Below, piece by piece: positions 1 to 64,000 of a stretch of DNA of 64,000 nucleotides (positions are counted from its first letter, which is position 1; each line of letters begins with the position of its first letter). The position numbers and the translations under genes were made by a program. Source of the stretch: Hufsiella arboris (GTDB lineage Bacteria > Bacteroidota > Bacteroidia > Sphingobacteriales > Sphingobacteriaceae); contig NZ_WVHT01000006.1 in the NCBI RefSeq assembly GCF_009834875.1, positions 1 to 64,000 on the forward strand, read 5' to 3'. The notes beneath the pieces were generated by a model, which saw nothing but the letters and a program-made list of their open reading frames with translations, did no database searches and was not told the origin of the DNA.

Positions 1-196
1 TATAGAAATATTTGCGCCATGCCACTATAGCACGGCCTGCTTCGGCGCTTAGCAGGTCGGCGTGAAATCCGGGCGCGGTGGGCCGAAAAGAAATGCGGGC
101 CATGCGTTAGACTGTGCGGCTGAAGCTTATTTCTTTTCTTGAACTTTTGGCAACTTTTGTTTCAAGACAAAAGTGGCTAGCCATCGGGCGGCAATG
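1..196. repeat. Right half of a hairpin-bounded intergenic element (U0)
   Basis: The window opens inside a repeat seen again at 25491, 26030, 26590 and 28320. From about 58 it carries the shared block GGCGTGAAATCCGGGCGCGG, then a hairpin (ACTTTTGT at 153-160, loop TTCAAG, ACAAAAGT at 167-174), then the terminal motif CTAGCCATCGGGCGGC from 177. The left end lies outside the window. Positions 197-295 hold a truncated spacer and no recognisable promoter. Confidence 0.75.
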
Positions 197-295
197 AGCC
201 CGACTGACATTCATAAATCACTGCCGTTGATATTAAGCGAGCTCCGACAAAGCCGAGCATTTCTAATGGTCGTCGACGATCTTTATCTTTACTTT

Positions 296-1318
296 ATGAA
301 GAAAATCGGCTTCCTTTCTTTCGGGCATTGGTCTAACCATCCACAATATGAAACACGTACTGCCGGCGACACGCTGCTGCAATCCATTGAACTGGCTGTC
401 GCGGCGGAGGAACTGGGTTTGGACGGTGCTTATTTCCGCGTGCACCACTTTGCGCGCCAGCTGGCCTCGCCCTTCCCTTTGCTGGCAGCCATCGGCGCTA
501 AGACGAATAATATAGAGATCGGCACCGGTGTGATCGATATGCGCTATGAGAATCCAATGTATATGGTGGAAGATGCCGGCGCTGCCGACCTTATCGCGGG
601 CGGGCGTTTACAACTGGGCATCAGCCGGGGATCTCCCGAGCAGGTGATCGAGGGCTGGCGCTATTTTGGTTACGAACCGGAAGCCGGACAAACCGATGCG
701 GAAATGGGCCGCGAAAAAGCGCTGCAGTTTTTAGATAAGCTGAGTGGTGTTGGGTTTGCCAAGCCTAACCCCAATCCTATGTTCCCCAACCCGCCGGGCT
801 TGTTGCGCCTCGAGCCGCATTCGCCGGGACTGCGCGAACGCATCTGGTGGGGCGCTGCCTCCAATGCTACCGCCGTTTGGGCGGCCGAGCAGGGCATGAA
901 CCTGCAAAGCTCTACCTTAAAGTTCGACGAGAGCGGCGAACCTTTTCATATCCAGCAAGCTAAACAGATTCGTTTATACAAAGAGGCTTGGAAAAAGGCC
1001 GGGCACGAGCGTGAACCACGGGTTTCCGTGAGCCGCTCTATTTTTGCCTTAGTAAACGACCAGGACCGCTATTACTTCGGACAGCAAGGCAGATCGGCTG
1101 ATAGTTTCGGTTATATCGAAGCGGACACGCGGGCCGTCTTCGGTAAAAGTTATGCCGCCGAACCGGATCAGCTGATCAAAGAACTGGAGAAAGACGAGGC
1201 CATCCGGGAGGCTGATACGCTGTTGCTGACCATTCCGAATACGCTGGGCGTGGAATACAATGTGCATGTACTGGAGGCGATATTGGAGCATGTGGCACCG
1301 GGGATGGGTTGGCGGTAA
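296..1318 (+). CDS. LLM-class flavin-dependent oxidoreductase (luciferase-like monooxygenase)
   Basis: A 340-residue protein with the bacterial luciferase-like fold signature. It has an N-terminal KKIGFLSFGHW strand, an acidic AAEELGLDGAYFRVHHFA segment, IGTGVIDMRYENP, and the QLGISRGSPEQVIEGW flavin-loop region. Such enzymes use reduced FMN or F420 to oxidise small substrates in the cytoplasm; the substrate here cannot be told. The frame is open upstream to 173, but that stretch lies in repeat DNA, so the ATG at 296, where family homology begins, is preferred. There is no operon partner. The gene is the apparent parent of three decayed copies at 3942, 7258 and 17153, which suggests local duplication activity. 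Family assignment is good; the reaction is unknown. Confidence 0.85.
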   Translation: MKKIGFLSFGHWSNHPQYETRTAGDTLLQSIELAVAAEELGLDGAYFRVHHFARQLASPFPLLAAIGAKTNNIEIGTGVIDMRYENPMYMVEDAGAADLIAGGRLQLGISRGSPEQVIEGWRYFGYEPEAGQTDAEMGREKALQFLDKLSGVGFAKPNPNPMFPNPPGLLRLEPHSPGLRERIWWGAASNATAVWAAEQGMNLQSSTLKFDESGEPFHIQQAKQIRLYKEAWKKAGHEREPRVSVSRSIFALVNDQDRYYFGQQGRSADSFGYIEADTRAVFGKSYAAEPDQLIKELEKDEAIREADTLLLTIPNTLGVEYNVHVLEAILEHVAPGMGWR

Positions 1319-1473
1319 GAGTAAATTATAACACTCGACTGCATTGTAATCGAAAGTACTATCCTACCGTTTCAAAGACTTACGTCGATTAAGTAAATGA
1401 TCTTTCGGATGAGAGACGGCGGAATTCCATAAAAATTAGAACTAATATTTCGCTGCAATCGATACACGTTGAA

Positions 1474-1491
1474 TCCTCGCAAATGCGAGGA
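1474..1491. repeat. Tail hairpin copy A (TCCTCGCA/TGCGAGGA)
   Basis: TCCTCGCA-AA-TGCGAGGA followed by CTAGACGG lies about 155 bases after the oxidoreductase stop. The same hairpin and CTAGACGG tail follow the two decayed copies at 4182-4200 and 7727-7742, along with the preceding AATATTTCG-like string. The tail therefore travelled with the 3' end of the gene. There is no T-run, so it is not a convincing intrinsic terminator. Confidence 0.7.
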
Positions 1492-1662
1492 CTAGACGGC
1501 GTATTGGCAGCCATTGGACTTATCATCATCATGTTATCGGCCATTGGTGTTCACTTGAATAATAACGATCCTTTAGCTGATTCCTTCGATGCCATAACCC
1601 AGCTGGTGTACTTATTCATCTTATTAGGGATGTACAGAATCCATTCTATCTATTCAGAATAA
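1483..1662 (+). CDS. Possible small membrane protein, 59 residues
   Basis: An open frame from an ATG inside the tail hairpin encodes MRGLDGVLAAIG..., with two hydrophobic stretches (about residues 7-25 and 40-53) separated by a polar HLNNNDPLADSFD segment, ending in RIHSIYSE. The hydrophobic-polar-hydrophobic layout looks like a two-helix membrane protein rather than chance, and codon use is ordinary. The frame stays open upstream to 1393 without an ATG, and no ribosome binding site is visible. It could equally be the surviving 3' end of a larger gene. An internal ATG at 1531 would remove most of the first helix. No family was recognised. Confidence 0.3.
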   Translation: MRGLDGVLAAIGLIIIMLSAIGVHLNNNDPLADSFDAITQLVYLFILLGMYRIHSIYSE

Positions 1663-1891
1663 TAACTGTAAGCAGAAGATACAATGAAACGCTATTCTCG
1701 AAGTTCCACAATATGACGAGCTCTAAAATAGGTAAACAGCAAATATTACGCTATGAACGGTGTTCATGTTATCCCAAATGATTTAACGATTACCATCCTT
1801 ACTAATCGTTGATATGATTTGAATCGATATCCTGTTGTTAGTTTCTTTAAGAACTTTTAAATCAACATTTAACCAAATAAACATTGCAAAA

Positions 1892-2467
1892 ATGAAAAAA
1901 GTAATACTCAGTATTACCATGTCGCTTGATGGCTTTATTGCCGGGCCAAATGTGTCCAAAGAAACTCCGCTGGGTGTGAACGGCCTGTCGCTGCATCATT
2001 GGATATTCGGCGGCAAGCAAAAAGCCGACGGTGACACACTCTCAGATCTCGTAGATAATTGCGGTGCCGTGATAACCGGAAGCAAAACTTACAAAACCGC
2101 CATAGACGGCGCCTGGGAAGGTGAAAGTCCATTTAACGTGCCGGCATTTATTTTAAGCTCAAAACCGATAGATGCAGTAAAAGGATTTGATGTGGTTACC
2201 GACGGCATCGAATCCGCTTTATCCAAAGCAAAAAAAGTCGCAGGCGATAAAAATGTCTGGATCATGGGCGGGGCAAATGTAGCTCAGCAATATTTTTACA
2301 GCAACCTGCTTGATGAGTTTCATTTACATATTGCGCCGGTTATACTTGGCAGCGGAACTCCGCTTTTCAAGAGTGATAGCGCTCAAAATGTAAATCTAAA
2401 AAAAGAGAGTACTATTGAAACACCGGCTGCAACTCATTTATTTTTTTCTGTCGGAGATCCTAAATAA
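1892..2467 (+). CDS. RibD C-terminal / dihydrofolate reductase-like family protein
   Basis: A 191-residue cytoplasmic protein with the DHFR/RibD reductase fold. KKVILSITMSLDGFIAGP at the N-terminus is the family start, VITGSKTYKT is the middle strand-helix, MGG at 125-127 (VWIMGGANVAQQ) is the NADP-binding glycine motif, and DEFHLHIAPVILGSGTPLF is the typical C-terminus. Members are pyridine-nucleotide-dependent reductases, many of unknown substrate. The upstream in-frame extension to 1835 is rejected because the ATG at 1892 starts exactly at the conserved strand. The next gene starts 6 bases after the stop, so the two are probably co-transcribed. Confidence 0.85.
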   Translation: MKKVILSITMSLDGFIAGPNVSKETPLGVNGLSLHHWIFGGKQKADGDTLSDLVDNCGAVITGSKTYKTAIDGAWEGESPFNVPAFILSSKPIDAVKGFDVVTDGIESALSKAKKVAGDKNVWIMGGANVAQQYFYSNLLDEFHLHIAPVILGSGTPLFKSDSAQNVNLKKESTIETPAATHLFFSVGDPK

Positions 2468-2473
2468 ACCTGT

Positions 2474-3334
2474 ATGAGCCTTAAGATAAAACATACCCTG
2501 ACCTTACTCATCCTGTTCATTGGCTTTTCAGCCAGCTCGCAGGTCAGCTCTGTTCCATTTACGCTGATGGAGTCGGGGCACATAATTATTAAAGCTAAAG
2601 TTGATGGCGTAGAGGGGAAGTTTATTTTTGATACAGGCGCGGGCCTGAACCTGTTTTTCGACAAGTTCGCGAAACGGTTAAAAGCTCAGCAAACCAACAA
2701 CTATTTTACTGCCCACCGGGCTACCGGCGAAAGTTTAACTGTCCCGCTTTACCACTCGGAGAGCCTGGCTATCGGGACGCTTAATTTTTCAAATCAACTA
2801 TACACGACCTACAACATCGATGCCGGCGACATCGACGGCTTGATATCATTACAGCCGTTTCAAAACACGCCCGTTACTATTGATTTCGAAAGTAAAATAA
2901 TTTCTTTTAACAACAAGCCGGAAGTTGGTAAGTCGAAGTTTATCGATATTCAAATAGCTGATTACGCAGGTAAATCGCTCGATATTTTTACCAATGTTAA
3001 GCTAAATGACCAGGTAACGATCCAGGTTCTTTTAGATTCAGGCGCAGGCAAATCTTCATTTTGGTTCAACTCCCGGTTGATGGACATGTTAAAGCTTGAT
3101 AAAAATTCATTTGAGGTTTTAAAAAAGAAGGATGAGTTCGATGCAACTAAAACCCGGCTATTTTACACAGGTAAAATTAACACCTTGCGAACGGAAAATA
3201 ACTCAGCGAGCATCGATAATCCGAAATCCATATTCGTTGAAAATTTAATCTACGAAGGCAAAACCGGTATTGACTGGTTGGGAAAGAAGATCACAATAAG
3301 TCTTCCGGATAAAAAAATATTCCTTATCGATTAA
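2474..3334 (+). CDS. Exported retropepsin-like aspartic protease
   Basis: A 286-residue protein with an N-terminal signal peptide (hydrophobic residues 8-21, cleavage near ASSQ). Two aspartate motifs follow: FDTGAG with D53 and LDSGAG with D188. Each is preceded by a beta strand (GKFIF, IQVLL), as in clan AA aspartic proteases where two DTG/DSG lobes form one active site within a single chain. It probably acts in the periplasm or on the surface as a protease or peptidase; the substrate is unknown. It starts 6 bases after the reductase gene and so sits in one operon with it, although no functional link is obvious. Confidence 0.75.
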   Translation: MSLKIKHTLTLLILFIGFSASSQVSSVPFTLMESGHIIIKAKVDGVEGKFIFDTGAGLNLFFDKFAKRLKAQQTNNYFTAHRATGESLTVPLYHSESLAIGTLNFSNQLYTTYNIDAGDIDGLISLQPFQNTPVTIDFESKIISFNNKPEVGKSKFIDIQIADYAGKSLDIFTNVKLNDQVTIQVLLDSGAGKSSFWFNSRLMDMLKLDKNSFEVLKKKDEFDATKTRLFYTGKINTLRTENNSASIDNPKSIFVENLIYEGKTGIDWLGKKITISLPDKKIFLID

Positions 3335-3382
3335 CAATGCTGCTTAAGTGCGGAATCAAAAAGTAAACACTATAACTAACTC

Positions 3383-3856
3383 ATGAAAATCATCATTCAA
3401 TTATTAATTATGGCAGTTTTTTCAACCAATGCCTATACACAAGAGGTAACGGATTCCGCAGCATTAAGAGAGTCATTAGACAAAGCGACCGCTGCTATCA
3501 GAAATGCCTTCGAGAAAGGTGATGCGGCTTTAGTAGGGCGATTGCACAGTCCGAACGTTGTAAAATATTTCGGCGGGAACCATATGGTAAAAGGCAGGGA
3601 AGCAGTAGCAAAAGGTGCGAGCGCCTGGTTCCAAAACTCAAAAGTAGAATTTATTGAAAATACAGTGGAGAGCACAGAATTTATAGGAAAGATCGCCATA
3701 CAGACAGGAATTTTTGCAATCAAATCAACTCCGAAAAACGGCGGCGACTCTTCAATAGTCAGGGGACGCTCAATGGTTGTTTACATGCAAGACAAAAGCA
3801 GTCCGACAGGTTGGTTGACCATACGTGAAATCACACAGGAAGCGCCGCCTAAATAA
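3383..3856 (+). CDS. Exported DUF4440 / SnoaL-like NTF2-fold protein
   Basis: A 157-residue protein with a short signal peptide (IIIQLLIMAVFSTNA, cleavage after about residue 19). It is followed by an NTF2-like cone: the helix LRESLDKATAAIRNAFEKGDAALVGRLHSPNVVKYFGG, a VKGREAVAKGASAWF helix, and the strands VEFIENTVESTEFIGKIAIQTG and GRSMVVYMQ...WLTIREI. DUF4440 proteins are small ligand-binding or enzyme-like domains, often secreted in Bacteroidota, with no settled role. It follows the protease gene by 48 bases on the same strand and may be the third gene of that unit. Confidence 0.75.
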   Translation: MKIIIQLLIMAVFSTNAYTQEVTDSAALRESLDKATAAIRNAFEKGDAALVGRLHSPNVVKYFGGNHMVKGREAVAKGASAWFQNSKVEFIENTVESTEFIGKIAIQTGIFAIKSTPKNGGDSSIVRGRSMVVYMQDKSSPTGWLTIREITQEAPPK

Positions 3857-3941
3857 TGGGGTAATGGTTTTTTTGAGCGATTATCCCCTACTCTGGCAAG
3901 CTTACGAACCGCGCAAGGGAAAGATGCCGCGCCGTTAACCT

Positions 3942-4133
3942 GAAGCGGGCCGTCTTCGGTAAATTTATACCGCCGAACCGGATCAGCTGATCAAAGAACT
4001 GGAGAAAGATGAAGCCATCCGGGAAGCGGATACGCTGTTGCTGACCATTCCGAATACTTTGGGCGTGCACTATAATGTGCATGTGCTGTCGGCGATATTG
4101 GAACATGTTCACCCGAAGATGAGGTGGCGGTGA
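3942..4133 (+). pseudogene. Decayed copy B of the oxidoreductase 3' end
   Basis: Positions 3942-4133 match the last ~200 bases of the gene at 296-1318, from GAAGCG through the GTCTTCGGTAAA and GAACTGGAGAAAGA blocks to a stop at 4131. Small deletions (8 bases near 3947) and substitutions break the frame. The segment has no 5' portion. It is followed by the AATATTTCG string and the tail hairpin also found after the intact gene. Confidence 0.85.
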
Positions 4134-4181
4134 TAGATGGTTGGAAAACTAATATTTCGCAAGAAGCAAAGGGTTAGAAAA

Positions 4182-4200
4182 TCCTCGCAAAATGCGAGGA
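4182..4200. repeat. Tail hairpin copy B
   Basis: TCCTCGCA-AAA-TGCGAGGA followed by CTAGACGG, the same structure as at 1474 and 7727, here after decayed oxidoreductase copy B. The rest of 4201-4282 shows nothing recognisable. Confidence 0.7.
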
Positions 4201-4282
4201 CTAGACGGGGAAGAAACAATCGCTATAAAAGATAATCATGTTTTACAAACGACTTAACCAGTAAGTCTAACCGAAAAAAAGT

Positions 4283-7147
4283 CTATACCTGACCGTTATT
4301 CGCCAAAGGAATGTCAAACAAAAAAGTTGAACCTTCATTCAAAGCACTCTTCACCAAGATGTTACCGCCATGCTGTTTGACAAGTTCGTTAGATAAATAC
4401 AGACCGATACCAAACCCTGACACATGCTTAAGGTTAGGATTGTCTACCCGGTAAAAACGATCAAACAGTTGAGGGATGTTTTCTACCGTTATACCAATGC
4501 CTTCATCACGGATACTTACTTCTGCTTTTTGCTCAACTGAGCGGCACTTGTTGTTGATTTCTTTTCCTTTGGGTGAATATTTAATAGCGTTGCTGATCAG
4601 ATTATGGATGACCTGGCCTATCTTCTCCCGGTCGGCCCACACCATAATGCCCGGACATTCTGCATAAATGATTTGATGGCTTTGTAAAACAACGGCTACT
4701 TCGGCTATACATTCTGTGATAAGCTCGCTCAAATCGAATGCTGTTTTAGTCAACTGTATCTGCCCGGATTCAAGGCGTGCTACATTTAAAAAGCCGTTTA
4801 TCATACTGCTCATCTTGTTTACCTGCTTGTCGGCATTAGCAAGGGCATTGGTGGTAAACTGGTCATTTCCTTTTTGTGCATCGCGGTACAGCACCTGGAT
4901 ATATGACTTTAAGGAGGTAAGCGGCGTTTTTAACTCATGGCTCACCATACCAATAAACGTATCCTTTTTAGCCTCTGTTTCCTTTTGGGCGGTAATGTCA
5001 CTGGTAACGCCGGCAATGGATACCGCATCGCCAGCATCATTATATTTCGGTTGTCCGTAAGCCGCTATCCAGCGAATTTCACCGTCCGGTCGCTGTATCT
5101 GATACTCTGCATGATAAATGACATGTTGAGCAATAGCCAAATTCACCCGTTGTTGCATATCATCCCGGTACTCCGGCCGGATTAAGTTTAATAAGTCGGG
5201 AAAGTCAAATGTGCTGGCGGCATCTATACCAAAATTCTTTTTACATTGTTCGGTACAGATCATTTTTCCGGTCAGCAAATCAAGCTGGTAAGAACCGAGG
5301 TTAGCTGCGCCTAAAGCCAGTTCCAATCGCTGATTGCTGGCTTCCAGTTCGGCTAAGGCATTTTTCTGCTCAGTAATGTCCTGTAAGGTGCCGCTGAGCC
5401 GAACAGGTTGTTTATTTTTGTTAAACAGCGCTTTGCCTTTCGCCCGTACCAACCGTGGAATAGGATTAAGCGTGTTTAAAATAGTATATTCCACATCATA
5501 ACTTTTGCCTTTACTGTAGTCGAGCGCATCCTGTATAGCGGCGATCACCCGGTTCCGGTCTTTTTCTGCGATTACTTTCGTGGCCGCAGATAGTTCGAGT
5601 TCAGGAACATTTGGTAATCCAAACCATTCTTTCAGCCGCTCGTTTCCATTAAAGCGGTTGGTTAAAGGGTTATAATCAAAAGTTGCCAGTTCGGCTGCAT
5701 CTACGGCAAACTTCATATCTTCCAGGTTACCTGCATTTAATTCCTCTAACCGTTTTTGAGCAGCCATCAACGCTTCGTTACTGGCCAGCAGTTCGCGGTT
5801 GGTTGCTGTTAACTGGATGTTTAAGTCCTTTTCGCGTTGCCGGCTTGAAGCGCGTTCTGTTCCATCAACGGCCGTCACCAAAATACTTTCAACTATTCCT
5901 TTCTCATCGAGTACCGGCGACCACACAAAATCAAGTATCTTGGGCACAATTATGCCATCTCTTTCCAGCAGGACACTCATTTCGTAAGCAAAAAACGATT
6001 TGCCGCTGACATAAACATCATCCAGCATCTGCAAAAACGGCTGCCCCTCTAATTCCGGCAAAGCTTTGGCCAAGGACAGCCCGATAACATCAGCAGTCTT
6101 GCCCCAAATCTGTAACATCAATTCATTTGCGGATTCAATAACCAGTTCACGTCCTTTGAGGAGGCTCATGGCTAATGGTGACTGTTCAAAGATATTTCTG
6201 AAAACAGCCTCGCTTTTGCTTAGCTCATTTGTCCTTTCAGCAATCCTTTGTTCCAGTTCGGTATTGAATGTCTGCAGGTTTTGCCTGGCCTCATCCAATT
6301 CTTCATTACTTGCATGTAATTCTTCGTTGGTGCTTACCAACTCCTCATTAATAGCTTGCAGCTCACCCGAACTTCGGGCCAAAGCTTCTTCTATCCGCTT
6401 ACGTTCGGTGATATCACTGGCCATACCGAACCATTCAACAATTTCTCCCTGGTGGTCAAGGATAGGGACCGCCCGCGAGAACGTCCATCCCGGAGATCCG
6501 TCTGCGCGCAGTACTTGATGCTCTAACTGAAATATTGTTTTTGTCCGGATAGCTTTATTGATGGTTGCATCTACTCTTTCCAAATCATCCGGGTGAACGT
6601 TCTGAGCACGCCATCCGGTTATTGGCTCACTGGTATCCTTTAAAAAGCCCCGTCCATCCAGTTCATACATTAATTCCCAATCGGCACTTACACTGTAGAT
6701 AACATCAGAGGTAGCTGTAACTAAAGCTCTGAGGCGAGCCTCATTGGCAGTAATAACTCGCTGTTCATTAACCCGCTTGGTGTTTTCCAGTACCCAAACG
6801 GCAATCTTGGTTATGGTACCTGCAGCATTGACTACTGGGGCATAAACGAAAGTAACGAAGATCTTTTCCTCCCTGCCATGACGTATCAGCATCATTTCTA
6901 CTTCGTCTGCATGATATACTTCCCCGGTTACTGCCACGCTGCCTAGCGCCTCTTCATAATAAGGCCGCACTTCGGCAAAAGGTTCCCAATACCATTTGCC
7001 GATGATGGCTTCTTTGGGCTTCCCCGCGATCTCCAGAAATTTATCATTGAGCAATTCTGCTTTTAAAGAAATAGCATCAAGAATACAAATGCCGATGGGG
7101 GCACTTTGCACGATGATATTTAACTGCTCATTGTCCTGTAAACTCAT
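4283..7147 (-). CDS. Cytoplasmic sensor histidine kinase with five PAS domains
   Basis: A 954-residue hybrid of tandem PAS sensors and a HisKA/HATPase core, with no membrane segment, so it probably senses intracellular ligands or redox state. The PAS modules lie at about 8-130, 138-255, 322-440, 480-598 and 605-722; PAC ends such as DITERKRIEE, DITEQKNA and DITAQKETE mark the boundaries. A coiled coil rich in NEEL repeats spans about 255-320. HisKA has H737 in SHELKTPLTSLKSY. The ATPase has the N box HNLISNAIKYSPKG, G1 DEGIGIT, F box FDRFYRV and G2 GFGIGLYLS. It autophosphorylates H737 and passes phosphate to a response regulator. No regulator gene is adjacent, so its partner lies elsewhere. 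Confidence 0.93.
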   Translation of the reverse strand: MSLQDNEQLNIIVQSAPIGICILDAISLKAELLNDKFLEIAGKPKEAIIGKWYWEPFAEVRPYYEEALGSVAVTGEVYHADEVEMMLIRHGREEKIFVTFVYAPVVNAAGTITKIAVWVLENTKRVNEQRVITANEARLRALVTATSDVIYSVSADWELMYELDGRGFLKDTSEPITGWRAQNVHPDDLERVDATINKAIRTKTIFQLEHQVLRADGSPGWTFSRAVPILDHQGEIVEWFGMASDITERKRIEEALARSSGELQAINEELVSTNEELHASNEELDEARQNLQTFNTELEQRIAERTNELSKSEAVFRNIFEQSPLAMSLLKGRELVIESANELMLQIWGKTADVIGLSLAKALPELEGQPFLQMLDDVYVSGKSFFAYEMSVLLERDGIIVPKILDFVWSPVLDEKGIVESILVTAVDGTERASSRQREKDLNIQLTATNRELLASNEALMAAQKRLEELNAGNLEDMKFAVDAAELATFDYNPLTNRFNGNERLKEWFGLPNVPELELSAATKVIAEKDRNRVIAAIQDALDYSKGKSYDVEYTILNTLNPIPRLVRAKGKALFNKNKQPVRLSGTLQDITEQKNALAELEASNQRLELALGAANLGSYQLDLLTGKMICTEQCKKNFGIDAASTFDFPDLLNLIRPEYRDDMQQRVNLAIAQHVIYHAEYQIQRPDGEIRWIAAYGQPKYNDAGDAVSIAGVTSDITAQKETEAKKDTFIGMVSHELKTPLTSLKSYIQVLYRDAQKGNDQFTTNALANADKQVNKMSSMINGFLNVARLESGQIQLTKTAFDLSELITECIAEVAVVLQSHQIIYAECPGIMVWADREKIGQVIHNLISNAIKYSPKGKEINNKCRSVEQKAEVSIRDEGIGITVENIPQLFDRFYRVDNPNLKHVSGFGIGLYLSNELVKQHGGNILVKSALNEGSTFLFDIPLANNGQV

Positions 7148-7257
7148 ACATTCAGAAAACCCGAAAATAAAGAATTATTTCATTCTTAATCATAGCAGGT
7201 CTCTCGATGTACTCTTGGGCTCCTGGTTACTCATGCCATGTCTGAAACTTAAGATAG

Positions 7258-7678
7258 TTCGGGCATTGGTCTGACCATCCACATGATAAAACACGTACGG
7301 CCGGCGACAGCTGCTGCAATACATTGACCTGGCTGTTGCGGCGGAGCCTGGAAAAAAGCCGGGCACGAGCGCGAACCCAGAGTTTCCGTAAGCAGGTCTA
7401 TTTTTGCGTTAGTGAACGAGCAGGACCGTTATTACTTTGGACAGCAAGGCAGATCGGCGGATAGCTTTGGTTATATCGAGGCTGACACGCGAGCCGTCTT
7501 CGGTAAAAGTTATGCCGCCGAACCGGATGAGCTGATTAAAGAACTGGAGAAAGATGAGGCCATCCGGGAAGCGGATACATTATTGCTGACGATTCCGAAT
7601 ACTTTGGGGGTGGAGTATAATATGCATGTATTGGAGACTATATTGGAGCATGTGGCGCCAGGGATGGGTTGGCAGTAG
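7258..7678 (+). pseudogene. Decayed copy C of the oxidoreductase, internally deleted
   Basis: About 90 bases matching the 5' part of the gene at 296 (from GGGCATTGGTCT) are joined directly to the 3' part starting near GCCTGGAAAAAAGCC. This removes roughly 580 bases of the middle. The C-terminal 88 codons (RYYFGQQGRSADSFGYIEAD to GMGWQ stop) are still open and well conserved, so this copy is younger or better preserved than copy B. It is too incomplete to make an enzyme. The tail hairpin copy follows at 7727. Confidence 0.9.
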
Positions 7679-7726
7679 CGGCGGGTTGAAGATTAATTAT
7701 TTCGATGGATTCGAAGGGTTAGAGAA

Positions 7727-7742
7727 TCCTCGCACATGCGAG
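7727..7742. repeat. Tail hairpin copy C
   Basis: TCCTCGCA-CA-TGCGAG followed by ACTAGACGG, one base shorter than copies A and B and again located just after a partial oxidoreductase copy. Confidence 0.6.
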
Positions 7743-7744
7743 AC

Positions 7745-8153
7745 TAGACGGGGATATTGCAACTATCTAGGTTCAATTAATGGAACGGTGATAATGCCGA
7801 CCATAGGTAAAAATATGTGTGCACAACAGGAATATCATTGGGATACAATAATTCGTCATAAGCCATAGCAAACGCCTTGATGAGCTTGCGGCTGTGTTAT
7901 CCAGCGTTATTGCTAAGGCAGCGTGACATTAACATCGTCTGCCCTCGAAGATCGTGTTTCACAATCCCAACGAGTATACCCGAATTATCGCTGCCAAAGG
8001 TGATTGGGAGCCGTTTCAGTTAGCCCAAGAGGTCCTGCGCCAATAAATTCTTAGTGCCGAGGAAACGGCCAATATGGACTCATACCCTATGCATCATCAG
8101 AAAAATTCCAAGTTTGTAATGCGGCGGCTGATTTATTCGGCAGATTAACACCA
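7745..8153 (+). other. Gene-free stretch with a likely coding remnant
   Basis: No intact gene is seen. A short frame ending at the TAA near 8046 reads KIVFHNPNEYTRIIAAKGDW and on to AQEVLRQ. It looks like the C-terminal end of a degraded protein of unknown family. The segment lies immediately upstream of the GC-rich defence operon and may mark an old insertion boundary. Confidence 0.3.
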
Positions 8154-8183
8154 TTTGACATTCCATACGCTTGTTTACTTTTG
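8154..8183 (+). promoter_or_regulatory. Bacteroidota-type promoter for the defence operon
   Basis: TTTG at 8154-8157 and TACTTTTG at 8176-8183 are separated by 18 bases. This matches the TTTG-N19-TAnnTTTG consensus of the primary sigma factor of Bacteroidota. It would start transcription near 8190, about 55 bases before the ATG at 8246. Confidence 0.5.
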
Positions 8184-8245
8184 TGGTTGCGTATTATTGA
8201 GAAAAATTGGTGTATTTTGCAGCAAGATTCTTATTATAACCGAAT

Positions 8246-9286
8246 ATGATCATCCGGCCGCTGCCCGCTTTTAACGGCGACGCTATCCTCGTTTCTTTTC
8301 AACATCATGACAAAACGGTTAACATCCTGATCGATGGTGGTGTGCCCCGTACCTATCAGCGTGCTTTAAAACCTTTACTGAAAGAATTGCAAGAAGCTGG
8401 ACAACCGATCGACCTGCTGGTCGTGACCCATATCGATGATGATCATATCGGCGGCATCAAGGCACTTTACGAAGACACCGCGTTGGACCGCTCCCTGATC
8501 AAAAGGGTTTGGTTCAACTCCGGCAAATTACTGTCCCGTCACTTCCGGACGCCTGAAGACAAAAGCCGGGAAGTGGAGGTTATCCCCGATGATACGACAG
8601 AGATGAGCGTGCGGCAGGGCCTGACCCTGGAGGCCGAACTGGAAAAACAGTCGGGCTGGGTACAGCAAGTCATCCTGGCTGGCTATGCCGAAGCGTTTTA
8701 CGGTGCCGAGATCAAGGTGCTGTCACCCCGCGAGCCGATGCTCAAAAAATTGAACAAGCGCTGGGAAACCGAAGAGGCCAAACAAACACAAATGTCAGGC
8801 GGGGACCACGATGATTTTCAGTATACCATCGCCGAACTACTGGCCCGTGATTTTCAGGAAGATACGGCCGTGCCGAATGGCAGCGCCATCGCTTTTTTGA
8901 TAACGCTGAATGGTTTGCATTATTTGTTCCTGGCCGATGCCCACCCTAGTCAGATCGAGGCCAGTTTACGGGCACTGGGCTACAGTGAAGAGCACCGGCT
9001 TTGCGCAGAATTTGTCAAGGTCTCGCACCATGCCAGCAAGTTCAATACGAGCCCCGGATTGCTGGATATCATCCGTAGTCCGCATTTTTTTGTCAGCACT
9101 GATGGCGGCGCGCATGGGTTGCCCAACAAAGAACCGCTCGCCCGGATCATCGCGGCCAACCCCGGCGTGACCCTGCACTTTAACTATGAGGAGATCGCCG
9201 GAAAAATATTCTCTCCGGAAGACTACGGGAGCCATACCTTTACCCTAAAGCACAGTATGGGAATTGATTATTTATTTGAGGGTTGA
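8246..9286 (+). CDS. MBL-fold hydrolase, first gene of ABC-3C/Lamassu-like system
   Basis: A 346-residue metallo-beta-lactamase-fold protein of the ComEC/Rec2-like branch. The NGDAILVSF start is typical. The metal motif reads T-H62-I-D64-D-D66-H67-IGG, a variant of HxHxDH with the second His replaced by Asp. Further metal ligands are likely at D231/H233 (ADAHPS) and H261/H262 (KVSHHASK), followed by a STDGGAHGLPNKEPL loop. Such proteins hydrolyse phosphodiester or other ester bonds; the substrate is unknown. It leads an operon with a protease, a middle component and an SMC-like ATPase, so it is inferred to be an effector or accessory enzyme of an anti-phage system. It has no signal peptide and is therefore cytoplasmic. 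Confidence 0.88.
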   Translation: MIIRPLPAFNGDAILVSFQHHDKTVNILIDGGVPRTYQRALKPLLKELQEAGQPIDLLVVTHIDDDHIGGIKALYEDTALDRSLIKRVWFNSGKLLSRHFRTPEDKSREVEVIPDDTTEMSVRQGLTLEAELEKQSGWVQQVILAGYAEAFYGAEIKVLSPREPMLKKLNKRWETEEAKQTQMSGGDHDDFQYTIAELLARDFQEDTAVPNGSAIAFLITLNGLHYLFLADAHPSQIEASLRALGYSEEHRLCAEFVKVSHHASKFNTSPGLLDIIRSPHFFVSTDGGAHGLPNKEPLARIIAANPGVTLHFNYEEIAGKIFSPEDYGSHTFTLKHSMGIDYLFEG

Positions 9287-9291
9287 AGGGC

Positions 9292-10590
9292 ATGATCGCA
9301 GACCAGTTAAAACATTTCGCGGTGCAGGTGAACAAAGGCAGTGGCTGTATTTTTCAGCCGGATACGACCGAGTACACTTATATCTTGACCGTCAAACACA
9401 ATATCGAAAAGGTGGAGGGGAAACCCGAAGTCCGTACCCTGCTGCCGGTTGACCAGATCCGGGTTATACGGACAGGCGCCGGCGAGGCGGAGCCGCTGGC
9501 CATCCAAGCGGTGCTGGCTCATCCCGGTATCGACATCGCCATCCTCGTTGCCAACTACATCGGAGCTGTCCCCTATGAACTGACCCATGCCCGGCCGGAG
9601 CGCGAGGAAAAGATGAAGGTCTATGGTTATCCCAAAATGGCCGCTGAGGCAGCAGTGACCTCGACCGATATTCCCTGCCAGTGCAATTTGGAGCATGTGC
9701 CCGGGGTCAATTACGAGGTCGTCGCCGATGTGGCGGCGCACACTTTCGAAAATAAAGCCGCAGCTTATATCACCGGCTTTTCGGGCAGCGGGGTCTTCTA
9801 TATCGCCGGCGACCGGCTGATCCTGAAAGGCATTTTTCCGGCCCTCCATAATCCGGCAGCGGCGTTGAACAAATTGCTGGTCTTTTATACGGCGCTGTTC
9901 CACGAGCTGGCCGTAGCGAAGGGTTACGCCGGGATGCTAACGGCCGGGATGAAAAGTTTCGCCGCGCATCGAAAAGATGCCTTGAACAGTCTGGATAAGC
10001 CGATCAGAAAAAGTGTCCGCGCCCATATGGACAATATCGTGGGCAGTGCGATCACGCCGCTGGCCTTAGCAGAGCATTTCAAAGGGAACCTCCAAGTACC
10101 CTATCAGGCAAGCTATCTCAATATCGTCAATAACCCGAGGCTTTGGAAATCCTGGATCGAACTGCTGACTTTTCTGGATGTCGCCACCGACAACCCGGAT
10201 TACACCCTACAGGTATTCCTGCGTAACGTCAGGCTTTACTATTCGCCCGACAAACTCATTATCGATGAAATGATCAAAGCGTTCCTGACCGATACCAAAT
10301 CGATGGATTCCATTGAAGATAACAGCATCGTCGTGTTTTCCGGCGACCAGCCCTCGGCCAAGAAGTACCTGAATAAAGCGAAAGTGAAAAAGATCGTTAA
10401 ATCGATCTATGAGGCCGACATCGAAAACATGCAGGTCGACCATCCCGACCTGGCCAAGAATTTCTGCTGTATCGATATCGCCCATTTTGCCGATAAGGTC
10501 GCCGAAATTGAAACGAGCCTTCAACCCGAGGAGATCAGGGAACTGGTCAGACAAGAAGTATTAAAGATCCTGGATTATGGAAATCATTAA
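9292..10590 (+). CDS. Trypsin-like serine protease with C-terminal ABC-3C-type domain
   Basis: A 432-residue cytoplasmic protein. Residues 1-190 form a chymotrypsin-fold protease: strands around GSGCIFQP, H36 in LTVKHNI, D81 in HPGIDIAIL, and S164 in GFSGSGVF give a complete His-Asp-Ser triad. The C-terminal ~240 residues (from about NIVGSAITPLAL) are helical and match no enzyme; in ABC-three-component effectors this position holds the domain that couples the effector to the other components. The ATG at 9292, five bases after the upstream stop, is chosen over a TTG at 9283 that overlaps it. The gene overlaps the next by 14 bases, so translation is coupled. It is inferred to be the killing or signalling effector, kept inactive until phage DNA is sensed. 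Confidence 0.85.
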   Translation: MIADQLKHFAVQVNKGSGCIFQPDTTEYTYILTVKHNIEKVEGKPEVRTLLPVDQIRVIRTGAGEAEPLAIQAVLAHPGIDIAILVANYIGAVPYELTHARPEREEKMKVYGYPKMAAEAAVTSTDIPCQCNLEHVPGVNYEVVADVAAHTFENKAAAYITGFSGSGVFYIAGDRLILKGIFPALHNPAAALNKLLVFYTALFHELAVAKGYAGMLTAGMKSFAAHRKDALNSLDKPIRKSVRAHMDNIVGSAITPLALAEHFKGNLQVPYQASYLNIVNNPRLWKSWIELLTFLDVATDNPDYTLQVFLRNVRLYYSPDKLIIDEMIKAFLTDTKSMDSIEDNSIVVFSGDQPSAKKYLNKAKVKKIVKSIYEADIENMQVDHPDLAKNFCCIDIAHFADKVAEIETSLQPEEIRELVRQEVLKILDYGNH

Positions 10591-11143
10591 ATCGGACCTA
10601 CCCGCCATCTTTACCGAACCGGTATTCGCCCCGGTCAGGCCGCGCCTGCAGTACCTGAAAAAAGAACTGGACCAGTATTTCGTGCACATGTTTGTTTTTC
10701 TGCCCAAAGATGAGGAAGAGATCGTCAAATTGTGGGAACCGCTGAACGCGCGGATCGCGGTCGGCTTTCAGACCGAACTGGCCGAGGGCATCGAGATGTG
10801 GAATATTTATTTTCTGATCCTATGCCCGTTCAAGGTCGCCCGTCAGTTGAAATACACCATCGAGCAAAATAAATTCTGCAGCCGCAAACTGGTGGAAGAC
10901 CAGCTGGCGGAGGATTTGGATGATGGGCGCATCGCTAAACTGCTGGAGAAAAAACTGTTTACGCTGGTGATACCGGCTTTGCCACCGCCCAGTGAGCTGA
11001 TGAACAAAACGACCGCGGAACTGATCGAAGCGGAAGACCCCGTTATCCTTACCGCTTTAAAAGATTTTAAAGCCAGTAACAAACAGTTCGATAAATTCTA
11101 CAAACATTATAAAAAACTGAGCCATGGCAGCAAAAAACATTAA
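10577..11143 (+). CDS. ABC-3C middle component (LmuC-like)
   Basis: A 188-residue protein without catalytic motifs. It starts MEIIKSDLPAIF, has a conserved-looking core (VRPRLQYLKKELDQYFVHMFVFLPKD, then an EMWNIYFLILCPF strand pair) and ends in a lysine-rich helix. Its position between the protease and the ATPase, with overlaps of 14 and 20 bases, is that of the middle component of ABC-three-component / Lamassu systems, a small adaptor that bridges effector and SMC-like ATPase. The call rests on context more than sequence; I do not recognise a specific domain motif. Confidence 0.7.
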   Translation: MEIIKSDLPAIFTEPVFAPVRPRLQYLKKELDQYFVHMFVFLPKDEEEIVKLWEPLNARIAVGFQTELAEGIEMWNIYFLILCPFKVARQLKYTIEQNKFCSRKLVEDQLAEDLDDGRIAKLLEKKLFTLVIPALPPPSELMNKTTAELIEAEDPVILTALKDFKASNKQFDKFYKHYKKLSHGSKKH

Positions 11144-14100
11144 ACTCAGCGGCGTCGAACTCGATGCCTTCCGGGGTTTTAAGGAGCATGTCAAATTCGA
11201 CTTCATGACCGCGGATGGTCAGATGGCGAACCTGGTCGCGGTATTCGCACCTAACGGGTTCGGCAAGACCTCTTTTTTTGAAGGCGTGGAATGGTCGGTC
11301 AAGGGCACCATCGAGCGCTTCGACGAAAACCCGACCATTAAAAATGCAGCAGTCGAAGAAGGGGGCGATATCCTGAAAAACCGCGATGCTACTGCCGAAC
11401 ATGGCCGGGTGCGTCTAAACGACGGCGAAGGGAAGTTCTTCGAGCGCCGCACTTCTTCCAGTGCGAACTGGGACCTGCTGCCCGGGATCATCGAGAGGAA
11501 AAGCAATTCGGCGATCAAATCAGGCCTGAAAACGTTTAACTCGAACCAGTTGATCGAGATCATGCCACAGTCGCGAATCGATTCCTTTCTGAGTTCCAAA
11601 ACCCCGCAGCAGAAATACGAGGCCCTGCTTGATTTTTGGGGCGGGAAAGACGATTCCGCCTATTTCGTCGGCATTTCACGGCTGTGCGAAGCCACCGCCA
11701 AGGAGATAGAAGAGCACGAAAAAGCTATTGCAGACCTTAAAGGGGAAATCGATGCCTTGGCCCAAACCAGCGACAAAGTCGCGTTTTTCAATCAATTGAT
11801 CCAAGCCATCAACGACAGCCAGCAGTTCAAATTTAACCTGCAGCCTTTCACCGAAGAAACGACGGCCGCGGAACTGCATGAAACCACCAAACAGCTCAAT
11901 CACTTCATTGTCAATTCGGAATTCGAGACCAGGCAGGAACAGGACCGGAAAAATGGTTTGCAGATCCTGGCGAATACCTATGAACTCTACCAAAAAAACT
12001 TAGCGGAAAAAAAGACCGTCACCGAACAGCTCGGTGTGTTCAGCCAGCAGGTCGCAGACATGGAAGACTTCCAAAAGCGGACCAAGGAAAGGGAGCGCCT
12101 GAACAAAGAACTGGCCCAAGCCCAGCAAACCCTGGCAACGCTCCGACAGATCGAAGCACTGCGCCAGGAATTTGTCCAAACCGCTGGGCGCATCACTACG
12201 GCCAATACCGAAAAACGCAGCCGGAATGAACTTATCAGAAATTTAGCTACCGAAAGCAGTAAAGCGACCAAAGACCTCAACCAGTACCAGGCCAATCTGA
12301 ACAACTTAAGCCAGTCGGCGCTTTCTTTGCAGCAGAACCTGGAAAAAATAGCCGATATGGAAAAGCGGATCGCCGAAAATACGGCGATCATACAGCCAGC
12401 CCTGGACCGGGCCCAACTCGCCGAAAAGGTGAAAATGATCTACGATGGCGGCGCCTCGGAAATCATCAGGGAACTCCAATCCCTTCAGCAGACTTATAAG
12501 CAACCGATCGAATTGTTTGTCAAACAAGACTTCGGGTTCCCGGCATTTCAAGAACTGGCCGGTGTGATCACGAAACTGTATGAATCCAAAGAAGCCCTGA
12601 AAAAGAATTATGAGCAGTTCCGGGCGGATTTTTCCAAAGCTGGCAGTCTCGACGAAAACCTGCAGAAACTGATCCAGTTCGGACGCGAACATGTGCTGGA
12701 AACCCATACCGATACCTGTCCGCTATGTCAGACCAAACAGCAGAGTTACGAAGCATTGGTCGCTTTGATCGAAACGCAAAAGCAGGACATCCTAGGCCTG
12801 GCCGATCTGCGGCAGCAAATGGATACTTTAAAAAAGGAGATCGACGAACAAGAAGCGCTGATCGAAAAAACATATGCCGAGTTTATCGAAACGCTGAAAG
12901 ACTACGAAGAAGTCCTGATGGCCGCATTAAGCCGCCGGGAGAAAAAAAGCGCGGATATGGCTGCCAATTTTCAGTACTACGATTCCGCAGCAGCCCTGGC
13001 TACCGCCGCCCACCAAAGACTCACCGCCGATGCCGACGAACTGCGGAAAGCGAACGCTGCGCTGCAAAAGCTGATCGGGAACGCCGAAAAGCAGCGCAAC
13101 AAGCTGACGGAAGATATTACGAAGCTCACCGCGCTGCTGGCCGATCATCAATTTAAAATCGACAATGCCCAGGCACGCGTTTCCGAGCTGGACGCCCAAA
13201 TCAAACTGGACCAGCAGCAGACCGATTATGTGACCGCGCAGGATTACCTGAACAAAAACAAACTCAGCGAGCAGGATTTCTTAAAGGACGGTTTTGCCGG
13301 CAAGATCGGCTCCCAGTCTTATCTAACTCGTGAACTGGAAAAACAACTGGAGGATAATGCGCACCTGCTCGCACAGTTGCAGGCCAAGGCATTACCAGCC
13401 GATGCGATCGGTCTGAAAAGACAAGTCAAGGAGATCGAAAAGACGCTGAACGGCTTGCTCAAATCGACCGAACAGTTCGAAGAAAGTTATCAGCTGCTGC
13501 TTCGGAGCGAACAGTTCGATTTGCCCACCATGCAGGAACAGCTGGCCGCCAGTGAACGTGTCCTGGCCCTACACCAGGCTAGCTATCTGAAATTAAAGGA
13601 GCTGCAGGAAAATATCAGCGTCATGCAGAACAACTTGATCGTCAACGAAAAGAAGCGTGAGCTGAAAAAACTGGAAAACGAACACGCCACGCTCGGGGCC
13701 TCTTTGTTGAAATTAGAGGCGCTGAAAAATAAGGTCTCCGAGTTTTTACTGGCTAAGATCAACGCCGTTTTCAATCAAAAGATCATCAACGAGATCTACC
13801 GCAAGATCGATCCGCACCCCGATCTCAAAGAGATCAAACTGGCACCCGAGTTCAACGATGTGAAACCCAAGTTGCATATTTACGCTGCTGAGGATGATGG
13901 CCGCAAAATGGTCAATCCATCGCTTTACCTGAGTTCCGCGCAAATCAATATTTTATCGTTGAGTATATTTCTGGCAAAGGCTCTGCAGAACAAGGACACG
14001 ATGATCAACACAATTTTCATGGATGATCCGATACAGTACTTGGATTCGATAAACGTTTTATCCTTTATAGATCTGATTCGGACGATTACCACCGATAAGG

Positions 14101-14234
14101 ACATCGACCGGCAGGTGGTCATCTCGACGCATGATGAAAACTTTTTCAAGTTGCTGCAACGCAAATTCGATAATACTTTCTATCCGTCAAAATTTATCCG
14201 CTTCGATTCCTACGGCAAGGTAGCAGCCCATTAA
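11124..14234 (+). CDS. Rad50/SMC-like ABC ATPase of ABC-3C/Lamassu-like system (LmuB-like)
   Basis: A 1036-residue SMC-type ATPase. The N-terminal head has Walker A at 43-50 (PNGFGKTS). A long coiled coil runs from about 170 to 860 and is interrupted near the middle by C532-P-L-C535, a Rad50-like zinc hook that would dimerise two molecules. The C-terminal head has the ABC signature around 935-941 (YLSSAQI), Walker B ending in D967-D968 with a D-loop (YLDSIN), and the switch His H1003 (STHDEN). The family binds and threads or bridges DNA. In Lamassu-type systems it senses phage DNA ends or structures and releases the effector. It overlaps the middle-component gene by 20 bases and ends the operon. 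Base composition is richer in G and C than the flanks, consistent with acquisition. Confidence 0.92.
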   Translation: MAAKNIKLSGVELDAFRGFKEHVKFDFMTADGQMANLVAVFAPNGFGKTSFFEGVEWSVKGTIERFDENPTIKNAAVEEGGDILKNRDATAEHGRVRLNDGEGKFFERRTSSSANWDLLPGIIERKSNSAIKSGLKTFNSNQLIEIMPQSRIDSFLSSKTPQQKYEALLDFWGGKDDSAYFVGISRLCEATAKEIEEHEKAIADLKGEIDALAQTSDKVAFFNQLIQAINDSQQFKFNLQPFTEETTAAELHETTKQLNHFIVNSEFETRQEQDRKNGLQILANTYELYQKNLAEKKTVTEQLGVFSQQVADMEDFQKRTKERERLNKELAQAQQTLATLRQIEALRQEFVQTAGRITTANTEKRSRNELIRNLATESSKATKDLNQYQANLNNLSQSALSLQQNLEKIADMEKRIAENTAIIQPALDRAQLAEKVKMIYDGGASEIIRELQSLQQTYKQPIELFVKQDFGFPAFQELAGVITKLYESKEALKKNYEQFRADFSKAGSLDENLQKLIQFGREHVLETHTDTCPLCQTKQQSYEALVALIETQKQDILGLADLRQQMDTLKKEIDEQEALIEKTYAEFIETLKDYEEVLMAALSRREKKSADMAANFQYYDSAAALATAAHQRLTADADELRKANAALQKLIGNAEKQRNKLTEDITKLTALLADHQFKIDNAQARVSELDAQIKLDQQQTDYVTAQDYLNKNKLSEQDFLKDGFAGKIGSQSYLTRELEKQLEDNAHLLAQLQAKALPADAIGLKRQVKEIEKTLNGLLKSTEQFEESYQLLLRSEQFDLPTMQEQLAASERVLALHQASYLKLKELQENISVMQNNLIVNEKKRELKKLENEHATLGASLLKLEALKNKVSEFLLAKINAVFNQKIINEIYRKIDPHPDLKEIKLAPEFNDVKPKLHIYAAEDDGRKMVNPSLYLSSAQINILSLSIFLAKALQNKDTMINTIFMDDPIQYLDSINVLSFIDLIRTITTDKDIDRQVVISTHDENFFKLLQRKFDNTFYPSKFIRFDSYGKVAAH

Positions 14235-14586
14235 TTCACCCTATGTCGAGCAAATTTACATAAGCTGAAAATTTTTCGAACTTATTAAATGAAAAATTAT
14301 CAATAATATCGTTGGATTGCCTTTAAAATCAATGACTTACATGAATTTTATTTTGGTAATTTAGCTTTTGTACGCCAAATATTTCAGGATATGAATGTAA
14401 AGTTACTCCCCCTAGCTGCCGCAAGCGTCCCGCTTGTGTAATTCCGTTTAAAATTATTTCAAAGTATTGTTCTTTTTGGTATACGAGCTTACGCATCCCG
14501 GACTTTTGATAAAGGCAGGTTTGTCAGAATTGACTCCTTCGGAGAAACCCGAATTCAATTCTTAAAAATGCCTTTCTAAATATATC
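14235..14586. other. AT-rich gene-free stretch after the defence operon
   Basis: No gene is seen. Composition drops sharply to AT-rich after the ATPase stop. A small hairpin CAAGCG-TCC-CGCTTG lies near 14423. A longer imperfect inverted repeat (AGAATTGA near 14527, TCAATTCT near 14558) encloses CTCCTTCGGAG. These resemble decayed palindromic repeats rather than a terminator, as no T-run follows. Confidence 0.4.
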
Positions 14587-14809
14587 GAAGAGCGATATAA
14601 TCAGTTTCGTTGCTTTCCAGGTTCCCGGAAAATTAGCTGTAATCATTTATACGCTAAACGTGTAACATCGTCATTCGTTTCCTCTTCCGTCCAAAGCTTC
14701 TTTAAATCGAACTACAAGCGGAAGACAATTAAACAACAAACGGCAGATCAACGGCAAATGAACGGCAAATGGGTATTGTTTGACCGAATCTAAGTACTAT
14801 CTTTAAGCT

Positions 14810-15106
14810 ATGGGAATAGTAAAAAGAAACGATATCACAACCGGCTTAAGTGGCGCTATCAACAAGCAGCTTGTTTTTAAGCAGTACAAGCACGGAACAG
14901 TGGTGACCAAATATCCTGACAGGAGCAAGGTAAAGCTCAGCGAAAAACAGGTAGCCGCAAACGAACGATTTAAGCTCGCCGTTGAATACGCCCGTGCAAT
15001 ACTCGCCGACCCGGAAAAGAAAGCCGCGTTTGCCAAAAAACTTCCGGAAGGAAAGACGGTGTATTACGCTGCCCTGTCTGAATACCTGAAGGAGAATAGG
15101 GGCTGA
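14810..15106 (+). CDS. Conserved 98-residue protein of unknown function, paralogue 1
   Basis: A 98-residue basic protein, MGIVKRNDITTGLSGAINKQ at the start and GKTVYYAALSEYLKENRG at the end, with no signal peptide or membrane segment. A lysine/arginine-rich first half (KQYKHGTVVTKYPDRSKVKLSEKQ) precedes a helical second half (AVEYARAILADPEKKAAFAKKL). The second copy at 20932 differs at only five positions, and most DNA differences are silent. Both are therefore under coding selection or recently duplicated. I do not recognise the family. The charge pattern would suit nucleic-acid binding, but this is a guess. Each copy is followed by the same type of hairpin-bounded element, so it may be a cargo or helper gene of that repeat. 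Confidence 0.75.
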   Translation: MGIVKRNDITTGLSGAINKQLVFKQYKHGTVVTKYPDRSKVKLSEKQVAANERFKLAVEYARAILADPEKKAAFAKKLPEGKTVYYAALSEYLKENRG

Positions 15107-15167
15107 ACGGTTAACATCTCCTGTCTCGTCCTCGCATGTTACCAGCCGTGTACCCACTTCTTTTAGC

Positions 15168-15752
15168 CACTCATGCCGTGGAGGCATTTACTTTTTTTCT
15201 GCAGTCAAAAAAAGTAAACAAAAAAGTCCGCGGCTGCCGGATATTTGTCGTTAATCCTCAATGATTTTTTAATGCGCTGTTCCGAGCCGTGTGAATTGTA
15301 TTGCAACCATTAAACGGCTCTGCAACACTCGCGGAATGCGCTGACTGTCTGCGTCAATGAAAGGTCCTTCGAAAAAATCATTGGCCTTCACTTCCAAATC
15401 TCCGAAGGCCGTTCCTTGCTATCAGAGGTCGAAACGGTATGAACGATGGTTCCTGGCACTGCGCCAAATCCGTTCAGTAAGAATTGCCAGAACCGAAGTA
15501 CGATCAATCCGCAAGTGCCGGCGTAGCATTAAAAAACAGGAGCAGCAAAGATCAAAAATCACTGCCAAGCCTATAGCGAATGCGGTTTTATGTTGGAGTT
15601 TGTAAATACTTTCATAACGCTGAGCCGAATAAAAATAAGCGCTGTTGTTTTTAAAGCGTGCTGATGGATATGTGTGAAAGGCACCTAAGCGGATTGGAAA
15701 GGCTTTTGTTTACTTTTGGCCTTTTCAAAAGTAAATGCCCTGCCGGCAGGAG
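15168..15752. repeat. Hairpin-bounded element D1 (noncoding)
   Basis: The left end is CACTCATGCCGTGGAGGCA followed by a perfect 12 bp hairpin (TTTACTTTTTTT at 15187-15198, AAAAAAAGTAAA at 15207-15218). The right end is a 10 bp hairpin (TTTACTTTTG at 15709-15718, CAAAAGTAAA at 15726-15735) followed by a degraded inverted copy of the left end. The interior has no gene. It shares CCGCGGCTGC, TTTGTCGT.AATCCTCAAT and CTTCCAAATCTCCGAAGGCC blocks with the elements at 21300, 25721, 26249 and 35181. From 15753 to 15943 nothing further is recognised. Confidence 0.85.
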
Positions 15753-15943
15753 GCTAACGAAAAACTTAAACTTGTAGGTACACTGTAGACATGTTGCGAG
15801 GATGCAAGACATGTCGAGACGAGTCGCATTCCCAACACTTCCATCTTTCTTTTCACCTGCGGTTGGTGTTCTCACCATACCGCGACTTTTAGAGATGAAT
15901 ACAGAAATGGTACGGTGCCAACACCGACCATATGGAAACCTAT

Positions 15944-16753
15944 TTAACAATTAACCGTTACCCTTAAATAATTAGCCGTTATTGAGGTGGTATTGTCAGA
16001 GTTCTTGTTCTGACTGGTAAACAATGTTTCCAGTTCTTGATGCAAATCCTGTGCTCTGCCGCTTTGTTCAGCGGCTTCAAAAGCATTCATAGTAGGCCCG
16101 TAATAGTTTCGGAACAAGCCAACAAGTTCCTTAGGTGGTAAAGGGTAATTGAAGGTAAAGGTATCACGTATGAACGAGATGTTTTCTTTAGGCACACCCG
16201 CGTTCACAAAGCGTTCGGTTACATGTTCTTCCACTCCCCATAACATCGGGCTGATGAATCCTTCGGGCGGAGGTGGTGTATACGCCGAACTAACCTTTAA
16301 TATTTGCGCCACCAGGGTAGGATCTCCTGGAATCCAGTTCCCCATCACTATTCTCCCACCCGGACGTGTTACACGAACCATTTCTTTAGCTACATCCATT
16401 GGCTTAGGAGCGAACATCACCCCGAAAATGCTTACCACCAGGTCAAAATGTTTATCCTCGAGTTCATGCAAATCGGTGGCATCACCTTCCTGAAAAGTAC
16501 AATTTATGAGTCCTGCTTCTGTGGCCCTGCGGTTTCCTGCTTCCACCAGGTTGCGCGCTATATCCACCCCTAATACATTTGCGCCGAGTTTTGCCTCTGG
16601 CAGAGCGGTGGTACCATCGCCGCAACCCAGGTCAAGAACTTTCATACCCGGGGTGATCCCCAATTTGGCAACCAGTTCAGTACCGCTTTCGCGCATACTT
16701 TCGGCGATTCGGGTGAAGTCGCCTTTTTCCCATAAAGCTTTGTTTGGATTCAT
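15944..16753 (-). CDS. Class I SAM-dependent methyltransferase
   Basis: A 269-residue cytoplasmic methyltransferase of the UbiE/Methyltransf_11-25 type. Motif I is VLDLGCGDGTTALPEAKLG (about residues 40-58) for S-adenosylmethionine binding. It is followed by VLGVDIARNLVEAGNRRA, motif II with the acidic pair FQEGDATDLHELEDKHFDLVVSIFGVMFAP, and the post-motif VRVTRPGGRIVMGNW. The C-terminal half probably binds the substrate, which is unknown. The gene stands alone between repeats, with no operon partner on its strand. Confidence 0.88.
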   Translation of the reverse strand: MNPNKALWEKGDFTRIAESMRESGTELVAKLGITPGMKVLDLGCGDGTTALPEAKLGANVLGVDIARNLVEAGNRRATEAGLINCTFQEGDATDLHELEDKHFDLVVSIFGVMFAPKPMDVAKEMVRVTRPGGRIVMGNWIPGDPTLVAQILKVSSAYTPPPPEGFISPMLWGVEEHVTERFVNAGVPKENISFIRDTFTFNYPLPPKELVGLFRNYYGPTMNAFEAAEQSGRAQDLHQELETLFTSQNKNSDNTTSITANYLRVTVNC

Positions 16754-16925
16754 TTTTTTAGAAGTGAAGCTTGTCTTCTAAGTTAATCAAACTTTGTAAG
16801 AATTTTCAATCAATATACTGATTATCAATTGCTTTACATTAAACTACACTTGTCATGAGTACAATAATGCGGAGAAGGGCTTTGTATCAGCAACCCGCTG
16901 ATACTCCGCAGATCTTAATCAGCTG

Positions 16926-17089
16926 GCCGGTATCCCAATGTCATTAAGTTAAGAGAATGCTTAATAAAAATGTCACATTGAGGCGCTCGAAATGCGACAT
17001 TTTTATGAAACGAAGCAAGCAAATTACGGGACTTTGAGCGCCTCAGCCCGACCGTAATTTGCTTAACTTAATGACATTGGCCGGTATCC
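16926..17089. mobile_element. 144 bp MITE with 18 bp inverted ends and 10 bp target duplication
   Basis: Perfect terminal inverted repeats CAATGTCATTAAGTTAAG (16936-16953) and its complement (17062-17079) enclose 144 bp. Both sides are flanked by the direct repeat GCCGGTATCC (16926-16935 and 17080-17089), a clean target-site duplication. Inside are two hairpins: 16964-16979 with 16991-17006 (16 bp, one mismatch) and 17017-17029 with 17052-17064 (13 bp, perfect). Their loops, GAGGCGCTC (16980-16988) and GAGCGCCTC (17036-17044), are exactly complementary over 9 bases. The 10 bp duplication suggests mobilisation by an IS4-like transposase encoded elsewhere. Confidence 0.92.
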
Positions 17090-17218
17090 GCTTTTTCCCT
17101 ACCGTGTATCCACATCTTTAAATCACTTACCACTCATACCGCAGAGGCTGATAGGTTCGGTTATATCGAAGCGGACCAGCGTACCGTCTTCGTTAAATTT
17201 ATGGCGCCGAATCCATTA
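17090..17218 (+). pseudogene. Mosaic of repeat remnants including oxidoreductase fragment D
   Basis: Positions 17097-17150 resemble the GTGTACCCACTTCTTTTAGC and CACTCATGCCGTGG blocks preceding element D1, decayed. Positions 17153-17215 match an internal piece of the oxidoreductase gene (GGTTATATCGAAGCGGAC to GTTAAATTTATG.CGCCGAA). No reading frame survives. Positions 17219-17383 hold only AT-rich sequence before the sulfatase. Confidence 0.7.
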
Positions 17219-17383
17219 AAACCGCTATACCAAACTCTTAAACTACTCACGCGCTGACTAAAGTTGATCCACTCCTTTCTGAAGCTTTCTGAAAAAATAG
17301 GAATAATCAAATATAATTAAGTAATTTGACTTTATGTAGTACATAATGATATATGATGCACCGATCAACTAGATATGTTTTAA

Positions 17384-18847
17384 ATGCTTACATACACTAA
17401 ACACTTTTTAAACAGGAGATCTTGTAAACAACAGCGTAAGTTCTGGACACGTATAATCTTGTTTGGTTGTTTAAGTGTAGCGGCCAGATCAACCTTTGCT
17501 CAACAAAAGAAAAATGTACTATTTATTGTAGTTGACGATTTAAGACCCGCTTTAAGCTGCTACGGGGACGCTCTTTCTTTATCACCCCATATAGACCGTT
17601 TAGCCGAAAATGGCGTTGTTTTTAATCAGGCATATTGCCAACAGGCAGTTTGTGCGCCATCACGGGCATCTTTAATGACAGGTAAAAAACCGGATAATAC
17701 ACGGGTTTGGAATTTAACTACGCACTTCAGAAAAGCCTTGCCTGATGTTGTTACTCTGCCGCAGTACTTTAAAAATAATGGTTACTACACCCGGCAAATA
17801 GGTAAAATTTATCACGATCCGAAGGATGCTCAAGATCCTCCTTCCTGGAGTGTCGCCGAATTATTTGCAGTTACTTCCAAACTTGGAAAGTACGTTTTAG
17901 ATTCTAACCTTCAAAAGGCTGACAAGGCTACTGCCATGGAACAAGCCGATGTACCGGACAGCGCGTATATCGACGGAATGGTGGCTGATGCAGCTACCGA
18001 AGAGCTTCGTAATATGGGAAGCAAACCATTTTTTCTCGCGGTAGGTTTTAGAAGGCCCCATTTACCTTACAGCGTGCCGCTTTCTTATTGGAAGAAAAAC
18101 GCTGCTAAAAAAATTATTTTATCTCCTGATACGGCCCTTGCCACTGGCGTGCCTTCATATTCTTTACATAACTCAGTTGAACTCAGAGGATACACAGACA
18201 TCCCAGACTTCGGCCCAATTAATGACAGTCTCGCCTCCGAACTTATAAAAGGTTATTACACTTCCATATCTTACGTTGACAACCAAATTGGAAAAGTGCT
18301 GGACGAGCTTAAACGGCTCAATTTAGATAAGAATACAATCGTTATTCTATTAGGTGACCATGGGTTTCATTTAGGCGAACATGGGCTTTGGGGGAAAACA
18401 ACTAATTCGAAAATAGATACGCAGGTGCCATTGGTAATCTCTGTTCCGTCAAAGAAAAAAAATCCGGGATATTCAGATGAAGTGGTTCAGTTGGTAGATC
18501 TATATGCCACGCTATCCGACTTATGTAATTTGCCCCCGCCCCAAACCGATGGTACAAGTTTCGCTAATGTATTAAGAGGGAAACCCTTTTCAGGAAAAGG
18601 AGTTGCATTCAGCCAGTTTCCAGACGACATGAAGTTTGATAAGCAGCCTAAAGTGATGGGTTATGCAATACATTCTGTGCATTATGGATACACAGAATGG
18701 GTTGAATTACAAACCGGGAAAGTGCTTGCCCGTGAATTGTACGATTACGATTCAGATCCGGGAGAAAATGTAAACGTGTCTGAATCTCCAAAATATCAGA
18801 AGCAAATCAAAAAATTTCATGATCAAATAAAATCTTACAGAAATTAA
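17384..18847 (+). CDS. Exported sulfatase, iduronate-2-sulfatase-like
   Basis: A 487-residue formylglycine-dependent sulfatase. An N-terminal signal segment (WTRIILFGCLSVAARSTFAQ, about residues 21-40) exports it. The metal ligands D51-D52 lie in LFIVVDDLRPALSCYGD. The activation motif C90-A-P-S-R is the cysteine converted to formylglycine by a maturase. D325 and H326 (LLGDHGFHLGEHGLWGK) complete the metal and sulfate site. It hydrolyses sulfate esters, probably on polysaccharides or glycosaminoglycan-like glycans in the periplasm. The gene is followed 142 bases later by a sialate O-acetylesterase, giving a small glycan-deblocking pair without an accompanying SusC/SusD set in the window. Confidence 0.9.
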   Translation: MLTYTKHFLNRRSCKQQRKFWTRIILFGCLSVAARSTFAQQKKNVLFIVVDDLRPALSCYGDALSLSPHIDRLAENGVVFNQAYCQQAVCAPSRASLMTGKKPDNTRVWNLTTHFRKALPDVVTLPQYFKNNGYYTRQIGKIYHDPKDAQDPPSWSVAELFAVTSKLGKYVLDSNLQKADKATAMEQADVPDSAYIDGMVADAATEELRNMGSKPFFLAVGFRRPHLPYSVPLSYWKKNAAKKIILSPDTALATGVPSYSLHNSVELRGYTDIPDFGPINDSLASELIKGYYTSISYVDNQIGKVLDELKRLNLDKNTIVILLGDHGFHLGEHGLWGKTTNSKIDTQVPLVISVPSKKKNPGYSDEVVQLVDLYATLSDLCNLPPPQTDGTSFANVLRGKPFSGKGVAFSQFPDDMKFDKQPKVMGYAIHSVHYGYTEWVELQTGKVLARELYDYDSDPGENVNVSESPKYQKQIKKFHDQIKSYRN

Positions 18848-18989
18848 AAATGGAAGGAAGTGTTGCGACAACACAGCTATCATAGAGGTGCGCTAAACAC
18901 CGATATCATTCCCGTTTTAGTGGAGAACCAATATCAAATCAATCACCGTAAATAATTCTTTAATCACATAGTAATCTTTCTAATCGTAA

Positions 18990-20390
18990 ATGAAAAATTA
19001 CCAAGGTTTGTTATTATTAATCTTATTCGCTCTCAATGCGAAGGCCAAGATATTATTGCCATCAATCTTTAGTGATAACATGGTCATGCAACAAAATTCC
19101 AAAGTTGCAATATGGGGAAAAGCAAAAGCAAACGCTGCTGTAACCATGACCACTTCTTGGAACAACAAAAAATATATAACCAGGTCTGACGCTAAAGGAG
19201 AATGGAAATTATCGGTGATCTCAACCAAAGCTGGCGGACCTTACAGCATCATTATCAACGATGGTAATCCGCTGGTTTTGAAAAATATTTTGCTGGGAGA
19301 AGTATGGTTGTGTTCAGGCCAGTCAAACATGGGTATGCCTGTGAAAGGCTATCCCAATCAGCCTGTACTTAATTCTACAGACATTCTTCTTGATTGCGAT
19401 AATCCTCAAATCCGCATTATACGATATGAAACAAGCATGTCAAAAACACCTCAATACGACTGTACTTCTACATCGTGGCAGCTTCCCAATCCGACCAACG
19501 TAAGTGAATTTAGTGCTGTTGGATATCAATTCGCGCAAATTCTTCAACGAAAATTAAAGATTCCGGTAGGAGTTATAATGTCTGCCGTTGGAGGCACCAG
19601 GATTGAAGCGTGGATGTCAGAAAACAGCTTGCAATCTTTTCCGGAGGTTAAAATCCCAGGTCTGAGTGACACCTCCAATATCACTAAAAATACTCCAACA
19701 GTTTTATTTAATGCCATGATCAAACCTTTTTCAGGATATACTTTGAAAGGTATAATCTGGTATCAGGGCGAGGCAAACCGTGACAATCCGCAGATTTACG
19801 ACAAGCTTATGGGTGCGATGGTTAGTGAATGGCGCCAGTTATGGAACAGTGGTAAACTTCCTTTTTATTACGTCCAGATAGCTCCTTTTACCTATAAAGA
19901 CAGGGTGGGCTCTGCAAGTTTGTTAAGAGAGGCACAGGCAAAGGCAAGTCTGCAAATTCCCAACTCCGGAATGGTTGTAAGTATGGATGTTGGCGAAGAA
20001 AATTCCATTCACCCGAGAGATAAAACTACGATAAGCAAACGCCTGGCAAATTGGGCATTGGCCAATGATTACGGGATGAACGGTTTACCGTTCGCAAGTC
20101 CTGTTTATAAATCCCATACCATTAATAAAAATGGTATCGTTATTTCGTTCGACAATGCGCCCAATGGACTTACTTCATTGAACAAAGCTATCAATGCTTT
20201 TGAAATTGCAGGCAGTGATAAAGTTTTTTATCCGGCAACGGCTAAAGTCACAGGAAAAGGTGTGCTGGTGCAAAACGACTTGGTCGAAGAACCTGTTGCA
20301 GTGCGTTATGGGTTTAAAGATTGGGTGGTTGGCGATCTGTTTAATACCGAAGGGTTACCGGTAGCACCTTTTAGAACGGACAACTGGTAG
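18990..20390 (+). CDS. Exported sialate O-acetylesterase-like SGNH esterase
   Basis: A 466-residue carbohydrate esterase. A signal peptide (GLLLLILFALNAKA) is followed by the typical start ILLPSIFSDNMVMQQ and a beta-sandwich insert. Block I is GEVWLCSGQSNM with nucleophile S112. The family motif WYQGEAN has E261, and HPRDK with H341 supplies the catalytic histidine. It removes acetyl groups from sugars in the periplasm. Placed just after a sulfatase, it probably helps strip substituents from a complex glycan before cleavage. Confidence 0.88.
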   Translation: MKNYQGLLLLILFALNAKAKILLPSIFSDNMVMQQNSKVAIWGKAKANAAVTMTTSWNNKKYITRSDAKGEWKLSVISTKAGGPYSIIINDGNPLVLKNILLGEVWLCSGQSNMGMPVKGYPNQPVLNSTDILLDCDNPQIRIIRYETSMSKTPQYDCTSTSWQLPNPTNVSEFSAVGYQFAQILQRKLKIPVGVIMSAVGGTRIEAWMSENSLQSFPEVKIPGLSDTSNITKNTPTVLFNAMIKPFSGYTLKGIIWYQGEANRDNPQIYDKLMGAMVSEWRQLWNSGKLPFYYVQIAPFTYKDRVGSASLLREAQAKASLQIPNSGMVVSMDVGEENSIHPRDKTTISKRLANWALANDYGMNGLPFASPVYKSHTINKNGIVISFDNAPNGLTSLNKAINAFEIAGSDKVFYPATAKVTGKGVLVQNDLVEEPVAVRYGFKDWVVGDLFNTEGLPVAPFRTDNW

Positions 20391-20510
20391 ATTTTACTGC
20401 GAACCTTTCTTGAGTTGGCAGCAAATAATTTGTCCAAGAGGCTTTACAGTATCATTTTTCAGAGCCTCTTAAAGAAATGGTTCCCTGAATGCCCGCCTCA
20501 GGAGCCATAC

Positions 20511-20547
20511 AGGGCAAGCACAAATCTCGTGGCTTGCCCTTCATTTA
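20511..20547 (+). terminator. Likely intrinsic terminator after the esterase
   Basis: AGGGCAAGC (20511-20519) pairs with GCTTGCCCT (20532-20540) around a 12-base loop, followed by TCATTT. A second weaker stem, AAGAGGCT/AGCCTCTT, lies just upstream near 20435-20470. Confidence 0.6.
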
Positions 20548-20617
20548 AGCCCTAAGAAAATAAAAAGCGTCTTTGACTCTTTAGATACAAATAGCTTAAA
20601 ATGAAAAGTTCCTAACT

Positions 20618-20710
20618 GGTTTAAGTCTTCCGAAGAGCGACTTAAATCTTCTTACGGCACCAGGACTCTGTCCGGCTCGTGGCGCTACAAAAGTTCAACC
20701 GGCACAACAT
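20618..20710. repeat. REP-like element derived from the 3' end of a RAYT gene
   Basis: The hairpin GGTTTAAGTC (20618-20627) / GACTTAAATC (20639-20648) is followed by GGCACCAGGACTCTGTCCGG and then by CTACAAAAGTTCAACCGGCA, which encodes the last codons (VPVELL stop) of the RAYT at 28708. The order is the same as at the intact RAYT, so this is a detached RAYT end. Confidence 0.8.
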
Positions 20711-20931
20711 ACAGAAGAGTGATATAAGCAGTTTTGTGCTTTCCAGGTTCCCGGAAATAAGCTGTAAGCAGTTAAGTACTACGTGTAACATCGTCATTCG
20801 TTTCCTCTTCCGTCCAAAGCTTCTTTAAATCGAACTACAAGCGAAAGACAATTAAACAACAAACGGCAGATCAACGGCAAATGAACGGCAAAGAGTATTG
20901 TTTGACCGAATCTAAGTACTATCTTTAAGCT

Positions 20932-21228
20932 ATGGGAATAGTAAAAAGAAACGATATCACAACCGGCTTAAGCGGCGCGATTAACAAGCAGATTGTTTTT
21001 AAGCAGTATAAAAGCAAGACGGTGGTTACCAAATATCCCGACAGGAGCAAAGTAAAACTCAGCGAAAAACAGGTTGCCGCAAACGAACGATTTAAGCTCG
21101 CCGTTGAATACGCACGTGCAATACTCGCCAACCCGGAAAAAAAAGCCGCGTTTGCCAAAAAACTTCCGGAAGGAAAGACAGTGTATTACGCTGCCCTGTC
21201 TGAATACCTGAAGGAAAATAGGGATTAA
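20932..21228 (+). CDS. Conserved 98-residue protein of unknown function, paralogue 2
   Basis: Near-identical to the protein at 14810. The five differences are I for L at residue 21, SK for HG at 28-29, N for D in ILANPEKK, and D for G at the last residue. It has the same basic first half and helical second half, with no export signal. The leader sequence is conserved right up to the ATG (TAAGTACTATCTTTAAGCT), so the whole transcription unit was copied. The function is not recognised. Conservation of the frame despite drift in flanking DNA argues that it is a real gene rather than repeat noise. Confidence 0.75.
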   Translation: MGIVKRNDITTGLSGAINKQIVFKQYKSKTVVTKYPDRSKVKLSEKQVAANERFKLAVEYARAILANPEKKAAFAKKLPEGKTVYYAALSEYLKENRD

Positions 21229-21299
21229 ACGGTTAGCGTCCTCCCGCCGTCACTGTCTCCTCCTCGCATGTTGCCTACTGTGTACCCACTTCTTTTCGC

Positions 21300-21884
21300 C
21301 ACTCATGCCGTGGAGGCATTTACTTTTTTCTACAGTCAAAAAAGTAAACAAAAAGTCCGCGGCTTCAGATATTTGTCGTAAATCCTCAATAAATCTTTTA
21401 AGCGCATGTTCCGAGCCGTGGGAATGTTTGTGCAAAATTTAACGGTGCTGCACCACTCGCGGAAAACGCTGATGGTTGTGATTTTTGATCGTGTTATGCA
21501 GAAGATTTATTGGTCTTTACTTCCAAATCTCCGAAGGCCGTTCCTTACTATCCAATGTCTGAACGGTATGAACGATGGTTCCTGGCACCGCGCCAAATCC
21601 GTTCAGTAAGGACTGCCAGAACCGAAGTACGATCAATCCGCAAGTGCCGGAGTAGCATTAAAAACAGGAGCAGAAAAGATCAAAAATCACTGCCAAGCCT
21701 ATAGCGAATGCGGTTTTATGTTGGAGTTTGCAACTACTTTCATAACGGCTCTGCCGAATAAAAATAAGCGCTGTCGTTTTTTAATGCGTGCTGATGGATA
21801 TGAGCTAACGGCACCTAAGCGGATTGAAAAGGCTTTTGTTTACTTTTGGCCTTTTCAAAAGTAAATGCCCTCACGGCATGAGTG
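21300..21884. repeat. Hairpin-bounded element D2 (best preserved)
   Basis: The 24 bp ends at 21300-21323 and 21861-21884 are inverted repeats with a two-base swap; the outer part reads CACTCATGCCGTG. Just inside each lies a hairpin: TTTACTTTTTT/AAAAAAGTAAA (21319-21348) on the left and TTTACTTTTG/CAAAAGTAAA (21839-21865) on the right. The 585 bp contain no credible gene. Interior blocks match D1 and, more loosely, the U elements at 25.7-28.5 and 35.2 kb. From 21885 to 22004 nothing further is seen. Confidence 0.88.
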
Positions 21885-22004
21885 ATGCTGCTATAACACT
21901 TATTAATTCCACAACCGCACAGTCACCCGTTCGTTTTTGTTACAAATTTCCACAAGCCTCAAATTCTAATTTCCTATTTTTCAAAGTGTTACTAATCTGG
22001 AACA

Positions 22005-25000
22005 ATGATTGAATCGAACACCTCATTGAATTTACATCTTTTTCATACCAGCCTGTACGATCTGGCATCCCTGGCAACCCTGTTCGTTGGGCTGGCGTTT
22101 GCGTTGCTCTTAGGATTTGCTAAAAAGTCCGGCAAAGCCGCTAACCTGTTTCTGAACCTGGCTTTAGTTGTGATTACATTAAAAACCGGCGGACTTACGC
22201 CGCTGCTGCTACCGGCACTGGGGCCGCTGCTGTATTTTTATGTCCGGCAACTAACAAATCCCGATCATCAATTCAGCCGTACCGATGCGCTGCATTTTTC
22301 CCTGTTGCTCCCGGGATACTGGATGCCTGCCTGGCTGATTTCGATTTCGGTCATCATTTATTTATACCTGGCGCACCGGCTGATCACGTCTTTTTACAAA
22401 AGGCTGCAGCCTGTGCTGATGGACAGGCCGCGATTTGCGTTCAGGCAATTGGATCGTGCCTTGTTCCTGCTTGGCGGACTATGCCTGTTATCTGTATTGA
22501 ATGCTGTTTTCTTTTTCGGAGGTGCTTTTGCCCTGATATTAATGACTGCAAAGGCAATACTGAACCAAGTCAATGGTATTGAACTCGCCACGCCGGTACT
22601 AACAGACAGATCGGACGCACGGGAGAAAGGACGGAGATTAAAAGAAGCCGTTGCCGCCAATGGTTTGTATAAAGATGCCGAACTCACTTTAAACACACTG
22701 GCGGTAAAACTGCTGGTGCATCCCCATGAATTGTCGCGCATCATCAATGCGGGGCTGGAAAAGAACTTCAATGATTTCGTCAATGAATTTCGGGTTCGTG
22801 AGGTAACGCGTAAAATGCGTGATCCCGCTTACGACCGGTTTACATTGCTGGGCATTGCCTACGAATCGGGTTTCAATTCAGAAAGAACCTTTCATCGCGT
22901 TTTCAAAGAGATAACCGGGAAAACTCCTTTGGAGTACAAAAATGGCCTGAGAAAACAACTGCCAAATCATAAGTTGGCACCCGACTTCCAGGTAAAGCCG
23001 GTAAGCTTGCGTCAGAAAAGCCCTTTTGAACGGACTGTTGAAACCGCTAAGCGCACGATCATGATTGGAAATTATTTTAAGATTGCCTACCGCAGCCTGC
23101 TAAAAAACAAGGCTTTCACCTTACTTAATGTGTTTGGGCTCTCCGTCGGACTGGCCACTTGTTTACTGATTGTATTCTACGTAACTGACGAACTCAGCTA
23201 TGATAAATATAATGAAAATGCAGGGCAGATCTACCGGGTCACCATAGACGCAAAGCTGAATGGGAACGCTAATCAATACGCGACTTCTGAAGAACCTTTA
23301 CCTGCAGCCATAAAAAACACTTTTCCGGATATACAGCAAATGACACGGATGATCGATGTCCAGGGGTTGTTCCTCTCACCTCTAAAGTTTTATATCCGTA
23401 AAGGGAATGAAAACATCGAGGAGAAAAAGGTCGTGTTTACTGAATCTTCGCTTTTTAAGGTCTTCACCCTCCCGATGATCGAAGGCATACCGGCTAATGC
23501 GCTTGATGCCCCGAATTCAGCGGTGATTACCGAAAGCACTGCAAAAAAATATTTTAATCGTACCGATGTTGTCGGGCAGGTGCTGACCATTAACGATACC
23601 AGTGGTTATAAGATTACCGGCGTTATCAGGGATATCCCAACACAATCGCATTTTCATTATGATTTTTTCCTGTCGTATAGCTCGCGCCCGGAAAGCGTTC
23701 AGCACGGTTGGGGTTACAGCGGCATGCATAATTATTTGCTGTTGCGGTCCGGAGCCAACATACACCTGTTGGAAAAACAAATTGCGGCGGTCGAAATTAA
23801 AAATTGCTATAATCCTGCCGCCTTTACCAACGGAGTTAATTACCTGAGGACGATTTTGACGCCGGTAACGGATATCCACTTGCGTGACCATGCGCAATAC
23901 CAATTAGAAGCCGGCAGCAATATTCAATATGTCTATATACTTTCAGTGATTGCCGCTGTTATCCTGCTTATTGCCTGTGTCAACTTTATGAACCTGAGTA
24001 CGGCCCGTTCTTCAAACCGGGCAAAAGAGGTAGGTGTAAGAAAGGTCTTGGGTTCTGTACGCAGATTTCTTATTGCACAATTTCTCGCTGAATCGATGCT
24101 GGTGACGCTGGTCTCGGCGGCGATCGCGGCATTAATGGCTTTGCTGCTGCTGCCCTTATTTAATCAATTGTCGGGAAAGCAGTTGGCGCTCAGCTGGACC
24201 GCGGTTACCTGGTTATTGCCAGCTTTGCTGATCATAGCGGTAGTGGTTGGTTTTCTTGCCGGTGCTTATCCCGCTTTTTTCCTTTCCGCTTTTCAGCCCA
24301 TCGATGTATTAAAAGGCAAAATTGCAAAGGGTTTCAAAAGCAGTTTCCTGAGGAGTTTTTTAGTGGTTTTCCAGTTTTCGATATCTATTTTTCTGATCAT
24401 CAGCACCCTTGTCATCTACAATCAATTGACCTTTATTCGCAATAAAAGCCTGGGCTTTGACCGCAGTCACGTATTGGTTATTAAAAACACGGATGTATTG
24501 GGTAAAAATGCCGATCTGTTAAAAAACGATTTAAGACAAATGACGGGTGTAGTGAATGTGACCATGAGTTCATTTCAGCCAACGGGTGAACTCCGCTCAA
24601 AAACAGGTCTGTTTCCATCGCTGCCGATTGATATTAAAGAAGACCTCTTAACTGAATTCTGGCCGGTTGATGCAGATTATATTCCCACGATGGGATTGAA
24701 ACTTTTAGCAGGGCGTAATTTTTCTGAGGACATGCGCACTGATAGTGCCGGCATAATCGTAAACGAAGCGTTTGTTCGTAAGCTCGGTTCTAAAAGCCCG
24801 TTAGACAAAACGTTATACAGGGACACATACGGAATTCAGCCGTATCACATCATTGGTATTGTAAAAGATTTTCACTTTGCCACGCTTCATGAAGAAGTAA
24901 TGCCGCTGGCTTTATATTATGCTACAGATAATGGCGCTATTAACGTACGACTGAAAACCAGTGATATTTCGAAGGCACTCTCCTTGATTAAAGACAAATG

Positions 25001-25466
25001 GAAGCAGTTTTCGCCAAATCAGCAATTCGATTACTCTTTTATGGATGCTGATTTCGATGCCAGTTATCGTGCCGAAGAGCGCGCCGGAACAATTTTCCTA
25101 TGCTTCAGTACACTTGCCATATTAATCGCCTGCCTGGGGCTATTCGGCCTGGCTGCTTACGCCGCCGAACAACGAACGAAAGAGATCGGCATTCGCAAGG
25201 TACTAGGCGCCAGCGTCTCAACAATCACGGGTATGTTATCTGCAGATTTTGTTAAGCTGGTGCTGATCTCTATCCTGATCGCAACGCCAGTTGCCTGGTG
25301 GGCGATGCAAAAATGGTTGCAGGATTTCGCTTATCGCACCACGATCCATTGGTATGTGCCGGTTGCCGCTGCGATAGTGGCCATTGCTATTGCGCTGATA
25401 ACTATTAGCTTCCAGTCGATCAAAGCGGCCTTGGCTAATCCGGTTGAAAGCCTGCGTGATGAGTGA
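22005..25466 (+). CDS. AraC-type membrane regulator fused to a MacB/FtsX-like ABC permease
   Basis: A 1153-residue single frame. Residues 1-190 hold several hydrophobic helices, and 205-325 an AraC/HTH_18 domain (LKEAVAANGLYKDAELTLNTLAVKL, LSRIINAGLEKNFNDFVNEFRV, LLGIAYESGFNSERTFHRVFKEITGKTPLEY). After a short linker, M353-IGNYFKIAYRSLLKNKAFT begins a complete double MacB_PCD/FtsX permease with the usual helices (e.g. VYILSVIAAVILLIACVNFMNLSTARS and TLAILIACLGLFGLAAYAAEQRTKEIGIRKVLGAS). Permeases of this type normally start at this Met and are about 790 residues long, as at 40996. They work with a separate ABC ATPase to export or mechanically act on envelope substrates. Fusion with a DNA-binding regulator is unusual. 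An internal start at 23061 could also yield the permease alone. Confidence 0.85.
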   Translation: MIESNTSLNLHLFHTSLYDLASLATLFVGLAFALLLGFAKKSGKAANLFLNLALVVITLKTGGLTPLLLPALGPLLYFYVRQLTNPDHQFSRTDALHFSLLLPGYWMPAWLISISVIIYLYLAHRLITSFYKRLQPVLMDRPRFAFRQLDRALFLLGGLCLLSVLNAVFFFGGAFALILMTAKAILNQVNGIELATPVLTDRSDAREKGRRLKEAVAANGLYKDAELTLNTLAVKLLVHPHELSRIINAGLEKNFNDFVNEFRVREVTRKMRDPAYDRFTLLGIAYESGFNSERTFHRVFKEITGKTPLEYKNGLRKQLPNHKLAPDFQVKPVSLRQKSPFERTVETAKRTIMIGNYFKIAYRSLLKNKAFTLLNVFGLSVGLATCLLIVFYVTDELSYDKYNENAGQIYRVTIDAKLNGNANQYATSEEPLPAAIKNTFPDIQQMTRMIDVQGLFLSPLKFYIRKGNENIEEKKVVFTESSLFKVFTLPMIEGIPANALDAPNSAVITESTAKKYFNRTDVVGQVLTINDTSGYKITGVIRDIPTQSHFHYDFFLSYSSRPESVQHGWGYSGMHNYLLLRSGANIHLLEKQIAAVEIKNCYNPAAFTNGVNYLRTILTPVTDIHLRDHAQYQLEAGSNIQYVYILSVIAAVILLIACVNFMNLSTARSSNRAKEVGVRKVLGSVRRFLIAQFLAESMLVTLVSAAIAALMALLLLPLFNQLSGKQLALSWTAVTWLLPALLIIAVVVGFLAGAYPAFFLSAFQPIDVLKGKIAKGFKSSFLRSFLVVFQFSISIFLIISTLVIYNQLTFIRNKSLGFDRSHVLVIKNTDVLGKNADLLKNDLRQMTGVVNVTMSSFQPTGELRSKTGLFPSLPIDIKEDLLTEFWPVDADYIPTMGLKLLAGRNFSEDMRTDSAGIIVNEAFVRKLGSKSPLDKTLYRDTYGIQPYHIIGIVKDFHFATLHEEVMPLALYYATDNGAINVRLKTSDISKALSLIKDKWKQFSPNQQFDYSFMDADFDASYRAEERAGTIFLCFSTLAILIACLGLFGLAAYAAEQRTKEIGIRKVLGASVSTITGMLSADFVKLVLISILIATPVAWWAMQKWLQDFAYRTTIHWYVPVAAAIVAIAIALITISFQSIKAALANPVESLRDE

Positions 25467-25490
25467 AAGAAGGGAATGAATAGGACTGAC

Positions 25491-25720
25491 TTGTCATTTG
25501 CGTCATGCAGGTAGGCGTGAAATCCGGGCGCGGTGGGTTGAAAAGAAATGCGGGCCAAGCGTGTGACAGTGCGGCTGAAGCTTATTTCTTTTCTTGATTT
25601 TTGGGTACTTTTTATCAAGAAAAAGTACCTAGCCATCGGGCGGCAATGAGCCCGGCTAACATTCAATGTTTGCAAAAGTCGCTCATCAGAACGCTCGCTG
25701 ACATTCATGAATGTTTAGCC
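25491..25720. repeat. Right half of a hairpin-bounded element plus conserved spacer
   Basis: GGCGTGAAATCCGGGCGCGG and following blocks lead to a perfect 10 bp hairpin (GGTACTTTTT at 25604-25613, AAAAAGTACC at 25620-25629) and CTAGCCATCGGGCGGC. A 70-base spacer (CAATGTTTGCAAAAGTCGCT... TTCATGAATGTTTAGCC) then joins it to the next unit. The left half is missing; the copy abuts the permease stop. Confidence 0.85.
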
Positions 25721-26177
25721 TTCATAGCCAGGCAGGCCTAGATACTTTTTTCTACAGCAAAAAAAGTATCCAAAAACGCCGCGGCTGCTGAATCTTTGTC
25801 GTAAATCCTCAATAAATTGTTTGGGCGCATAGTTCGACTCCGCTCACCATGACAGGCACCGCACAATAAGTATTTTGAATGCTGAGCGGAGTCGAAGCAG
25901 GTCTTTACTTCCAAATCTTCAAAGGCCGGATCGTGCTTCGGAAAGGAACTGAATTGGAATGAATGTTTGTTTCCTACCGCTGATTAATGATTGTACAATT
26001 CCGTTATGGCATTACGTTATTCGGCGCCATGCAAGTAGGCGTGAAATCCGGGAGCGATGGGCTGAAAAGAAATGCGGGCCACGCGTGTGACAGTGCGGCT
26101 GAAGCTTATTTCTTTCCTTGAACTTTTGGATACTTTTGTTTCAAGACAAAAGTATCTAGCCATCGGGCGGCAATGAG
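25721..26177. repeat. Hairpin-bounded element U1
   Basis: The left end is TTCATAGCCAGGCAGGCCTA with an 11 bp perfect hairpin (GATACTTTTTT at 25741-25751, AAAAAAGTATC at 25760-25770). The right end is an 11 bp perfect hairpin (GATACTTTTGT at 26129-26139, ACAAAAGTATC at 26146-26156) followed by CTAGCCATCGGGCGGC. The two stems of this copy match each other in their variable outer part (GATAC). The middle is partly replaced by a second palindromic insert at 25833-25896. No protein gene is credible inside. Confidence 0.88.
25833..25896. repeat. 64 bp palindromic insert with 14 bp perfect arms
   Basis: TTCGACTCCGCTCA (25833-25846) and TGAGCGGAGTCGAA (25883-25896) are perfect inverted repeats around a 36-base loop. 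They replace the segment that other copies of the element carry here. Similar TTCGACTCCGCTCA hairpins are, from memory, frequent in Bacteroidota genomes. Confidence 0.8.
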
Positions 26178-26248
26178 CCCGGCTGACTTTCAATGTTTGC
26201 AAAAACCACTCATCAGAGCACTCTCTTACATTCATAAATAGTTTAGCC

Positions 26249-26793
26249 CTCATAGCCGGGCAGGCCTATTTACCTTTTCCTTCAGCTGAAAAGGTAACCC
26301 AAAAAGCCGCGACTGCTGAACCTTTGTCGTAAATACCTAATAAATTGTTTTTTGCGCATGTTCCGAGCCGTGGGAATGGAAGTGCAATTTGAAAGAACCC
26401 GCAACACTCGCGGAAAACGCTGATGCCTGTACGGACTTGAAAGGAACTGCAAACAATTTACTGGTCTTTACTTCCAAATCTTCAAAGGCCGGATCGTGCT
26501 TCGGAAAAGGTCTGTAATCATATAAGCGCTTGTTTCCTGCTGCTGATGAATGATCGTGCATTCCATTTTGGCACTGTTTCATTTGGCGCTTAGCAGGACG
26601 GCGTGAAGTCCGGGCGCGGTAGGCTGAAAAGAAATGCGGGCCAAGCGTGTGACAGTGCGGCTGAAGCTTATTTCTTTTCTTGAACTTTTGGCAACTTTTG
26701 TTTCAAGACAATGCCGAGCGTTAGCGAGACCATGAACACCAATAAAAAAATAAATGCTAGTGAATAACTGGCTAGCCATCGGGCGGCAATGAG
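26249..26793. repeat. Hairpin-bounded element U2
   Basis: The left end is CTCATAGCCGGGCAGGCCTA with a 10 bp hairpin (TTACCTTTTC from 26270, GAAAAGGTAA to 26297). The right end has AACTTTTG-TTTCAAGAC interrupted in its right arm by an inserted module at 26711-26770, then CTAGCCATCGGGCGGC at 26772. The spacer at 26178-26248 linking it to U1 is the conserved ~70 bp type. Interior blocks are CGCATGTTCCGAGCCGTGGG, CACTCGCGGAAAACGCTGAT and CTTCCAAATCTTCAAAGGCC. Confidence 0.87.
26711..26770. repeat. Nested ~60 bp module (copy 1 of 3)
   Basis: ATGCCGAGCGTTAGCGAGAC, then CATGAACACC, an A-rich run and TGAATAAC. It interrupts the right hairpin arm of U2. Related copies sit at 35713-35769 and 37571-37630, each time next to an element hairpin. 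Confidence 0.7.
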
Positions 26794-26919
26794 CCCGGCT
26801 AACGTTCATTGTTTGCAAAAGTCACTCATCAGGCTTAATTTACCCTTCCCAACGCTGATACCTGAAACTTAAACAAGTTCGGGTAAGTTTATTAACTTGG
26901 GATCTGGAAAGCTAACCCA

Positions 26920-28032
26920 ATGGAACCATTCGTATTAAATTTCGCTTTAAGTGCCGGCAGTGCATTAATGCTATGCTTTTTATTTCTATCTGATATACCC
27001 AAGGGAAACATCGGGGCAAACAAATGGCTGGGTGCGTTTTATTTTTGCCTTGCCTGTACTTTTTACCAGCTTTACATTGATAAGGCAGGATTGTCTAATG
27101 GTTTTCAAATACTGGTTTACTTTCTTGAACTATCCAGGTGGGCCGTTATGCCCTGCTTTTATTACGCCATTATAAATTTCACGGATCCGGAATATAGCAA
27201 CAAAAGAGCTTGGGTGCATTTTATTCCGAGTTTAGGCTATCTTCTATATTCATTGAGATATATCGTACCTGGTTTTTTCGGATATCCTCAGCAACTTCCC
27301 GAATTTCCTTTTCTAATATTCATCCTTCGTTATTTCTTTACAGGTCAGCTTATCTTTTATTGGCTTTTATCGTTTCGGAAGCTTTCTGCTCATAGAAAAT
27401 ACCTGCTCCAGGTAGCATCGTCTATTGAACGTATCGATCTGAATTGGTTAAAGAACCTGATGCTGATATCGCTTGTGATGATTTTGTTAAGGTTTATCCC
27501 CGACAAAGGAGGTTTCGTAAACAATTTTATTCCTTTGCTCTATTTCTCGGGGATGATATTCCTTGCTTATTATTCAATCCGGCAACAGCCAATTTTTGCT
27601 ATAGCACTTCCGCAATCTGCTCCTTCAAGTGATCATCAAAGTACGAAGGAAGTTTTTGAGAGGTTGGAAGTACAGCAAGTGGAGGCGCTTCGGGCACGGG
27701 TAACGAAAGTTACCAGGGAGAAAAAGCTCTACCTTGATCCTTCGCTTTCCCTGCCAGCTTTGTCAGGTCAAATAGGGATTGGTGTTCAGGATTTGTCGTA
27801 TGTGCTTAACAACGGACTGGGGAAAAATTTTTACGAGTTTATAAATGAATTACGGGTGGAGGAAGCAAAAGCACTTCTGGAATCAGAAAAGGTAAAAAGC
27901 CTGGATATGCTCGGTATTGCTACGCATGCAGGGTTCAACTCAAAAACCACTTTTAATACTACCTTCAAAAAGCTTACAGGACTTACTCCTACTGAGTATC
28001 TAAAATCCCGTTCTCAATCAATGACTTTATAG
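26920..28032 (+). CDS. AraC-family regulator with membrane-embedded N-terminus
   Basis: A 370-residue protein. Residues 1-225 contain about seven hydrophobic helices (e.g. FALSAGSALMLCFLFLS, FPFLIFILRYFFTGQLIFYWLL, FIPLLYFSGMIFLAYYSI). A linker precedes an HTH_18 domain at about 265-365 (LDPSLSLPALSGQIGIGVQDLSYVLNNGLGKNFYEFINELRV and MLGIATHAGFNSKTTFNTTFKKLTGLTPTEYLKSR). It probably senses a membrane or periplasmic cue and activates transcription while anchored. The gene is isolated among repeats, with a REP-like remnant (CTGAAACTTAAAC near 26863) just upstream. A decayed copy of its last ~105 bases lies at 29565. Confidence 0.88.
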   Translation: MEPFVLNFALSAGSALMLCFLFLSDIPKGNIGANKWLGAFYFCLACTFYQLYIDKAGLSNGFQILVYFLELSRWAVMPCFYYAIINFTDPEYSNKRAWVHFIPSLGYLLYSLRYIVPGFFGYPQQLPEFPFLIFILRYFFTGQLIFYWLLSFRKLSAHRKYLLQVASSIERIDLNWLKNLMLISLVMILLRFIPDKGGFVNNFIPLLYFSGMIFLAYYSIRQQPIFAIALPQSAPSSDHQSTKEVFERLEVQQVEALRARVTKVTREKKLYLDPSLSLPALSGQIGIGVQDLSYVLNNGLGKNFYEFINELRVEEAKALLESEKVKSLDMLGIATHAGFNSKTTFNTTFKKLTGLTPTEYLKSRSQSMTL

Positions 28033-28098
28033 AAAAGATCCACTATTAGGTCGCAGCGAGACGTTACGACCAGTTAAGACTTTATTTTTATGTTAGCC

Positions 28099-28464
28099 TT
28101 CATAGCCAGGCAGGCCTAGTCCTTTTTCTACAGCAAAAAAGGACCAAAATACCGCCGGCTTCACCGGTCTTCAGCTAAAAGTTCATGCTGATGGCAAGAG
28201 CGCAGCGAAGAACCGTGGGAATGGAAGCGGTTATTGATCGTTACTACTCCACTCGCTTCATCTGCTTGGCAATGCAAAATTAATGTATTTGCATCGCGTG
28301 GCACTGCTTTGGCGCCATACAGGACGGCGTGAAATCCGGGCGCGGTGGGCTGAAAAGAAATGCGGGCCACGCGTCGACTGTGCGGCTGAAGCTTGTTTCT
28401 TTTCTTGAACTTTTGGCAACTTTTGTTTCAAGACAAAAGTGGCTAGCCATCGGGCGGCAATGAG
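28099..28464. repeat. Hairpin-bounded element U3
   Basis: The left end is TTCATAGCCAGGCAGGCCTA with a 9 bp hairpin (GTCCTTTTT at 28119-28127, AAAAAGGAC at 28136-28144). The right end is an 8 bp hairpin (ACTTTTGT at 28419-28426, ACAAAAGT at 28433-28440) followed by CTAGCCATCGGGCGGC. The interior left part (CCGCCGGCTTCACCGGTCTT, TCAGCTAAAAGTTCATGCTG) is a variant shared with 37620-37690, not with U1/U2. Confidence 0.85.
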
Positions 28465-28533
28465 CCCGGCTAACATTCAATGTTGCAAAAGTCGCTCATC
28501 AGAACACTCTCTAACATTTAAATACGTTTGACC

Positions 28534-28638
28534 CTCATGGCCTGGCAGGCCTATTTCTTTTCTCTTGAAAGAAAAGAAACAAAAGTTCAAGGCTGCTGAA
28601 TCTTTGTCGCAAATTCTAATTAAATTGTGTTTTGCTAG
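28534..28638. repeat. Left end of hairpin-bounded element U4, truncated by a RAYT element
   Basis: CTCATGGCCTGGCAGGCCTA is followed by a 10 bp hairpin (TTTCTTTTCT at 28554-28563, AGAAAAGAAA at 28570-28579) and GGCTGCTGAATCTTTGTCGC. The conserved ~70 bp spacer at 28465-28533 joins it to U3. The element stops where the RAYT end begins at 28639. Confidence 0.8.
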
Positions 28639-29365
28639 GCTGGTTTAAGTCTTCCGTAGGGCGACTTAAATCTTTTTATGGCACCAGGACTCTGTCCGGC
28701 TATCTGACTACAAAAGTTCAACCGGCACTAAACCCGCCTGTTGCCCGCAATAATCAACGGCACTGCTGTATTTATAATCCCAGGCATTCCAAACAATACC
28801 CGCTCTAACCGGATTCTCATGTAAGTAATTCAGACGCTGCTCGAGCATCAAATTAGTACTCAATTCTATAGGATGATTATCTTGTTGCCAAAACTGGTAG
28901 ACCTTGTTGTTTGTGTTTCTCGCTCCAGCGCGTTTAAACATCCATATAAGCCAATCTTTGCGACTTTCTTGGACGTTCTCTTCAACTGCCGCTATGATCA
29001 TCCTGCTTGTGTATTTTTTGAAGTCACGAACGATGGCCGCGAGTTCAAATCCTTCTTTGGCTGAAATAATCAAATGCACGTGGTTACTCATAATCACCCA
29101 GGCATGTAACCGTAATCCTTTTTCATTTGTACAAAATCTGAGACTTTCAACCAGTATTTCTTTATAGCATTCTCTGCTAAATACATCAATCCAGTTAACT
29201 ACTGTACAGGTGATGAAATGAACTCGCGTATTATCGCCGAACCGATATCTTGTTGCCATGTTGAAAATGAGAACCCAATTTACTCTTTTCCTGCAAAAGA
29301 AGCCGGACGGAGTCCTGTTGTCATTTAAATCATTTAAGAGCGCTGCGCTGAACTCTTAAACGAGC
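28639..29365 (-). mobile_element. RAYT transposable element with inverted REP-like ends
   Basis: Both ends carry a hairpin and an inner inverted repeat. The left end is TTTAAGTC (28644-28651)/GACTTAAA (28663-28670) then CCAGGACTCTGTCCGGC. The right end, read from the other strand, is TTTAAGAG/CTCTTAAA (29333-29360) then CAGGACTCCGTCCGGC. The two stems differ at the inner bases but each stays paired. The element encloses only the transposase. The outermost bases GCTGG and GCTCG also mirror each other. A clear target duplication was not found. Confidence 0.85.
28708..29259 (-). CDS. REP-associated tyrosine transposase (RAYT, Y1/HUH family)
   Basis: A 183-residue single-strand DNA transposase of the IS200/IS605-like Y1 superfamily. 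The HUH metal motif is H60-V-H62 in VIMSNHVHLII, and the catalytic tyrosine is Y83 in RDFKKYTSRMI. The C-terminal RLNYLHENPVRAGIVWNAWDYKYSSA block is diagnostic of the REP-associated branch. It nicks and rejoins ssDNA at palindromic REP sequences. Both ends of this gene are flanked by inverted REP-like hairpins, and detached ends occur at 20618 and 33347. All catalytic residues are present, so it may be active. Confidence 0.93.
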   Translation of the reverse strand: MATRYRFGDNTRVHFITCTVVNWIDVFSRECYKEILVESLRFCTNEKGLRLHAWVIMSNHVHLIISAKEGFELAAIVRDFKKYTSRMIIAAVEENVQESRKDWLIWMFKRAGARNTNNKVYQFWQQDNHPIELSTNLMLEQRLNYLHENPVRAGIVWNAWDYKYSSAVDYCGQQAGLVPVELL

Positions 29366-29430
29366 AAAAGCAGGTCTGCTTAAAGCGTCCACCCACTGGA
29401 CAACACTGAAAGTGATGAAGTGAACATCCT

Positions 29431-29524
29431 GATGATCCGATATTTTGTATTTTGATGACAAGGTTAGTGAAAGTTACAAACTTTCTTTTATTTGCAGGGC
29501 TTAAGTTACCTATCGCTAAGCCGG
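29431..29524. repeat. Dispersed ~90 bp repeat T, copy 1
   Basis: From GATGATCCGATATTTTGTAT this matches 35022-35111. The core includes a small hairpin GAAAGTT-ACA-AACTTTC (about 29469-29485). The function is unknown. Confidence 0.7.
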
Positions 29525-29669
29525 CACCTGAAACTTAAGCCAGTAGGCTGAACTCTTAAACGAGCATGGGGTTTAATTCAAAACTACTTTTAACACTACC
29601 TTCAAAAAACTTACAGGGCTACTCCTAGCCTGTATCTAAAATCTCGTTCCCAGTAACTCCTTCATAGGG
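29525..29669 (+). pseudogene. REP remnant joined to a decayed 3' end of the AraC gene
   Basis: CTGAAACTTAAGCCAGTAGG and GAACTCTTAAACGAGC are pieces of the RAYT ends. From 29565 to 29669 the sequence matches the last ~105 bases of the AraC gene at 26920-28032 (GGTTTAATTCAAAACTACTT, CTACCTTCAAAAAACTTACA, TATCTAAAATCTCGTTC), with frame-breaking changes. The remaining bases to 29754 show nothing. Confidence 0.8.
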
Positions 29670-29754
29670 AGATCTTCGGTTAAGATGTTCGTTTGGATAC
29701 AAACGAACGGACTTCGAGCCTCGCCAACCTACTATTGCTTCATAAAAATTAATT

Positions 29755-30417
29755 ATGAAAGCAAAATCGTATCTCAGTAACGCTAATTGGAATTTCATCC
29801 GGTTGGCAATTTTTTCTGCAATCTTCGTATTTCAGCAGATGCAGACTTCCTGGGCCCAATCGACGGCCAACGTTTCAAAAAAATCAGAAATCACTTTAAG
29901 TTCATTTGAAGGTTTCTACAGATTTCCTAACCAGGTGGCGTACGTACAGTTCTATCAAAAGGATGGCAAACTGATGGCAACGCAGTTATGGGACAAGAAG
30001 CAATATGAAATGATCCGGAAATCGGAGCTTGAATTCGAAACCAGTGAGGGATATACAGCAAAGTTTATAGCAGATAAGGGAGATGTCAACGCAATGATGT
30101 TAAACGGTCGGATTTTACTTAGGAAGGTGAATTATAATCCTGAGCAAAAAATGGCTTTGGAAATTGAGCAGTTGAAAAAGCTTGAAGGTCGTTACCAGTT
30201 TCAGAAAGACGCTAAGCTGAGCATTGAGGTCATTGCAGAAAAAGGAGGCTTAATACTTCATCAATTGTGGGATGGAAAAAACATGTCATTTTACCCCAGG
30301 TCGGAGGTTGATTTTTTCAACGATGAGCTGACTTTTCCTTTACATTTTGTAGTGGAAAATGAGCAAGTAAAGCAAATGACATGCTTCGGTAACGATAAAT
30401 GGAATAAACTGAACTAA
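29755..30417 (+). CDS. Exported protein with two DUF3471-like repeats
   Basis: A 220-residue protein with a signal peptide (FIRLAIFSAIFVFQQMQTSWAQ). Two similar ~75-residue beta-rich units follow. The first is LSSFEGFYRFPNQVAYVQFYQKDGKLMATQLWDKKQ; the second is LKKLEGRYQFQKDAKLSIEVIAEKGGLILHQLWDGKN. This pattern is like the small lipocalin-like domain often appended to beta-lactamase-fold hydrolases, and such a hydrolase follows two genes downstream. No catalytic residues are evident, so it is likely a periplasmic binding or inhibitor-like partner. Its stop is 4 bases before the next gene. Confidence 0.6.
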   Translation: MKAKSYLSNANWNFIRLAIFSAIFVFQQMQTSWAQSTANVSKKSEITLSSFEGFYRFPNQVAYVQFYQKDGKLMATQLWDKKQYEMIRKSELEFETSEGYTAKFIADKGDVNAMMLNGRILLRKVNYNPEQKMALEIEQLKKLEGRYQFQKDAKLSIEVIAEKGGLILHQLWDGKNMSFYPRSEVDFFNDELTFPLHFVVENEQVKQMTCFGNDKWNKLN

Positions 30418-30421
30418 GAAT

Positions 30422-31354
30422 ATGGCTATGAAAACGTTATCGAAAACCAAGTTGTTCCTGGTCATATTATTGAGCATTGGCGGATCAGTTTCCGCCCAGG
30501 ACCTGCCCGACACTGATTACCATACTAAAATCGCCTCTCCTGCATATAAGGACAAGAAAGGTCCTTTGATCTTATTTGATGAAGGTCATGGAAATCCCGT
30601 CTCATTGAAAAACAACTATTCGGGTTTCAATAAACTTTTGTCTGATGATGGCTATTTATTAACGTCAGCAAAAACAGCGGTTAGTAAGAATATGCTTTCT
30701 GACGCGAAGATTTATGTATCAGTGAATGCACTATCAAATCCAGCTATCTGGAGTTTACCAACTAGTTCTGCCTATACAAGCGATGAAATTAAAACATTAA
30801 ATGAGTGGGTAAAAAACGGCGGAAGCTTGTTTTTGGTTACCGATCATTTCCCTTGCGGAGGTTCTGTTAATCTGTTAGCACAAACTTTTGGGTTTAATAT
30901 CATCAACGGTTATGCTAAGAGAGATGACCGGAAGACAGAAATTTTCTCGCTGAAGACGGGGAATTTGTTAAAATCTGTCATTACTCAAACTCCGGGTAAA
31001 GTGATCGACAGCATTCGTATTTGGGGAGGAACCGCTTTTGTTCCACCACAACCCGCGCAAATTCTTACTACGCTGGGGTCAGGATATACCGTCTATCTCC
31101 CGGCAAAAGAAGAAGATATGAATTGGCCGATTGTCGATTCAGTTCCCCGTATTTCGGGATTAGGGCTTGCAGACGGAGCATTTATGAAATACGGAAAAGG
31201 CCGTCTTGTTATATTTTGTGATGGAGCTGGTTTCACCGCTCAGATAGAAGGAACTAAAGATACCAAACGAGGGTTCAACCATCCGGATGCGCATCAAAAT
31301 GTACAATTTCTATTGAACCTTATTCACTGGCTCGACAAAGGAACCGTGAATTAA
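30422..31354 (+). CDS. Exported glutamine-amidotransferase-like / DUF4350-type protein
   Basis: A 310-residue protein with a signal peptide (LFLVILLSIGGSVSAQ). The Rossmann-like core reads KGPLILFDEGHGNPVS, a long helix, DAKIYVSVNALSNP, then TSDEIKTLNEWVKNGGSLFLVTDHFPCGGSVNLLAQTFGF. That strand-helix-strand pattern is typical of class I amidotransferase-like (ThuA/DUF4350) domains. GKGRLVIFCDGAGFTAQ follows. No Cys-His-Glu triad is clear, so it may bind a ligand rather than hydrolyse. A second ATG two codons in (30428) is an equally good start. It sits between two exported proteins in one operon. Confidence 0.6.
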   Translation: MAMKTLSKTKLFLVILLSIGGSVSAQDLPDTDYHTKIASPAYKDKKGPLILFDEGHGNPVSLKNNYSGFNKLLSDDGYLLTSAKTAVSKNMLSDAKIYVSVNALSNPAIWSLPTSSAYTSDEIKTLNEWVKNGGSLFLVTDHFPCGGSVNLLAQTFGFNIINGYAKRDDRKTEIFSLKTGNLLKSVITQTPGKVIDSIRIWGGTAFVPPQPAQILTTLGSGYTVYLPAKEEDMNWPIVDSVPRISGLGLADGAFMKYGKGRLVIFCDGAGFTAQIEGTKDTKRGFNHPDAHQNVQFLLNLIHWLDKGTVN

Positions 31355-31437
31355 AACCAATGGATCAGGAAGCATTAATTTCAATTCCTGATCCTTTAAA
31401 ACCTATCATAAAATTTCTGATATAAATCTCGTAGTTA

Positions 31438-33336
31438 ATGAAAATTTCGACTTCAATCTTAAAACGCTCGATCTCGAGCCTGATTTTCTTTTTTACCATT
31501 AATGTGTTCGGCCAGGTTTCTCAAAATCACCCGAATCCGTCCGAATCACGGACCGTCCTGCTTCACAAGCTAAAAGAAGTGATGAAGGAAGAACATATTC
31601 CAGGTCTGATGATTTCAATTGTAAAAGGGGATTCAATATATGCGGGTGGACTAGGTTACGCTGACGTAAAAAATAAGATACCCGTTAGTTCGAGGACTCT
31701 TTTCCTCCAAAATTCAGTCACCAAGATGTTTACCGCGATGGGAATCCTTCAACTGGTTCATCAGGGTAAATTCAAATTAACTGACGAATTGAAAAAAATC
31801 GCACCGGAGATTGAATTTCAAAACAAATGGGAGGACACAAATCCCGTTAAGGTCGTACATCTGCTTGAACATACTGCAGGCTTTGATGATGTTCATTTGA
31901 ATAACATGTATTCCAATAAATCTGAAAAGCATAAGGGTTTAGAGGCGGCTATGATCTTTAAGAACAGTTATGTTTCAAGATGGAAGCCGGGTCAACGGAT
32001 GTCATATTCCAATCCGGATTATGCAATACTGGGATATTTAATAGAAAAGTTTAGTGGAAAGTCCTGGAGCTCCTTTATAAAAGAGTCCGTTCTTAGTCCC
32101 ATTGGCATGCACGATTCAAACTGTGAACTGAAAGTACAAGACCTTACGAACTACGCAATAGGTTACCGTTTCTCCAATGGCGATCCAATTCCTTTCCCGT
32201 TTAATTCCCCTGCAGGTACCGGATCAGGAAGCGCCTTAAAAGCTGATGCTCAGGACATGGCGAAATTTGTACGTTTCTTTCTAAACGACTGGCGCACCGA
32301 TTCTTCCAGGTGGCTTCCGCTCTCCTACCTGGAGCAAATGGAGACGGTGCATAGTACCCTTGCAGCCAAAAATGGCCTGAAGTTAGGTTATGGTTTTGCA
32401 AATGAGAAATTTCCTAATAACTCTAAAGTAACGTTCCGCGGTCATTTTGGCGGTGATAACGGCTTTAATTCACTTGTGCTGTATAACCGTGAACATAAAC
32501 TAGGTTATGCAATTTGTAATAATGGTTATAAAGGAATGTGGCGACTATCCCAATTGATTGAAGAGTACTTGACTTTAGACCTGCCTTTACCAAAAGTAGA
32601 TCAGCCTATTTCATTAGGTAGAAGTGCCGACGCCTACCTCGGATACTATCAGTTTCTTAACACACAACGAAGTAAGTGGAATTTTTTACAGAAGATTACT
32701 AATGGCTTCAAGGTGGAAAAATCCGCAGACAAGCTGATAGTGCATTGGATGTTTGGTCGACAGGATGATACCCTATACCGGATGAAAAATATGTTGTTTA
32801 AGCGAAAACATGATCTTGATCCTTATTATGTTTTCGGTAAGGATGATGAAGGTACCCCATTTTTTCAGGGCGAACGAAATGAGTATTATCAAAAAACAGC
32901 TTACTTTCCGGTATTAATGCAGCAGGTTTTCCTCGGCCTGACAACTTTAGCAGTCTTACTTAGTATACTTCTTGCTGTTATAACACTGATTCCAGCCTCG
33001 TTTAAAAACTCGAAACCAGCTGTCAGAGGGCCGGTTTTCTTTCCAATACTTGCATTTATTTCAGGATTTCTCGCATATCGCACACTATCCGTAACAGACG
33101 AAACAAATAAGCTTTTATATAATGATTTTAATATTTCTTCTGGTACCATCTTTTTTGGCTCACTAGGCTTCGCTGTATATATTTTCTACGCGATATTTCT
33201 ATTATACCGTAAATGGAATAGTCTTCGAAGCTGGGGTATCAAGGGCATGTTATGCTTTAATCTCGGTGTTTTAGGTTGCTTCGCTTTTTATCTGGCAGTG
33301 CATGGCTGGATTGGCATTTGTGTCTGGAATTTGTAA
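31438..33336 (+). CDS. Exported serine hydrolase, class C beta-lactamase/PBP-like, with C-terminal membrane helices
   Basis: A 632-residue protein with a signal peptide (LIFFFTINVFGQ). The beta-lactamase (class C/esterase) domain at about 40-385 has S93-V-T-K96, Y190-S-N192 (RMSYSNPDYAILGYLIE) and a GHFGGDNG strand standing for the third motif. A linker domain precedes four hydrophobic helices from about 495 to the end (VFLGLTTLAVLLSILLAVITLI, FFPILAFISGFLAY, IFFGSLGFAVYIFYAIFLLY, MLCFNLGVLGCFAFYLAV). It probably acts on peptidoglycan peptides or small esters in the periplasm while anchored. It is the last gene of a three-gene exported cluster. Confidence 0.88.
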   Translation: MKISTSILKRSISSLIFFFTINVFGQVSQNHPNPSESRTVLLHKLKEVMKEEHIPGLMISIVKGDSIYAGGLGYADVKNKIPVSSRTLFLQNSVTKMFTAMGILQLVHQGKFKLTDELKKIAPEIEFQNKWEDTNPVKVVHLLEHTAGFDDVHLNNMYSNKSEKHKGLEAAMIFKNSYVSRWKPGQRMSYSNPDYAILGYLIEKFSGKSWSSFIKESVLSPIGMHDSNCELKVQDLTNYAIGYRFSNGDPIPFPFNSPAGTGSGSALKADAQDMAKFVRFFLNDWRTDSSRWLPLSYLEQMETVHSTLAAKNGLKLGYGFANEKFPNNSKVTFRGHFGGDNGFNSLVLYNREHKLGYAICNNGYKGMWRLSQLIEEYLTLDLPLPKVDQPISLGRSADAYLGYYQFLNTQRSKWNFLQKITNGFKVEKSADKLIVHWMFGRQDDTLYRMKNMLFKRKHDLDPYYVFGKDDEGTPFFQGERNEYYQKTAYFPVLMQQVFLGLTTLAVLLSILLAVITLIPASFKNSKPAVRGPVFFPILAFISGFLAYRTLSVTDETNKLLYNDFNISSGTIFFGSLGFAVYIFYAIFLLYRKWNSLRSWGIKGMLCFNLGVLGCFAFYLAVHGWIGICVWNL

Positions 33337-33346
33337 TGTCCCAACT

Positions 33347-33436
33347 GGTTTAAGTCACCGAAGGGTGGCTTAAACCTTTTTATGGAATCAAACTCTGAGC
33401 GGCTATCGGGCGCTGTGCTGAACCCTTAAACGAGTA
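33347..33436. repeat. REPIN-like pair of RAYT-derived ends
   Basis: A 13 bp hairpin (GGTTTAAGTCACC at 33347-33359, GGTGGCTTAAACC at 33364-33376, one G-T pair) is followed by a decayed inner repeat and by GAACCCTTAAACGAG near 33420. That is the opposite RAYT end in inverted orientation without the gene. The stem differs from those at 20618 and 28642 but remains paired. Confidence 0.75.
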
Positions 33437-33447
33437 ACGGTATGATC

Positions 33448-34128
33448 TCAACGCTTTGGAAAACCTGAGCTGGCTTTTATTTCCTCAATCTGTTGAGTAT
33501 GCCGGTTACTGTGAGCTGAAATCAGTAAAATGAACTGATAAGCATCATAAGTACCAACAGGAAGTACCGATACGTGATTGCGCAGATCGGCCTGGGTACT
33601 TTCGACAAAGGCGACCAGCTTTTCGCGATTTGCTTTAAACGCCGCAAGAGCTTCAGACACGGTTGCATAAGGAGAATTGGCCGGTTCCAATGCTGCAAAG
33701 GTTTTCGTTTTGTGTGAATGATCTTCGACAGCCCTGATCAGTTCCTCGTCACTGAACTTGATTCCGGCTCTTTGCTCCGGATTTGCCGGCTGTTTTAACG
33801 AGGCGTCCACCATTGCCCAAAGCTCCTTCTCTGCAGCCGCAATATGCTTAATGCATTCTTCTATACTCCATTTACCGGTCGCCGGTTTAAATGTCAATTG
33901 CGCCTGAGTGAAATCTTTTACCGAAGCGAATACCATCGATCCGGTTTCTTTTAAAAAGCGGCTGGCAAAATCTCTTTCGGAAGCTGTAAGGGTGCCTTGT
34001 TTGCTTGAAGATTGTGTGGTAGTCATCGTTTTCCTTGTTTGGTGGTTTATATTTTTGTGGTTTGCATGGCCATTAACGCCAGTTATAATGAATGCCGCTG
34101 TGATCAGGCAAGTCGCGACTGTTTTCAT
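33448..34128 (-). CDS. DinB-family protein with export signal
   Basis: A 226-residue protein whose C-terminal ~175 residues form a DinB four-helix bundle. KWSIEECIKHIAAAEKELWAMV carries the first metal His, and LISAHSNRHTQQIEEIK carries the last two, the usual three-His site of DinB/YfiT hydrolase- or transferase-like proteins. The N-terminus (ATCLITAAFIITGVNGHANH) looks like a signal peptide. Starting at the internal Met of MTTTQSSSK would give a cytoplasmic form of more usual length. The substrate is unknown, and there is no operon partner. Confidence 0.8.
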   Translation of the reverse strand: MKTVATCLITAAFIITGVNGHANHKNINHQTRKTMTTTQSSSKQGTLTASERDFASRFLKETGSMVFASVKDFTQAQLTFKPATGKWSIEECIKHIAAAEKELWAMVDASLKQPANPEQRAGIKFSDEELIRAVEDHSHKTKTFAALEPANSPYATVSEALAAFKANREKLVAFVESTQADLRNHVSVLPVGTYDAYQFILLISAHSNRHTQQIEEIKASSGFPKR

Positions 34129-34304
34129 ACACCAAAGATATTACTCAGATAGCGGCTCCGATAGGTTCCATTTAGACAATCTGATGGGTGGATTTGGACG
34201 TGCCGAAAGTTCATCCGCCTCGGTTCGTGTTTTCACCAGATGTTAAGTTATTCAGTTAAGGGGATAAAACGAGCGATCAAAACTGTTATATGCATACCCC
34301 ACCC

Positions 34305-34400
34305 GGTTTCAATCTTCCGTAGGATGACTGAAATCTTCTGTTTATTTAGTTACCCATTGCAACGCCGAAAACTGAAACTTGAGCCAGTTTAAGGAGATTT
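34305..34400. repeat. Decayed REP-like hairpins between DinB and VOC genes
   Basis: GGTTTCAATC (34305-34314) pairs with GACTGAAATC (34326-34335) with one mismatch, around the same TTCCGTAGG loop as the RAYT left end. At about 34368, CTGAAACTTGAGCCAGTTTAAG is an inverted relative. The rest of 34129-34486 holds nothing recognisable. Confidence 0.6.
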
Positions 34401-34486
34401 GGAATCCGTATTATCTATCTTCGAGATTCCCTGCGAAACATATCGAAGAGCAAATTCAACTTTGTCTGTATAGTCAATAATTTAGT

Positions 34487-34951
34487 TTATTTGAGCTCTG
34501 ACAAAATCAATTTTTTCTGCGTCAACGTGTTCTTCATTGCTTTATCCCTTACTACTGGGTCATCGCTGTGGATTAATTCAAAATATTCAGTTGGTACCAC
34601 TTGCCATGATAATCCATATTTATCCTTACACCATCCGCAAGAGCCCTCCTCTCCACCATTTTTAGTAAGGGCTTCCCAATAATAATCGGTTTCAGCCTGG
34701 TCTTTTGTATTGATAACAAAGGAAACTGCTTCATTAAATTTGAATAGCGGACCTGCAGCTAATATGCTAAACTCCATTCCTGCTATTTCAATTACAGCTG
34801 TTTCTATGCCTGCATCATTTCCACTTTCGTCGCTATCGAACTTGCGAAAATCTTTCAGCTTACCGTCTTTAAAAATGGATAAGTAGTAATCTGCTACAGC
34901 TTTGGCGTCTTTTTCTACCCACAAATAGGGTGTAATTTTTTGAATAGTCAT
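34487..34951 (-). CDS. VOC-family protein, PhnB/3-demethylubiquinone methyltransferase-like fold
   Basis: A 154-residue cytoplasmic protein with the PhnB-like glyoxalase fold. ITPYLWVEKDAKAVADYYLSIFKDGKL is the family start, ETAVIEIAGMEFSILAAGP the central strands, FKFNEAVSFVINTKDQAETDYYWEALTKNGGEEGSCGWCKDKYGLSWQVVP the second half, and DKAMKNTLTQKKLILSEL the C-terminal helix. The family is common and mostly uncharacterised; suggested roles are small-molecule resistance or repair. It is a monocistronic gene on the minus strand with repeats on both sides. Confidence 0.88.
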   Translation of the reverse strand: MTIQKITPYLWVEKDAKAVADYYLSIFKDGKLKDFRKFDSDESGNDAGIETAVIEIAGMEFSILAAGPLFKFNEAVSFVINTKDQAETDYYWEALTKNGGEEGSCGWCKDKYGLSWQVVPTEYFELIHSDDPVVRDKAMKNTLTQKKLILSELK

Positions 34952-35021
34952 AATTTTAATGTTTTTACTGATGTCATTTGAAACTATGGTATTGGCTGCG
35001 TTATCGAAGTTATCTGGCTGA

Positions 35022-35180
35022 TTATGATCTGATATTTTGTATTTGGATGATAAGGCTAACGAAAGTTACAAACTTTCTCGTATTAAAAAGCTTAAGCTAC
35101 CATTCCAACCGGCTGACGTTCAATGATTGCAAAAAACCACTCATCAGAGCACTCTCTTACATTCATGAATACGTTTTGCC
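35022..35180. repeat. Repeat T copy 2 joined to the conserved ~70 bp spacer
   Basis: Positions 35022-35111 match 29431-29524, including GAAAGTT-ACA-AACTTTC. From about 35110 the spacer CAATGATTGCAAAAAACCAC to GAATACGTTTTGCC follows and leads into element U5. This shows the spacer can occur without an upstream element. Confidence 0.7.
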
Positions 35181-35792
35181 CTCATGGCCGGGTAGGCCTA
35201 TTTCTTTTCTCTTGAAAGAAAAGAAACAAAAGTTCAAGGCTGCTGAATCTTTGTCGTAAATACCTGATAAATTGTTTTGGCGCATGTTCCGAGCCGTGGG
35301 AATGGAATTGCAAACTGAGCGTTTGTACAACACTCGCGGAAAACGCTGATGCCTGTGCGGATTCGAAAGGAACTGCATACAATTTATTGGTCTTTACTTC
35401 CAAATTTTCAGAGGCCGGTTCGTGCTTGGGAAAGAGCTGTGGTGTTATGGGCGTTTGCTTCCTGCCGCTGATTGATGGAACTACTGATATTATCGGCACT
35501 GCCCCGACCGGCGTTTGTGGCGTTAAGGAAACACGGTGATGCGGCTTTGTAAGAATGCCCAAACCGGGTAAAAGTCAAGCGATCAGCGAGCGTAGCAGAA
35601 TCGGCCATAAAGCAGTTTCATTTCTGCGGCTCTGATTGCGCCAGCCGGATCAACGGGTTTTTAGTAACAAAAATTTGAAGCCTTGACTTTTTCGGCACTT
35701 TGTTTCAAGACAATGCCGACCGCAGGGAGACCATGAACACCTTTAAAAATATAGATGCTTGAATAACGGGCTAGCTATCGGGCGGCAATGAG
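35181..35792. repeat. Hairpin-bounded element U5
   Basis: The left end is CTCATGGCCGGGTAGGCCTA with a 10 bp hairpin (TTTCTTTTCT at 35201-35210, AGAAAAGAAA at 35217-35226). The right end is a degenerate hairpin (CGGCACTTTGT...ACAATGCCG near 35690-35718) containing the nested module at 35713-35769, then CTAGCTATCGGGCGGC at 35771. Interior blocks match U2 (CGCATGTTCCGAGCCGTGGG, CACTCGCGGAAAACGCTGAT). The decayed left half of a further copy (U6) follows at about 35821-35990. Confidence 0.83.
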
Positions 35793-36158
35793 CCCGACTG
35801 AGGTTCATTAATCATTTGCCCTCATCGCCGGCGGTCCTATTCACGTTTTAATAATTTATTCATTGTTTTTCAACAGTGCTAAAGCTGCCTTCAGCTGAAA
35901 AGATAACTCAAAAAGCCGCGGCATCTGAACCGTTGTCGAAAATTGTCGGTAAATCTCTCGAACGCATGTTCCGACGCAGTTAATCTGAGTGTGTCTGATT
36001 TTAAAAATGCCGTACCCTGAGGTTTCAATAAGATAATTTTTTATTTCCTATTAAGGTAACGACCTTGGCTTACATTCCTGTAATTATACTATTGTAACAT
36101 TTTTCAAACGACTGTATCTAACCGGCCAAAATGATGAATATAATGGTTCAACTGACCT

Positions 36159-36638
36159 ATGATTGCATTCGAAGACCTGTATAAACAGTACTCGCCGCAG
36201 ATATTCCGCGTATGTTTAGGCTACACGAATAACCGTGACCAGGCTAAAGACCTGGTGCAGGAGACATTTGTATCGGTTTGGAAAAGCCTGCCAGGATTTC
36301 GCAACGAGTCACACATCAGTACCTGGATATTCCGGATAGCGACCAATCATTGCCTTCGCGCTATTGAAGTCGCTAAACGCATGCCTGCCGCGGAATTGCC
36401 CTTTGATCTGACTGAAACACAGGAAGAATCACCCGAAGAAAAGTTAACTTTTCTTTATCAATGCATCGCCGGATTACAGGAAACGGACCGGGTCATTATT
36501 TCACTTGAGCTGGAGGGGCTGCCGCAATTGTCGATAGCGGAAATAGTAGGACTGAGCAGCGGGAATGTACGAGTAAGGATTCACCGGATAAAAGAAAAAC
36601 TCACTCAAAAATTTAAGGCAAATGAACAATTTAGATGA
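36159..36638 (+). CDS. ECF-type RNA polymerase sigma factor
   Basis: A 159-residue sigma-70 family factor of the extracytoplasmic-function group. Region 2 is IAFEDLYKQYSPQIFRVCLGYTNNRDQAKDLVQETFVSVWKSLPGF...ISTWIFRIATNHCLRAIE. Region 4 is FLYQCIAGLQETDRVIISLELEGLPQLSIAEIVGLSSGNVRVRIHRIKEKL, with the HTH in its last third. It redirects RNA polymerase to stress or envelope regulons. It overlaps the next gene by 17 bases. That gene encodes a membrane protein, so the sigma factor is probably held inactive at the membrane by its partner. Confidence 0.93.
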   Translation: MIAFEDLYKQYSPQIFRVCLGYTNNRDQAKDLVQETFVSVWKSLPGFRNESHISTWIFRIATNHCLRAIEVAKRMPAAELPFDLTETQEESPEEKLTFLYQCIAGLQETDRVIISLELEGLPQLSIAEIVGLSSGNVRVRIHRIKEKLTQKFKANEQFR

Positions 36639-37206
36639 TCTGAGAACGATTTGGCTGTCGGCGAAAACTGACGGCTTGCCTGATCCGGATGAAATGAAGC
36701 GGATTGTGAAAAAATTCAGGAGTCAGAAGCTGAGAAAAAAATGGCTGGTCATCGTTATGTCGTGTTTATTGTCGTGCCTGATCATGGCCGTGTTGGCCGT
36801 CATGCACTTTAAATTTATCACGACCTATATTGGCGGCGGATTAATGGCCGCTTCTGGACTGTTGCTTGCATTTACGAATTTCAGATCGCTTAAGCGCTTT
36901 TATGAACTTGATGATTGCAGCAACCTGGAATTCCTTGCCTTTATTGAGCAAACCCGGCGGAACCAGGAATTCTATTACAAAAAAACGATGGTGGCCATTC
37001 TGCTGCTTTGTTCTATAGGCCTCATTTTATATCTGTATGAGCCTGGTTCCCGGCACCTGCTGTGGCTGGCCTGTATGTATGCGGCGCTTTTTTCATATCT
37101 CGGCATAATGTGGTTCGTCGTGCGGCCGCGCATGTTCAAACGGGATGCTGAAAAACTTGAAGCTACGCGGAAACGACTGGAAAATATATCAAAACAACTT
37201 AACTAA
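36622..37206 (+). CDS. Membrane partner of the ECF sigma factor (putative anti-sigma)
   Basis: A 194-residue protein. A cytoplasmic N-terminal region of about 35 residues (MNNLDDLRTIWLSAKTDGLPDPDEMKRIVKKFRSQK) is followed by four hydrophobic helices (about 41-62, 66-85, 122-140, 145-168) and a charged coiled C-terminus. Translational coupling with the sigma gene and a short N-terminal arm before the membrane fit an anti-sigma role. The zinc-binding HxxxCxxC motif of classical anti-sigma factors is absent. I do not recognise a named family. Confidence 0.65.
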   Translation: MNNLDDLRTIWLSAKTDGLPDPDEMKRIVKKFRSQKLRKKWLVIVMSCLLSCLIMAVLAVMHFKFITTYIGGGLMAASGLLLAFTNFRSLKRFYELDDCSNLEFLAFIEQTRRNQEFYYKKTMVAILLLCSIGLILYLYEPGSRHLLWLACMYAALFSYLGIMWFVVRPRMFKRDAEKLEATRKRLENISKQLN

Positions 37207-37207
37207 T

Positions 37208-37432
37208 ATGAAACGCAACAATCTTTCAAAACGCTCTGTAATCTTATTAATCATCGGGTTGCTCATGACCTCGCTAACGTCCGTTGTTGGCCGTTATCTT
37301 CTAATGCCTGACTTTTTAAAAGGTTTTCTCAACGGCCTTGGACTCATGCTCGAGGTAATTGCTTTGGTCGGCATACGACGGAGCAGGCGGGAAACTGGAT
37401 GTTTTTTATCTACTAAGCTTCACGATATATAA
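37208..37432 (+). CDS. Small membrane protein in the sigma-factor operon
   Basis: A 74-residue protein from the ATG at 37208, one base after the stop of the upstream gene: KRNNLSKRSVILLIIGLLMTSLT at the start, then VVGRYLLMPDFLKGFLNGLGLMLEVIALVGIRRSRR. It has two hydrophobic helices separated by a short loop. A longer frame from 37145 lies inside the previous gene and is not preferred. The function is unknown; position suggests it belongs to the sigma/anti-sigma module. Confidence 0.6.
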   Translation: MKRNNLSKRSVILLIIGLLMTSLTSVVGRYLLMPDFLKGFLNGLGLMLEVIALVGIRRSRRETGCFLSTKLHDI

Positions 37433-37523
37433 CCCCCTTGCGGTTAATATTATTGTACCCTATTGGTTTAGTAGATACGGATTTTCATAACCAAGCCCGG
37501 TTGACTTTATGACATCCTTTGCC

Positions 37524-37690
37524 CTCATAGGCGGGCAGCCCTAGTTCTTTCCTTCAGCATGGAAAGAACCATGCCGGCCGCAGGGAGACCATTCATGCCT
37601 TTAAAAATTAATAAATCACAGATGAATAACAGCCGCCGGCTTCACCGATCTTCAGCTAAAAGTTCATGCTGATAGCGTGAGGGCAGCGAA
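37524..37690. repeat. Left half of a hairpin-bounded element (U7) with nested module
   Basis: CTCATAGGCGGGCAGCCCTA is followed by a 9 bp perfect hairpin (GTTCTTTCC at 37544-37552, GGAAAGAAC at 37561-37569), the nested module at 37571-37630, then the GCCGCCGGCTTCACCGATCT and TCAGCTAAAAGTTCATGCTG blocks also found in U3. The copy is truncated on the right. The rest of 37433-37768 holds nothing else. Confidence 0.78.
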
Positions 37691-37768
37691 GAGCTGTGTG
37701 AATGGCAGCGGTTGTTGAACGTTGCTGCAAAAACGAGAGGCGAACGGTTTGGCAACAACATCGGCCCT

Positions 37769-38683
37769 TCAGCCTTGCTTCTTTCCGGTTACGTCAACAA
37801 TGATCATGCTGGTATGCGGAATCCCCAGCGTTTTGCCCGGGGTGATCGTTAGCAGATTCTGCAGGTAAACGCTCATTACACCTTTCATGATCTCCTGGTA
37901 ATGTTCAGCGAAATCATCCGACAGCATAATCTCTGAACGGTTGAAATGCATGACACCCTTCGCGTCAACGAACACCGAAAACTCGTAGTGGAAATCCCGG
38001 TAGGCTTTGCTGATCATGATCTTAAATTCCGGGAGGAGGTAAAAGTCGCTGGTTTTGTCATCGCTGAGCGGACCGGTTTCCGGCAATATTTTTTCCACCC
38101 GGATGATCGGGCTTTTACTGGTCAGGGTAACAGGTTCGATCGCTATAAATGCGCTGTCGGGAATTTTAGCGGCCTGCATCGTACGCTGGCGGATATACAG
38201 CGAATCTGCTGCAGGTGGTTGTTTCAACTTCTGGGCCGTAGTATGAAGCGAATCGTTAATATATGATTCGGAATAGAATTTCATATAAGCGTTAGATCGT
38301 GTACGAGAGATCTCCTTATTCGCCACACGCAGGATCTGGAACATCATGCTGTCCTTCGTCAGGTATTTTAGCCTCAGCCAGGTACGCGCCATATTGAAGA
38401 CCGAATCATGGTCAAAGAAATACGGGTAGTTCACATAAGCCTTTTCAAACGGGCTGTAAATTCTTACGGTGCTGTCGTTCAGGATGAACAGGTCCCATTC
38501 CGGTTTCAGCATGTAACCATCTTTATTGAAAGATAATCCGCCAGGAAAGCGCCGGCTAACTTCGATAAAATGCTTGCCTTTAACGATTTCGAAAGAAGGC
38601 TTGCCGTTGGGAAAAACAGTAGACCTCGGCTTGCAGGAAAATAGTATTAACGCGTTTAGCAGGAAAAAGAGATATCGGATCAT
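37769..38683 (-). CDS. Lipoprotein of unknown function
   Basis: A 304-residue protein from the ATG at 38683, where MIRYLFFLLNALILFSC is a clear lipoprotein signal with the lipidated Cys at 17. The open frame continues upstream to 38818, but that extension would bury the lipobox. The mature part is soluble and mixed alpha/beta, with FEIVKGKHFIEVSRRFPGGLSF and WDLFILNDSTVRIYSPFEKAYVNYP near the front and NLLTITPGKTLGIPHTSMIIVDVTGKKQG at the end. No family was recognised. It is probably periplasmic or surface anchored, and monocistronic. Confidence 0.7.
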   Translation of the reverse strand: MIRYLFFLLNALILFSCKPRSTVFPNGKPSFEIVKGKHFIEVSRRFPGGLSFNKDGYMLKPEWDLFILNDSTVRIYSPFEKAYVNYPYFFDHDSVFNMARTWLRLKYLTKDSMMFQILRVANKEISRTRSNAYMKFYSESYINDSLHTTAQKLKQPPAADSLYIRQRTMQAAKIPDSAFIAIEPVTLTSKSPIIRVEKILPETGPLSDDKTSDFYLLPEFKIMISKAYRDFHYEFSVFVDAKGVMHFNRSEIMLSDDFAEHYQEIMKGVMSVYLQNLLTITPGKTLGIPHTSMIIVDVTGKKQG

Positions 38684-39042
38684 TGGACTGCCGAAAGATA
38701 GCTTTTTGACCCTGAATTTGAAAAAAATTAGCTGCTTGTGTAAAGTAGGAAGAAAAAATGCTTTCCAATCCGCATGCAAAGCTATAGCGAGTAACAAGAC
38801 AAATATAATAACCTGCATTGCCGTGCATTCGAGAAAAACAGATCTTCAAATTATTTGAAGCGCAAAGCTATTGCTGCTGTTATAGCCTGTTCCGCGTTAG
38901 CTGCTAGTCCTTATCCTGGACAACCGTACGCTTCATTCCGGCCGGTTTTGAAGCTGTGACGTTCATTTTAAACCCGGTTGAAGCGGCAGCTTTTTGCTTG
39001 TATAAACTTTCATTGGGCAGATCCGCTGATGCAAAAACTACA

Positions 39043-39135
39043 GCGGAAAACGGGACTGCTTTATCCGATTGGCACTGCAGTACATTTTCAGATATGACAA
39101 ATAGTTTTCTTAGTCGTGCGTTACCTTATAAAAGC
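39043..39135 (-). pseudogene. Decayed copy of the MFS gene 3' end and its downstream flank
   Basis: Matches 39413-39519: GGGACTGCTTTATCCG, GCACTGCAGTACATTTT and TTAGTCGTGCGTTACC correspond to the downstream flank and the last eight codons of the MFS gene at 39495. The wider gap 38684-39494 contains no other credible gene; an 83-codon frame over 38956-39207 is not supported. Confidence 0.65.
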
Positions 39136-39494
39136 AGGTGTTTTGGATTAAATGGTCTGTATATATTATATCATTTACACTTCATACGCGTCTTAGAAAA
39201 ATGGTAAGGTCATCTCATTTTAAATTAATTTTGAAAAGCAAATACTGTATTTCCATTAACAGCAGCCCGGCTTTTCATTCATACGCCTTCAGGCATTAAC
39301 CAAAGGCCGGTATCCATTGCAATCCGGTTTAAGACGAACGGACATTGCACTAAAAACCCCGTGCCAGACACTCAAGTTCCAATCGGTACGGTAGTGAAAC
39401 CAGCCAGCAGGCCGCCGGCGGAACTGCTTTATCCGCTTCGCAACGCAGTGCATTTTTAATTTCAAATGATAGTCAATAGTTGATGAGCGGCGTT

Positions 39495-40727
39495 TTAGTC
39501 GTGCTTTACTTTATAAAAATAAGCGCCAAATAAAAATATGACCGTATAGCAAATTATTGGCAAATAGTAAGCTTTAGCGACGTCATGATTCGCTACGGAC
39601 CCCATGATCAACGGAAAAATAGCGCCTCCAACAACTCCCATCGAAATGAATGAGGAAGCCTGCTGCGTTTGTTTTCCAAGGTGCTTCAAACCAAGGCTGA
39701 AGATCGTTGGGAACATAATGCTGAAAAAGAAATTAATCATAATAAGCGCGATATACGATACCCAACCCATGCTTTGGGCAACGATCAGGCACATCACGAT
39801 ATTACCAAGTGCGAATGCCGCCAGCAATTTATTTGGCGCGATAAAGCGCATGAGTAAAGTACCGATGAAACGGCCGGCAAGCATCATAAACATAAAAATG
39901 GTCATATATCCGGCAGCGACGGCATCTGTAAAGCCCATTTTTTCGTGGCCATAATTGATAAAAAACGCCCAGGTTCCCCCCTGCGCCGCGACATTAAATA
40001 ACTGAGCGATCGCCGCCCATACAAAATGCCGGTGCTGGTAGAGTTTCTTTGAGGGGGCAAAATCTACATTCAGAGCTTCAGGATCATTTGTGTCTGGCAC
40101 AACAGCATGCGGATCAGTTGTTTCGGGTACCTTAACAAAGGTAAATGACAAGGCGACCAGTAAAATAACCGTTCCGATAATGATATAAAGGGTTTTTATT
40201 TTATCCAGTCCAACGCCCTCACTCCCACCGAAAATAAATAATGATCCGATCGCCGGCCCGACGATGGTCCCGAGCGCGTTAAACGACTGCGCAAAATTTA
40301 TCCGCTGATCACTGGTCCGCTGATCTCCCAATGATGCCACAAATGGATGCGCCACCGTTTCGAGCGTTGACAAACCGCAACCCAGGATAAACAGTGCAAT
40401 CCTGAAAAAACTGAATGATTGGGTGTTTGCAGCAGGAACAAAAAGGAACGCGCCCAGTGCAAAAAGTGACAATCCCAGCAGCACACCGTTTTTATACCCG
40501 AACCGCTTCATGAATAATCCTGCGGGTATTCCCATGATAAAATAAGCGCCGAAGATGGAAAATTGAACGAGTCCGGACTGGGCTTTCGACACATTCAAAA
40601 CCGCCTGGAAATGCCGGTTTAAAACATCACCCAGTGAAATTGCAACGCCCCAAAACATAAAAAGGGAAGTGACAAAAATCATTGTAATTAAAAATTTCTT
40701 CTCAGTAAATTTTGCTTTCTGTAACAT
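39495..40727 (-). CDS. Sugar MFS transporter, FucP/glucose-galactose (FHS) family
   Basis: A 410-residue inner-membrane transporter with about 12 helices. The FHS-family start is LITMIFVTSLFMFWGVAISLGDVLNRHFQ, then SGLVQFSIFGAYFIMGIPAGLFMKRFGYKNGVLLGLSLFALGAFLF with the motif-A-like loop RFGYKNG. FILGCGLSTLETVAHPFVASLG and the second-half repeat (YMTIFMFMMLAGRFIGTLLMRF) follow. These are proton symporters for fucose, glucose or galactose in Bacteroidota. No catabolic genes are adjacent, so the sugar cannot be fixed from context. Confidence 0.88.
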   Translation of the reverse strand: MLQKAKFTEKKFLITMIFVTSLFMFWGVAISLGDVLNRHFQAVLNVSKAQSGLVQFSIFGAYFIMGIPAGLFMKRFGYKNGVLLGLSLFALGAFLFVPAANTQSFSFFRIALFILGCGLSTLETVAHPFVASLGDQRTSDQRINFAQSFNALGTIVGPAIGSLFIFGGSEGVGLDKIKTLYIIIGTVILLVALSFTFVKVPETTDPHAVVPDTNDPEALNVDFAPSKKLYQHRHFVWAAIAQLFNVAAQGGTWAFFINYGHEKMGFTDAVAAGYMTIFMFMMLAGRFIGTLLMRFIAPNKLLAAFALGNIVMCLIVAQSMGWVSYIALIMINFFFSIMFPTIFSLGLKHLGKQTQQASSFISMGVVGGAIFPLIMGSVANHDVAKAYYLPIICYTVIFLFGAYFYKVKHD

Positions 40728-40995
40728 ACATTTATAAATAGGTTATTGGATAGTCGTCAATTCCAAGCGGCTCGACTTAACCAAAGTAGATATTTTATAT
40801 CGAATTTCAACAAGTTTAAAACACGAGAATTTACGGGTTAGCGCAGCTGGTTTGACAAATGATGCAACAGTTTCGCACGGTGTACGTTCGTTTTCGATAC
40901 AATTACTCAGCTCGGACCATGCGTTATTTATTGATTTTCAGCGATTTAATTTTTTAGCATTCTTTTAGCCCGGTTAAAACACGTATTTATAAGCT

Positions 40996-43377
40996 ATGAT
41001 TAAGAACTATCTGAAAACTGCCTGGCGGAATATCTTAACGAAAAAATCGACTTCGTTTATCAATATCAGCGGCTTAGCGGTCGGGATGGCGGTCGCTTTA
41101 CTGATCGGCCTTTGGATCAATAATGAGCTTTCGTTCAATAAATATAACGAACATTATGACCATGTGGCCAGGGTGATGCAAAGCAAGACGATCAGCGGGA
41201 CGATCAATACCAATGAAAACATACCCGTTCCCTTAGCTGCCGAATTACGCACGACGTATAAAAATAATTTTAAAAATGTGGTGCTGGCATCCGGTACCTG
41301 GAATCACATTCTGAATAGCGGTGATAAACAGCTGCTCAAAACCGGGAGTTTTATGCAGCCCGAAGCGCCTGAGTTGTTAAGCCTGCATATGATCCGAGGA
41401 ACCAGGAAGGGATTGAATGATCCATCTTCCGTGCTTTTAGCCGCTACAACAGCCAGGGCACTGTATGGCAATGTTGATCCCACAGGGAAAATGCTAAAAC
41501 TTGACAATAAAATGCCGGTTAAGATCAGCGGAGTTTATGATGATTTACCTAAAAATTCAAGCTTTAATGACTTGGCCTTTATCGCAGCTTGGCAGCTCTA
41601 TTACGCCGCTGACCCTAATCTTAAAAAGGCAGATACCGACTGGGGCAATAACTCCTACCTGCTTTATGTACGGCTAAATGATAATGCCGACGTAAACACT
41701 GTTTCCTCACAGATCAAAGATGCTAAATTGCACAGGGTCGACCAGGGCAGTGCAAAGTTCAAGCCGGTAATCCTGTTACAACCCATGAGTCGCTGGCACC
41801 TGTATGCCGAGTATAAAAACGGCGTTAATACCGGCGGCCAAATCACTTATATTTGGCTATTTGGGCTAATTGGAGTATTTGTATTACTGCTGGCGTGTAT
41901 TAACTTTATGAACCTGAGCACAGCCAGAAGTGAAAAGCGGGCGCGGGAGGTTGGGGTTCGAAAAGCGGTAGGCTCGCTTCGTAGTCAGCTGATCATGCAA
42001 TTTTTTACGGAATCCATCGCTGTTTCTTTATTATCCTTTCTGTTTGCTATTGTATTTGCCTGGTTGGCGCTACCTTTATTTAACGAGGTAGCCGGCAAAC
42101 AAATCAACATACCATGGGGCAATCCCTTGTTTTGGCTGCTTTGTTTAAGTTTCAGCACTTTTGCCGGATTGCTGGCGGGTACTTACCCAGCGCTATATTT
42201 ATCTTCCTTTAACCCGGTCAAGGTGTTAAAAGGCGCCGTCAAAGTCGGGCGTTTTTCAAAGCTGCCCCGGCAGATGCTGGTGGTAATGCAGTTCGCCGTT
42301 TCGATTATCCTGATCATAGGCACCGTCATCATTTTTAAACAGATCCATTATTCCCAAAACCGGGCAGTTGGTTATAACAGGAACGGTTTAATTACCATAG
42401 AAGTTAATTCAGGAACAATTCATAAACAATTTGAGGCCTTTCGCAATGATTTGATTAATAGCGGTGCCATTGTTAACATTACAGAGTCCAGCAGTTCGAC
42501 TACTGGTATATTTGGTGGTGTCGGCGGCTTGAAATGGTCGGGCAAAGACCCGCAAATGAATGACGAGTTCGGCATGGTCGGAGTCAATACTTCTTATGGA
42601 GAAACGGTAGGCTGGCAATTAACACAAGGCCGTGATTTTGCGGCATCTGCCGCAGATTCTTCTTCGGTTATCTTGAATGAAGCCGCCGTTACTTATATGG
42701 GCTTGAAACATCCCGTCGGAGAAACTATTGATTGGTGGGGTAAGAAGTACCAAGTAGCAGGTGTAATCAAAAACATGGTCATGTCATCTCCATACGAACC
42801 GGCTAAACAAACCATATTCTTAATGGACACTAAACCGGGAAATTTCCTGATCATCCGGATTAACCCGCGGCTCAGCGCAAATACGGCGATTAATAAAATA
42901 CAGGGAATCTGGAAACAATACGCACCGGCAGAACCTTTAGATTTCCGGTTCGCAGACCAGGAATACCAAAAGAAATTTGCCGATGAACAAAAGATCGGAA
43001 CATTAGCAGGCATCTTTTCTGTGCTGGCGATATTTATCAGCTGCATGGGTATATTTGGTATGGCGATATTTGTTGCCGAACAACGTATCAAGGAAATTGG
43101 TGTCCGCAAAATACTGGGAGCATCAACATTTAACCTCTGGCGTATGCTGTCAATGGATTTTGTGGTGTTGGTAGTTATTTCCCTGATAATCGCTTCGCCG
43201 ATCGCCTGGTATTTGATGTACAACTGGGTCGGCCGTTATGTTTATCATACAGAACTGTCCTGGTGGATATTTGCCATTACGGGCGTCGGTACAATAGTGA
43301 TCACATTGTTAACGGTCAGTTACCAAAGCTTAAAAGCTGCAATCATGAATCCCGTCAAAAGCTTGAAAGCGGATTAA
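40996..43377 (+). CDS. MacB/FtsX-like ABC transporter permease
   Basis: A 793-residue protein of the usual length for this Bacteroidota family. MIKNYLKTAWRNILTKKSTSFINISGLAVGMAVALLIGLWI is the canonical start with helix 1. A periplasmic MacB_PCD domain is followed by the FtsX helices (ITYIWLFGLIGVFVLLLACINFMNLSTARSEKRAREVGVRKAVGS). The pattern is repeated in the second half (LAGIFSVLAIFISCMGIFGMAIFVAEQRIKEIGVRKILGAS). It works with an ABC ATPase not encoded nearby, probably exporting or acting on envelope components. It lacks the N-terminal regulator seen at 22005. Confidence 0.92.
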   Translation: MIKNYLKTAWRNILTKKSTSFINISGLAVGMAVALLIGLWINNELSFNKYNEHYDHVARVMQSKTISGTINTNENIPVPLAAELRTTYKNNFKNVVLASGTWNHILNSGDKQLLKTGSFMQPEAPELLSLHMIRGTRKGLNDPSSVLLAATTARALYGNVDPTGKMLKLDNKMPVKISGVYDDLPKNSSFNDLAFIAAWQLYYAADPNLKKADTDWGNNSYLLYVRLNDNADVNTVSSQIKDAKLHRVDQGSAKFKPVILLQPMSRWHLYAEYKNGVNTGGQITYIWLFGLIGVFVLLLACINFMNLSTARSEKRAREVGVRKAVGSLRSQLIMQFFTESIAVSLLSFLFAIVFAWLALPLFNEVAGKQINIPWGNPLFWLLCLSFSTFAGLLAGTYPALYLSSFNPVKVLKGAVKVGRFSKLPRQMLVVMQFAVSIILIIGTVIIFKQIHYSQNRAVGYNRNGLITIEVNSGTIHKQFEAFRNDLINSGAIVNITESSSSTTGIFGGVGGLKWSGKDPQMNDEFGMVGVNTSYGETVGWQLTQGRDFAASAADSSSVILNEAAVTYMGLKHPVGETIDWWGKKYQVAGVIKNMVMSSPYEPAKQTIFLMDTKPGNFLIIRINPRLSANTAINKIQGIWKQYAPAEPLDFRFADQEYQKKFADEQKIGTLAGIFSVLAIFISCMGIFGMAIFVAEQRIKEIGVRKILGASTFNLWRMLSMDFVVLVVISLIIASPIAWYLMYNWVGRYVYHTELSWWIFAITGVGTIVITLLTVSYQSLKAAIMNPVKSLKAD

Positions 43378-43558
43378 TTGACGAATATAGAAACATGCGA
43401 TAATTTCCGGAGCACTTTCGCTACGCCAGGCCTCGAGTGTTATCACCGGGCTTATTCTTCATTGGTTTGAATACCTGTTTTAGGAAGAGGACAAGAAAGA
43501 ATTTATTTAGTTGCTGATATTGCCGAATTATTAAATTAGCTGACTAATCATATTCTGA

Positions 43559-43942
43559 ATGAAAATTTTCAACCTGACCTTTTGCTTTCTGTTTATTGTT
43601 TTCGCGGCCCTTCAATACAACGACCCGGATCCTTACGTTTGGATGCCGATTTACCTGTATGCCTCTTTACTTTGCTGGCAAGCGGCAAGGAACAAATTCA
43701 ACCAGGTGGCATACATAGCAGGATTCGTTGTTTATGGAATCTACGCCGTTTACAAAATTTTCGATGCGAATGGTTTTATCGACTGGATAACAAAACATCA
43801 TGGCGAGAACATCGCCGAGACCATGCATGCCGATAAGCCCTGGGTTGAAGAAACGAGGGAGTTTTTCGGGTTGGTAATAGTAATTGGAGTTTTAGCGATA
43901 AATTACGTTTACTTTAAAAAGAAAAGGAAAATTCTTTCCTAA
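43559..43942 (+). CDS. TMEM220-family membrane protein
   Basis: A 127-residue protein with three or four hydrophobic helices: MKIFNLTFCFLFIVFAALQYNDPDP at the start (the YNDPDP motif after helix 1 is typical of the family), WMPIYLYASLLCW, VAYIAGFVVYGIYAVYKIF, and FFGLVIVIGVLAINYVYF. KPWVEETREFFGL before the last helix is also characteristic. The function of the family is unknown. It lies downstream of the permease on the same strand, but 181 bases away. Confidence 0.8.
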   Translation: MKIFNLTFCFLFIVFAALQYNDPDPYVWMPIYLYASLLCWQAARNKFNQVAYIAGFVVYGIYAVYKIFDANGFIDWITKHHGENIAETMHADKPWVEETREFFGLVIVIGVLAINYVYFKKKRKILS

Positions 43943-44031
43943 TACTCAGAGCGTTTCGTATGGACCGACACAGCCTATTCTTTCCGTTGCAGATAACTGC
44001 TTTCATAGATTATTAGATCCGATAGGTCTTA

Positions 44032-45147
44032 TTAATGCACGTTTTTTAATGAACGCATTATCTTAAGCTGCGTATCGACCACGGAGGAATTAAAACCGTG
44101 AGCCGTATTTGGCAGCAGAATAAATTCCTTTGCAGGCGCCTTAATTTTATCAAAATACACTTTAGTAATTTCTTTGGCTGTTAAAATATCTTCTTCTCCC
44201 TGGATCAGGTATACGGGGATCTTAAAGATAAAACTATCCTTCAAGAAGTTGACAGTTGTATTCATGGGCTTTACACCCAATCGCTTGTCGCCGACATAAT
44301 TAACAAAGGAATAATCGTCGCCATCCTCACGATGCTGATTGTCTTGCAGATTGTCATACTCGGGTGACAGTATAAACCATGAAGCCGGTGCCGGTGCGGA
44401 ATTTTCACGTTCGTACTTTTTTATTATCCGCAACAGTCTGCCTGCATTCCTGGCAATATCGTACGGAGGTTTCCCAATCGAGTCCAGGACACTTAAAGAT
44501 TTTTGATCGCCGGCTTTTTGCGCCATTTGATATACTTTCTTATAGGCCGATATCAAATCTTCTGCAGCGTTCACAACCTGCGAGTGCCCGATGTAAGCGT
44601 AAAAAAGATCCGGGCGCTTCAAAGCCATCTTTGCGCCGATAATTGAACCCCACGATGTTCCGAAAAGAATTACTTTATTCTTGTGAAGGTATTTCGTAAG
44701 GTATTCAGCAAGCTGGATCCCGTCTGCAGTTATCTGGTCTACTGTTAACGGATGTGCCTGTAAATACGCCGGGCTCAGTTCCTCCGGTGCATTCCGGCCG
44801 AAAGTTCTACCTGCTCCACGCTGATCCCACTGAACGATTACAAAATCTTTTTCCCAGCCGCCATATACTGCATCACTATACGGGCTCATGGTACTGCCGG
44901 GGCCGCCATGAATAAATAAAATCACCGGCTTTGCGCTATTCCCTTTTATGGTAACCCACTCATCAATACCGTTTATTTCGATAAACCGTTCTTCCCGGAC
45001 GTGCTTGTTTGTTGTCGAATCTTTTAAAATTTGGTCGGCCGCTGTATTCCTAGATTTTCCGAAAAACGAGGTCGCTGTAAAAAATAAAACAACGAAGGAT
45101 AAGTAAAAAAATGCCAGACATGTTTTGGCAGTAGTATCTTGATTCAT
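44032..45147 (-). CDS. Alpha/beta hydrolase, proline iminopeptidase-like (S33)
   Basis: A 371-residue hydrolase with an N-terminal hydrophobic export or anchor segment (LAFFYLSFVVLFFTATSFFG). The oxyanion loop is ILFIHGGPGSTMSPYSD (HGGPG), followed by DFVIVQWDQRGAGRTFGRN. The nucleophile elbow is LFGTSWGSIIGAKMALKRP (GTSWGS). The acid lies in YLIQGEEDILTA, and the His in LLPNTAHGFN. The HGGPG, WDQRG and GxSWG set is diagnostic of prolyl aminopeptidase relatives. It probably cleaves small peptides or esters in the periplasm. Confidence 0.88.
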   Translation of the reverse strand: MNQDTTAKTCLAFFYLSFVVLFFTATSFFGKSRNTAADQILKDSTTNKHVREERFIEINGIDEWVTIKGNSAKPVILFIHGGPGSTMSPYSDAVYGGWEKDFVIVQWDQRGAGRTFGRNAPEELSPAYLQAHPLTVDQITADGIQLAEYLTKYLHKNKVILFGTSWGSIIGAKMALKRPDLFYAYIGHSQVVNAAEDLISAYKKVYQMAQKAGDQKSLSVLDSIGKPPYDIARNAGRLLRIIKKYERENSAPAPASWFILSPEYDNLQDNQHREDGDDYSFVNYVGDKRLGVKPMNTTVNFLKDSFIFKIPVYLIQGEEDILTAKEITKVYFDKIKAPAKEFILLPNTAHGFNSSVVDTQLKIMRSLKNVH

Positions 45148-45174
45148 AAAGAAATAAATGGCGATAAAAATGTA

Positions 45175-46119
45175 TCAATTACCATGAAGCGGTTTGTTTT
45201 CCACCAGTTCCAGGTGTAATAGCTTACGCTTCAAATTTTCAGGAATGTGAAAGATCTCAGGATGAAACATGCAGGAAAGCAGCGTTATACCATCGACCAA
45301 CGTTCCAATACTTGGTTGCGTAAATAAATCGTAGTCTGCAATGTAAACGCGGTTATCTCGTACAGCCTTGAGATTATACCAGCCTTCTTTCTGGTACAGC
45401 AAACTCATTTCTTCCATTGTACGCTCAACTGTAAATCCGCAGGGAGCGATTACCAGAATTTCAGGATCGTATTTCAGGATCTTGTCCCAGGACGTGACAA
45501 TTGAATCTCCGGCAGGATTAGACAGCATATCGACACCGCCGGCATGTGCAATTTGAAAAGGTATCCAGTGGCCACAGTTATAAACCGGTTCAATCCATTC
45601 CATCAGCATCACACGTTTTAAAGGCGCCCGGTTTCGCCTTAATTCGTCGATAATGAAATCAGTTCGGCTTTTAAGTTGTGCCAGGTATTGATACGCGACT
45701 TCTTCCCTGCCTAATGCTTTTGCTATAGTTATTGCACAAGCAAAAACATCATCCAGGTTATTGGGAGAAAGGGGAACAAGTACCGGCTGTTTAGCTAATT
45801 GAGAAACGGCTGAATGTGTGCAGGCTGTATCAATCTGGCATACTTCGCAAACATCCTGTGTGAAGATGATATCAGGTTCAATTTCCTTCAGCAGGTCAAT
45901 GTCGACGTAATACAGGCTTTTTCCTTCCGCTTTTGACGCAGAAAACATTTTATCGATCTCATTACTGCTATAATTCTTTCCTTCAAGAACACAGCGTACA
46001 GCTTTTGGAAGATGTAACGACTCCTGTGGACATTCGAATGTTACGGCATGCAGCATATCCTGAAGCCCCATTTCGTAAATCATGCTGGTAGCTGCAGGGA
46101 GAAAAGAGACGGCTTTCAT
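45175..46119 (-). CDS. BtuF-like cobalamin-binding protein without signal peptide
   Basis: A 314-residue protein with the type III periplasmic-binding fold of BtuF-like proteins: KAVSFLPAATSMIYEMGLQDMLHAVTFECP at the N-terminus, EIEPDIIFTQDVCEVCQ, and the C-terminal lobe IVTSWDKILKYDPEILVIAPCGFTVERTMEE. The N-terminus has no signal peptide or lipobox, as in several cobalamin-binding proteins annotated next to B12 loci, so it may act in the cytoplasm. It lies fourth in a minus-strand series below a cobalamin riboswitch. Short cysteine-rich DVCEVCQIDTACTH could touch the ligand or a metal. No BtuCD genes are in the window. Confidence 0.8.
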   Translation of the reverse strand: MKAVSFLPAATSMIYEMGLQDMLHAVTFECPQESLHLPKAVRCVLEGKNYSSNEIDKMFSASKAEGKSLYYVDIDLLKEIEPDIIFTQDVCEVCQIDTACTHSAVSQLAKQPVLVPLSPNNLDDVFACAITIAKALGREEVAYQYLAQLKSRTDFIIDELRRNRAPLKRVMLMEWIEPVYNCGHWIPFQIAHAGGVDMLSNPAGDSIVTSWDKILKYDPEILVIAPCGFTVERTMEEMSLLYQKEGWYNLKAVRDNRVYIADYDLFTQPSIGTLVDGITLLSCMFHPEIFHIPENLKRKLLHLELVENKPLHGN

Positions 46120-46214
46120 GAGCGTGAGGAAGGGAAATGGATAGCAGGAAAGAAAGAATAGGAAATGGATAGCGTACTCATACTATTCCCCATTTTCTAT
46201 TCTCTCCTTATCTT

Positions 46215-46778
46215 CTATGCTAATTGCAAAGAATGTACTTTGGTTTTCGCAAGCTCGAATCCTCCGTACATTAAACCGCCGAATACAAGATTGCCAAGCA
46301 TTAAATTACGCTCAAACGGAATTGCTGCAACCAGGCACTGGATATAACCAGCAAATGTTTTCGGGTACATCGCTTCGAACAGCCACGGCTGAATGTCAGA
46401 AATCAGCCAATGAATTACAACGCAAATAATAGATGCACTTATAACTTCGATTGCGTTTACCTTTTTTATCAGGCTTCCCACGTAAACCATAGCTGCGAAT
46501 GCGAGGTAAACGAACAAAAATCCGCTATAGAAAAACTCTACCTTACCAAAATAGGCGTATGAAATGATCCAATCGGTGGCCATCAGGGTTATTAATGGAA
46601 AAACGTAAGCCTTCCACTTATTCTGGAAGTAAGTGCCGCCAAACATGGCGATTGCTCCTACCGGTGTAAAATTTGCCCAGGTGCTGAATTTGCCAAGGTC
46701 AACCAGGCGCAATGCACCGGCTGCAAGGATGATCAGTATTAAAAGACTGTTGCGAATGTTCAGTTTAGATATTGACAT
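46215..46778 (-). CDS. DUF6580-type putative transport protein
   Basis: A 187-residue integral membrane protein with about five helices: LLILIILAAGALRLVD, NFTPVGAIAMFGGTYF, WKAYVFPLITLMATDWIIS, FFYSGFLFVYLAFAAMVYVGSLI and VISASIICVVIHWLIS, ending in LMLGNLVFGGLMYGGFEL. NFTPVGAIAMFGG and the DW/HW residues in helices recall S components of ECF-type vitamin transporters. Its place between BtuF-like and BtuG-like genes supports a role in cobalamin or precursor uptake across the inner membrane. The substrate is an inference. Confidence 0.75.
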   Translation of the reverse strand: MSISKLNIRNSLLILIILAAGALRLVDLGKFSTWANFTPVGAIAMFGGTYFQNKWKAYVFPLITLMATDWIISYAYFGKVEFFYSGFLFVYLAFAAMVYVGSLIKKVNAIEVISASIICVVIHWLISDIQPWLFEAMYPKTFAGYIQCLVAAIPFERNLMLGNLVFGGLMYGGFELAKTKVHSLQLA

Positions 46779-46793
46779 AAAACAAATGTATAG

Positions 46794-47867
46794 TTAATTA
46801 GAAAAAAATGCAAAGTGTGCCGGAGCGACACCAGTTTCAAACGAATATTTTCTTTTACCGTCACCGCCAAAACAATACACCTTACCGGCGCCTGAGTAAT
46901 CGGTCGCGTCAGCTATAAAAATATCCCCTGAAACGGGATCTGCCGCAATACCATAGGGTGATATAAAATCTTTGTCCGATCCGTCAGTAATGAAATTATC
47001 TTTTAAGGTCTCGGTGTTCACATCAACAGTTTTGTAGGTTGTAACCTGCGAATAAGGCGGTAACAAACTGTAATCTGTATTGATGATATACAAGTTGTCG
47101 CCGTGAACAGCAATCATTCCCGCCGGTATATTGAAATTCTTTTTAATGATGTCGGTTTTCGTATCGATCGCGTATAAATTAGGCTTAATCGCCCCGTAAT
47201 CTCCCCTTGACGTAACATATACATCGCCATATTTATCGGCGACGATATCAGACAAGTTCACATCAACTTTTATCTTTTTTAATTCAGTAAACGTTTTTAA
47301 ATCAACCACCGATACCGTGTTGTCGTAATGAGGATAATCAAAACCGCCGGAATTAGCAACGTAAAGTTTGTCGCCAACTACAACCAGGTGTTCCGGATCA
47401 CGCCCTACCTTAATAGTGCTTTCAATTTTTATTGTGGCCGTATCTACAACGTAAACATGGTCATCCGAGGAAGTAATAAGGGCCTTGCCGTTGTAAAAAG
47501 CTATGTTGCGGGGCTGGGAAATAGTAACGCCTCCGGCAGATTTCAAGGTAGTGGCGTTTGCTATGATCAGCAAATTCGAATTGTTAATTACCGCATACAC
47601 TTTCGATCCATACGTTTGAATATCATTTCCAACATCCCATTTAGTAGCGCCATTTGCCGCGGCATATACATTCTTGTTATTCTTCTGCGTGGCATAATCA
47701 AAGTAATCGATTGAAGAGTTGGATGCATTAAAACCGCCTTCATTCAATATAAATAATCCTTTGGTTACTTTGGGAGCTTCTTTCGGCTCGTCAGGTTTAT
47801 CCTTTCTGCATGAAGATGCAAGGGCAGCGGCTGTAAAAATGAGCAGGTAAGTGATCTTTGTTTTCAT
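46794..47867 (-). CDS. BtuG-like surface beta-propeller lipoprotein (DUF5074/YncE-like)
   Basis: A 357-residue lipoprotein. The signal MKTKITYLLIFTAAALASSC has the lipobox Cys at 20, followed by an acidic RKDKPDEPKE stretch as in surface-exposed lipoproteins. The rest is a seven-bladed-propeller-like series of repeats: GLFILNEGGFNASNSSIDYFD, VYAVINNSNLLIIAN, NIAFYNGKALITSSDDHVYVVD, LVVVGDKLYVANSGG and GIAADPVSGDIFIADA. In Bacteroides, BtuG of this architecture binds cobalamin with very high affinity on top of BtuB. The gene lies 8 bases after the TonB receptor gene and under the same riboswitch. Confidence 0.87.
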   Translation of the reverse strand: MKTKITYLLIFTAAALASSCRKDKPDEPKEAPKVTKGLFILNEGGFNASNSSIDYFDYATQKNNKNVYAAANGATKWDVGNDIQTYGSKVYAVINNSNLLIIANATTLKSAGGVTISQPRNIAFYNGKALITSSDDHVYVVDTATIKIESTIKVGRDPEHLVVVGDKLYVANSGGFDYPHYDNTVSVVDLKTFTELKKIKVDVNLSDIVADKYGDVYVTSRGDYGAIKPNLYAIDTKTDIIKKNFNIPAGMIAVHGDNLYIINTDYSLLPPYSQVTTYKTVDVNTETLKDNFITDGSDKDFISPYGIAADPVSGDIFIADATDYSGAGKVYCFGGDGKRKYSFETGVAPAHFAFFSN

Positions 47868-47875
47868 ATTTCTAT

Positions 47876-49864
47876 CTAGTAATTTGCTTTTAAACTGATC
47901 CGGAAGTTCCGGCCGGGCATCGGGTAGTTCCTCACTATCTCGTACGACTGATCGAAAATATTATTGACTTCGGCCAGTAATTTCAACCGGGTTGTTTTCA
48001 CGCCGAAAGTTTTATACAGGCTTAAGTCATGCGTGTAAGACGGCTCCATGTAGTTGTCTTCGATATTCGGTCTCAAATTATAGCGCCAACCTGTATAAAG
48101 ATAATTATAGGAGAATCCATAACTCCGGGCATTCAGCGACAAGTTCAGCGAACCCGAATTATGCGGCGCATAAGGAATCTGGTTTTCATAATAATCGCCG
48201 GTCGTCATATCCCTGGCATCCTGGTAAGTGTAATTCAGGCCAAGGTTCAGGTTGAACGTCTGACTAAGTTTAACTGCCGAGTTAAGAACAACATCAACAC
48301 CTTTTATTTGAGCCTTCCCAAGATTCACCATCGTCCACCGGAACATATTCCCTGTCGGAAGGGCAACTATTTTATCCTTTACATCATTAATATAGATATC
48401 TAACTGAAATACAATATATTGAAACCATCCTGATGAACCTTTAAAATATGTAAAGCCGAGATCATATTGCTTTGAATATTCGGGTTTCAGGGATGCGCTG
48501 CCGGCTAAAGTATAATATAGGTCGTTAAAGGTTGGCAGCCTGAAAATATCTTTATAAAATCCGCGAAGTCTAAAATTTGCACTCTCGAATGGTTTATATG
48601 AAACTGATAAGGAAGGTGATAAAACCTGTTTGCTCCCGGCTGAAATTCCTGATTTTACCTTGTCGTTAACTAAAGTAGCGAGTGCAACGGCTTGGATCTC
48701 CAGCGATTGGAAATGGATAACCGGATTCAATGCGATCAGCCCGGTATTCCGCAATGGCTCGGGAAAAGCAAAAACGTTTGAATTCATCCTGTTAAGAAAA
48801 TAATCGCCGGAAAAATTCAGATCAAACCAGTTGGTAATGCGGTATAAATTAGCGAGTGAAACGTAGAATTCATTTTGCGTATAATTATTATCCAGTTTAT
48901 GCTGGCTGTTTGGATAATCCGGATCCAGGTAACGCGTATAGTTGTAACTGTACTTTCCTGAAAACTTTAACTCGTATCTGTTTGAGAAAGGTTTCAGATA
49001 CGATGCCTGCACAAACAGGTCATCGTCCCAGATATTCTGATTAGAATACAATTTATTGCTTACCGCGGCGCCAGGCAATCCCCTGTCTGAATGGTAGTCA
49101 TAAAAACGGGCCGAAAGTTTACTGCTATCCGCAAAATTCCCAAGAAGGGCGAGTTCGGTTCTGTAATTGTTAACGGCACTGTTTTTCCGGGTAGCTGTAG
49201 AGTCGGCCTGGCCATCCTGGAAATGAAACTGATACTGTCCGTTCGAGTTCAATAATTCAGTACTCAGTGAAGCACTGAAAACGTCATTTATCTTTTGCTG
49301 AAGGTTTATTGCAGGATTGACAAGGCCAAACGACCCGCTAGTGATTGAGGCGTCAATGTTGGTTTTCTTGCCATTAAAAACCGGTTCAATAGTTTCAAGA
49401 GAAAGTATGGAGCCCGAGGAAAAAGCCCTGGCAGACTGTAAATTCCGCGAACTGTTTCCATTAAAAAGGCTTACTTGCGAAAGGTTTTCAAGAGAAAATT
49501 TTCCAAGGTCAATTTGCCCGTTTTGTGCATTGGAAACCTGGAATCCATCATAAAATACCCCGGTGTAGTTGGCACCAAGACTTCGCACATTAACAGTTTT
49601 CAAACCGCCGATGCCGCCATAATCTTTTACCTGAACTCCCGACAGGTGCTTAACCGCATCAGCGACAGACAAACTGTTTAAGCTTTGCAGTTGAGCCGCC
49701 GAAAGGGTTTGTACGGGGTTTACAGAATGTTGAAGCGGTATTTTCGCGCCTTTTACATTTACTTCTTTCAGCGTGTCGTTTTTAACAACAGGATTCGTCT
49801 GGCAAAAAGCAGCGCTTCCGGTTAAAGTCAAAAAAACACAAATAAAGTAAATGCCTTTAGTCAA
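47876..49864 (-). CDS. btuB: TonB-dependent cobalamin receptor, BtuB-like
   Basis: A 662-residue outer-membrane receptor: signal peptide (GIYFICVFLTLTGSAAFCQ), a TonB-box-like LKEVNVKGAKI, a plug domain (SVADAVKHLSGVQVKDYGGIGGLKTVNVRSLGANYTGVFYDGFQV), then a beta-barrel ending in ...MPGRNFRISLKANY with a terminal aromatic. The start appears to be a TTG at 49864; no in-frame ATG lies between it and the riboswitch. The riboswitch at 49951-50125 and the following BtuG-like gene identify the substrate as cobalamin or a corrinoid. It heads a transcription unit continuing through 46794 and probably to 45175. Confidence 0.88.
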   Translation of the reverse strand: MTKGIYFICVFLTLTGSAAFCQTNPVVKNDTLKEVNVKGAKIPLQHSVNPVQTLSAAQLQSLNSLSVADAVKHLSGVQVKDYGGIGGLKTVNVRSLGANYTGVFYDGFQVSNAQNGQIDLGKFSLENLSQVSLFNGNSSRNLQSARAFSSGSILSLETIEPVFNGKKTNIDASITSGSFGLVNPAINLQQKINDVFSASLSTELLNSNGQYQFHFQDGQADSTATRKNSAVNNYRTELALLGNFADSSKLSARFYDYHSDRGLPGAAVSNKLYSNQNIWDDDLFVQASYLKPFSNRYELKFSGKYSYNYTRYLDPDYPNSQHKLDNNYTQNEFYVSLANLYRITNWFDLNFSGDYFLNRMNSNVFAFPEPLRNTGLIALNPVIHFQSLEIQAVALATLVNDKVKSGISAGSKQVLSPSLSVSYKPFESANFRLRGFYKDIFRLPTFNDLYYTLAGSASLKPEYSKQYDLGFTYFKGSSGWFQYIVFQLDIYINDVKDKIVALPTGNMFRWTMVNLGKAQIKGVDVVLNSAVKLSQTFNLNLGLNYTYQDARDMTTGDYYENQIPYAPHNSGSLNLSLNARSYGFSYNYLYTGWRYNLRPNIEDNYMEPSYTHDLSLYKTFGVKTTRLKLLAEVNNIFDQSYEIVRNYPMPGRNFRISLKANY

Positions 49865-49950
49865 TTTAATTACGATAAAAGCAACGGAGAGAAAAGATAG
49901 TCGAAAGAGAATATCTTATTCCAGCTTCAATCCCCGAAAGCTATGAATTT

Positions 49951-50125
49951 ATGTTGCTATGGCAGGTCTTCTGACTTTGCTCCCCTCAACCCTGTCTTCC
50001 CGTCCCGACTTGTCGGGACAGTGACTTTTAAGAATGGGTTTCAGTTTTGGAGCTTACAGCTGCGGGACAGTTTTGGATTTACACCAAATTCCCTTTTAAT
50101 CGTCGAACCAATTTCGGCGAACCAA
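49951..50125 (-). ncRNA. Cobalamin (B12) riboswitch
   Basis: Read on the minus strand, the leader has the conserved B12 core: GGGAATTTGGTGTAAATCC, then AAACTGTCCCGCAGCTGTAAG and, near the 3' side at 49961-49976, AGTCAGAAGACCTGCC, the B12 box. GTCCCGACAAGTCGGGAC forms a peripheral stem. It lies directly upstream of the BtuB-like gene and would lower its expression when cobalamin is plentiful. The bases between it and 50256 hold nothing else evident. Confidence 0.93.
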
Positions 50126-50256
50126 AAGCAAGGCAAAGTTAGTTATTGAGACGAGAAACCAAAATCTTTATTTTCAGTGAACTCGCACGTTGGTTTTCGA
50201 TTTATATATTGCTTTGCAAATAAACCGTTAACGAGAACCAGCCTGCAAGATACTGG

Positions 50257-52206
50257 CTAACTTGCGAAATTCTTGCGGATACCGAGCTTTTTCATCTTAG
50301 AGTTAAGCGTGGTGGGTGGCAGGTTCAATAAGCTGGCCGCCCCGCCTTCGCCCCATATTTTGCCGTTACATTTTTTCAGCGCGGCCAGGATGTGAGCACG
50401 TTCGCCTTCGCTCATAGTTATAACGCTTGATTCGGGAGGCGCCGAGCTTGTTGATTGCTCCAACTGTGTAGGCAGCACCATATTAGTGATCATATCGTCG
50501 CGGGTAAGCAGCACATTGCGTTCTATCAGATTTTCTAACTCCCGGATATTTCCCGGCCAATTGTAACGCTTCATATTTTCCAAAACCTCCGGGGAAATAC
50601 CTCGTACCGTTTTGCCCGTTTTCCGGGCATAGATGGATAAAAAGTGCTCCGCCAAATCGGCAATATCTTCTTTGCGCTCACGAAGCGGCGGCATAAGTAT
50701 CGGAAAAACATTAATTCGGTAAAACAGGTCCAGCCTGAATCGGCCTTCGGCTACCTCTTTATCTAAATTTCTGTTTGTGGCCGCAATAATGCGCACATCG
50801 GTCTTAATAGTCGTCCGGCCGCCTATACGTTCAATTTCTTTTTCCTGCAAAACCCGAAGCAGTTTTGCCTGTGATTCAAGCGGAAGCTCACCTATTTCAT
50901 CTAAAAATATAGTGCCCGTATGTGCCTGTTCAAACCGGCCGATCTTTTTTTCGTGGGCGCCGGTAAACGCGCCTTTCTCGTGGCCAAATAATTCTGAGTC
51001 GATTAGCGAGACAGGCAGCGCGGCGCAATTGATCCTTACAAAAGGCTTATCTTTTCTAAGTGATAATGAATGTATACGCTCGGCTATTTTCTCTTTGCCG
51101 GTGCCGCTTTCACCCAAAATAAGCACTGACGAACTTGATTTGGCTACCTGGATAACGTGATCAAATACGGTTAACAGCAAATGACTGCTGCCAATTATAC
51201 CGCTAAAAGGGCTTGGCTGATCCAAAGAGCTGACTTGTTGTTTTACCGTATAATTACTCAGCTTACTGACCAGCGGACTGTTTGCAGTATCCATCATGCC
51301 CTCCATAAAACCGGCTAACAAGCGCTGCAGCCTGTTACAGAGCACCAGGTGATCAGCCTGGTAAGCATCAGGCCGGCGACTGTAAAAGTTAAAATAGCAT
51401 GTTTTTTTATTGCTCAATGGAATAGGGAAAGACAAGTGTGACTTTAAGCTGTAGGTATCAGCGAAAAGTTTTTTTAACGACGGTTTTTTCAGCAACGCTT
51501 CCAACTCATTCTCATTGTACCAGGTGGCCATTACCTCGGCAACGTCGTTTGTTTTCAGCCTGGCTAATTCATGCTGTTTTCGCCTGGTAATAACCATTAG
51601 TTCCGGGCAGCCTATCAGCTGGTATTCATCAAACCCTATCCTTGAAAATCCGATTTCGTAAAAGTCTTCTTCATTTTCCTGCTTCATTCCAACAGATAAA
51701 AATTCGAATGGAATATAAGGCTGTAGTGTTTTACCCATCTCAAGTATTTTATGCTCCCAATCAAGGGCCGATGATAAAATTTCCGCAGTTTTTTTTTGCA
51801 TTACCGCACTTTGCCGCAATCCGTTTTCCATATGCTTCTCATGACGATAAAAAGCTATATCTAATGCGATCAATACATCTTTTTCGCGAAAGGGTTTAAT
51901 CACAAATCCGTATGGATTGGTAACTTTTGCCTCTTCCAATATTTTCTGGTTGGAGTTTGCTGAAATATAAATGAATGGAATATTTATTTCGGTTAAACGG
52001 TGTGCAAGATCGATGCCGGTTAATTTCTCTTTAAGGTAAATATCCAGCAGTACGAATTCAGGCTTAAACTCATCGATCATTTGAAGTGCTTCCTTTACAC
52101 TGTCGGCAATACCGCAAATATGATAACCGGCTGTCTCTAGAATATTAGATAATACATCTGCTATGATATATTCATCCTCAACGATCAGGATCTTCTTTTT
52201 ATCCAT
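50257..52206 (-). CDS. Sigma-54-dependent response regulator (NtrC-type)
   Basis: A 649-residue transcription activator. The receiver domain at 1-120 has acidic residues E10-D11, phospho-acceptor D55 (VLLDIYL) and IKPF. A GAF-like region at about 150-320 may sense a ligand. The AAA+ domain has Walker A 365-372 (GESGTGKE), GAFTGA 412-417 for sigma-54 contact, and Walker B IFLDEIGEL. A Fis-type HTH closes the protein (ILAALKKCNGKIWGEGGAASLLNLPPTTLNSKMKKLGI). It activates sigma-54 promoters after phosphorylation. No kinase gene is adjacent; the orphan PAS kinase at 4283 is 43 kb away. Confidence 0.94.
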   Translation of the reverse strand: MDKKKILIVEDEYIIADVLSNILETAGYHICGIADSVKEALQMIDEFKPEFVLLDIYLKEKLTGIDLAHRLTEINIPFIYISANSNQKILEEAKVTNPYGFVIKPFREKDVLIALDIAFYRHEKHMENGLRQSAVMQKKTAEILSSALDWEHKILEMGKTLQPYIPFEFLSVGMKQENEEDFYEIGFSRIGFDEYQLIGCPELMVITRRKQHELARLKTNDVAEVMATWYNENELEALLKKPSLKKLFADTYSLKSHLSFPIPLSNKKTCYFNFYSRRPDAYQADHLVLCNRLQRLLAGFMEGMMDTANSPLVSKLSNYTVKQQVSSLDQPSPFSGIIGSSHLLLTVFDHVIQVAKSSSSVLILGESGTGKEKIAERIHSLSLRKDKPFVRINCAALPVSLIDSELFGHEKGAFTGAHEKKIGRFEQAHTGTIFLDEIGELPLESQAKLLRVLQEKEIERIGGRTTIKTDVRIIAATNRNLDKEVAEGRFRLDLFYRINVFPILMPPLRERKEDIADLAEHFLSIYARKTGKTVRGISPEVLENMKRYNWPGNIRELENLIERNVLLTRDDMITNMVLPTQLEQSTSSAPPESSVITMSEGERAHILAALKKCNGKIWGEGGAASLLNLPPTTLNSKMKKLGIRKNFAS

Positions 52207-52439
52207 ACTTCCTAAATTAAACCTATATTTTACAATAAATGAGAAAAATTATTTAATCAAATTAAGTGCGTCTAAGCTAAAATTACGAATTGGAACTTGC
52301 TTTACTGCTTAGATAAATCATAGATCCTGCCAGTATTGCTTAGACACCACATTTATGTTAGAAAGACGGGCAACGATGTACAAATCGTAATATTTTTATT
52401 TAGCTCTTTTGCAAAGATTAGCTAACCAATAAATTTACA

Positions 52440-52473
52440 ACGATATATCGTTGTTATTGCAACGTTATATCGT
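52440..52473. promoter_or_regulatory. Operator-like inverted repeat
   Basis: ACGATATATCGTTG (52440-52453) and CAACGTTATATCGT (52460-52473) are inverted over 14 bases with one mismatch, around TTATTG. The first arm itself contains the palindrome ACGATATATCGT. The sequence lies between divergent ends rather than close to a start. It resembles operators of PadR/MarR-type repressors, but no such gene is nearby. The remainder of 52207-52655 shows nothing. Confidence 0.45.
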
Positions 52474-52655
52474 GTCGACGTAAACTTTTCAGATATAGAA
52501 GGTCGTCACCGTTCTCGTTTAAAATATTTATAAAATGTTATTTTTCACTGCCGGATCTGCCTGCATCGGCTGGTTGCGAAGTACTGCGGCGTTATGCTCC
52601 GCTGCCGCATATTCTCCTGCAATGAAAACGACGCCAGGTAGGTCACCTCAATTCT

Positions 52656-52994
52656 TCAGGCTTTTTTAACAAATTCTGACTTAAGCGCCATGACACCGAA
52701 ACCCTCGATCCTGCAGTCGATGTTGTGATCGCTATCCACCAAACGAATATTCTTCACCTTCGTTCCAGCTTTGATGGTTTGCGAGGTGCCTTTTACCGGG
52801 AGGTTTTTAATAGTCACCACCGTATCCCCGTTCCGTAGAGTATTGCCGTTACTGTCTTTCACCATAAAGGCTTCATCATCTGCCGACACTTCCGAAAGGT
52901 TCCACTCATGCCCGCATTCCGGGCAAACCAGTAAGCTCTCCAGTTGATAAGTATAAGGTGACCGGCAAACCGGACAAGGGGCAAGTTCACTCAT
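52656..52994 (-). CDS. yjdM: YjdM/PhnA-family zinc-ribbon protein
   Basis: A 112-residue cytoplasmic protein, the usual family length when started at the ATG at 52994 (SELAPCPVCRSPYTYQ); the frame continues upstream but without family similarity. The zinc ribbon is CPVC...LLVCPECGHEW (two CxxC pairs). The C-terminal PhnA domain is VKDSNGNTLRNGDTVVTIKNLPVKGTSQTIKAGTKVKNIRLVDSDHNIDCRIEGFGVMALKSEFVKK. The name from alkylphosphonate use is historical; the role is uncertain. It is monocistronic. Confidence 0.92.
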   Translation of the reverse strand: MSELAPCPVCRSPYTYQLESLLVCPECGHEWNLSEVSADDEAFMVKDSNGNTLRNGDTVVTIKNLPVKGTSQTIKAGTKVKNIRLVDSDHNIDCRIEGFGVMALKSEFVKKA

Positions 52995-53256
52995 AAAAAT
53001 CAAGTTTGCTGAAGGACAAAGGTAACAATTGTTCATAACGCCGGCAGACGCGAAAACAAGCCTATCGGTATAGTAAATCTACCTGTCCGTTCGCCGAATA
53101 CCACATCCAGGGTTTTCTGGTAACTGCCTGCTGGCGCGTGGTGATAAAACCGTTCCGGGGCAATTGTGTATGACGTTATACACACCGGCTATACAGACGG
53201 AAAGAGCTTTCCACAAAGGCTAAAATTTTCATTGATAATAATCATATTGCAAGCCG

Positions 53257-55236
53257 ATGAGCGAATTCAATCCATTCATGCAGCTGGCCTCCGATTACCT
53301 GGAATCGACCAATACAGTTGTATTCTTAACTGGGAAAGCCGGTACAGGCAAGACTACCTTTCTGCAAAAGCTGCGGCAGACCTCTAAAAAGAAACTGGCC
53401 GTAATCGCGCCCACTGGTGTGGCAGCGATCAATGCGGGCGGCATGACCATACATTCCTTTTTCCAATTATCCTTTGCGCCCGTCATTCCTGGCACCACGG
53501 GCCAGGATAGTTTTTACAGTGCGGAAAAGCGTGAACTGCTGGTGAATCTTGAATTACTCATTATTGACGAGGTGAGCATGGTTCGGCCCGATGTTCAGGA
53601 TCAGATCGACCTGATTCTGCGCAGCGTAAAAGACTCGGCTCATCCGTTTGGCGGTGTACAACTCTTATTGATAGGCGACCTGTCACAGCTGAGTCCGATC
53701 GTCCGTGATGAAGAATGGAGCGTTTTGCGGCCTTATTATACCACGCCCTATTTTTTCAGTAGCCAGGTCTTACAGCGGGCGCCTTATGTGCGAATCGAGC
53801 TCGACCATGTCTACCGCCAGAAAGAACAGACCTTTGTCGATATCCTTAACGAGGTACGTAACCAACACCTCAGCGCCGAAAACCTTAACTTACTAAATAC
53901 CCGCTACGTGCCCGACTTCCGGCCCGCTCCCGAAGATCCGTATATCACCCTTACTACGCACAACCATATCGCCCAACAGATCAATACCGAACGGCTGGAA
54001 GCGCTGCCCGGGCAGGAACAGGAATTTACAGCGGCCATCCGCGGTGAATTTCCTAAAGACGCCTACCCCACCGAAACGAACCTCAAACTAAAAACCGGTG
54101 CACAGGTCATGTTTGTCAAAAACGACAGCTCAGCTGAAAAGCTGTTCTACAATGGCAAGATAGGAACAGTTACCCGTATTGAAGATAAAACGGTGTTTGT
54201 GTTGTCGGAAGAAAAAGAGATCATGGCGGAAGCCCTGGAGTGGACAAATGTGAGATACGAAGCAGCCGAACAAGAGATCAGGGAAACCAATGCCGGCAGT
54301 TTTGCACAAATACCTTTGAAATTAGCCTGGGCGATCACTATCCATAAAAGCCAGGGCCTGACCTTTGATAAAGCCATCATCGATGTGTCTGAATCCTTCG
54401 CGCATGGCCAGGCTTATGTCGCACTAAGCCGTTGCCGCAGCTTGTCCGGCATGATACTGCGTAACCCGGTAGCCATACGCAATATCATCGGCGATCCGGC
54501 GGTGGCCCGTTTTAATGAACAGGCCGCCGGCCGCCCGGATACTCAAACATTAGAACGCGACCAGGAACGCTACCGCCTGTATCTACTGACTGAATTGTTC
54601 AACTTTGTGCCGCTCCAAACGAAACTCAAAGGCTTTGCACTGATGCTGCCAACATTTGAGACTGAGATTTTGAAAGTCGCCGAAAAGTTTGTCAGGCAGC
54701 TCAATCCCGAACGCAGCACACAAGCTGCTGCTTATTTTTCAGAGAAACTACACTTAGCGGTTGAAAGCCTCCACTTACAATTACCTGCGTTGATCAACCA
54801 ATCCAAGGATAAAGCCGCTAAAGCCGACCAAATGATCACCTGGCTGATCAACCGCATCCGTTTGCTGGAATATTTTTCCTTAAGTCCTTTTACTACAGTC
54901 GATTACCTGGCAATTGGCAAAGATAAACTCCAAAACCATGATCGTTCGTATCTTAAAGCGCTGAACGCAGTGCCAAACGAAAAGTTATATGAGCAGATAT
55001 TAGCCTGGCGGGAAATCAAAGCATCGACGGAAAATGTGATGCCGGGTATGATCTTATCGGAAAGAACATCGGCAGCAGTGGCTGAGAAATTACCGGCTAC
55101 GCTAAAAGCCCTCGGCGCGATCAAAGGTGTCGGTGCCCATAAAGCCACGCAATATGGCGCAGAGCTGATCGGCCTGATCCGCGCCTATCAGCAAGGGGCA
55201 TCAGGTTCGTCCGCTGAACAGGTTAGTTTGTTTTAG
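53257..55236 (+). CDS. PIF1-like helicase with C-terminal HRDC-like domain
   Basis: A 659-residue SF1B helicase. Walker A is at 26-34 (GKAGTGKTT), then VIAPTGVAAINAGGMTIHSFFQLSF (motif Ia region), LLIIDEVSMVRPDVQDQID (Walker B), GGVQLLLIGDLSQLSPI (motif III), YRQKEQTFVDILNEVR, and LAWAITIHKSQGLTFDKAIIDV...AYVALSRCRSLSG (motifs V-VI). Residues from about 560 (EQILAWREIKASTENVMPGMILSERTSAAVAEKLPATLKALGAIKGVG) form an HRDC-type nucleic-acid-binding domain as in RecQ. It unwinds DNA, possibly at G-quadruplexes or stalled forks. It is a standalone gene. Confidence 0.92.
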   Translation: MSEFNPFMQLASDYLESTNTVVFLTGKAGTGKTTFLQKLRQTSKKKLAVIAPTGVAAINAGGMTIHSFFQLSFAPVIPGTTGQDSFYSAEKRELLVNLELLIIDEVSMVRPDVQDQIDLILRSVKDSAHPFGGVQLLLIGDLSQLSPIVRDEEWSVLRPYYTTPYFFSSQVLQRAPYVRIELDHVYRQKEQTFVDILNEVRNQHLSAENLNLLNTRYVPDFRPAPEDPYITLTTHNHIAQQINTERLEALPGQEQEFTAAIRGEFPKDAYPTETNLKLKTGAQVMFVKNDSSAEKLFYNGKIGTVTRIEDKTVFVLSEEKEIMAEALEWTNVRYEAAEQEIRETNAGSFAQIPLKLAWAITIHKSQGLTFDKAIIDVSESFAHGQAYVALSRCRSLSGMILRNPVAIRNIIGDPAVARFNEQAAGRPDTQTLERDQERYRLYLLTELFNFVPLQTKLKGFALMLPTFETEILKVAEKFVRQLNPERSTQAAAYFSEKLHLAVESLHLQLPALINQSKDKAAKADQMITWLINRIRLLEYFSLSPFTTVDYLAIGKDKLQNHDRSYLKALNAVPNEKLYEQILAWREIKASTENVMPGMILSERTSAAVAEKLPATLKALGAIKGVGAHKATQYGAELIGLIRAYQQGASGSSAEQVSLF

Positions 55237-55416
55237 GCCCCGGAATAATTTCTTTGAAAGGGAATTACCTTTTATGTTCCGATTTAGCTAAATGCCTTTC
55301 ACTATAGTAGCGCGCATTTCTCTAAAACTTTTCCCGGTACATCCAGGTAATTATGACTATGCCTGATGGTAACGGATCGCCGGCGTTCGAGTAGCGGCAT
55401 CATAAACATAACCTAA

Positions 55417-56211
55417 CTACAATTGTCTGCTGTAAGTTAATACGAAACCATGCTGGTAAGATGGTATTAAAACCGATTTCAATGTTTTATTACCTGCAAC
55501 GGCTCTTTTTATGTATGGATACATCAGATATGTCAGCTTTGTAGAGACAATACCAATTCCGGCGCCGGCAATAATGTTACTAAACCAATGTTCATTATTA
55601 TAGACTCTTAACACTCCTGTTGCCGTAGCCATTGCGTAGCCTGCGGCTCCATACCAGAAAGAAACATCTCCATATTCCTGATTTAAGAATTCTGCCCCGG
55701 CGAATGCCGTTGCCGTATGGCCCGATGGAAACGAGTTATTATTTGATCCGTTAGGCCGGAGCTGATTGGTATGGTTCTTCAGAACGAAAACAGAACTACT
55801 CATTATTGCACTGGAAATCAGCAACAAGGCTGTTTGATCGCCTGTTGCATGTCTGCCTTTCACACCAGCTATATTTAAACCGTAGACTGCCATCGCCGGT
55901 GCAAATTGCAAATAGTCGTCAATATGCACCTGGAACTGCGGATGGTCTTCCTGCATGTCGTTGTAAACAAAGTGATCAACCTGCCTTAACGATGGGCTGT
56001 TCAATGAGGCAATTCCATATCCAACACAGATAGCCGGAGGTATAAAGGTTATTGCAGCTAAAGCCGGATTGTGTCGTACATTAGCTGGTCTTTGGAATGT
56101 CACAGTATCGGGCAAATTATCACTCGTATGTTGCGACGTAATTCCTTGTGAAAAACCAAATACCGAAATAACCGACAGGTACACTGTCCAAATACTTTTC
56201 AAAGCCTTCAT
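55417..56211 (-). CDS. PAP2-family phosphatase, paralogue with altered third motif
   Basis: A 264-residue protein from the ATG at 56211 (a GTG at 56232 is possible). Signal peptide SIWTVYLSVISVFGFSQ. Phosphatase motifs: NQLRPNG (motif 1 Arg-Pro), SFPSGHTATAF (motif 2), and RVYNNEHWFSNIIAG (motif 3), where the usual aspartate after the His is Asn. The adjacent paralogue at 56264 keeps the Asp, so this copy may have weaker or altered activity. It probably dephosphorylates lipid phosphates such as undecaprenyl pyrophosphate in the envelope. It is tandem with the next gene. Confidence 0.87.
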   Translation of the reverse strand: MKALKSIWTVYLSVISVFGFSQGITSQHTSDNLPDTVTFQRPANVRHNPALAAITFIPPAICVGYGIASLNSPSLRQVDHFVYNDMQEDHPQFQVHIDDYLQFAPAMAVYGLNIAGVKGRHATGDQTALLLISSAIMSSSVFVLKNHTNQLRPNGSNNNSFPSGHTATAFAGAEFLNQEYGDVSFWYGAAGYAMATATGVLRVYNNEHWFSNIIAGAGIGIVSTKLTYLMYPYIKRAVAGNKTLKSVLIPSYQHGFVLTYSRQL

Positions 56212-56263
56212 TTTTAAATATTTATCAAACACTAACCCAACTCAAATATTGATTGATGATAGT

Positions 56264-57025
56264 TCAGAATTGCTTTGTAAAACACAAGCCAGGTATCCCA
56301 TCTGTATATGTTGGCAAGAGCAAACTATTATTAGTTTTCTTTGGGAAGACCGCGTTCTTTAAGATAGGATAAACGAGATAACTGAGCTTGGTCGATAAAA
56401 TACCAACGCCGGCACCGGCAATAATATCACTAAACCAATGTGCATTATTATAGACCCTTAATATACCTGTTGCAGTTGCTGCTGCATACCCCCCAACTCC
56501 ATACCAGATGGAGATATCACCGTATTCCTGGTACATAAATTCGGCACTTGCAAAGGCGGTAGCTGTATGCCCGGAAGGAAAGGACGTATTGGAACCGCCA
56601 TTCGGCCGTAACCGATGTGTGCTTTCTTTCAGAATTGTAACGGATGAACTTACTATCGCTGTTGTCAGTAAAAGCATTGCAGTTCTGTCAACAAAATTAT
56701 TTTTCCCTTTAACACCAGCAAAATTAAGGGCATAGACAGCAACAACAGGCGCATAGCGGAGGTAATCGTCCAGCTTAGTCGAGAAACGGGGGAAGTCTTC
56801 CTGCATATCGTTATAAACAAACCGATCCACCTTTTCCAATGCCGGATTATTTAATGCAACAAGGCCATATGTCAGAAAAACAACAGGCGGAATGAAAGAA
56901 ATCAAGTCATTCTTACTTCTGGCGTCAGACGATGCCGCAATGGTGTCTGATCCTTGCGAAAACGCGCTTAGTGATAAAAATAAATAAATGAAAAATAATA
57001 TCCAGGACTTTCTCCCTCCGATCAT
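56264..57025 (-). CDS. PAP2-family phosphatase
   Basis: A 253-residue protein from the ATG at 57025 (an upstream TTG at 57031 lies inside a palindrome and is not preferred). Signal peptide (WILFFIYLFLSLSAFSQ). Complete PAP2 motifs: HRLRPNG, SFPSGHTATAF, and RVYNNAHWFSDIIAGAGVG with the catalytic His-Asp pair. The closely similar gene downstream, separated by 52 bases, shows a tandem duplication. The likely substrate is a lipid phosphate in the periplasm or outer leaflet. Confidence 0.88.
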   Translation of the reverse strand: MIGGRKSWILFFIYLFLSLSAFSQGSDTIAASSDARSKNDLISFIPPVVFLTYGLVALNNPALEKVDRFVYNDMQEDFPRFSTKLDDYLRYAPVVAVYALNFAGVKGKNNFVDRTAMLLLTTAIVSSSVTILKESTHRLRPNGGSNTSFPSGHTATAFASAEFMYQEYGDISIWYGVGGYAAATATGILRVYNNAHWFSDIIAGAGVGILSTKLSYLVYPILKNAVFPKKTNNSLLLPTYTDGIPGLCFTKQF

Positions 57026-57044
57026 TTGCAAATAATATTTGCAA
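57026..57044. promoter_or_regulatory. Perfect 9-1-9 palindrome at the PAP2 start
   Basis: TTGCAAATA-A-TATTTGCAA is a perfect inverted repeat ending one base before the ATG of the PAP2 gene at 57025. Its position over the start suits a repressor site or a 5' stem that hides the start codon. Confidence 0.5.
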
Positions 57045-57186
57045 TGAAAGTAGCCGGGGATTTTGTAGAAATTCTGTATTATCTAAAATTAACAGACTGT
57101 CGGCTGACCAATCAAATGAACCGCTGACTACCAAACTATTACTGCAACCGGCGGATTTCCTAATACAAACCAATCCATTTTCTTTG

Positions 57187-57217
57187 TTTGTAATTAGTCT
57201 AAATAAGTGTACTTTTG
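57187..57217 (+). promoter_or_regulatory. Bacteroidota-type promoter of the TonB receptor
   Basis: TTTG (57187-57190), 19 bases, then TACTTTTG (57210-57217), an exact match to TTTG-N19-TAnnTTTG. Transcription would begin near 57224, leaving a leader of about 13 bases before the ATG at 57237. Confidence 0.7.
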
Positions 57218-57236
57218 CCGAAATTTCTTGAATTTA

Positions 57237-59627
57237 ATGGGCACCAAAGGCTTCAAAACACTTTCTCTTTTTATACTAATACTAACAATAACTTTTCGGG
57301 CAAAATCACAGACCAGCATACCATCCGTTTCCGGCATCGTGAAAGATTCAAAATCGCAGCCGGTAAGTGCCGTGGTAATTTACCTGAAGGGAACGGGCTA
57401 TAAAACAGAAACAGACGCAGCCGGAAACTTTAAGATTAATGCACCTGCCGGAAAATATAAGCTCAGTATATCAAGATTGGGCTTTATCGAGCAAACACAA
57501 AATATCGAATTATCCGCAGGAAACACTCTTTTGCTGCAAGACATTATCCTTTTGGATAAAGGTGACATGCAGGAAGTAAGGATTACCCGTAAAACGAAGT
57601 CTACGGAAGCAAAAGAGCAGGCATATAACCTGAACGTTCTGGACACGAAAAAACTGTACAACAGTGCTTCGGATCTTAACCGTGCTCTTAATCAAACTTC
57701 GGGAGTTCGTGTTCGGGAGGACGGAGGTGTCGGTTCAAATTTCAGTTTTTCATTAAACGGTTTCTCCGGCAGGCAGGTAAAGTTTTTTCTTGACGGTATT
57801 CCTATTGACAACTTTGGGCAGTCTTTAACACTCAATAATTTTCCGGTGAATATGTCGGAAAGAATTGAGGTTTATAAGGGAGTGGTTCCGGTAACCTTAG
57901 GTGCTGACGCACTCGGAGGAGCAGTTAATATCATCACCAGGAGTAACCCTAATTTTCTTGATATCTCGTATGGTTATGGATCGTTCGGCACACAAAAAGC
58001 ATCTGTTAACCACGCCTATACCAATACAAAAACCGGTTTTACCGTCCGAACCAATGCTTTTTATAATTACTCGGACAACGATTATAAAGTCAAAGTACAG
58101 CCAATTGATTTACAATCCGGTCAAAAAGAAACAGAGCAGGAAGTTAACCGGTTTCATGACGGATATCAATCGATCGGTGCCCAGGTAGAAGCAGGACTAT
58201 CCGGCAAAAGCTACGCCGACAAACTGTTAGTCGGCCTGATCGCCTCCGGTAATGATAAGGATATACAAACCGGCGTGACAATGGACCAGGTATTCGGAGC
58301 CAGAACATCAAATTCCAGCTCGCTGATTCCAACATTAAAATATAAAAAAGCTGATCTGTTTATTCGCGGCCTTGATTTGGGCGTCTATGGCGCTTACAAT
58401 ATGACCCGGAATACATTTGTTGATACAACCAGGCTGAAATATAACTGGCTCGGGCAAACAGTTCCCTCAAGCACGGCCGAGCTAAGCAGGTCGCAGTTAA
58501 AGAACAAAGACAACGAAGCTCTTGCCACGGCGAATCTGACTTATAATTTGAATCAAAACCATGCCCTGTCACTGAACTATGTATTGACAGACTTCAACCG
58601 AAAATCGAGTGATGTTGAAAATCCCGACAACATTACTTTTTTATACCCTCAAAAATTAAGCAAGCAAATTGGCGGACTTGCATGGCAAACGAAATATGAA
58701 CGCTTTACCGCTACGGTATTTGGAAAGTTATATATTTTAAATGGCCGGTCATTTGAACAGGTTAGCAACGGAACAGGTGTTGCCGGTTACCGTGAATCAT
58801 CGACCAGCACCAGCGATTTCGGTTACGGAGCTGCCGGAGCTTATTTTATCAGGCCTCAGTTCCAGGTAAAAGCGTCCTATGAGCATACCTACAGGCTGCC
58901 TGAAGCTGTCGAGTTACTCGGTGACGGATTATATACCAGGAGGAATTCAGAGTTGAAACCGGAAAGCAGCAACAACATAAATTTGGGCGCTGTGTACTCA
59001 CTTAACCTTAGCAGTGCACATAAGTTCGATTTTGAAGCAAACTACATTTTCAGAAATTCCCACGATTTTATCCGGTTGGATCAGGCCCAAACGCAACCTA
59101 TTGACAGGCAGTACATCAATATCGGAGATGTACGAACCAACGGCATTGAGGGGGAGATCAGGTACTCCTGGAGAAATAACCTGCACACGGCGATAAATCT
59201 GTCTTATCAAAACATCATCGACAAACAAAAAACATTTACCAGTACAAATTTCCAGGGAACGATCACCTCTCCTAACCTCGGCTATGGTTACCGAATTCCT
59301 AATACACCTTACCTGTTTGGCAATGCCGATCTTGGATATTTATTCAGCGAAGCCGGCGGAAGGCGAAACGCACTAGATATCACATATAGTTTAAATTTCA
59401 CTCAGAAATACTACCTGACTCCTAACCAGCTCGGATTAAATAATAAGGATGATATCCCGACCCAGTTCGCACATAATATAACTGCCAATTATACCCTTCA
59501 GGATGGCAGGTACAATGTATCGCTGGAATGCAGGAATTTTACAAACAGCGATCTTTTCGACAATTACCTGCTGCAAAAACCAGGTCGTTCCTTCTTTTTG
59601 AAACTGAGATATTTTATCAGCAAATAA
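57237..59627 (+). CDS. TonB-dependent receptor with carboxypeptidase-like N-terminal domain
   Basis: A 796-residue outer-membrane receptor from the ATG at 57237 (upstream open frame to 57207 lies across the promoter). Signal peptide (TLSLFILILTITFRAKSQ). A CarboxypepD-like beta-sandwich is at about 28-105 (VSGIVKDSKSQPVSAVVIYLKGTGYKTETDAAGNFKINAPAGKYKLSISRLGF). A plug follows (LNRALNQTSGVRVREDGGVGSNFSFSLNGFSGRQVKFFLDGIPIDNFG), then a barrel ending FFLKLRYFISK. Plug type and the following DUF4374 lipoprotein point to iron-siderophore or heme uptake rather than glycans. The next gene begins 18 bases after the stop. Confidence 0.9.
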   Translation: MGTKGFKTLSLFILILTITFRAKSQTSIPSVSGIVKDSKSQPVSAVVIYLKGTGYKTETDAAGNFKINAPAGKYKLSISRLGFIEQTQNIELSAGNTLLLQDIILLDKGDMQEVRITRKTKSTEAKEQAYNLNVLDTKKLYNSASDLNRALNQTSGVRVREDGGVGSNFSFSLNGFSGRQVKFFLDGIPIDNFGQSLTLNNFPVNMSERIEVYKGVVPVTLGADALGGAVNIITRSNPNFLDISYGYGSFGTQKASVNHAYTNTKTGFTVRTNAFYNYSDNDYKVKVQPIDLQSGQKETEQEVNRFHDGYQSIGAQVEAGLSGKSYADKLLVGLIASGNDKDIQTGVTMDQVFGARTSNSSSLIPTLKYKKADLFIRGLDLGVYGAYNMTRNTFVDTTRLKYNWLGQTVPSSTAELSRSQLKNKDNEALATANLTYNLNQNHALSLNYVLTDFNRKSSDVENPDNITFLYPQKLSKQIGGLAWQTKYERFTATVFGKLYILNGRSFEQVSNGTGVAGYRESSTSTSDFGYGAAGAYFIRPQFQVKASYEHTYRLPEAVELLGDGLYTRRNSELKPESSNNINLGAVYSLNLSSAHKFDFEANYIFRNSHDFIRLDQAQTQPIDRQYINIGDVRTNGIEGEIRYSWRNNLHTAINLSYQNIIDKQKTFTSTNFQGTITSPNLGYGYRIPNTPYLFGNADLGYLFSEAGGRRNALDITYSLNFTQKYYLTPNQLGLNNKDDIPTQFAHNITANYTLQDGRYNVSLECRNFTNSDLFDNYLLQKPGRSFFLKLRYFISK

Positions 59628-59645
59628 TTACACAACAAACACATA

Positions 59646-60881
59646 ATGACTATTAAAAATCTATTAAATGTTGCCCTGATCACGGGCGTGGCCGTTGGAA
59701 CGGTTTCTTGCAAAAAAGACAGCGATAACGATACAACTCCGCCTGCAGGACAGAAAGTCTATGCGCTTGGTATCGGAGTGACGACTACCACGGCGACAAC
59801 CAACTATGTCGTGCAGACAAGCGACCTTATGAGCGGAACTGTTTCGCTGGCAGGTAATGGTTTGCTGCAGGACGGATACCGCGATTATGCATATGCAGGC
59901 TCAAAGTTCTTTAGTATCGGCGGTCTCGGCATTACAGATGTGAATACACTGAGCCTCAACGCGTCAGACAAGTTAACCACCCAAACCGGTCTTACTTTCG
60001 AATTGCAAAACAATGAACTGATTGATATCGACGGAACAGGAAAAACGATGGTTGGCGCGTCTTTACCTACCGGTCCTACCGTTGGTTTAAATGCGAAATT
60101 CTACACAGTAGACGTTGCTTCGAATACCGTTGCAAACAAAGTTGATGTACCGATGAACAATATACACCCCAGCAGTGAGGACTGGCTGTTCCATACCGGC
60201 ATGCAGGTGCGCGGAAATCAAATGTTCCAAACATTTTATCCTGTAAACGCTGCGACCTACGAAACTAAAAACACCGATTACAATTATGTGGCTATCTACA
60301 GTTACCCGGGTTTTGTTCTTCAAAAAGTCATCAAGGATTCGCGTACAGGGCCTTCAGGCGCATTCAACACCAGGTCGGGTTTGTTTAAAACTGAAAGCGG
60401 CGATCTTTATGCCGTATCCAACAGCAGTTTTTCTAACGGATACAGCCAGTCAACTAAGCCGGCCGGTATTCTTAAAATTGCTTCAGGAGCTACAGAATTT
60501 GATGCCAATTATTTCTTTAATACCGATGCTGCTGCCAACGGCGGTAAAATCGCCCACGCGATTTATATCGGTAACGGAAAACTATTTGCTGAGATCACTA
60601 CGAAAGTTCCGACAGCAGCCGACAGATGGAGCGATGCAAATCTGAGACTGGCCATTGTGGACCTGAATGCCAAAACTGTTACACCGGTAACGAACTCACC
60701 TGTGTTTAGCGGAAACGGCGGCAGAAGTTTTGCAGCCACAACAGACGAGGGTAAAGTATACTGCGCTATAACAGTTGCCGGAGTAATGAATATCTACCAA
60801 ACAGATATAGCTACTGCAACCGCTACAAAAGGCGCTACCATAGAGGGAACTTTCCTGGGTGGCATCGCAAGATTAAAATAA
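59646..60881 (+). CDS. DUF4374 lipoprotein
   Basis: A 411-residue protein with a lipoprotein signal (NLLNVALITGVAVGTVSC, Cys at 22) followed by the charged KKDSDNDTTP linker typical of surface export. The body is beta-propeller-like: KVYALGIGVTTTT, YVVQTSDLMSGTVSLAGNGLLQDGYRDYAYAGSKFFSIGG, GTGKTMVGASLP, and AIVDLNAKTVTPVTNSPVFSGNGGRSFAATTDEGKVYCAITV. DUF4374 proteins accompany TonB receptors for iron complexes in Bacteroidota. As the partner of the gene at 57237, it is inferred to be the surface lid or substrate-binding lipoprotein. Confidence 0.87.
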   Translation: MTIKNLLNVALITGVAVGTVSCKKDSDNDTTPPAGQKVYALGIGVTTTTATTNYVVQTSDLMSGTVSLAGNGLLQDGYRDYAYAGSKFFSIGGLGITDVNTLSLNASDKLTTQTGLTFELQNNELIDIDGTGKTMVGASLPTGPTVGLNAKFYTVDVASNTVANKVDVPMNNIHPSSEDWLFHTGMQVRGNQMFQTFYPVNAATYETKNTDYNYVAIYSYPGFVLQKVIKDSRTGPSGAFNTRSGLFKTESGDLYAVSNSSFSNGYSQSTKPAGILKIASGATEFDANYFFNTDAAANGGKIAHAIYIGNGKLFAEITTKVPTAADRWSDANLRLAIVDLNAKTVTPVTNSPVFSGNGGRSFAATTDEGKVYCAITVAGVMNIYQTDIATATATKGATIEGTFLGGIARLK

Positions 60882-60903
60882 CGGAATAAAAATTCTTTAA
60901 AAC

Positions 60904-60942
60904 AAAGCCTGATGAATCGATCTTCATCAGGCTTTTCTCTTT
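60904..60942 (+). terminator. Strong intrinsic terminator after the DUF4374 gene
   Basis: AAAGCCTGATGAA (60904-60916), loop TCGATC, TTCATCAGGCTTT (60923-60935), then TCTCTTT. A perfect 13 bp stem with a T-rich tail. It ends the TonB receptor/DUF4374 unit. Confidence 0.9.
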
Positions 60943-61054
60943 ATAAATAAGTTGTCGCACTAGTATCGGTCACCTGCGGAAACGCACTTACCGATATCCA
61001 GTAAAAAAAAAGAACCAGCCGGCTGCGTTTAGAAAGTATAAACGAACCCCTCCT

Positions 61055-64000
61055 TTATTTTGTATGCTCGTCTTTCACCGGTTGTATTTGAAATTGGTGA
61101 TTGCGATAAAACACCCGCATCATACTGGGCAGTACGATCAGCAGCAAAGGTAAAGCAGCTATAAAGCCGCCGATCACCGTAATTGCCAGGGGCTGATGTA
61201 ACTGCGCTCCCGCCCCGATTCCCAGAGCCAAAGGCATAAGGGCAGTGATAGCACCGAGGGCCGTCATTAATTTCGGGCGAAGGCGAGTTGATATTGAATA
61301 AATGATCGCGTCGTCAACAGGGCTTGTTTTTGCGCTTTCCCTAAACTGCCAGAACGTAAAAATCGCATTCTCCCCAATGATTCCAACGATCATAATCAGT
61401 CCCGTGTAGCTGCCGACGTTCAGCGGCGTGCCTGTAACAAATAATGCCAGTAAACTTCCACCGATTCCCAGCACAGCTACAACCAGGATCAGCAATGCAA
61501 TACGGAATTGTTTGAACAGGAAAAGAATCACCCCGAAAACCAATAAACTTGCCGTTACCAGGATCATTAAAAGTTCCTTAAAAGATTGCTGCTGCTCGGC
61601 ATAGGCACCGCCATATTCCACGTGATAACCTGGCGGGAGATTCACTTTCTCTGCGATTCCTTGTTTTATCGCCCGGATAACGCTTCCCAGGTCACCGTTG
61701 TCAAGCCGGGCACTGACCACTCCCATCGCCTGCAGATTTTCACGTTCAACTTCCGCATTACCCTGCCGGAGTTCTACCTTAGCCAGCTGAGTGATTGGAA
61801 TTAAGCGGCCATCCGGTAAAAATATCGTTAACCGTTTTATTCCGGCAACGTCCTGAACGCGGCTGTCCGGATAAACCATTCGTATGGGAGACAACTGCTC
61901 CTTCTCGAACAGGTTGCCGACCAGGTTCCCTTCCAGGGCCGACTGTACCTGCACCTGCAATGCTGCCGGAGTCAAATTGTACTGAGCAAGCCTGGCGTAA
62001 TCGGGCAATATGTCTGCCGCCGGACCTGCAATAACGATCCCGTCAAACACGTCAGCCGTTCCTTTAACTTCGGTAACAACACCGGCAACCTGTTTAGACA
62101 GCTGATGTAGCCTGGCCTGGTCATTGCCGAAAATCTTGATCTCGATGGGCTGTGTAGAAGTCATTAAATCACCGAGCATGTCCCCGATTACCTGTCCGAA
62201 GTCGACCCGTAAAGCAGGCTGAGTCTCCTCAATATGCGTTCGCAAATCACTGATCACCTCTTCTGAAGTTTTAGCATGGCTTTTTTTTAGCTGTATCAGG
62301 TAGTCACCCGTATTCGGCTCGGTGATAAAAAACCCCATCTGCGTACCCGTGCGCCTCGAATAAGCCTCTACATCGGGTTCCCTGATAATCACCTTCTCAA
62401 TCTGCCGTAACATATGGTCTGTCTCTTCCAGCGAAGTTCCGGGAGGAGATGTGTAATCCAGGACGATACTTCCTTCATCCATATCCGGTAAAAATCCAGT
62501 TTGCAACCTAGGCGGGACAAGAACGATCACCAGGATAAGCAATACGATCAAAGCCATGCTGACTGCTGGCCGCAAAATAAAAAATGACACCCAGCTTTGT
62601 CTTTTTACACCGTAAGCATCCTCTTTTTTCGGGATATTGCTTGCTTCTCCATTTTTAGTTAACAGCAGGTAAATAACGGGCAGCCCAATCCAGGTTACAA
62701 AAAAGGAACATACCAGGGTGATAATCATCGTATCGGTCATCACCTTGAAATAGGCTCCCGCCACACCTGTCATGAGCAAAAAAGGGATAAATATCACGAC
62801 CGTACTGACCGAAGAACCGACCATTGCCGGAAAAAGATAATTAACAGCTTTCTCAAGCAGCGTCAATGTCGGCTCTTCTGGATGTTCCTCATGCGTCCGG
62901 TGGATTTGTTCGACGACAACGATTGCATCATCGATAATCAACCCGATAGCCGCAGCAATCGCACCAAGTGTCATAATATTGAAGGTATAACCTCCGGCGT
63001 ACAATACGACCATCGTCAGCCCGAGGGTTATAGGAATCGTGATCAGGATAGTGGCGCTCGCTTTAAAAGACCGTAAAAAGATAATGGCAACAATGATGGC
63101 CAGCGCCAGTCCAATCCATAAACTATCGCTCACGCTTTTTACCGATTCATTGACAAAGTCTGCCTGCACATAATACGGTTTGATAGAAACGCCTTTAGGC
63201 AATATTTTTCGCAGCTCGGCAACTTTGGCTGACATAGCGGCGGAGACGTCAACCAGGTTTGAATTAGGTTGTTTGATCACGGCAATCAGTACTCCCTCGT
63301 GCCCGTTAGCATTGATCTTCGTGTATTCAACACCGGGATTTATCTGTACCGTAGCAACGTCTTTTACCTGAACCACACGCTTACGGTTGTTACTGATTAC
63401 TAAGTCCCGGAGCTGTTCGCTGCTGTTCACGCTAGCATCGGTCACCGTTAAATACAGCATTTTGTAATCAGACAGGTAGCCGTTCGATTTGATAAACGCT
63501 GTCTGGAGGAGCGTGTTGGTGATCATATCAGGCGTCAGACCAAGCGCACTCATTTTCTGGCGATTTAAAATCAACCAGTATTCCTTCGTTTTACCGCCGA
63601 TTACCCGTATTTCCGAAACACCGTCCACCTGCGAAAGAAACGGCTTTACGGTATAGGTTGCCAACTGTTTAAGTTCGATTGGCGACAGATCATGACTTTC
63701 CAACGTGTAACCACTAACGGGTAATATCGACGGATTCATTTTTTCAACCGTGACGTTTGTTTCCGGCGGCAAATCATTCTTTATCTGTGCGATCTTCGAT
63801 TCTATTCGTTGCTGACTCAGGTCGATGTTAGCGTCCCAGTTCATAAAAGCCGAAATTTCGCAGCTTCCCCGGCTGGTCGTACTACGGACATAACTTAGAT
63901 CGGGAACCTGCTTAACGGCGTTTTCCAGCGGCTTTGTGACCGTCACCATCATTTTGTTGATCGGCTGTAAACCGGCGTCGGCGATGATCTTTATTTTGGG
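61055..64000 (-). CDS. RND-family efflux pump permease (5' end outside window)
   Basis: At least 981 residues of an inner-membrane RND transporter; the frame continues to the window edge (PKIKIIADAGLQPINK precedes the first Met), so about 40-60 N-terminal residues with the first helix are missing. Visible: the porter region SCEISAFMNWDANIDLSQQRIESKIAQIKNDLPPE; helix 4 with the proton-relay motif AIGLIIDDAIVVVEQI; GSSVSTVVIFIPFLLMTGVAG; the second periplasmic half; and the C-terminal helices (YTGLIMIVGIIGENAIFTFWQF, RLRPKLMTALGAITALMPLALG). It exports drugs or metals using the proton gradient with a fusion protein and outer-membrane channel. Substrate class (HAE1 or heavy metal) is not resolved from this part. 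Confidence 0.9.
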   Translation of the reverse strand, partial: PKIKIIADAGLQPINKMMVTVTKPLENAVKQVPDLSYVRSTTSRGSCEISAFMNWDANIDLSQQRIESKIAQIKNDLPPETNVTVEKMNPSILPVSGYTLESHDLSPIELKQLATYTVKPFLSQVDGVSEIRVIGGKTKEYWLILNRQKMSALGLTPDMITNTLLQTAFIKSNGYLSDYKMLYLTVTDASVNSSEQLRDLVISNNRKRVVQVKDVATVQINPGVEYTKINANGHEGVLIAVIKQPNSNLVDVSAAMSAKVAELRKILPKGVSIKPYYVQADFVNESVKSVSDSLWIGLALAIIVAIIFLRSFKASATILITIPITLGLTMVVLYAGGYTFNIMTLGAIAAAIGLIIDDAIVVVEQIHRTHEEHPEEPTLTLLEKAVNYLFPAMVGSSVSTVVIFIPFLLMTGVAGAYFKVMTDTMIITLVCSFFVTWIGLPVIYLLLTKNGEASNIPKKEDAYGVKRQSWVSFFILRPAVSMALIVLLILVIVLVPPRLQTGFLPDMDEGSIVLDYTSPPGTSLEETDHMLRQIEKVIIREPDVEAYSRRTGTQMGFFITEPNTGDYLIQLKKSHAKTSEEVISDLRTHIEETQPALRVDFGQVIGDMLGDLMTSTQPIEIKIFGNDQARLHQLSKQVAGVVTEVKGTADVFDGIVIAGPAADILPDYARLAQYNLTPAALQVQVQSALEGNLVGNLFEKEQLSPIRMVYPDSRVQDVAGIKRLTIFLPDGRLIPITQLAKVELRQGNAEVERENLQAMGVVSARLDNGDLGSVIRAIKQGIAEKVNLPPGYHVEYGGAYAEQQQSFKELLMILVTASLLVFGVILFLFKQFRIALLILVVAVLGIGGSLLALFVTGTPLNVGSYTGLIMIVGIIGENAIFTFWQFRESAKTSPVDDAIIYSISTRLRPKLMTALGAITALMPLALGIGAGAQLHQPLAITVIGGFIAALPLLLIVLPSMMRVFYRNHQFQIQPVKDEHTK

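Follow-up and report, generated by a model that had tools for sequence, protein, structure and literature searches.

What kind of element produces the repeated hairpins between positions 25491 and 28638 of this Hufsiella arboris DNA, and is it their sequence or their pairing that is kept? An earlier note had described about ten hairpin ends around noncoding interiors, with stems that change but stay paired. We analyzed the window (the whole stretch of 64,000 nucleotides) and found all five stems named in that note (those given as stems in the list below), but counted eight ends, namely seven intact hairpins and one broken by a 60-bp insert. Each single unit is without a gene, as claimed; the interval as a whole is not, because an AraC-type gene (26920-28032) sits between two units. 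The ends are indeed hairpins, but their structure is richer than noted, with a pseudoknot and a covarying linker. From the outside inward, each end reads as an H-type pseudoknot made up of a stem, S1 (9 to 12 bp), its loop, a second stem, S2, in which the S1 loop pairs with bases just inside the end, and a CAAAA-type linker. The sequence CTAGCCATCGGGCGGC comes after four right ends.

25590-25635, minus strand: right end of the first (partial) element; stem 25604-25629; S1 GGTACTTTTT/AAAAAGTACC, loop CTTGAT, linker, S2' ATCAAG
25735-25784, plus strand: left end; hairpin 25741-25770; S1 GATACTTTTTT/AAAAAAGTATC, loop CTACAGCA
25741-26156, no single strand: 416-bp element formed by an inverted pair of ends, including another palindromic repeat at 25833-25896
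26115-26162, minus strand: right end; stem 26129-26156; S1 GATACTTTTGT/ACAAAAGTATC, loop CTTGAA pairing with TTCAAG
26263-26312, plus strand: left end; stem 26270-26297; S1 TTACCTTTTC/GAAAAGGTAA, loop CTTCAGCT
about 26690-26789, minus strand: broken right end; S1 arm split by the 60-bp insertion 26712-26771, a CAATGCCGAGCG...GCGAGACC module
28113-28158, plus strand: left end; stem 28119-28144; S1 GTCCTTTTT/AAAAAGGAC, loop CTACAGCA
28403-28449, minus strand: right end; hairpin 28419-28440; core S1 ACTTTTGT/ACAAAAGT, loop CTTGAA/TTCAAG
28548-28593, plus strand: left end; stem 28554-28579; S1 TTTCTTTTCT/AGAAAAGAAA, loop CTTGAA, S2' TTCAAG, linker CAAAAG (inner C to G)

Further copies, including a second subfamily, are present elsewhere in the window, which has 37 (overlapping) hairpin calls of at least 9 bp, compared with 1 to 9 in Markov shuffles. 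We collected copies from the whole genome by model and by region and found at least 44 such ends.

137-183, minus strand: further copy of the end
15187-15735, no single strand: inverted pair of the second subfamily; S1 TTTACTTTTTTT and TTTACTTTTG; right-end loop AAAAGGC pairing with GCCTTT
21319-21865, no single strand: inverted pair of the second subfamily; S1 TTTACTTTTTT and TTTACTTTTG; right-end loop AAAAGGC pairing with GCCTTTT
35195-35240, plus strand: further end; S1 TTTCTTTTCT
37538-37583, plus strand: further end; S1 GTTCTTTCC

Eighteen ends of the source genome gave a covariation score of 0.728, against 0.203 in shuffles and at most 0.29 with slid partners. These 18 had been chosen as perfect hairpins; therefore, the unbiased tests are those on positions free of the search pattern and on copies not selected by it. 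Across 136 distinct copies, and using only positions that the pattern left unfixed, the S1 pairs were Watson-Crick in 99, 100, 97, 91, 90, and 82% of cases (expected, 44, 44, 43, 79, 38, and 54%), and the free S2 pair in 98.5% (expected, 42%). The outer three to four and inner two pairs of S1 vary yet stay Watson-Crick, and G-T pairs make up 0 to 4% of S1 and S2. The pseudoknot alignment was 99.7% paired, with covariation of 0.384 versus 0.072 when shuffled and at most 0.066 when slid. The claim that pairing is maintained while sequence changes thus holds both genome-wide and phylum-wide, and it is well supported by covariation of S1 and S2 across independent copies that the ends would fold as an H-type pseudoknot.

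The purine linker tracks the stem in the manner of a third strand, with A opposite T-A pairs and G opposite C-G pairs, in the parallel rather than the antiparallel sense. This rule held in 57 of 57 cases (all 13 with C gave G and all 44 with T gave A; p 4e-13) and was replicated in copies outside the pattern selection (10/10 and 31/31); all nine units with an altered stem core had the matching linker. Two phages that are about 90% identical near the site, L352 and L350, differ at five pairs of S1, a single S2 pair, and two bases of the linker, and every changed base has a partner that changed too. Recombination may swap S1-S2' in one block, in place of stepwise change.

After the pseudoknot, many genera carry a long hairpin of about 124 to 128 nt; its three stems vary, its internal loops are conserved, and its apical loop is always AACTCGCTNCGCTCARACAG. 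The minimum free energy z-scores of this hairpin are modest (0 to -2.3), and G-T pairs are depleted (2.9% versus 7.6% in shuffles), which would fit a well-paired RNA too. The base just 5' of S1 can be T, C, or A, but G is absent (0/74; background, 18%), as if extension of the stem were avoided. In Sphingobacteriaceae, the outer arm ends in CTA, a family-specific feature. A constant-loop test of hairpin H0 (TCATNGCC) gave partial enrichment (about 45% versus 27%) confounded by unrelated matches, and both H0 and a second hairpin, H2 (in genome G059), are suggestive from this confounded test.

The ends are present in 36 of the 61 Sphingobacteriaceae genomes sampled; they are spread through the Bacteroidota and also occur in a few other phyla and on 24 viral contigs. 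Under a strict model, 32 of 83 sampled genera were positive. Copy numbers run from 0 to at least 99. In Sphingobacteriaceae, two units stand head-to-head as the inverted ends of elements of 330 to 550 bp, whereas outside this family a unit of about 165 to 195 bp comprises one pseudoknot plus the long hairpin and occurs singly or in same-strand tandems, mostly not in inverted pairs. Arrays sit in intergenic gaps between ordinary genes, and copies show no orientation bias relative to genes. Small spurious genes are often annotated over these repeats. Copies within G059 are only about 75 to 93% identical, and so no very recent burst was seen.

At orthologous intergenic sites, including those between phage genes, the repeat is present in some genomes and absent from others. 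Phage L351 lacks the unit, as do the outgroups, and is collinear at 89 to 94% over 5.6 and 2.3 kb; among congeners, the site is occupied in G004 and is a short gap in G044 and G073. The vacant sites are not clean, with a 35-bp replacement in L351 and another repeat in G061. A same-genus comparison with G001 gave no copies in a genome too diverged for use, and vacant sites within other repeats of the same genome showed mosaics and stem-foot indels but no clean insertions. The joints of occupied and vacant pairs are too diverged to read, and they established neither a target-site duplication nor a base-exact boundary; since flanks differ between copies, the insertion boundary is suggested to lie at the stem foot. 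From presence and absence at orthologous sites, orientation-neutral placement, and the range in copy number, we infer that the repeat is mobile. The hairpin-ended, non-autonomous mobile element of the earlier note stands to this extent, its inverted hairpin-bounded form being only the Sphingobacteriaceae arrangement.

The pairing could also be selected in RNA, if the repeats were a structured non-coding family (small RNA, ribozyme, or untranslated-region element) spread with host genes. An H-type pseudoknot whose A-rich linker lies beside a T-rich stem, as here, is reminiscent of known RNA triple-helix pseudoknots; the conserved internal and apical loops resemble binding sites. Against this count the near absence of G-U pairs in S1 and S2, the neutral orientation, and the unrelated flanks, which differ upstream so that no conserved promoter was seen, as well as the head-to-head inverted pairs in one family, the copies in phage intergenic gaps, and the lack of any match above gathering score among the Rfam 15 covariance models. 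A structured RNA, the alternative already raised from the window, is therefore unlikely and is kept as a lesser rival. Correction of the palindromes by template switching at replication, the repeats themselves spreading by another route, would account without selection for perfect Watson-Crick S1 stems free of G-T pairs and for indel breaks at stem feet; it leaves unexplained both the pairing of S2, which spans S1' and the linker, and the parallel-sense match of linker to stem, and we consider it very unlikely.

The remaining alternatives concern the mover. No neighboring protein was common to the 120 loci searched, and none of these had a transposase gene bounded by the ends. A REP/REPIN-type element moved by a RAYT-group Y1 (HUH) transposase of subclass 2.6, which is mostly found in Bacteroidetes and is reported to have atypical flanking structures (PMC6006769), would fit the Y1 protein (28708-29259) that adjoins an end in the window, and Y1_Tnp is commoner in genomes with at least three ends (odds ratio, 8.6; p 3e-4); 14 of 16 high-copy genomes carry one. 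However, 31 of 32 Y1 loci, including 8 of 9 weak RAYT-like loci, are without an end in the nearest 1.5 kb or so; G063 (37 ends) and G221 (16 ends) lack Y1_Tnp, Y1 is present in seven genomes that have no ends, and the Y1 gene of the window is accompanied by a different hairpin of its own (TTTAAGTC/GACTTAAA), which recurs in L022. We judge this origin decidedly unlikely. If the repeats were common MITEs derived from a DDE insertion sequence, their terminal inverted repeats being long and their hairpins incidental, this would match the inverted ends and element lengths in Sphingobacteriaceae, but most Bacteroidota copies are single units or same-strand tandems, and a DDE transposase needs a conserved end sequence, where here the sequence changes and the pairing stays; with no shared or end-bounded transposase at the loci searched, this reading is highly improbable. 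The guide RNAs (omega RNAs) of TnpB/IS605 elements contain pseudoknots, and the repeats might be their remnants. This origin is contradicted by the TnpB domain PF07282, which had zero matches in 15 of 17 many-copy genomes and exceeded the cutoff only in G220, and it is almost certainly wrong.

We consider the repeat to be, probably, a non-autonomous, non-coding mobile repeat recognized by how one strand folds, most likely as single-stranded DNA, a reading that draws on sequence comparison. The fold would form when DNA is single-stranded during replication, during transfer, or in phages, and an enzyme encoded by host or phage would act in trans to bind the folded strand and probably to cut it near the stem foot. 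In Sphingobacteriaceae, paired head-to-head units form the element ends and accumulate into arrays, as in the window. More tentatively, the repeat could be selfish DNA defined solely by a three-stranded single-stranded-DNA pseudoknot, in which stem, loop partner, and linker form one exchangeable tag read by a structure-specific enzyme, spreading via chromosomes and phages throughout the Bacteroidota and into Fusobacteria. The repeat is a common, unnamed component of a main bacterial phylum and its phages, and it accounts for arrays at which assemblies break. Three-strand covariation in a dispersed repeat would, if true, be a rare natural case of a selected triple-contact pseudoknot, probably in DNA, and it offers a concrete lead toward a new structure-specific recombinase or nuclease.

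The view that no named class matches held when Rfam, TnpB, Y1/RAYT, MITE, and attC readings were checked, and we found no description of the element in the open literature, subscription journals and supplements lying outside the search. Like REP/REPIN sequences and their RAYT (TnpA-REP), the repeat is intergenic, high-copy, non-coding, palindromic, and patchy, with no target-site duplication seen; it differs in its pseudoknot, third-strand linker, and hypervariable stem, whose variable S1 foot lacks GT[AG]G, and RAYT neither adjoins it nor seems to be required. IS200/IS605 ends, which serve single-stranded transposition by Y1 HUH enzymes, are similar in principle in bearing structure and, so far as the diverged joints here show, in the lack of a duplication, but here no transposase bounded by the units was found, and many-unit genomes can lack Y1_Tnp. 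Porphyromonas MITEs such as BrickBuilt are also non-autonomous Bacteroidota repeats with predicted stem-loops; in the available part of their description, the terminal repeats resemble those of known insertion sequences, the interior is a minisatellite, and no pseudoknot or covariation is described (PMC4596501). Integron attC sites share constant structure with variable sequence and directional arrays, but the stem here is without RYYYAAC/GTTRRRY boxes, no gene cassettes lie between units, and no integrase was seen beside the arrays examined. The STAXI motif belongs to Enterobacteriales, has UUCG loops, lies near DNA-processing genes, differs in sequence and anatomy, and gave no Rfam match here, but it too consists of tandem pseudoknots, for which a possible role as single-stranded DNA has been proposed (Weinberg et al. 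2010, PMC2864571).

Within 25491-28638 of the window, which belongs to genome G000 (Sphingobacteriaceae; 4.8 Mb in 56 contigs), the earlier note described an array of hairpin-bounded elements with about ten ends. All five stem pairs that it named were found in the window sequence and the stems are real, but we counted eight ends, seven with intact hairpins and one broken; the broken one is a right end in which an arm of the stem (S1) is split by 60 bp. Across the whole window, stems of at least 9 bp gave 37 overlapping calls, versus 1-9 in Markov shuffles. The units are noncoding, as claimed, but the interval does hold a gene, since an AraC-type gene (26920-28032) sits between two units. Other features of the window are:

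14579-15752 and 20706-21882: 1.2-kb duplication (88% identity) containing a 98-aa ORF and a complete second-subfamily element
25833-25896: second palindromic repeat (TTCGACTCCGCTCACCAT / ATGCTGAGCGGAGTCGAA, 94% complementary) within the 25741-26156 element, into which it looks like an insertion
29569-29667, beyond the transposase: 3'-end fragment of the AraC-type gene, 80% identical to 27931-28032
49944-50141, minus strand: cobalamin riboswitch (Rfam RF00174, 112 bits)

Read from outside to inside, the aligned ends consist of an outer arm (ending CCTA in Sphingobacteriaceae only), S1, a loop of 6-8 nt, the 3' arm S1', a linker of CAAAA plus one base, and the loop complement S2', which pairs with the loop as S2. 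The predicted geometry of S1 plus S2 is that of an H-type pseudoknot. Loop and partner covary (CTTGAT/ATCAAG, CTTGAA/TTCAAG, CTTGAC/GTCAAG, CTTGGC/GCCAAG, CTTGCT/AGCAAG, AAAAGGC/GCCTTTT); in some left ends of the window (loops CTACAGCA, CTTCAGCT) the S2 partner is weaker and farther off. Many genera have a further hairpin of ~124-128 nt after the pseudoknot. GGC/GCC closes it, and it combines three stems of unrelated sequences with internal loops GCTA/TTAACGC and an apical loop that stays constant, AACTCGCTNCGCTCARACAG, and mostly lies at 89-91 nt. This hairpin is predicted to be only modestly more stable than shuffles (z 0 to -2.3); 2.9% of its pairs are G-T, versus 7.6% in shuffles.

A scan of one genome per species fixed CTTTT, CTTGA, AAAAG, CAAAA and TCAAG, and covariation was judged at pattern-free positions only. 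The matches listed were mainly from Bacteroidota (Flavobacteria, Bacteroidales, Chitinophaga, Saprospiraceae, Balneolaceae and others), with Ignavibacteriales, Neomarinimicrobiota, Patescibacteria-labelled and Propionigenium (Fusobacteria) records besides. Among their 136 distinct copies, free S1 pairs were 82-100% Watson-Crick, versus 38-79% expected from column composition, and the free S2 pair 98.5%, versus 42%; G-T accounted for 0-4%. In 54 aligned copies, 99.7% of cells were paired under the pseudoknot structure, and the covariation score was 0.384, versus 0.072 in shuffles and at most 0.066 with slid partners.

The last linker base varies with the stem pair beside the CTTTT core (Fisher 4e-13): stem C goes with linker G (13/13), stem T with A (44/44), and stem G with A (42), G (31) or C (2). 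In copies picked by homology or covariance model, independently of the scan pattern, the rule was replicated in Sphingobacteriaceae (C to G 10/10, T to A 31/31); in copies from viral and high-copy genomes it held in 8/8 and 7/8. Nine units with altered cores obey it within the linker as well:

core CTTTC, linker CAAAG: 5 units
core CTTCT, linker CAAGA: 3 units, Propionigenium
core CCTTT, linker CCAAA: 1 unit

The linker is thus a position-by-position parallel complement of the S1 5' strand, as would be expected if it were a third strand of purines running antiparallel to S1'; the covariation is observed, and a triplex would account for it. G never lies 5' of S1 (0/74, versus 18% background), so the first linker C would stay unpaired. 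The earlier observation that pairing is kept while sequence changes was borne out and is extended here. The alignments argue strongly that S1, S2 and linker change together.

Phage contigs L352 and L350 each have a unit at one shared position, in surroundings ~90% identical (CTTCTTTTCT-CTTGAA-AGAAAAGAAG-CAAAAG-TTCAAG and ATACTTTCTG-CTTGAT-CAGAAAGTAT-CAAAGA-ATCAAG, respectively). They differ at five pairs of S1, one of S2 and two bases of the linker, all partner-matched with the third-strand rule kept. Stepwise compensation or exchange of an S1-S2' block could have produced this; either preserves the fold. A third phage, L351, and the outgroups are without the unit at this site; the L351 flanks are collinear over 5.6 kb (89%) and 2.3 kb (94%). 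Likewise, at a site where genomes G044 and G073 show a short gap, G004 carries a unit. Unit gain is the simplest reading of both sites, whose joints are placed only approximately. Separately, loci L013 (2289-2361) and L012 (near 6943) differ by 71-73 bp starting exactly at the S1 foot, as if the hairpin had been excised at its base. Another repeat, CCTAACCCCTCTCC...GGAGAGGGG, flanks units in phage contigs L325/L326 (around 8090-8450).

G000 has at least 44 ends by family model R1, which matched 36/61 Sphingobacteriaceae genomes (20/25 genera); a same-genus genome had no R1 match. At a strict cut-off, phylum model R2 matched 45/148 genomes (32/83 genera), with 99 matches in Propionigenium maris. 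Units also occur in 24 viral contig stretches, amid genes for head, portal and terminase proteins. In Sphingobacteriaceae the arrays consist of inverted pairs; those of Lewinella, Chryseobacterium and others are tandems of 300-600 bp with all units on the same strand. Two single-strand arrays lie in G222, the genome that holds Chryseobacterium jejuense locus L255:

L370 and L371: six successive units ~400 bp apart and three 600 bp apart, each array on one strand

Units showed no orientation preference relative to genes. Near-absence of G-T, free orientation and unrelated flanks lead us to prefer DNA over RNA as the probable folded strand.

No recurrent mobility protein family was found beside units. 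The transposase domain Y1_Tnp is commoner in genomes with many units (14/16 high-copy genomes), but G063 (37 ends) and G221 (16 ends) are without it, seven genomes have Y1 and no units, and no unit lies next to 31/32 Y1 genes. Most high-copy genomes lack TnpB. The window has a Y1 gene of its own:

28708-29259, minus strand: RAYT-like Y1 transposase (Pfam Y1_Tnp; NHVH, WQ, YLHENP)
28642-28680: its hairpin (TTTAAGTC/GACTTAAA), different from the unit hairpins

This hairpin is tandemly repeated elsewhere in G000, at intervals of ~180 bp in L022 (C34:446.2-446.8 kb). Together, the missing recurrent neighbor, the Y1 exceptions and the scarcity of TnpB suggest an enzyme that would act in trans on the folded strand, our hypothesis for how the unit moves. 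That the repeat is a mobile element is well supported, if indirectly.

The repeat passed the membership tests of none of the known families examined. The RAYT-like gene of the window resembles RAYT subclass 2.6 (PMC6006769). REP and MITE repeats are, like the units, non-autonomous and dispersed.
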